Source: Chitinophagaceae bacterium
Lineage (GTDB): Bacteria; Bacteroidota; Bacteroidia; Chitinophagales; Chitinophagaceae
Assembly: GCA_023251335.1 (NCBI GenBank)
Contig: JAHEZA010000018.1
Location: 1 to 13,216, forward strand
Direction: 5' to 3'
DNA: 13,216 nucleotides
The notes under the pieces: model-generated
What the model saw: the letters and a program-made list of their open reading frames with translations, nothing else
Told to the model about the DNA's origin: nothing
The model's database searches: none
Made by a program: the position numbers and the translations under genes
In this document: positions 1 to 13,216 of the stretch, one piece after another
Numbering within the stretch: the first letter of the stretch is position 1
How the letters are laid out: each line of letters begins with the position of its first letter

Positions 1-151
1 GAGATACATCATCTTTTACATTTTCCTGTCCGCCAGCGGTAGCTGTGGCATCTGGCGTACTGGTTGTCTCCTTAGTGGTTTCGCTCATATTATTACAGCT
101 ACACATTACTGTTACTATCACCAATGATATTATTGATACTATCTTTTTCAT
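1..151 (-). CDS. Small lipoprotein downstream of nosZ (partial, runs off left edge)
   Basis: The ATG is at 151-149 and the frame stays open to the window edge (50 codons). The N-terminus is a short lipoprotein signal: two lysines, a hydrophobic stretch of about 14 residues, then a Cys-Ser-Cys where either Cys17 or Cys19 could be lipidated. A Ser/Thr/Glu-rich linker follows (residues about 22-40), ending near GGQENVKDDVS. It lies 72 bp after nosZ on the same strand, so it is probably in the nos transcript. The folded domain is outside the window. From memory, lipoproteins with a fasciclin domain, and NosL itself, occur next to clade II nosZ in Bacteroidota. The end of the linker resembles what precedes fasciclin domains, but this is a guess. 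The lipoprotein call is firm; the function is not. Confidence 0.7.
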   Translation of the reverse strand, partial: MKKIVSIISLVIVTVMCSCNNMSETTKETTSTPDATATAGGQENVKDDVS

Positions 152-188
152 AATTGGTATGCTTGTTTGGTTTTGATTCAATTTTAAA

Positions 189-217
189 ACCGGCAGGCTG
201 TTTAAAGGCCCGCCGGT
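189..217 (-). terminator. Hairpin between nosZ and the downstream lipoprotein gene
   Basis: ACCGGC (189-194) pairs perfectly with GCCGGT (212-217). After one A.C mismatch the stem continues with GGCT (196-199) against GGCC (207-210), including one G.T pair. Read in the nosZ direction the stem is followed by TTTTAAAATT, which is a poor T-run. It could be a weak terminator or a stabilising 3' element that lowers expression of the next gene relative to nosZ. Confidence 0.4.
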
Positions 218-223
218 AAATTT

Positions 224-2227
224 TTATTGCGCTTTAGCGCTATCCGGTGCTACGGTAGGCTCTGATTTTTTACCCATGCTAAATGATAAAGGCACATTGG
301 ACTCTTTAGGCGATATCCTGATATAGCCTTGCATTTCCTGGTGCAGCGCACTGCAAAAGTCTGTACAATAAAATGGATAGATCATTGATTCTGTCGGCAG
401 CCATTTGAGTGTTTGTGTTTCGCCGGGCATTACCAGCAATTCAGCATTATTTGCTCCTTTGATTGCAAAACCATGAGGCACATCCCAATCTTGTTCAAGA
501 TTAGTAAGATGAAAATAAACTTCATCGCCTACTTTAACACCTTCAATATTGTCAGGATTCAGGTGAGAGCGGATCATCGTCATATATACGTCCACGCGGT
601 TACCTGTACGAACTACTTTAGCATTTTTTTCGCCGAGCGTTACAAAAGAATTTTTGTTTTTGGCGATATCAAATATTTTCACTGAATTCTTAGCAACGAT
701 ATCTGCGGAAATTGCCTGCGCATAGTGCGGCTCGCCGATGCTGGGATAATCAGCCAACAACTTCATTTTCTCGCCACTAATATCAAACAATTGAGCACTT
801 TGAGATAATTCAGGCCCGGTAGGCAAATACCTGTCCTTGGTGATTTTATTATAGGCAATCAAATACTTTCCATAAGGTTTTTTTGAATCGCCACCAGGAA
901 TCATCAGATGTCCTGGTGAATAGTAGGTAGCATGCCTGTCCACTACTTTCAGATCTTTGATATTCCATTTTACTACCTCTGATGATATAAACATAGTCGT
1001 ATAGCCATTCCCTTTTCCATCAAACTCTGTGTGTAAAGGGCCTAATCCCGGCTTCTTTACTTCACCATAAAGAGCAGATTCATATTTGATAACAGGAAGC
1101 CCATCATAATCACCGTCAAAAGCTTTATCAGCAATGGCTTTTTGTAATTTGGTAAATGAGTATACAGGTATTAAAGCCGCGAGCTTTCCACTGCCAACTA
1201 TATATTCGCCGGTAGGATCCACATCACACCCGTGTGGTGATTTTGGACACGGTATCATATAAACGATGTCGGGAAAATCTTTGGCATCCAGTACCAGGGT
1301 TTGTGTTTCCATGGTAGAAGTAGCCTGGTGCGTACTGTCATCGTAAACGTTATGGGCATACTTTACAGTTTGTTTTTGACCTTTGCCTTGTTTAATATAT
1401 TCTTCTGCTTTCTTCCAATTAACGGCCATGATAAAATCTTTATCACGTTGGGAAGCATTTACTTCGAGCAATGTATGTGCCTGCTCAGAATTGTAGCAAC
1501 TGAAGAAGAACCATCCATGGCTTGGGCCTTTACCTGCATGACTCAAATCAAAATCAATTCCAGGAAGCAACAACTGAAACGCTAACTTCATATTTCCACT
1601 TTTGGGATCTACACTTATAAAACTTACGGTGCCTTTAAAATTCTTCTTGTAAGTATCAATCGGCACATCCTGGTTTTGATTATCCATAGGGACGCTAAAT
1701 CTGGTGCCTGCCACTACATACTCTGTATTTTCTGTAATGAATGGAGATGAGTGATTACCTGCACTATTGGGTATTTCAAGAATCTCTGCAGTGCGGAAAG
1801 TTGTGAGGTCAATGCGTGCTATCCGTGGTGTATTATTGCCGTTGGCAAATATCCACCGTCCATCTACCTCGCCATTTGTTTGTGATAAGTCCAGATGGTG
1901 CTGATCGTCCCAGGGAATCATACCGTGAGAAGTGTTAAGCATTGGTTTTGTATTTTCACTGAATCCCCAGCCACTCTCAGGATCGGTTGAAAATACCGGG
2001 ATTACGCGTAGCAACCTGCCTGATGGAATTCCGTACACAGTTACCTGGCCGCTAAAGCCGCCGGAAACAAAGTTGTACAGTTCATCATACTTGCCTGGTG
2101 GTACATACACTCTTGATGCTGCATCGCCTTGTGTGGCGCTTCCTGCATCTTTTGGTTTACACCCGGTAATGCTAAACAGAAGCGTAGCTGCTATAATTGC
2201 AATCGCCGGGAAGAGAATTTTTTTCAT
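224..2227 (-). CDS. nosZ: Nitrous oxide reductase NosZ, clade II, lipoprotein-type
   Basis: Reduces N2O to N2 outside the cytoplasmic membrane, with electrons from a c-type cytochrome. The 667-aa product starts with a Sec lipoprotein signal (lipobox SITGC, Cys23) instead of the twin-arginine leader of clade I enzymes. The beta-propeller region carries seven histidines in the right contexts for the CuZ cluster: His110 and His111 (DDQHHLDLS), His159 (GNHSS), His332 (PHGCDVDP), His399 (GPLHTEFDG), His440 (SPGHLM) and His501 (EPHYAQ). The C-terminal cupredoxin domain (about 540-640) carries CuA ligands: His585 (DVPHGF) and C621-x3-C625-x3-H629-x2-M632. All ligands are intact, so an active enzyme is expected. 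The gene follows a cytochrome c gene (160-bp gap) and precedes a lipoprotein gene. No TGA-N6-TCA box or convincing -7 box lies directly upstream, so it probably depends on read-through from the cytochrome promoter. Confidence 0.97.
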   Translation of the reverse strand: MKKILFPAIAIIAATLLFSITGCKPKDAGSATQGDAASRVYVPPGKYDELYNFVSGGFSGQVTVYGIPSGRLLRVIPVFSTDPESGWGFSENTKPMLNTSHGMIPWDDQHHLDLSQTNGEVDGRWIFANGNNTPRIARIDLTTFRTAEILEIPNSAGNHSSPFITENTEYVVAGTRFSVPMDNQNQDVPIDTYKKNFKGTVSFISVDPKSGNMKLAFQLLLPGIDFDLSHAGKGPSHGWFFFSCYNSEQAHTLLEVNASQRDKDFIMAVNWKKAEEYIKQGKGQKQTVKYAHNVYDDSTHQATSTMETQTLVLDAKDFPDIVYMIPCPKSPHGCDVDPTGEYIVGSGKLAALIPVYSFTKLQKAIADKAFDGDYDGLPVIKYESALYGEVKKPGLGPLHTEFDGKGNGYTTMFISSEVVKWNIKDLKVVDRHATYYSPGHLMIPGGDSKKPYGKYLIAYNKITKDRYLPTGPELSQSAQLFDISGEKMKLLADYPSIGEPHYAQAISADIVAKNSVKIFDIAKNKNSFVTLGEKNAKVVRTGNRVDVYMTMIRSHLNPDNIEGVKVGDEVYFHLTNLEQDWDVPHGFAIKGANNAELLVMPGETQTLKWLPTESMIYPFYCTDFCSALHQEMQGYIRISPKESNVPLSFSMGKKSEPTVAPDSAKAQ

Positions 2228-2330
2228 AAAATGGTTTTGTTAATGAATGAAGATTTGGTTTGTTATGAGCAAAGTATTACCGCCTAAGAAAAAGTGGATT
2301 TTTTTAGTTATTTCAAATCAGGAAAAAGCG

Positions 2331-2364
2331 AAAAAAACCGGGTATAAAGAACCCTATACCCGGT
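2331..2364 (-). terminator. Rho-independent terminator-like hairpin between cytochrome c gene and nosZ
   Basis: ACCGGGTATA (2337-2346) and TATACCCGGT (2355-2364) form a perfect 10-bp stem with an 8-nt loop. On the minus strand the stem runs straight into seven T residues (complement of 2331-2337). This is a textbook intrinsic terminator for the cytochrome gene, whose stop codon is 23 bp upstream. Because nosZ follows in the same direction and lacks an obvious promoter, it may act as a partial terminator or a processing/stability element. Confidence 0.8.
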
Positions 2365-2387
2365 GGTATAATTGAAACAATGAAAAC

Positions 2388-2891
2388 TTATTTTACGCCG
2401 TCATTTTTGCGCATAAATTCAAGTATGTCCCTCGCATCATCATCGCTCAAATTTTGGTTGGGCATCCGCACCATACAAATTTCAAGCATCGCCTGAGCTT
2501 TTGGATCTTTATCAATCATTTCATCTGTGTTGGTCATGAAGTTCATGATCCACGCGGGTTTGTGGCGGGAAGTAACACCATGCCATCCTGGCCCTACAAG
2601 CCTTTCGTCAGTAAGTTTGTGGCAGGAAGAACATTTCAGATCATAAATTTTTTCGCCTTCCTCTGCCTCTTTTGCGTCCAGTTTATCACTCAGTTGCACA
2701 TCATGGAATTTACCTTCACCCCGATTGGGATCGTAAGAAGGATTTTCTGATGCGGTACCAGCGTCAGAACCTGTTGCTTCTTCAGTAGATTCAGGAGCAG
2801 ATTCACTCTTTTTATCAGAGCCGCCACCGCAGGAAATAACAAATAATGCCATTGAAAAAATCAAGGAAAAGGAAATGATCATTTTTTTCAT
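2388..2891 (-). CDS. Monohaem class I cytochrome c lipoprotein, likely electron donor to NosZ
   Basis: A 167-aa lipoprotein. The signal ends in the lipobox VISC (Cys21), followed by GGGS and an acidic Ser/Glu/Ala linker (about 22-55) that would let the haem domain reach away from the membrane. The C-terminal domain (about 70-165) has one haem motif, CSSCH at 87-91, and a likely distal Met143 in the sequence VRMPNQ. Such cytochromes adjoin clade II nosZ in Bacteroidota, and position and orientation fit a role in passing electrons to the CuA site of the neighbouring reductase; that role is inferred. It is the first gene of the minus-strand unit. Its promoter region carries two FNR-like palindromes and a near-consensus -7 box, giving an expected leader of about 24 nt. 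A strong hairpin follows the stop codon. Confidence 0.9.
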   Translation of the reverse strand: MKKMIISFSLIFSMALFVISCGGGSDKKSESAPESTEEATGSDAGTASENPSYDPNRGEGKFHDVQLSDKLDAKEAEEGEKIYDLKCSSCHKLTDERLVGPGWHGVTSRHKPAWIMNFMTNTDEMIDKDPKAQAMLEICMVRMPNQNLSDDDARDILEFMRKNDGVK

Positions 2892-2919
2892 AACTGGTAA
2901 ATGTTTAAATTTTACTTTG

Positions 2920-2995
2920 CAATATTACAGTAGAGACAAACTTCGTTTTATGAGCCTTGTCATAAAAAACAAAAATATTAAATGATTTGGATCAT
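2920..2995 (-). promoter_or_regulatory. FNR/DNR-like tandem operator and promoter of the nos cytochrome c gene
   Basis: The proximal box is TGAGccttGTCA at 2951-2962, embedded in a longer inverted repeat, TTTTATGA (2946-2953) against TCATAAAA (2960-2967). The distal box is TGATttggATCA at 2983-2994. The centres (2956.5 and 2988.5) are 32 bp apart, about three helical turns. On the minus strand TAATATTG (2927-2920) matches five of the six defined bases of the Bacteroidota -7 box TAnnTTTG and begins 29.5 bp from the proximal centre. That puts the palindrome near -42, a class II activator position. The distal box could also serve the divergent gene at 3101. Confidence 0.72.
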
Positions 2996-3055
2996 GTTGA
3001 AGCCTTTTTTATTCTTATTTATATAAAAGTAAGAAAATTTATCCTAAAGATGATT

Positions 3056-3063
3056 TAGTTTTG
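3056..3063 (+). promoter_or_regulatory. -7 promoter box TAGTTTTG of the 3101 membrane protein gene
   Basis: TAGTTTTG is a full match to the Bacteroidota -7 consensus TAnnTTTG. It lies 37 bp before the ATG at 3101, predicting a leader of roughly 33 nt. The palindrome centred at 2988.5 would lie near -80, a position compatible with a class I activator, so expression may be co-regulated with the nos genes. Confidence 0.5.
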
Positions 3064-3100
3064 GTTCGATGAGAATGTCTAAAATTAATTCGCTTGTTTT

Positions 3101-4369
3101 ATGAATGCCCGGGCTTTTAATACCAAACGGTGGATTGAAATTGCTTTAATCAATTTTTGCGTCGTAGCGCTGGCAGGTGTTACCATGCGATATAAAATTA
3201 ATTTTGCGCTTCCTGCGATCAATCAGAAGTATTTAATGCATGGGCATTCCAATTTTGCTTTTGTAGGTTGGGTAGCTATGGCGCTTATGATTTTGATGGT
3301 ACGCTACCTGGTACGCAATGATCTGCAAACTAACTATAAAAAATATCACTATATTTTAATTGCAGAAGTGATTGCTTCTTACGCGATGCTTGTATCTTTT
3401 ATTATCCAGGGATACGACTTTTGGTCTATTACGTTTTCAGTCATTACTATACTCATATCTTACTTTTATATTTTTTTTTACTGGCGGGATCTTAATAAGG
3501 TACACGATGCCGGCTTTTCACGCAGTTGGCTGAAGGCTGCTTTACTGCTTTGGGCATTTTCTTCTTTAGGCGCTTTTATGCTCGCTTATTTGATGGCAAA
3601 TCATATCATGATTCAAGACCTTTATTTTGCTTCGGTTTATTTTTTCATGCATTTCCAATATAATGGTTGGTTTTTATTTGCCTGCTTTGGAATATTTTTT
3701 TCCTACATGCATAGGCTGGGGCTTTTCAGGATGGCTTTTTTGAGTAAACGTTTATTTATGATCATGACTATCACGGTAGTGCCCACCTATTTTCTGTCCA
3801 TTTTATGGTTAAGACTGCCACTGTCGCTTCATTGGATTGCTAACATTTCGGGGATCTTACAGCTTTTGGTCTTGCTTTATTTTTTCAAAGTTATTTCTGT
3901 AGTTCAAAAAAATACAAGTATAAAATTCAGTTGGTCCACAAAGTGGCTGTGGCGGCTTGCGTCTATAGCATTTATTTTAAAAATAATTTTGCAAATGCTT
4001 TCCACACTACCTTTCCTTAGCCACTTTGCCTTTGGCTTCAGACCTGTAGTGATCGGGTATTTGCATCTCTCGTTTGTGGGTATTATCAGCCTTTTTATAT
4101 TAGGTTATATCAACGAATTTATTCACCGGTTCCGGGGAAATGTCAGTGGCATTGGGGCTATCATTTTTGTTACCGGTTTCATTGTTCAGGAAATCGTTTT
4201 AATGTTGCAGGGACTTGAAGCGATGGATGTAGAACCGGTAAAAGGTGCAAATATTATTTTATTTTATTGTGCTATCTTAATGGCAGCAGGATTGATATGG
4301 ATTACCAGTGGTATTATCAGGACACAAGAATATGAATTAGAAGGAAAAGTAGAAATATCAAAAAACTAA
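3101..4369 (+). CDS. 12-helix membrane protein, haem-copper-oxidase-subunit-I-like (function unassigned)
   Basis: A 422-aa polytopic protein with about twelve hydrophobic helices (roughly 12-28, 46-69, 84-103, 107-127, 145-166, 174-200, 217-238, 246-266, 284-300, 316-338, 350-371, 384-404), the helix count of haem-copper oxidase subunit I. Histidines sit in glycine/aromatic contexts: MHGHSNFAFVGW (His47, His49) in helix 2, FFMHFQYNGWF (His184) in helix 6 and GYLHLSFVG (His322) in helix 10. This recalls ligand helices of the oxidase/NorB superfamily and, less closely, NnrS. It lacks the adjacent histidine pair of helix 7 that binds CuB and the HxH of helix 10, so it is unlikely to be a classical oxidase. 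It is divergent from the nos unit and shares an intergenic region holding FNR-like boxes. Possible roles are a haem-containing quinol- or NO-related membrane protein; this is inference only. Confidence 0.7.
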   Translation: MNARAFNTKRWIEIALINFCVVALAGVTMRYKINFALPAINQKYLMHGHSNFAFVGWVAMALMILMVRYLVRNDLQTNYKKYHYILIAEVIASYAMLVSFIIQGYDFWSITFSVITILISYFYIFFYWRDLNKVHDAGFSRSWLKAALLLWAFSSLGAFMLAYLMANHIMIQDLYFASVYFFMHFQYNGWFLFACFGIFFSYMHRLGLFRMAFLSKRLFMIMTITVVPTYFLSILWLRLPLSLHWIANISGILQLLVLLYFFKVISVVQKNTSIKFSWSTKWLWRLASIAFILKIILQMLSTLPFLSHFAFGFRPVVIGYLHLSFVGIISLFILGYINEFIHRFRGNVSGIGAIIFVTGFIVQEIVLMLQGLEAMDVEPVKGANIILFYCAILMAAGLIWITSGIIRTQEYELEGKVEISKN

Positions 4370-4403
4370 ATTAGGAATCGCGGATATTTATTCTTTTACT
4401 GTT

Positions 4404-4430
4404 ATTGCACTTGACTGGCAATTTTATTTC
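4404..4430 (+). terminator. Weak terminator-like hairpin between convergent genes
   Basis: ATTGC (4404-4408) pairs with GCAAT (4418-4422) around a 9-nt loop, followed by TTTATTTC. The stem is only 5 bp. It sits in the short gap between two converging genes, where a terminator is expected, but it is weak. Confidence 0.25.
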
Positions 4431-4918
4431 GGCCTTGCTAAACTATCTGCCGGATACTTAGCTTCCATTTCTTTCTGTGCATTGACAGCCCAGTTAACTA
4501 AAGTTGTTTTCTGTTCAGCACTCAATATTGCATCGCGGTGTACTATCGTATATGAAAACAGCGGCATTTCATCTTCTTTGATTTGTTCCTGAATTTCTTT
4601 AAATTTTTTATAACGTCTATAAGCAGGGTAGGTAGCGAAGGTTGAAAAATTAATTTCCTTTTTGCCTTCGATAATGTGATCATTAAGAAACCAGGTCACC
4701 GGTTGTATTTTTTCGTACCAGGGATACTGGGTGGTGTTACTGTGGCAATCATAGCAAGACACTTTCAGGATTTGCTGTACATTGTCAGGCACCTGTTGAA
4801 CAGCGGTAATTTGATTGGCGGTGATTTCTTCACCTGCATTTTTTGGAGGCCTAATAAATTGAATTATAATAAATGCAATCAATAAAACAATTAATAAGAT
4901 TTTTATTACTTTTTTCAT
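4424..4918 (-). CDS. Membrane-anchored cytochrome c, haem-binding domain family (Haem_bd type)
   Basis: A 164-aa protein with an N-terminal hydrophobic segment (about 5-21) after two lysines. No lipobox cysteine is present, so it is probably an uncleaved anchor with the rest periplasmic. The haem motif CYDCH is at 55-59, followed by SNTTQYPWY, a WFLNDH segment (76-81), an EMPL motif (117-120) that may supply a methionine ligand, and a C-terminal LVNWA segment. This order is that of the Bacteroidota haem-binding domain family (Pfam Haem_bd, from memory), whose function is not defined. It may shuttle electrons at the membrane. It converges on the 12-helix gene with a 54-bp gap and diverges from the stress-protein gene. 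Its own upstream operator pair has 22-bp spacing, but the expected leader, about 99 nt, is longer than for the other promoters. Confidence 0.85.
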   Translation of the reverse strand: MKKVIKILLIVLLIAFIIIQFIRPPKNAGEEITANQITAVQQVPDNVQQILKVSCYDCHSNTTQYPWYEKIQPVTWFLNDHIIEGKKEINFSTFATYPAYRRYKKFKEIQEQIKEDEMPLFSYTIVHRDAILSAEQKTTLVNWAVNAQKEMEAKYPADSLARPK

Positions 4919-5021
4919 GAGATTAGTTTTATTGAGAATATAGTTTAGTTTTTACGCTAATAGTTCCTTATCAATTTGCTCCTAAAAATGAACCCAAATC
5001 TGATCGTAAATTTTTAAATAT

Positions 5022-5086
5022 CAAAATTTATATTTTTTGCATTGTGTATTGATGATCGTTGTCATTATGATAAATGATTGTTATCA
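5022..5086 (-). promoter_or_regulatory. FNR-like tandem operator and promoter of the haem-binding cytochrome gene
   Basis: Two palindromes, TGATcgttGTCA (5053-5064, centre 5058.5) and TGATtgttATCA (5075-5086, centre 5080.5), are 22 bp apart. On the minus strand AAATTTTG (5029-5022) lies 29.5 bp from the proximal centre and matches five of six defined bases of TAnnTTTG. The geometry equals that of the other operator/promoter pairs in the window. Confidence 0.65.
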
Positions 5087-5146
5087 GATAAAAAGCGATG
5101 GTTATTTTATACTCTTAAGTCACTTTATACGTTACTCATAAATAAA

Positions 5147-5211
5147 TGATTAAAGTCATGAAAATTACTAACGAGTATCAAACTTTGCTTTTTAGGCTGA
5201 AATTAACTTTG
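5147..5211 (+). promoter_or_regulatory. FNR-like tandem operator and promoter of the universal stress protein gene
   Basis: The distal box is TGATtaaaGTCA (5147-5158, centre 5152.5). The proximal box is TAACgagtATCA (5169-5180, centre 5174.5), with one departure (A for G) from the TGA-N6-TCA core. Centre spacing is 22 bp. TAACTTTG at 5204-5211 is a full match to the -7 consensus TAnnTTTG and begins 29.5 bp after the proximal centre, predicting a leader of about 26 nt before the ATG at 5242. Confidence 0.72.
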
Positions 5212-5241
5212 GTCATTTAAAATCATTAAATCAAAAAAAAT

Positions 5242-6066
5242 ATGAAAAATATTCTTGTACCAATTGACTTTTCAACAGCGTCGCATATTGCCGGCAAATA
5301 TGCAGCTTCGCTCGCAGAAATTTTTAATGCTAACGTAACTTTTTTAAATGTTGTTCCAGATGCATTGATCATAGATCAGGAAGCTGATGAAGAACGAATT
5401 ATCCTGTACCGGGAACAACTGGCAGGAAATAAAGAGTTGATGACAAAAGAAATTGAGACGCTCTCAAAAAATCATACAGCGTCATTGCGGGGGCACGTTT
5501 ATGAAGGTTCCCCTTCTAATGTTATCCTGGAAATTGCCACTGAAGACAAACCCGATATTATCATCATGGGAATGAAAGGGAAAGGACAAAGTAATTCTGT
5601 CTTTGGTAGCACGGTTACGACTATTGTTCGAAAAGCATCTATTCCCGTTTTGATAATTCCCGAAAATGCTGTTTACGTGTCTATCGACACCATCACCCTG
5701 GCGACAGATTTTGATGCAGATACAGAAAGTGAGCGTTATGCGTTGTTGATGGAAATCGCAAAAAGATATAATTCATTTATCCAGGTACTTAACGTCCAAA
5801 AGAAAGGGAAGGAAATGAGTCAGAGTGAGTATATTGGTAAAATGAGTACACATTATTCTTTAGACGTTTTAAAACACAGCTTTAACACTGTTGAGGATAC
5901 AAGCGTGATTGAAGGTATCAGTCAATTAATGGAAGAAAAGCCTTGTGATATGTTGGCAATGACGGCTCATAAGCACTCTTTTATTGAAAGATTATTCGGT
6001 AAGGTTTATACTAAAGAGATGAGTTATGAAACAAAGGTTCCGCTGCTGGTATTGCAAAATAAATAG
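5242..6066 (+). CDS. Tandem-domain universal stress protein (UspA family)
   Basis: A 274-aa soluble protein with two Usp domains. Domain 1 (about 1-140) starts KNILVPIDFS, with Asp9 in the nucleotide-binding strand. It carries the loop GMKGKGQSNSVFGST (110-124), a G-x2-G-x8-G-S/T version of the ATP-binding motif that is one residue shorter than the usual G-x2-G-x9-G. Domain 2 (about 146-273) starts IDTITLATDFD but has no glycine loop: the matching stretch is TAHKHSFIERLFGK (241-254). It therefore probably does not bind ATP the same way. Usp proteins support survival under energy or oxygen limitation. This gene has a perfect -7 box and an FNR-like operator pair, so induction at low oxygen is likely. 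It converges on the baeRF-like gene with a 93-bp gap in which I see no strong terminator. Confidence 0.93.
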   Translation: MKNILVPIDFSTASHIAGKYAASLAEIFNANVTFLNVVPDALIIDQEADEERIILYREQLAGNKELMTKEIETLSKNHTASLRGHVYEGSPSNVILEIATEDKPDIIIMGMKGKGQSNSVFGSTVTTIVRKASIPVLIIPENAVYVSIDTITLATDFDADTESERYALLMEIAKRYNSFIQVLNVQKKGKEMSQSEYIGKMSTHYSLDVLKHSFNTVEDTSVIEGISQLMEEKPCDMLAMTAHKHSFIERLFGKVYTKEMSYETKVPLLVLQNK

Positions 6067-6159
6067 AGAAAAATCTTTAGGTAGTTGTTGCGCCTGCTGC
6101 ACTTCACCTTAATTACTCTATTGCAGGGATCACGTCAGAAAACCTATGGCTAAAGATAT

Positions 6160-7278
6160 TTAGAATAGGACGGCATTATTTTTTCGTGGATTTATATTAC
6201 CGGTTACCAGCCGGCGATTCAAAGGATTCATTAATTCTTCCTCTATTAGTGCAATACCGCCGTGATCTTTTAAGAGGCCAGGGTTTACAATTTCAATTTG
6301 GTTACCTCTTGATAGAAATCTTTCCAGATGTCTTATCCAAATTCCTGGCGACTTAAAAAGGGTATTCATTTTTAGAGATTTTTTCAATTGTTTGTTATAA
6401 TATTTGTCAATCAGAAGAATGCCGTCCTTACTGCTTTCCAAAGCTTTTAGTACAGCTGTAATATTGCTGATAAGGCGATTGGCCTTTTCTGCCAGCTCTA
6501 TTTTTCCGGCTAAAAATTCGTAATGCCAATATTTCCATTCACTATCAATCTCTGACGCCAATAATCTCAATTTATCTTCTGCGTCGCCTGGAAATAATGT
6601 GTTTGCTTTTCTAAACATTATTTCCCGAAAGGCTGACATATTGCATATTATATTACCCTGTGCGGTACTTCCTGTTACGAAGACGGGCTTTTTGGTTTTA
6701 AAGTTCAATAGTTTTAAAACATTTAATGTTCGTTGACGCTGGTCCATTTTTGTTGGTTTTCTTACCAGCAGTTGTTGCCCCGGAGAATTTGAAATAAACG
6801 CGCTCCCGGTCGTTTCGTATTCTTTGTGAAGTTTTCCATTGTAGTATTCAAAAAGCATGGATTTTTTATCTGCCGAGTACAAAAGAAAAAATTCAGGTTG
6901 ATTATTTACGTGGTGTAAAAGATCCAGAAGCGAAATATTTTTATTAAAATAAATTAAAGGTTTTGTAAAGACATTTAAATAGGTAATTGTTTCGTCGTCG
7001 GGCCCAATTACTATTGCGACAGTTTTTCTGTGTGTGTTGTAATTCAATCGACCGAAAGTTTTATCCAATCTTGCAAGAATAGTTTTGCCAAATACGCTAT
7101 TGTATTTTTCTTTCAGTTTTGTTTCCACCGCCCGGTGAATGTAGTTAAGAGTGGCTAGAATAAACTTTTTATCGTGCATAGATGGCTGAAACGGGAAAGT
7201 GATGCCGAGGGTGGTAAGTGGTAGTTGGGGTCTACTTGCTTTTCTAATAGCTGTTTTTGGGGTGGTTGCTACGAGCAC
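6160..7278 (-). CDS. baeRF-like protein (bacterial relative of archaeo-eukaryotic release factor fold)
   Basis: A 372-aa soluble protein without signal or membrane segments. The layout fits baeRF-type proteins: an N-terminal alpha/beta region (about 35-155) with strands such as KTVAIVIGPD, the FTKPLIYF segment and FFLLYSADKKSMLFEYY; a middle region (about 195-300) with KPVFVTGS and SKDGILLIDK; and a C-terminal GNQIEIVNPGLLKDHGGIALI-like end (325-345), reminiscent of the last eRF1-like domain. A PGQQ tetrad at 166-169 sits where a GGQ-like loop could be, but I cannot align it with certainty. The start is GTG (7278-7276): an in-frame stop lies upstream and the first internal ATG is Met34 (7179). 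The predicted transcription start near 7317 favours the GTG. These families are thought to act on ribosomes; the role here is inferred. The family call is from pattern memory. Confidence 0.55.
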   Translation of the reverse strand: MLVATTPKTAIRKASRPQLPLTTLGITFPFQPSMHDKKFILATLNYIHRAVETKLKEKYNSVFGKTILARLDKTFGRLNYNTHRKTVAIVIGPDDETITYLNVFTKPLIYFNKNISLLDLLHHVNNQPEFFLLYSADKKSMLFEYYNGKLHKEYETTGSAFISNSPGQQLLVRKPTKMDQRQRTLNVLKLLNFKTKKPVFVTGSTAQGNIICNMSAFREIMFRKANTLFPGDAEDKLRLLASEIDSEWKYWHYEFLAGKIELAEKANRLISNITAVLKALESSKDGILLIDKYYNKQLKKSLKMNTLFKSPGIWIRHLERFLSRGNQIEIVNPGLLKDHGGIALIEEELMNPLNRRLVTGNINPRKNNAVLF

Positions 7279-7322
7279 GATGTGTTTAATTAAGAGTTAC
7301 TAATAAATGCTAGTTATGCTTG

Positions 7323-7387
7323 TAAAATTATAGACCCGGATTTTTCCGAAGACTGATTTTAGTCATTCCCTTTCCTGATTGTTATCA
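7323..7387 (-). promoter_or_regulatory. FNR-like tandem operator and promoter of the baeRF-like gene
   Basis: Two palindromes, TGATtttaGTCA (7354-7365, centre 7359.5) and TGATtgttATCA (7376-7387, centre 7381.5), are 22 bp apart. On the minus strand TAATTTTA (7330-7323) lies 29.5 bp from the proximal centre and matches five of six defined bases of TAnnTTTG. The expected leader to the GTG at 7278 is about 39 nt. The distal box is identical to the distal box of the haem-binding cytochrome promoter. Confidence 0.7.
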
Positions 7388-7676
7388 TTATCCAGTTATT
7401 TTCAGAAAGATAAAGTGCTTGGGAATTCAGTATCCTGTCTGTTTTTGTATTTTGTTTTATGGTCCGGGCAGGAAGAATTATTGCCGACATATTGATCATT
7501 GTTTCATCTTAATTCCTTTGATAGTGGCTGTAGGAATCGCCGTAACTAATTAATAATTTTAAAAGCAACAAAATAACTTTAATCCAGATGATAAATTCAT
7601 TTTCTAAAATAGAATTTCATATTAGATATACCATATTCAGCAAATAATTGATCATCTTTGGTAATTACAAAATACC
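7388..7676. other. Intergenic stretch with little recognisable content
   Basis: This is the remainder of a 398-bp gap between divergent genes. I see no convincing ORF, RNA gene or strong hairpin. CATCTTTG at 7653-7660 matches five of the six defined bases of the TAnnTTTG consensus and is a possible -7 box for the gene at 7677, but no TGA-N6-TCA palindrome stands at the usual distance from it. Confidence 0.5.
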
Positions 7677-8195
7677 ATGGGGAATAGCTTTTTCGCATAC
7701 ATTCAAAAGTTAGAACTACTGGCTTTTTTTTCCGGTTATTCTTTACTGTGTGCGATAATTTTAATCTTTGCCGGAAATAATGAATCAGGGAATAATTTAA
7801 GAAAAAGGACCGTTTTCATTTTACCTTTATCATACGCATTAGTAGGTACTTTATACCTCGGACTTCAACTAAAGAACTTTTATCTTAGTTATTCTTCTGG
7901 GAATATTAGACCCGCTATTCATCTTTCTTATCTGATGGTCTGGGGGCTTCTTTCAATACTGTTTTGGATACCTTCATTAAGGAAAAGACCATCTCTAAGT
8001 TTACTCCATAACCTGGTATTCTTTTTCATTTTAGTGAAAGATATGATTTTGCAAATTAGCTCATCTGTGGACGGGAATATTTTAAAGAACGACATGAGAA
8101 TGTATACTGTCAGTTTTCTTTTAAATCTTAGCGCTTTTATCCTGATCGTATTATTATCTTTCGTTGTCTCGCGAAGAAGGATTAGATACAAATAA
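7677..8195 (+). CDS. Five-helix integral membrane protein of unknown function
   Basis: A 172-aa very hydrophobic protein with about five predicted membrane segments (13-32, 45-63, 82-99, 108-128, 143-164), basic loops such as LRKR (41-44) and LRKRPS (101-106), and a strongly basic C-terminus (SRRRIRYK). Basic loops suggest those ends are cytoplasmic. I recognise no cofactor motif: the few histidines (82, 111) are not in haem-ligand contexts. It stands alone between two operator-bearing promoters, with 212 bp before the YceI operon. Base use matches the neighbours and hydrophobicity is consistent along the frame, so I take it as a real gene. No function can be assigned. Confidence 0.65.
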   Translation: MGNSFFAYIQKLELLAFFSGYSLLCAIILIFAGNNESGNNLRKRTVFILPLSYALVGTLYLGLQLKNFYLSYSSGNIRPAIHLSYLMVWGLLSILFWIPSLRKRPSLSLLHNLVFFFILVKDMILQISSSVDGNILKNDMRMYTVSFLLNLSAFILIVLLSFVVSRRRIRYK

Positions 8196-8307
8196 ATGTT
8201 CAGTATTTTTTCGCCCTTATAGAAAGTAAACGTTTTTCTTCGTTTACTGATACCCGTAAGCCAACTATTTCATTTTGACATCGTCACGTGATTTTCTTGT
8301 TAGGATA

Positions 8308-8373
8308 TGATAACAGTCATGATCATCCCTGACTGCCGTCATCTAATTATAGTTCTATCCACTACTACTTTTG
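8308..8373 (+). promoter_or_regulatory. FNR-like tandem operator and promoter of the YceI/cytochrome/barrel operon
   Basis: Two palindromes, TGATaacaGTCA (8308-8319, centre 8313.5) and TGACtgccGTCA (8330-8341, centre 8335.5), are 22 bp apart; the second has perfectly symmetrical TGAC/GTCA arms. TACTTTTG at 8366-8373 is a full match to TAnnTTTG and starts 30.5 bp after the proximal centre. The predicted leader before the ATG at 8408 is about 30 nt. Confidence 0.72.
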
Positions 8374-8407
8374 TTTTCACAATTAATTTACATTTTAAAA
8401 ACATTTT

Positions 8408-9208
8408 ATGAAACTGCTCAATAACAAAACACTAGGGTTAATTGCGATAATCTTAATCAGTGGCTACGGATATATTGCTAGCTGCACTCATAAAGATCTG
8501 ATTATACCAGAGCCAGCAACAGGAACTATCATTATTACTCGTGGTGACGGTATTTTTTTACCAGGAACCGAAACAATAGGAGATACCTCCCAATGGAAAA
8601 TGGATAAGTCTCATTCGAGTGTATTATGGTCCAGTGCTTACCTTGAAACAGGAGGCTTGCTAACAGGTCGGTTTAATAAATTCGGGTTGAATAGCCTTTC
8701 TTCATCTGCCAGGCAATTATATGTTAGCACTGGCCAGCCTGTTTTAGATACCTCCTGGGCTTTTTATGAAAGCGATCCATCTAAAAGTTATTTCAGCGGT
8801 TATGTTCAAATGAATACTTCCAATACTGGCGAACCCGGAAGAGACGGCGGTTGCTATTTGGGCTATGTAGGTGCGCCGAAAATTATTTCTGGTACGCAAA
8901 ATCTCATGGATTCCAACGTTGTTGTGATCAGAACCACTAAAATAGAATTTGATACGAAGAGTTCGGGATATATTGTTACAATGGTAATGAGTTGGAAGGG
9001 CCTGCTTTCAGCACTACACGATACTACTGTTAATGGGACTCTTTCTTACGTGAAAAGGTCTACAGTTGGTGAAGGTACCGCTGCAGCTTATGGTCAGTTT
9101 GGTTTACAGTTGAATTTTCAATTCAATTGCAGATCCTTCGGTATCACCACAGACGAAATTTCTGATATTGTCAATGTGCAATGCAACATGAATTTCAATA
9201 ATAAATAA
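8408..9208 (+). CDS. YceI-like domain lipoprotein
   Basis: A 266-aa lipoprotein: hydrophobic signal then lipobox IASC (Cys26). From about residue 63 the sequence reads WKMDKSHSSVLWSS...GGLLTGRFNKFGL, the opening of the YceI fold (Trp, the DxxHSSV strand and the G-x-F-x-x-F strand). YceI proteins are periplasmic lipocalin-like barrels that bind long isoprenoid or amphiphilic ligands. It is the first gene of a three-gene unit, with 20 bp to the cytochrome gene. The mature start, CTHKDLIIPEP, resembles that of the next lipoprotein, CYKDVILPPEV. A carrier of a quinone-like ligand, or a structural part of an outer-membrane complex, would fit, but neither is shown. The family call rests on the N-terminal half; the C-terminal half is less typical and carries extra cysteines (149, 241, 259). 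Confidence 0.78.
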   Translation: MKLLNNKTLGLIAIILISGYGYIASCTHKDLIIPEPATGTIIITRGDGIFLPGTETIGDTSQWKMDKSHSSVLWSSAYLETGGLLTGRFNKFGLNSLSSSARQLYVSTGQPVLDTSWAFYESDPSKSYFSGYVQMNTSNTGEPGRDGGCYLGYVGAPKIISGTQNLMDSNVVVIRTTKIEFDTKSSGYIVTMVMSWKGLLSALHDTTVNGTLSYVKRSTVGEGTAAAYGQFGLQLNFQFNCRSFGITTDEISDIVNVQCNMNFNNK

Positions 9209-9228
9209 TCACTAAAACTCTAATTATT

Positions 9229-9603
9229 ATGAAACGGTCATTAATATACGTCGGGCTGATATTTTTTATGGTTTTTGGCCTGGTCAGTTGCTACAAAGAT
9301 GTGATTCTTCCTCCTGAGGTAAGTACTAAGCCGCCTCAATATGTTAGCTTTAGCAGTGATCTCCAACCTATTTTTACTGCTAATTGTGCCACCTCAGGCT
9401 GCCACGTGAAGGGAGCTCAGGTACCATACTTAACTCCGGATGTTTCTTACCAACAACTTTTGGGTGGGTTTGTCAATACCGTTAAACCGGAACAAAGCCA
9501 ATTGTACATAATGATCAACGGCAATATGCAAGTGCATATTCCTAATCCTGCTGACCGGCAAAAGATATATGACTGGATCAGAAATGGCGCTCCAAACAAT
9601 TAA
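9229..9603 (+). CDS. Small c-type cytochrome lipoprotein with CX4CH haem motif
   Basis: A 124-aa lipoprotein with lipobox LVSC (Cys21). The domain opens FSSDLQPIFTANC, the usual start of Bacteroidota cytochrome-like domains. The haem motif is CATSGCH at 53-59, which is C-x4-C-H rather than C-x2-C-H; such spacing is known for some c-type haems. Met95 or Met100 (INGNMQVHIP) may be the distal ligand, and the domain ends with the typical IYDWIRNGAPNN helix. It is placed between the YceI lipoprotein (20-bp gap) and the beta-barrel gene (21-bp gap), with no internal promoter seen, so the three are one operon. A role in moving electrons at or across the outer membrane is inferred from the barrel partner. 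Confidence 0.85.
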   Translation: MKRSLIYVGLIFFMVFGLVSCYKDVILPPEVSTKPPQYVSFSSDLQPIFTANCATSGCHVKGAQVPYLTPDVSYQQLLGGFVNTVKPEQSQLYIMINGNMQVHIPNPADRQKIYDWIRNGAPNN

Positions 9604-9624
9604 GTGATCTAAAAATTTAATCAA

Positions 9625-10611
9625 ATGAAAATAATTATTCGTAAATCAAAAAAGCAACTGATATGTTGCTCATATTTAATGGTTGCATTGTTGCTGACAA
9701 CTACAGTATCTGTTGCACAAAATGACAGCGCTGTAACTACAACACAAGCTGAAGCGTCAGCTCCCACAAAACACAAACCGGTAAAGAATACATTTCGAAG
9801 TGTATGGATTATCGATGATCAAACTGTTATGGTTCCGATAAAAGGTACTCTTGAAGCAGATATACAACACAGGTTTGGAACGGTTGAAAATGGTATTGAG
9901 GATTTATATGGAATCTTTGCTTCAGCTAATATAAGACTGGGGTTTGCCTATACACCTATTAATAATTTATCCATTGGTTTTGGAGCAACGAGAAACGCTG
10001 GAAATATGCTTTTGGACGGAAGCGCTAAATATGCAATTATAAAGCAAACAAAAGAACAATATCCCGTCAGTGTTACCTACTATGGTAACATAGGATACGA
10101 AACGAAAGCTGACCCTAATCATTATCTTTACACTTACCAAACGGAACGTTGGACTTTTTTCAACCAATTAATAATTGCCAGGAAGTTTTCAGATAAATTT
10201 TCCGTTCAGGTTGCTGCCAGCATATCTCATCAGAATTCGGTGCCCGGTTATTACGCTCAAAAGGATACAACCGTATTTGTATATGAAAAGCAAAAGCATG
10301 ATCTATTTGCTGCATCAGTAAGTGCACGATATGTATTATCTGAAGTAACTGCAATTATCGTTGATTATGATCAACCTCTTACACAATTCCCTACTGACAA
10401 CCCTCATCCCAATTTGGCATTTGGCTTTGAGTTTAATACCAGTGGCCATACTTTCCAGTTGTTTGCGGGTAATTATTCATTATTAAATCCTCAGCACAAT
10501 AGCCTTTATAATACAAACAACCCTATTGGATTCACACAAACCGGTGGTACAAAAGTCAAGGGCGGTCAATTTTTAATTGGTTTTAATATCACGCGATTGT
10601 GGAATTATTAA
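9625..10611 (+). CDS. DUF5777-like outer-membrane beta-barrel protein
   Basis: A 328-aa protein with a cleavable Sec signal (hydrophobic about 11-30, probable cut near SVAQ-ND) and a Thr/Ala-rich linker. The remainder consists of alternating amphipathic strands rich in Tyr, Phe, Gly and Asn. NTFRSVWIIDDQTV (about 54-67), DIQHRFGTVENGIEDLYGIF and the segment reading LSIGFGATRN match, as I recall, the Bacteroidota DUF5777 barrel family. It ends in an aromatic residue (RLWNY), as expected for an outer-membrane barrel. As last gene of the YceI/cytochrome operon it may form the outer-membrane part of a porin-cytochrome module. No terminator of good quality follows. Confidence 0.85.
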   Translation: MKIIIRKSKKQLICCSYLMVALLLTTTVSVAQNDSAVTTTQAEASAPTKHKPVKNTFRSVWIIDDQTVMVPIKGTLEADIQHRFGTVENGIEDLYGIFASANIRLGFAYTPINNLSIGFGATRNAGNMLLDGSAKYAIIKQTKEQYPVSVTYYGNIGYETKADPNHYLYTYQTERWTFFNQLIIARKFSDKFSVQVAASISHQNSVPGYYAQKDTTVFVYEKQKHDLFAASVSARYVLSEVTAIIVDYDQPLTQFPTDNPHPNLAFGFEFNTSGHTFQLFAGNYSLLNPQHNSLYNTNNPIGFTQTGGTKVKGGQFLIGFNITRLWNY

Positions 10612-10773
10612 TTAATGTAAAAGAATTTCTATTGAAGGCCAACATGAATTAAGATGCAAACCTTGTTATCTTTTTTTGTAAAAAATATGGTTTTTTTGAT
10701 AATTAATGGAAGTGAAGAAAATAAATAATTGTCGCAATTTTTTTGCACCGGTTTATATAAAAAAAATTCACGC

Positions 10774-11283
10774 ATGATCTCTTTCAGAATAGCAATATGC
10801 AGCACGATTATTTTTTTTCTTTTCAACTGCTCGTGTTCTGAGGTCTCTGAAAAAAATAGTCCACAGCAAGAAAAGGCCCTGCAAAAAAAGCATTTGATTA
10901 TCAGGAAACCCGGCTCCAGCTTTAACGATACAATTATTATTTCTGCTAATTCGGCTGTGTTCTATCATCCGGATTCGTTACAAATGAATAAAATTAAAGC
11001 AGTGAATGAAAAGAATATTTTTGATATGCTCACACACAACTGCCATTACCAGATTGAAAATGCGCGCATGGTGATTAAGAAATACTGGCCTCAAATAAAG
11101 ATTATAGAGACTTCTGCAGTAAGGTATCTTCTTTTTGAGAAGAGAAATAAAAGTGAAGTGTGTATTGATTTGAATGATAAGAACGATATATGTGGTTTAT
11201 TTCTGTTTGATGGGGAAAAATCTCCTGTGCTAGTTGATATGCCGAATATTGATACGCAACTCAGGTTCTATTTTTCCAAATAA
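10774..11283 (+). CDS. Small lipoprotein of unknown function
   Basis: I prefer the ATG at 10774, which gives 169 aa and a normal lipoprotein signal: ISFR, a hydrophobic core, then FNCSC with Cys19 or Cys21 as the lipidated residue. The frame is open further upstream to an ATG at 10729, but that would put 15 polar residues before the signal. The mature part is basic and soluble (RKPGSSFNDTIIISANSAVF, then VRYLLFEKRNKSEVCIDLND) and could be a small beta-sandwich. No family is recognised. It has no FNR-like box upstream and stands 162 bp after the barrel gene, so it may be independent. The reading frame is AT-rich like its surroundings. Confidence 0.6.
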   Translation: MISFRIAICSTIIFFLFNCSCSEVSEKNSPQQEKALQKKHLIIRKPGSSFNDTIIISANSAVFYHPDSLQMNKIKAVNEKNIFDMLTHNCHYQIENARMVIKKYWPQIKIIETSAVRYLLFEKRNKSEVCIDLNDKNDICGLFLFDGEKSPVLVDMPNIDTQLRFYFSK

Positions 11284-11297
11284 GTCTACTGAGGAAA

Positions 11298-11362
11298 TGA
11301 CTTGAATCACAGGCTGTAATGATTATGATCATTTAAAAGATAATATCGCAGATATATCTTGC
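11298..11362 (+). promoter_or_regulatory. FNR-like tandem operator and promoter of the cytochrome c/FeS operon
   Basis: Two palindromes, TGACttgaATCA (11298-11309, centre 11303.5) and TGATtatgATCA (11320-11331, centre 11325.5), are 22 bp apart. The second extends to AATGAT/ATCATT (11318-11333). TATCTTGC at 11355-11362 begins 29.5 bp after the proximal centre but matches only four of the six defined bases of TAnnTTTG, so the -7 assignment rests mainly on position. The leader to the ATG at 11446 would be about 79 nt. Confidence 0.62.
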
Positions 11363-11445
11363 ATTACGAATTTGATATTGCCCATTTATGAATTTTAAAC
11401 CTCTACTCAAAATCAAATTTTAATAATAACCTAAAACTAAAAAAG

Positions 11446-11853
11446 ATGAAATCAATAGTAGCAATTGCAGTCTTTGTAATCGGATTAACAGCAGCTAGCT
11501 TTACGATCAAAGTTCAGCCAACACAAAAAGCATGGCCGGTACCCGCAGCTGATAAAGCAAAAAAAAATCCGGTGGCCAGCAGTGCTGAATCCATTAAAGC
11601 AGGGAAAGAACTATGGAGTACTTTTTGTAAATCATGTCACGGTGCTAAAGGATTGGGTGATGGCACCAAAGCGGCCCAATTAAAAACTGAGCCGGGTGAT
11701 TTTTCATTAGCTTCTTTTCAATCACAGACTGACGGTGAAATGTTTTACCGCTTATCAGAAGGCCGCGACGATATGCCGGCTTCTAAAAAGAAAGTTCCTG
11801 ATGAAGAAGACAGGTGGAACCTGGTAAACTTTATGAGAACTCTAAAAAAATAA
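11446..11853 (+). CDS. Periplasmic monohaem cytochrome c
   Basis: A 135-aa protein with a Sec signal (hydrophobic 4-19), no lipobox cysteine, then a Lys/Pro/Ala-rich linker. The class I cytochrome domain (about 48-134) has haem motif CKSCH at 61-65 followed by GAKGLGDG, and distal Met110 in DDMPASKK, with the C-terminal helix WNLVNFMRTL. It is the first gene of an operon with a Tat-like small protein and a ferredoxin-type subunit. It probably exchanges electrons with that oxidoreductase, either as donor to a reductase or as acceptor from an oxidase-type complex; the sequence does not decide. Confidence 0.9.
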   Translation: MKSIVAIAVFVIGLTAASFTIKVQPTQKAWPVPAADKAKKNPVASSAESIKAGKELWSTFCKSCHGAKGLGDGTKAAQLKTEPGDFSLASFQSQTDGEMFYRLSEGRDDMPASKKKVPDEEDRWNLVNFMRTLKK

Positions 11854-11980
11854 TTCCGGCCGCGTGATGCAGCTCTTTGTTTTACGTATCGTTTCAAATT
11901 ATATTTTAGGGCATTTGCATAATTGTTTTATTAAAACGATAAAGATCGGGTACATTATTCTTCAATTCAATTTTAAGATC

Positions 11981-12220
11981 ATGCAAGAACCTCAAAAATT
12001 CCAATCAAGAAAAAAATTCCTTCTGTGGAGCGCTGCTACGCTTTCTTCAGTATCGGTTTTGAAATTCTTTAAAATATCTAAAAAGGAAAATACTGAAACG
12101 GTAAAAATGCTTACGCAGGATGGAAAATTGGTAGAGGTAAATATTACTGCTATCCCATCCAAAAAGAAGAAAATTACCAATAAAGAATTACAGAACTGGA
12201 TTAAAAAAGACAACGTCTGA
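11981..12220 (+). CDS. 79-aa Tat-like small protein related to the N-terminus of the following FeS subunit
   Basis: I chose the ATG at 11981. The frame is open to an ATG at 11864, but the added residues look like untranslated leader and push the signal inward. From residue 8 the protein reads SQ/SRKKFLLWSAATLSS-like: SRKKFL is a twin-basic (RK) version of the Tat motif, followed by a hydrophobic stretch. The soluble rest, TVKMLTQDGKLVEVN and KITNKELQNWIKKD, aligns with residues about 41-77 of the next gene product (KVKLLSVDGDVIEVD ... VSNDEARKGM). It has no cysteine and no cofactor motif. It lies 18 bp before the FeS gene. It may be a small accessory or structural subunit, or an assembly factor, of the same complex; no function is established. 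Confidence 0.7.
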   Translation: MQEPQKFQSRKKFLLWSAATLSSVSVLKFFKISKKENTETVKMLTQDGKLVEVNITAIPSKKKKITNKELQNWIKKDNV

Positions 12221-12238
12221 TAAATAAACTAGTGTACC

Positions 12239-13156
12239 ATGGATCAAAATAAATCTCGTAGAGAATTTCTGGCTGCCGGTGTCCTGACCACAATGGCGGT
12301 TGCCTGCAGTAGTAATCATTCCCCCTTTCCGGCCGATGATATTGAAGCATCCGGAGAAAAAGTAAAACTACTTTCGGTAGACGGTGATGTTATCGAAGTG
12401 GACAAGGCGTACCTGAAACCATTGCCACACATGCCTTCAGTAAGCAATGATGAAGCAAGAAAAGGAATGCCGGGAAAGAAGTTTGTAATGGTAATAGATC
12501 TTTCCCGTTGCAAAAATGTGAAAGCCTGCCAGGTAGCGTGTAACCATGCACATCACGTACAGGATGCACAGAATTGGATAAAGGTTTATCCTATGCAGGA
12601 TGCTCAACATACAGCACCCTACTGGCAACCCACTACCTGCATGCATTGCGATGAACCGCCTTGTGTAAAAGTGTGCCCGGTTGATGCAACGTTTAAAAGG
12701 CAGGACGGAATTGTATTGATTGATAGCGAAAGGTGTATCGGATGCCGGTTTTGTATGGCGGCATGTCCCTACTCAACCCGGGTATTTAACTGGGGAGAGC
12801 CTGATCTTCCCGTAGATATTGCCGACAAGCCTTATAATCCTGAAACAAGTCTCCCACAAAAAAAGGGAACCGTTGGCAAATGTGACTTCTGCCCCGATAT
12901 GACAAGAATGGGCATGTTGCCACATTGCGTTTCAGCCTGCCCTAATGGTGTTTATTTTTTTGGAGATATGAATGAAGATTCAGTTACTAACGGATCAGAA
13001 ACTTTTCGTTTCAGTGACCTTATCAGAGAAAAAGCGGGATACCGTCTTATGGAAGACCTGGGAACAAAACCAAGTGTTTATTATCTCCCTCCGGTAAACA
13101 GGAATTTTAAATTTGAAGAAGGCCTGGATACAGAAGATTCTACTCAAAAATCTTAA
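12239..13156 (+). CDS. Four-cluster ferredoxin subunit of a molybdopterin oxidoreductase-type complex (NrfC/PsrB/DmsB family)
   Basis: A 305-aa exported iron-sulfur protein. It has a Tat motif SRREFL (6-11) with a lipobox-like VAC (Cys23), so it is likely a Tat-exported lipoprotein. Cysteine groups: C91-x5-C97-x3-C101; C134-x2-C137-x4-C142-x3-C146; C166-x2-C169-x2-C172-x3-C176; C215-x2-C218-x11-C230-x3-C234. This is the electron-transfer subunit of complexes with a molybdopterin catalytic subunit and an NrfD-type membrane subunit. The first group lacks one cysteine: Val94 stands where C-x2-C-x2-C-x3-C needs Cys, so one cluster may be [3Fe-4S] or use another ligand. Residues 24-80 are an extra N-terminal segment shared with the preceding small protein. 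The next gene starts 3 bp downstream. The substrate is unknown. Confidence 0.92.
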   Translation: MDQNKSRREFLAAGVLTTMAVACSSNHSPFPADDIEASGEKVKLLSVDGDVIEVDKAYLKPLPHMPSVSNDEARKGMPGKKFVMVIDLSRCKNVKACQVACNHAHHVQDAQNWIKVYPMQDAQHTAPYWQPTTCMHCDEPPCVKVCPVDATFKRQDGIVLIDSERCIGCRFCMAACPYSTRVFNWGEPDLPVDIADKPYNPETSLPQKKGTVGKCDFCPDMTRMGMLPHCVSACPNGVYFFGDMNEDSVTNGSETFRFSDLIREKAGYRLMEDLGTKPSVYYLPPVNRNFKFEEGLDTEDSTQKS

Positions 13157-13159
13157 TAA

Positions 13160-13216
13160 ATGAAAAATTTGCAAAATTTATCTCCGGATGAAATCACTGC
13201 TGACCTGTTGCCCCAA
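13160..13216 (+). CDS. Start of the next operon gene (partial, runs off right edge)
   Basis: An ATG at 13160, 3 bp after the FeS subunit stop, opens a frame of 19 codons to the window end (MKNLQNLSPDEITADLLPQ). The tight spacing says it is translated with the FeS gene. The hydrophilic start does not look like a signal peptide. By family context it could be an NrfD-type membrane subunit or another subunit of the same complex, but the visible residues do not decide. Confidence 0.6.
   Translation, partial: MKNLQNLSPDEITADLLPQ

Follow-up and report, generated by a model that had tools for sequence, protein, structure and literature searches.

Class II promoters of the FNR/ANR/FixK type in Proteobacteria carry a TTGAT-N4-ATCAA dyad centred at -41.5. 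In the FixL-FixJ-FixK cascade of rhizobia, a PAS kinase, a phospho-receiver and a FixK/FNR-like activator form one pathway of microaerobic respiration, and in mycobacteria the DevR/DosR regulon places Usp, Hsp20 and respiratory genes under two-component control from paired boxes. For the Bacteroidota, the accessible part of PMC9723704 puts the promoter element TAnnTTTG at -12 to -5 in the flavobacterium F. psychrophilum, and that of PMC8510549 attributes MalR-like carbon sensing to the Crp/Fnr homologues of Flavobacteriales and Saprospiraceae. The 13,216-nt stretch of Chitinophagaceae DNA analysed here ("the window") contains six promoters with paired boxes; the layout is real, and looks like an apparently undescribed low-oxygen gene switch.

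Paired boxes and promoters in the window

The original prediction described six pairs of TGA-N6-TCA boxes, each at a constant distance from a -7-like element. All 12 boxes were found where it had put them, and 11 match TGA-N6-TCA exactly, the exception being the box at 5169, which reads TAA-N6-TCA. Their consensus, TGAY-N4-RTCA, is FNR-like. The spacing is also as predicted, exactly 22 bp in five pairs and 32 bp in the nos pair, and, read on its coding strand, every gene has a -7-like octamer 29.5 bp away from the proximal centre, or 30.5 bp in the case of the box at 8330.

2983..2994, minus strand: distal box, nos promoter, TGATCCAAATCA; 32 bp to the proximal box, a layout also seen in three congeners
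2951..2962, minus strand: proximal box, nos promoter, TGACAAGGCTCA
2920..2927, minus strand: -7-like box, nos promoter, TAATATTG; 23 bases past the proximal box
5075..5086, minus strand: distal box, haem-binding-protein promoter, TGATAACAATCA
5053..5064, minus strand: proximal box, haem-binding-protein promoter, TGACAACGATCA; 22 bp
5022..5029, minus strand: -7-like box, haem-binding-protein promoter (gene ending 4918), AAATTTTG; offset 23, one mismatch
5147..5158, plus strand: distal box, Usp promoter, TGATTAAAGTCA
5169..5180, plus strand: proximal box, Usp promoter, TAACGAGTATCA; one mismatch
5204..5211, plus strand: -7 box, Usp promoter (gene 5242), TAACTTTG; offset 23, perfect
7376..7387, minus strand: distal box, 372-aa gene promoter, TGATAACAATCA
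7354..7365, minus strand: proximal box, 372-aa gene promoter, TGACTAAAATCA
7323..7330, minus strand: -7-like box, 372-aa gene promoter (gene starting 7278), TAATTTTA; offset 23, one mismatch
8308..8319, plus strand: distal box, YceI-like/DUF5777 operon promoter, TGATAACAGTCA
8330..8341, plus strand: proximal box, YceI-like/DUF5777 operon promoter, TGACTGCCGTCA
8366..8373, plus strand: -7 box, YceI-like/DUF5777 operon promoter (gene 8408), TACTTTTG; offset 24, perfect
11298..11309, plus strand: distal box, cytochrome c / Fe-S operon promoter, TGACTTGAATCA
11320..11331, plus strand: proximal box, cytochrome c / Fe-S operon promoter, TGATTATGATCA
11355..11362, plus strand: -7-like box, cytochrome c / Fe-S operon promoter (gene 11446), TATCTTGC; offset 23, two mismatches to TAnnTTTG, TAnnTTGY form

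Only two of the six -7 boxes match TAnnTTTG perfectly; three deviate at one position, and TATCTTGC, which deviates at two, matches the TAnnTTGY variant known from F. psychrophilum (accessible part of PMC9723704). Because the offset is 23 and TAnnTTTG is positioned at -12 to -5 in that same portion of PMC9723704, the boxes would lie at about -41.5 and -63.5. The genes behind these promoters are as follows.

224..2227, minus strand: nosZ, Sec-dependent nitrous-oxide reductase (TIGR04246, 929 bits against a cut-off of 625)
2388..2891, minus strand: cytochrome c, first gene downstream of the nos promoter (PF00034)
4424..4918, minus strand: haem-binding-domain protein (PF14376)
5242..6066, plus strand: universal stress protein, Usp (PF00582)
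6160..7278, minus strand: 372-aa protein, no match in a Pfam search
8408..9208, plus strand: lipoprotein-like protein, weak YceI match below cut-off
11446..11853, plus strand: cytochrome c

Proteins 82% identical to the 8408..9208 product and 58% identical to the 11446..11853 cytochrome c are encoded downstream of a composite in the relative genomes G016 and G024, respectively.

Occurrence in the genome, its relatives and the phylum

A search of the same genome for the two boxes at 22-bp spacing, with up to two mismatches, gave 23 places, and the reversed pattern, used as control, gave 4. Ten have at most one mismatch, all on contigs C136, C194, C232 and C144. The comparison of promoter with coding DNA proposed originally came out in favour of the layout: 13 of the 23 places are promoter-like; in 12 of these the -7 box has no more than one mismatch, and 12 lie outside any open frame of at least 120 codons; eight of the other ten lie inside such frames, and a -7-like box accompanies two of the ten (same lax test, either strand). 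Beyond the window's six promoters, the genome holds eight further members of the set outside the window. When the spacing was left free (0-30 bases between boxes), 6 of 17 places fell at 22 bp, against 0 in the reversed control, and each other spacing was seen at most once.

Conservation in related genomes, another check suggested at the outset, is evident: the full composite with TAnnTTTG (up to two mismatches) is present in 45 of 59 genomes, counting this one, and the reversed control in none. Across the phylum the composite occurs in 35 of 296 genomes (control 0). With free spacing, six relatives have 43 of 50 places at 22 bp (reversed control: 2 forward, 1 reverse), and seven genomes have 35 of 57 at 22 bp and 11 at 23 bp. 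With the box-to-TAnnTTTG offset free over 31 values, 18 of 23 fall at exactly 23 bases. Of 83 relatives' sites with up to two mismatches, 5 lie inside a frame of at least 150 codons; the 60 relatives' stretches examined were selected from pattern matches. A misreading of the 32-bp nos spacing was considered and rejected, as three congeners keep it. Sec-type nosZ scored above cut-off in 48 of the 119 relatives searched, and among 30 nosZ upstream regions 12 yielded no composite and 8 show spacings other than 22 or 32.

Target genes

The base tally of relatives' boxes covers 71 sites with at most one mismatch, in which divergent pairs count twice and the positions specified in the search are biased by the pattern; T follows the proximal box in 79% of them, at a position free of that bias. 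A simple rule assigned a downstream ORF to 61 of the 71, and 46 downstream proteins were scanned (45 from these sites, one from a site with two mismatches). They include 5 COX1, 3 CcoI-type P-ATPases and 2 cytochromes c; 3 Hsp20, 2 Usp and 2 YceI; and 4 D-hydroxyacid dehydrogenases, 1 NrdD and 1 glutamyl-tRNA reductase. The targets in other genera form an FNR-like set, cbb3 oxidase included. Anaerobic and microaerobic genes, as expected of FNR/FixK class II promoters, are represented along with several targets of other kinds, and about a quarter of the scanned targets have no obvious anaerobic role.

Candidate regulators

Two genes on contig C194 encode REC-cNMP-HTH_Crp proteins, here named REC-FNR. 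Their receiver domains match PF00072 at 98-101 bits, and residues D9, D52 and K104, invariant in 16 sequences, supply the phospho-acceptor Asp and the Lys. The receiver occupies the N terminus, and no N-terminal cysteine cluster was found in the two proteins. Each gene adjoins a PAS histidine kinase gene with HisKA and HATPase_c, a putative partner by gene position, so the input would be phosphorylation. Five of the genome's sites lie on C194, and one of the five precedes a pair of kinase and REC-FNR genes. In FixL-type kinases a His of the PAS domain binds haem. FixL was the best solved-structure match of both PAS stretches tried; an aligned His is kept in kinase C194:3-1277, is absent from the tried stretch of the kinase at 8031-10076, and is also present in 10jx, a chain not named FixL.

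Among 296 genomes, 29 have both composite and REC-FNR, 6 the composite only, 14 REC-FNR only and 247 neither (Fisher p 7e-24, in a test that ignores kinship, as do those that follow). The same four counts are 29/4/14/26 within the class (p 4e-6, kinship ignored) and 3/0/1/13 within one genus (p 0.006, likewise). No composite with at most one mismatch was found in 14 of the 43 REC-FNR genomes; absences of REC-FNR in the phylum count are soft, since at most 7 candidates were scored per genome. In seven phylum genomes a composite begins 6-26 bp beyond the REC-FNR gene. Examination of five of the six composite-only genomes showed in each a plain Crp/Fnr that has a CxxC at its N terminus and carries the helix GTATE(S/T)xIR, the same recognition helix as in REC-FNR; no REC fusion was found in these five, there being no HTH_Crp_2 match in an open frame of more than 255 codons. 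A receiver domain is not the general cause of the tandem layout, because these five genomes also favour 22 bp (11 of 19 places with free spacing).

From sequence evidence, the box pairs are quite probably tandem operators, belonging to a regulon under an FNR/FixK-type activator that is REC-FNR in this genome and a cysteine-bearing FNR elsewhere. In the own genome the regulator would most likely be one or both REC-FNRs on C194; in others the same operator would be used by an FNR that has the identical helix and bears cysteines, probably for an Fe-S cluster. That last point feeds a rather unlikely alternative, in which the operator is real and this genome reads it through another Crp/Fnr, either an Fe-S FNR that the draft (86% complete) lacks or the plain Crp on C144, whose own gene has a composite promoter. 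No cysteine-bearing FNR was found among the four Crp HTH matches of the 86% complete draft, however, and composite and REC-FNR vary together inside one genus. The C144 protein, which we take to be of the HcpR/DNR-like type, has the recognition helix GTARVVVSR and falls on a separate branch, and was rejected as main regulator on both counts. Several Crp/Fnr paralogues per genome were often seen.

Proposed mechanism

The regulon read by REC-FNR or cysteine-bearing FNR would control low-oxygen and N-oxide respiration. A first regulator dimer would occupy the distal TGAY-N4-RTCA box (about -63.5) and a second the proximal box (about -41.5). The two would sit on the same face of the DNA, separated by two helical turns (by three in the case of nos), and would jointly recruit RNA polymerase to the Bacteroidota -7 box at -12 to -5, activating the composite promoters. 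The prediction of a dimeric Crp/Fnr-type regulator on two same-face sites is favoured by the fixed spacing and -7 offset, the target set, and the co-occurrence with Crp/Fnr proteins sharing one helix. Of 31 box mismatches in relatives' sites, 7 are distal and 24 proximal. The distal box is the better kept of the two, which suggests a role as the anchor of binding, with the weaker proximal box filled cooperatively.

The same inequality, with the frequent presence of several Crp/Fnr paralogues per genome, could be read as two boxes bound by different regulators, or as a distal site for separate repression or another Crp, the pair being an integration point. This is very improbable: both boxes share one consensus down to the inner Y and R, their spacing is nearly fixed, and divergent genes use one common pair that serves either direction (L133, L171, L188, L189 and L191). 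Chance, or a compositional artefact of a dyad that is as common as originally noted (18 exact boxes and 109 with at most one mismatch, exact included, in 13 kb), is refuted by the controls with reversed pattern, free spacing and free offset and by the split between promoter-like and coding places, which bear out the claim that the constant pair spacing and -7 distance exceed chance.

A broader proposal, quite possible and offered tentatively, is a distinct Bacteroidota class of low-oxygen promoter in which the -41.5/-63.5 operator and the helix stay constant, the sensor is swapped (Fe-S cluster or phospho-receiver), FixL-FixJ-FixK is compressed into a kinase and REC-FNR, and the distal dimer is the anchor. 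It would offer a natural case of an activator whose sensor is exchanged on an unchanged operator. The composite also opens a way to test activation geometry on the unusual -7 promoters of Bacteroidota. It is specific enough to be read from sequence, and so predicts a low-oxygen and N2O-respiration regulon in many uncultured species.

Comparison with known systems

A search of open-licence PMC papers found neither tandem -41.5/-63.5 Crp/Fnr operators in Bacteroidota nor REC-Crp fusions, and the original view that no described standard has this layout stood up to it. REC-FNR shares the Bacteroidota Crp/Fnr family with the MalR-type proteins of Bacteroides (accessible part of PMC8510549) and with the C144 type, the latter differing in recognition helix and branch.

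The layout looks like a variant of FNR/FixK class II promoters. Both boxes, in this genome and in relatives, carry TGAY-N4-RTCA, a TGAT-N4-ATCA-like dyad as in FNR/FixK operators; the proximal position would likewise be -41.5, and the targets (cbb3 oxidase, CcoI, haem synthesis, NrdD, Usp, nos) resemble those of proteobacterial FNR/ANR/FixK systems. Unlike in those systems, a second dimer site, predicted at -63.5, is regularly present, the outer base is not fixed as T, and the Bacteroidota -7 box replaces the -10. The rhizobial cascade has the same PAS kinase, receiver and FixK/FNR-like activator, but here receiver and activator are one polypeptide and the haem of the kinase is putative. Mycobacterial DevR/DosR is similar in its two-component control, paired boxes and Usp, Hsp20 and respiratory targets, and differs in the family of its output domain and in its box.

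Paired boxes in the window and in its genome

The original prediction was of six box pairs, each at a fixed distance from a TAnnTTTG-like box, and a position check confirmed all six (box starts):

2951/2983, 32 bp apart, upstream of the cytochrome c and nosZ genes (nos pair)
5053/5075, 22 bp apart
5147/5169, 22 bp apart
7354/7376, 22 bp apart
8308/8330, 22 bp apart
11298/11320, 22 bp apart

On the coding strand, the distal and the proximal box of each pair both resemble TGAY-N4-RTCA, and the predicted constant distance from the proximal box to the TAnnTTTG-like octamer (-7 box) is 23 bases (24 at 8341). Among the deviations, the proximal box at 5169 begins TAA, one mismatch is present in each of the -7 boxes at 2920, 5022 and 7323, and the -7 box at 11355 reads TATCTTGC. 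Single TGA-N6-TCA boxes carry little meaning because, as had been cautioned, they are common by chance: the window alone holds 18 that are exact and, when one mismatch is tolerated, 109.

The 22-bp two-box pattern (at most two mismatches) occurs at 23 places in the 3.4-Mb draft genome (671 contigs, 86% complete), versus 4 for the reversed pattern; the nos pair, with its 32-bp spacing, is not among them. Thirteen places lie on the window itself (contig C136) and on contigs C194, C232 and C144; in 12 of these a -7-like box, mismatched at one position at most, lies 22–24 bases away, and the thirteenth has TATCTTGC. Of the remaining 10, on other contigs, 8 fall within open frames 120 codons long or longer, and 2, either strand counted, have such a -7-like box, so that the proposed comparison of promoter with coding sequence favoured the prediction. 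C194:5541, one of the thirteen, lies inside a 128-codon frame, taken as spurious, antisense to the start of an Hsp20 gene.

Spacing and recurrence

With 0–30 bases permitted between boxes, the 22-bp spacing accounted for 6 of 17 places in the window's genome (no other spacing occurring more than once), 43 of 50 in six relatives, and 11 of 19 in five genomes lacking REC-cNMP-HTH_Crp fusion proteins (REC-FNRs); in seven further genomes with REC-FNRs, 35 of 57 places were spaced by 22 bp and 11 by 23 bp. Reversed controls gave few matches, not zero (2 forward and 1 reverse in the six relatives, 7 and 4 in the search of further genomes). When the -7 offset was left free over 31 values in eleven genomes, it was exactly 23 bases in 18 of 23 matches. 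PMC9723704 assigns the TAnnTTTG box of F. psychrophilum to -12 to -5; carried over, this placement would put the box centres at -41.5 and -63.5. Genomes G104, G241 and G277 show a second spacing class, of 23 bp, possibly another operator; in some cases an inverted repeat separates the two boxes.

The composite of two boxes and -7 box recurs in relatives: with at most two mismatches it was found in 45 of 59 genomes, the window's own included (reversed, 0/59). Across the phylum, 35 of 296 sampled genomes carry it with at most one mismatch (reversed, 0/296). When one genome for each GTDB species was searched with the forward pattern, at least 119 stretches held an exact composite; among the 80 loci listed, 75 bear names assigned here to Bacteroidota broadly taken (an Ignavibacteria among them), 2 are bacterial only and 3 are other. 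The last three (L237, L262 and L266) come from two MAGs recorded as Bifidobacterium breve and one recorded as Thalassovita, possibly misnamed or mixed.

Target genes

In the window, the composites precede cytochrome c and nosZ, a haem-binding protein, Usp, a 372-aa protein of no assigned family, an operon with a YceI-like protein first and DUF5777, and a cytochrome c/Fe-S operon. Targets elsewhere in the genome are the genes for PNPOx and Hsp20, two genes that match no Pfam family, a PAS kinase gene with a REC-FNR gene next in line, the crp gene of C144 and, on C232, a short PNPOx-like frame ahead of a radical-SAM gene taken by eye for HemN; a C232 frame without Pfam match was likewise taken for a piece of Usp. 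The PNPOx-like and Usp-like frames (L032:4640-4900 and 5049-5336) appear interrupted and look like assembly errors or pseudogenes. The four-cluster Fe-S subunit at 12239-13156, in the operon 3' of the composite at 11298, best matches DsrO, TtrB and NrfC-like proteins, all below cut-offs; its catalytic partner, if any, would lie past the contig end. Adjoining the nos promoter, 3101-4369 encodes a 422-aa membrane-like protein with no Pfam or NCBIfam match, and no composite was found for this gene.

Scanning of 46 downstream proteins in relatives gave 5 COX1 (CcoN-like), 4 D-hydroxyacid dehydrogenases, 3 CcoI-type P-ATPases, 3 Hsp20, 2 each of cytochrome c, Usp and YceI, 1 each of NrdD, GlutR, PNPOx, Crp, Rrf2, PTPS and PPDK, 11 in other families and 7 without Pfam match. 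The protein 3' of a composite is 82% identical to the window's YceI-like protein in G016, of the same genus, and 58% identical to its cytochrome c in G024. In the nosZ upstream regions of 30 relatives, the best-matching composite (at most three mismatches) was spaced by 22 bp in 7, by 32 bp in 3 (all of the window's genus, with a layout like the window's) and otherwise in 8; none was found in 12.

Candidate regulator

The Crp-type HTH proteins of the genome are two REC-FNRs on C194, each encoded beside a PAS histidine kinase, a plain Crp on C144 and one weak match. In the phylum sample (REC-FNRs called at E up to 1e-50), 29 genomes have both composite and REC-FNR, 6 the composite only, 14 REC-FNR only and 247 neither (Fisher p 7e-24, kinship ignored). 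The association holds within the class (29/4/14/26, p 4e-6) and within one genus (3/0/1/13, p 0.006), again ignoring kinship. Among the 59 genomes of the set with relatives, at least two composite matches occur in 34 of 39 with REC-FNR versus 4 of 20 without, kinship likewise ignored. All five composite-only genomes examined (G106 left out) encode a plain Crp/Fnr with an N-terminal CxxC and further cysteines, whose helix, GTATE(S/T)xIR, is common to the REC-FNRs. In a quick FastTree analysis these proteins cluster with the REC-FNRs, the C144 type standing apart. Read most simply, these results would tie the operator to the GTATE(S/T)xIR helix and leave the sensor part variable.

The residues D9, D52 and K104 do not vary among 16 REC-FNRs. 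Such proteins are common, at least 8000 passing E 1e-40, and all 120 listed have the three domains, under names such as 'response regulator' and 'CRP/FNR family'; no description of them was found in open-licence papers. In PMC8510549, Crp/Fnr homologues of Flavobacteriales and Saprospiraceae are ascribed to MalR-like carbon sensing, lack of prior knowledge being the limit given for some members. In seven genomes of other families (L177, L180-L185), a composite begins 6–26 bp 3' of a REC-FNR gene and lies ahead of Hsp20 in three and of a D-hydroxyacid dehydrogenase in four, a conserved gene order.

Proposed mechanism and comparison with known systems

Across 71 sites, 7 mismatches fall in the distal box versus 24 in the proximal (binomial p 0.003), and a T, not selected by the pattern, follows the proximal box in 79%. 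Two same-face sites two turns apart, the better-kept distal box and the unselected T hint at cooperative occupancy that starts from a distal anchor, which would set the proximal dimer in a class II position. The symmetry of the pair would allow divergent genes to share one, as at L133, L171, L188, L189 and L191. The signal sensed may be oxygen or NO; for the PAS stretches tried in the C194 kinases the nearest solved chain is FixL, but an aligned His is retained only in kinase C194:3-1277.

Known FNR/FixK biology covers the box, its position at -41.5 and the kinds of gene targeted. The layout had been thought not to be a described standard, and no description of it was found in open-licence papers; as far as these go, what is new is the combination of a fixed tandem layout and the Bacteroidota -7 box, the distribution of this layout across the phylum, and its link with FNR paralogues that carry a receiver domain. 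The own-genome pair upstream of a kinase and REC-FNR gene pair would, judged from its position, provide feedback. The plain Crp gene on C144 (L033:9559-10200 and 10209-10273), with another recognition helix, has its own composite promoter, which may create a cascade. ANR to DNR is such a regulatory cascade, and the suggested arrangement resembles it.
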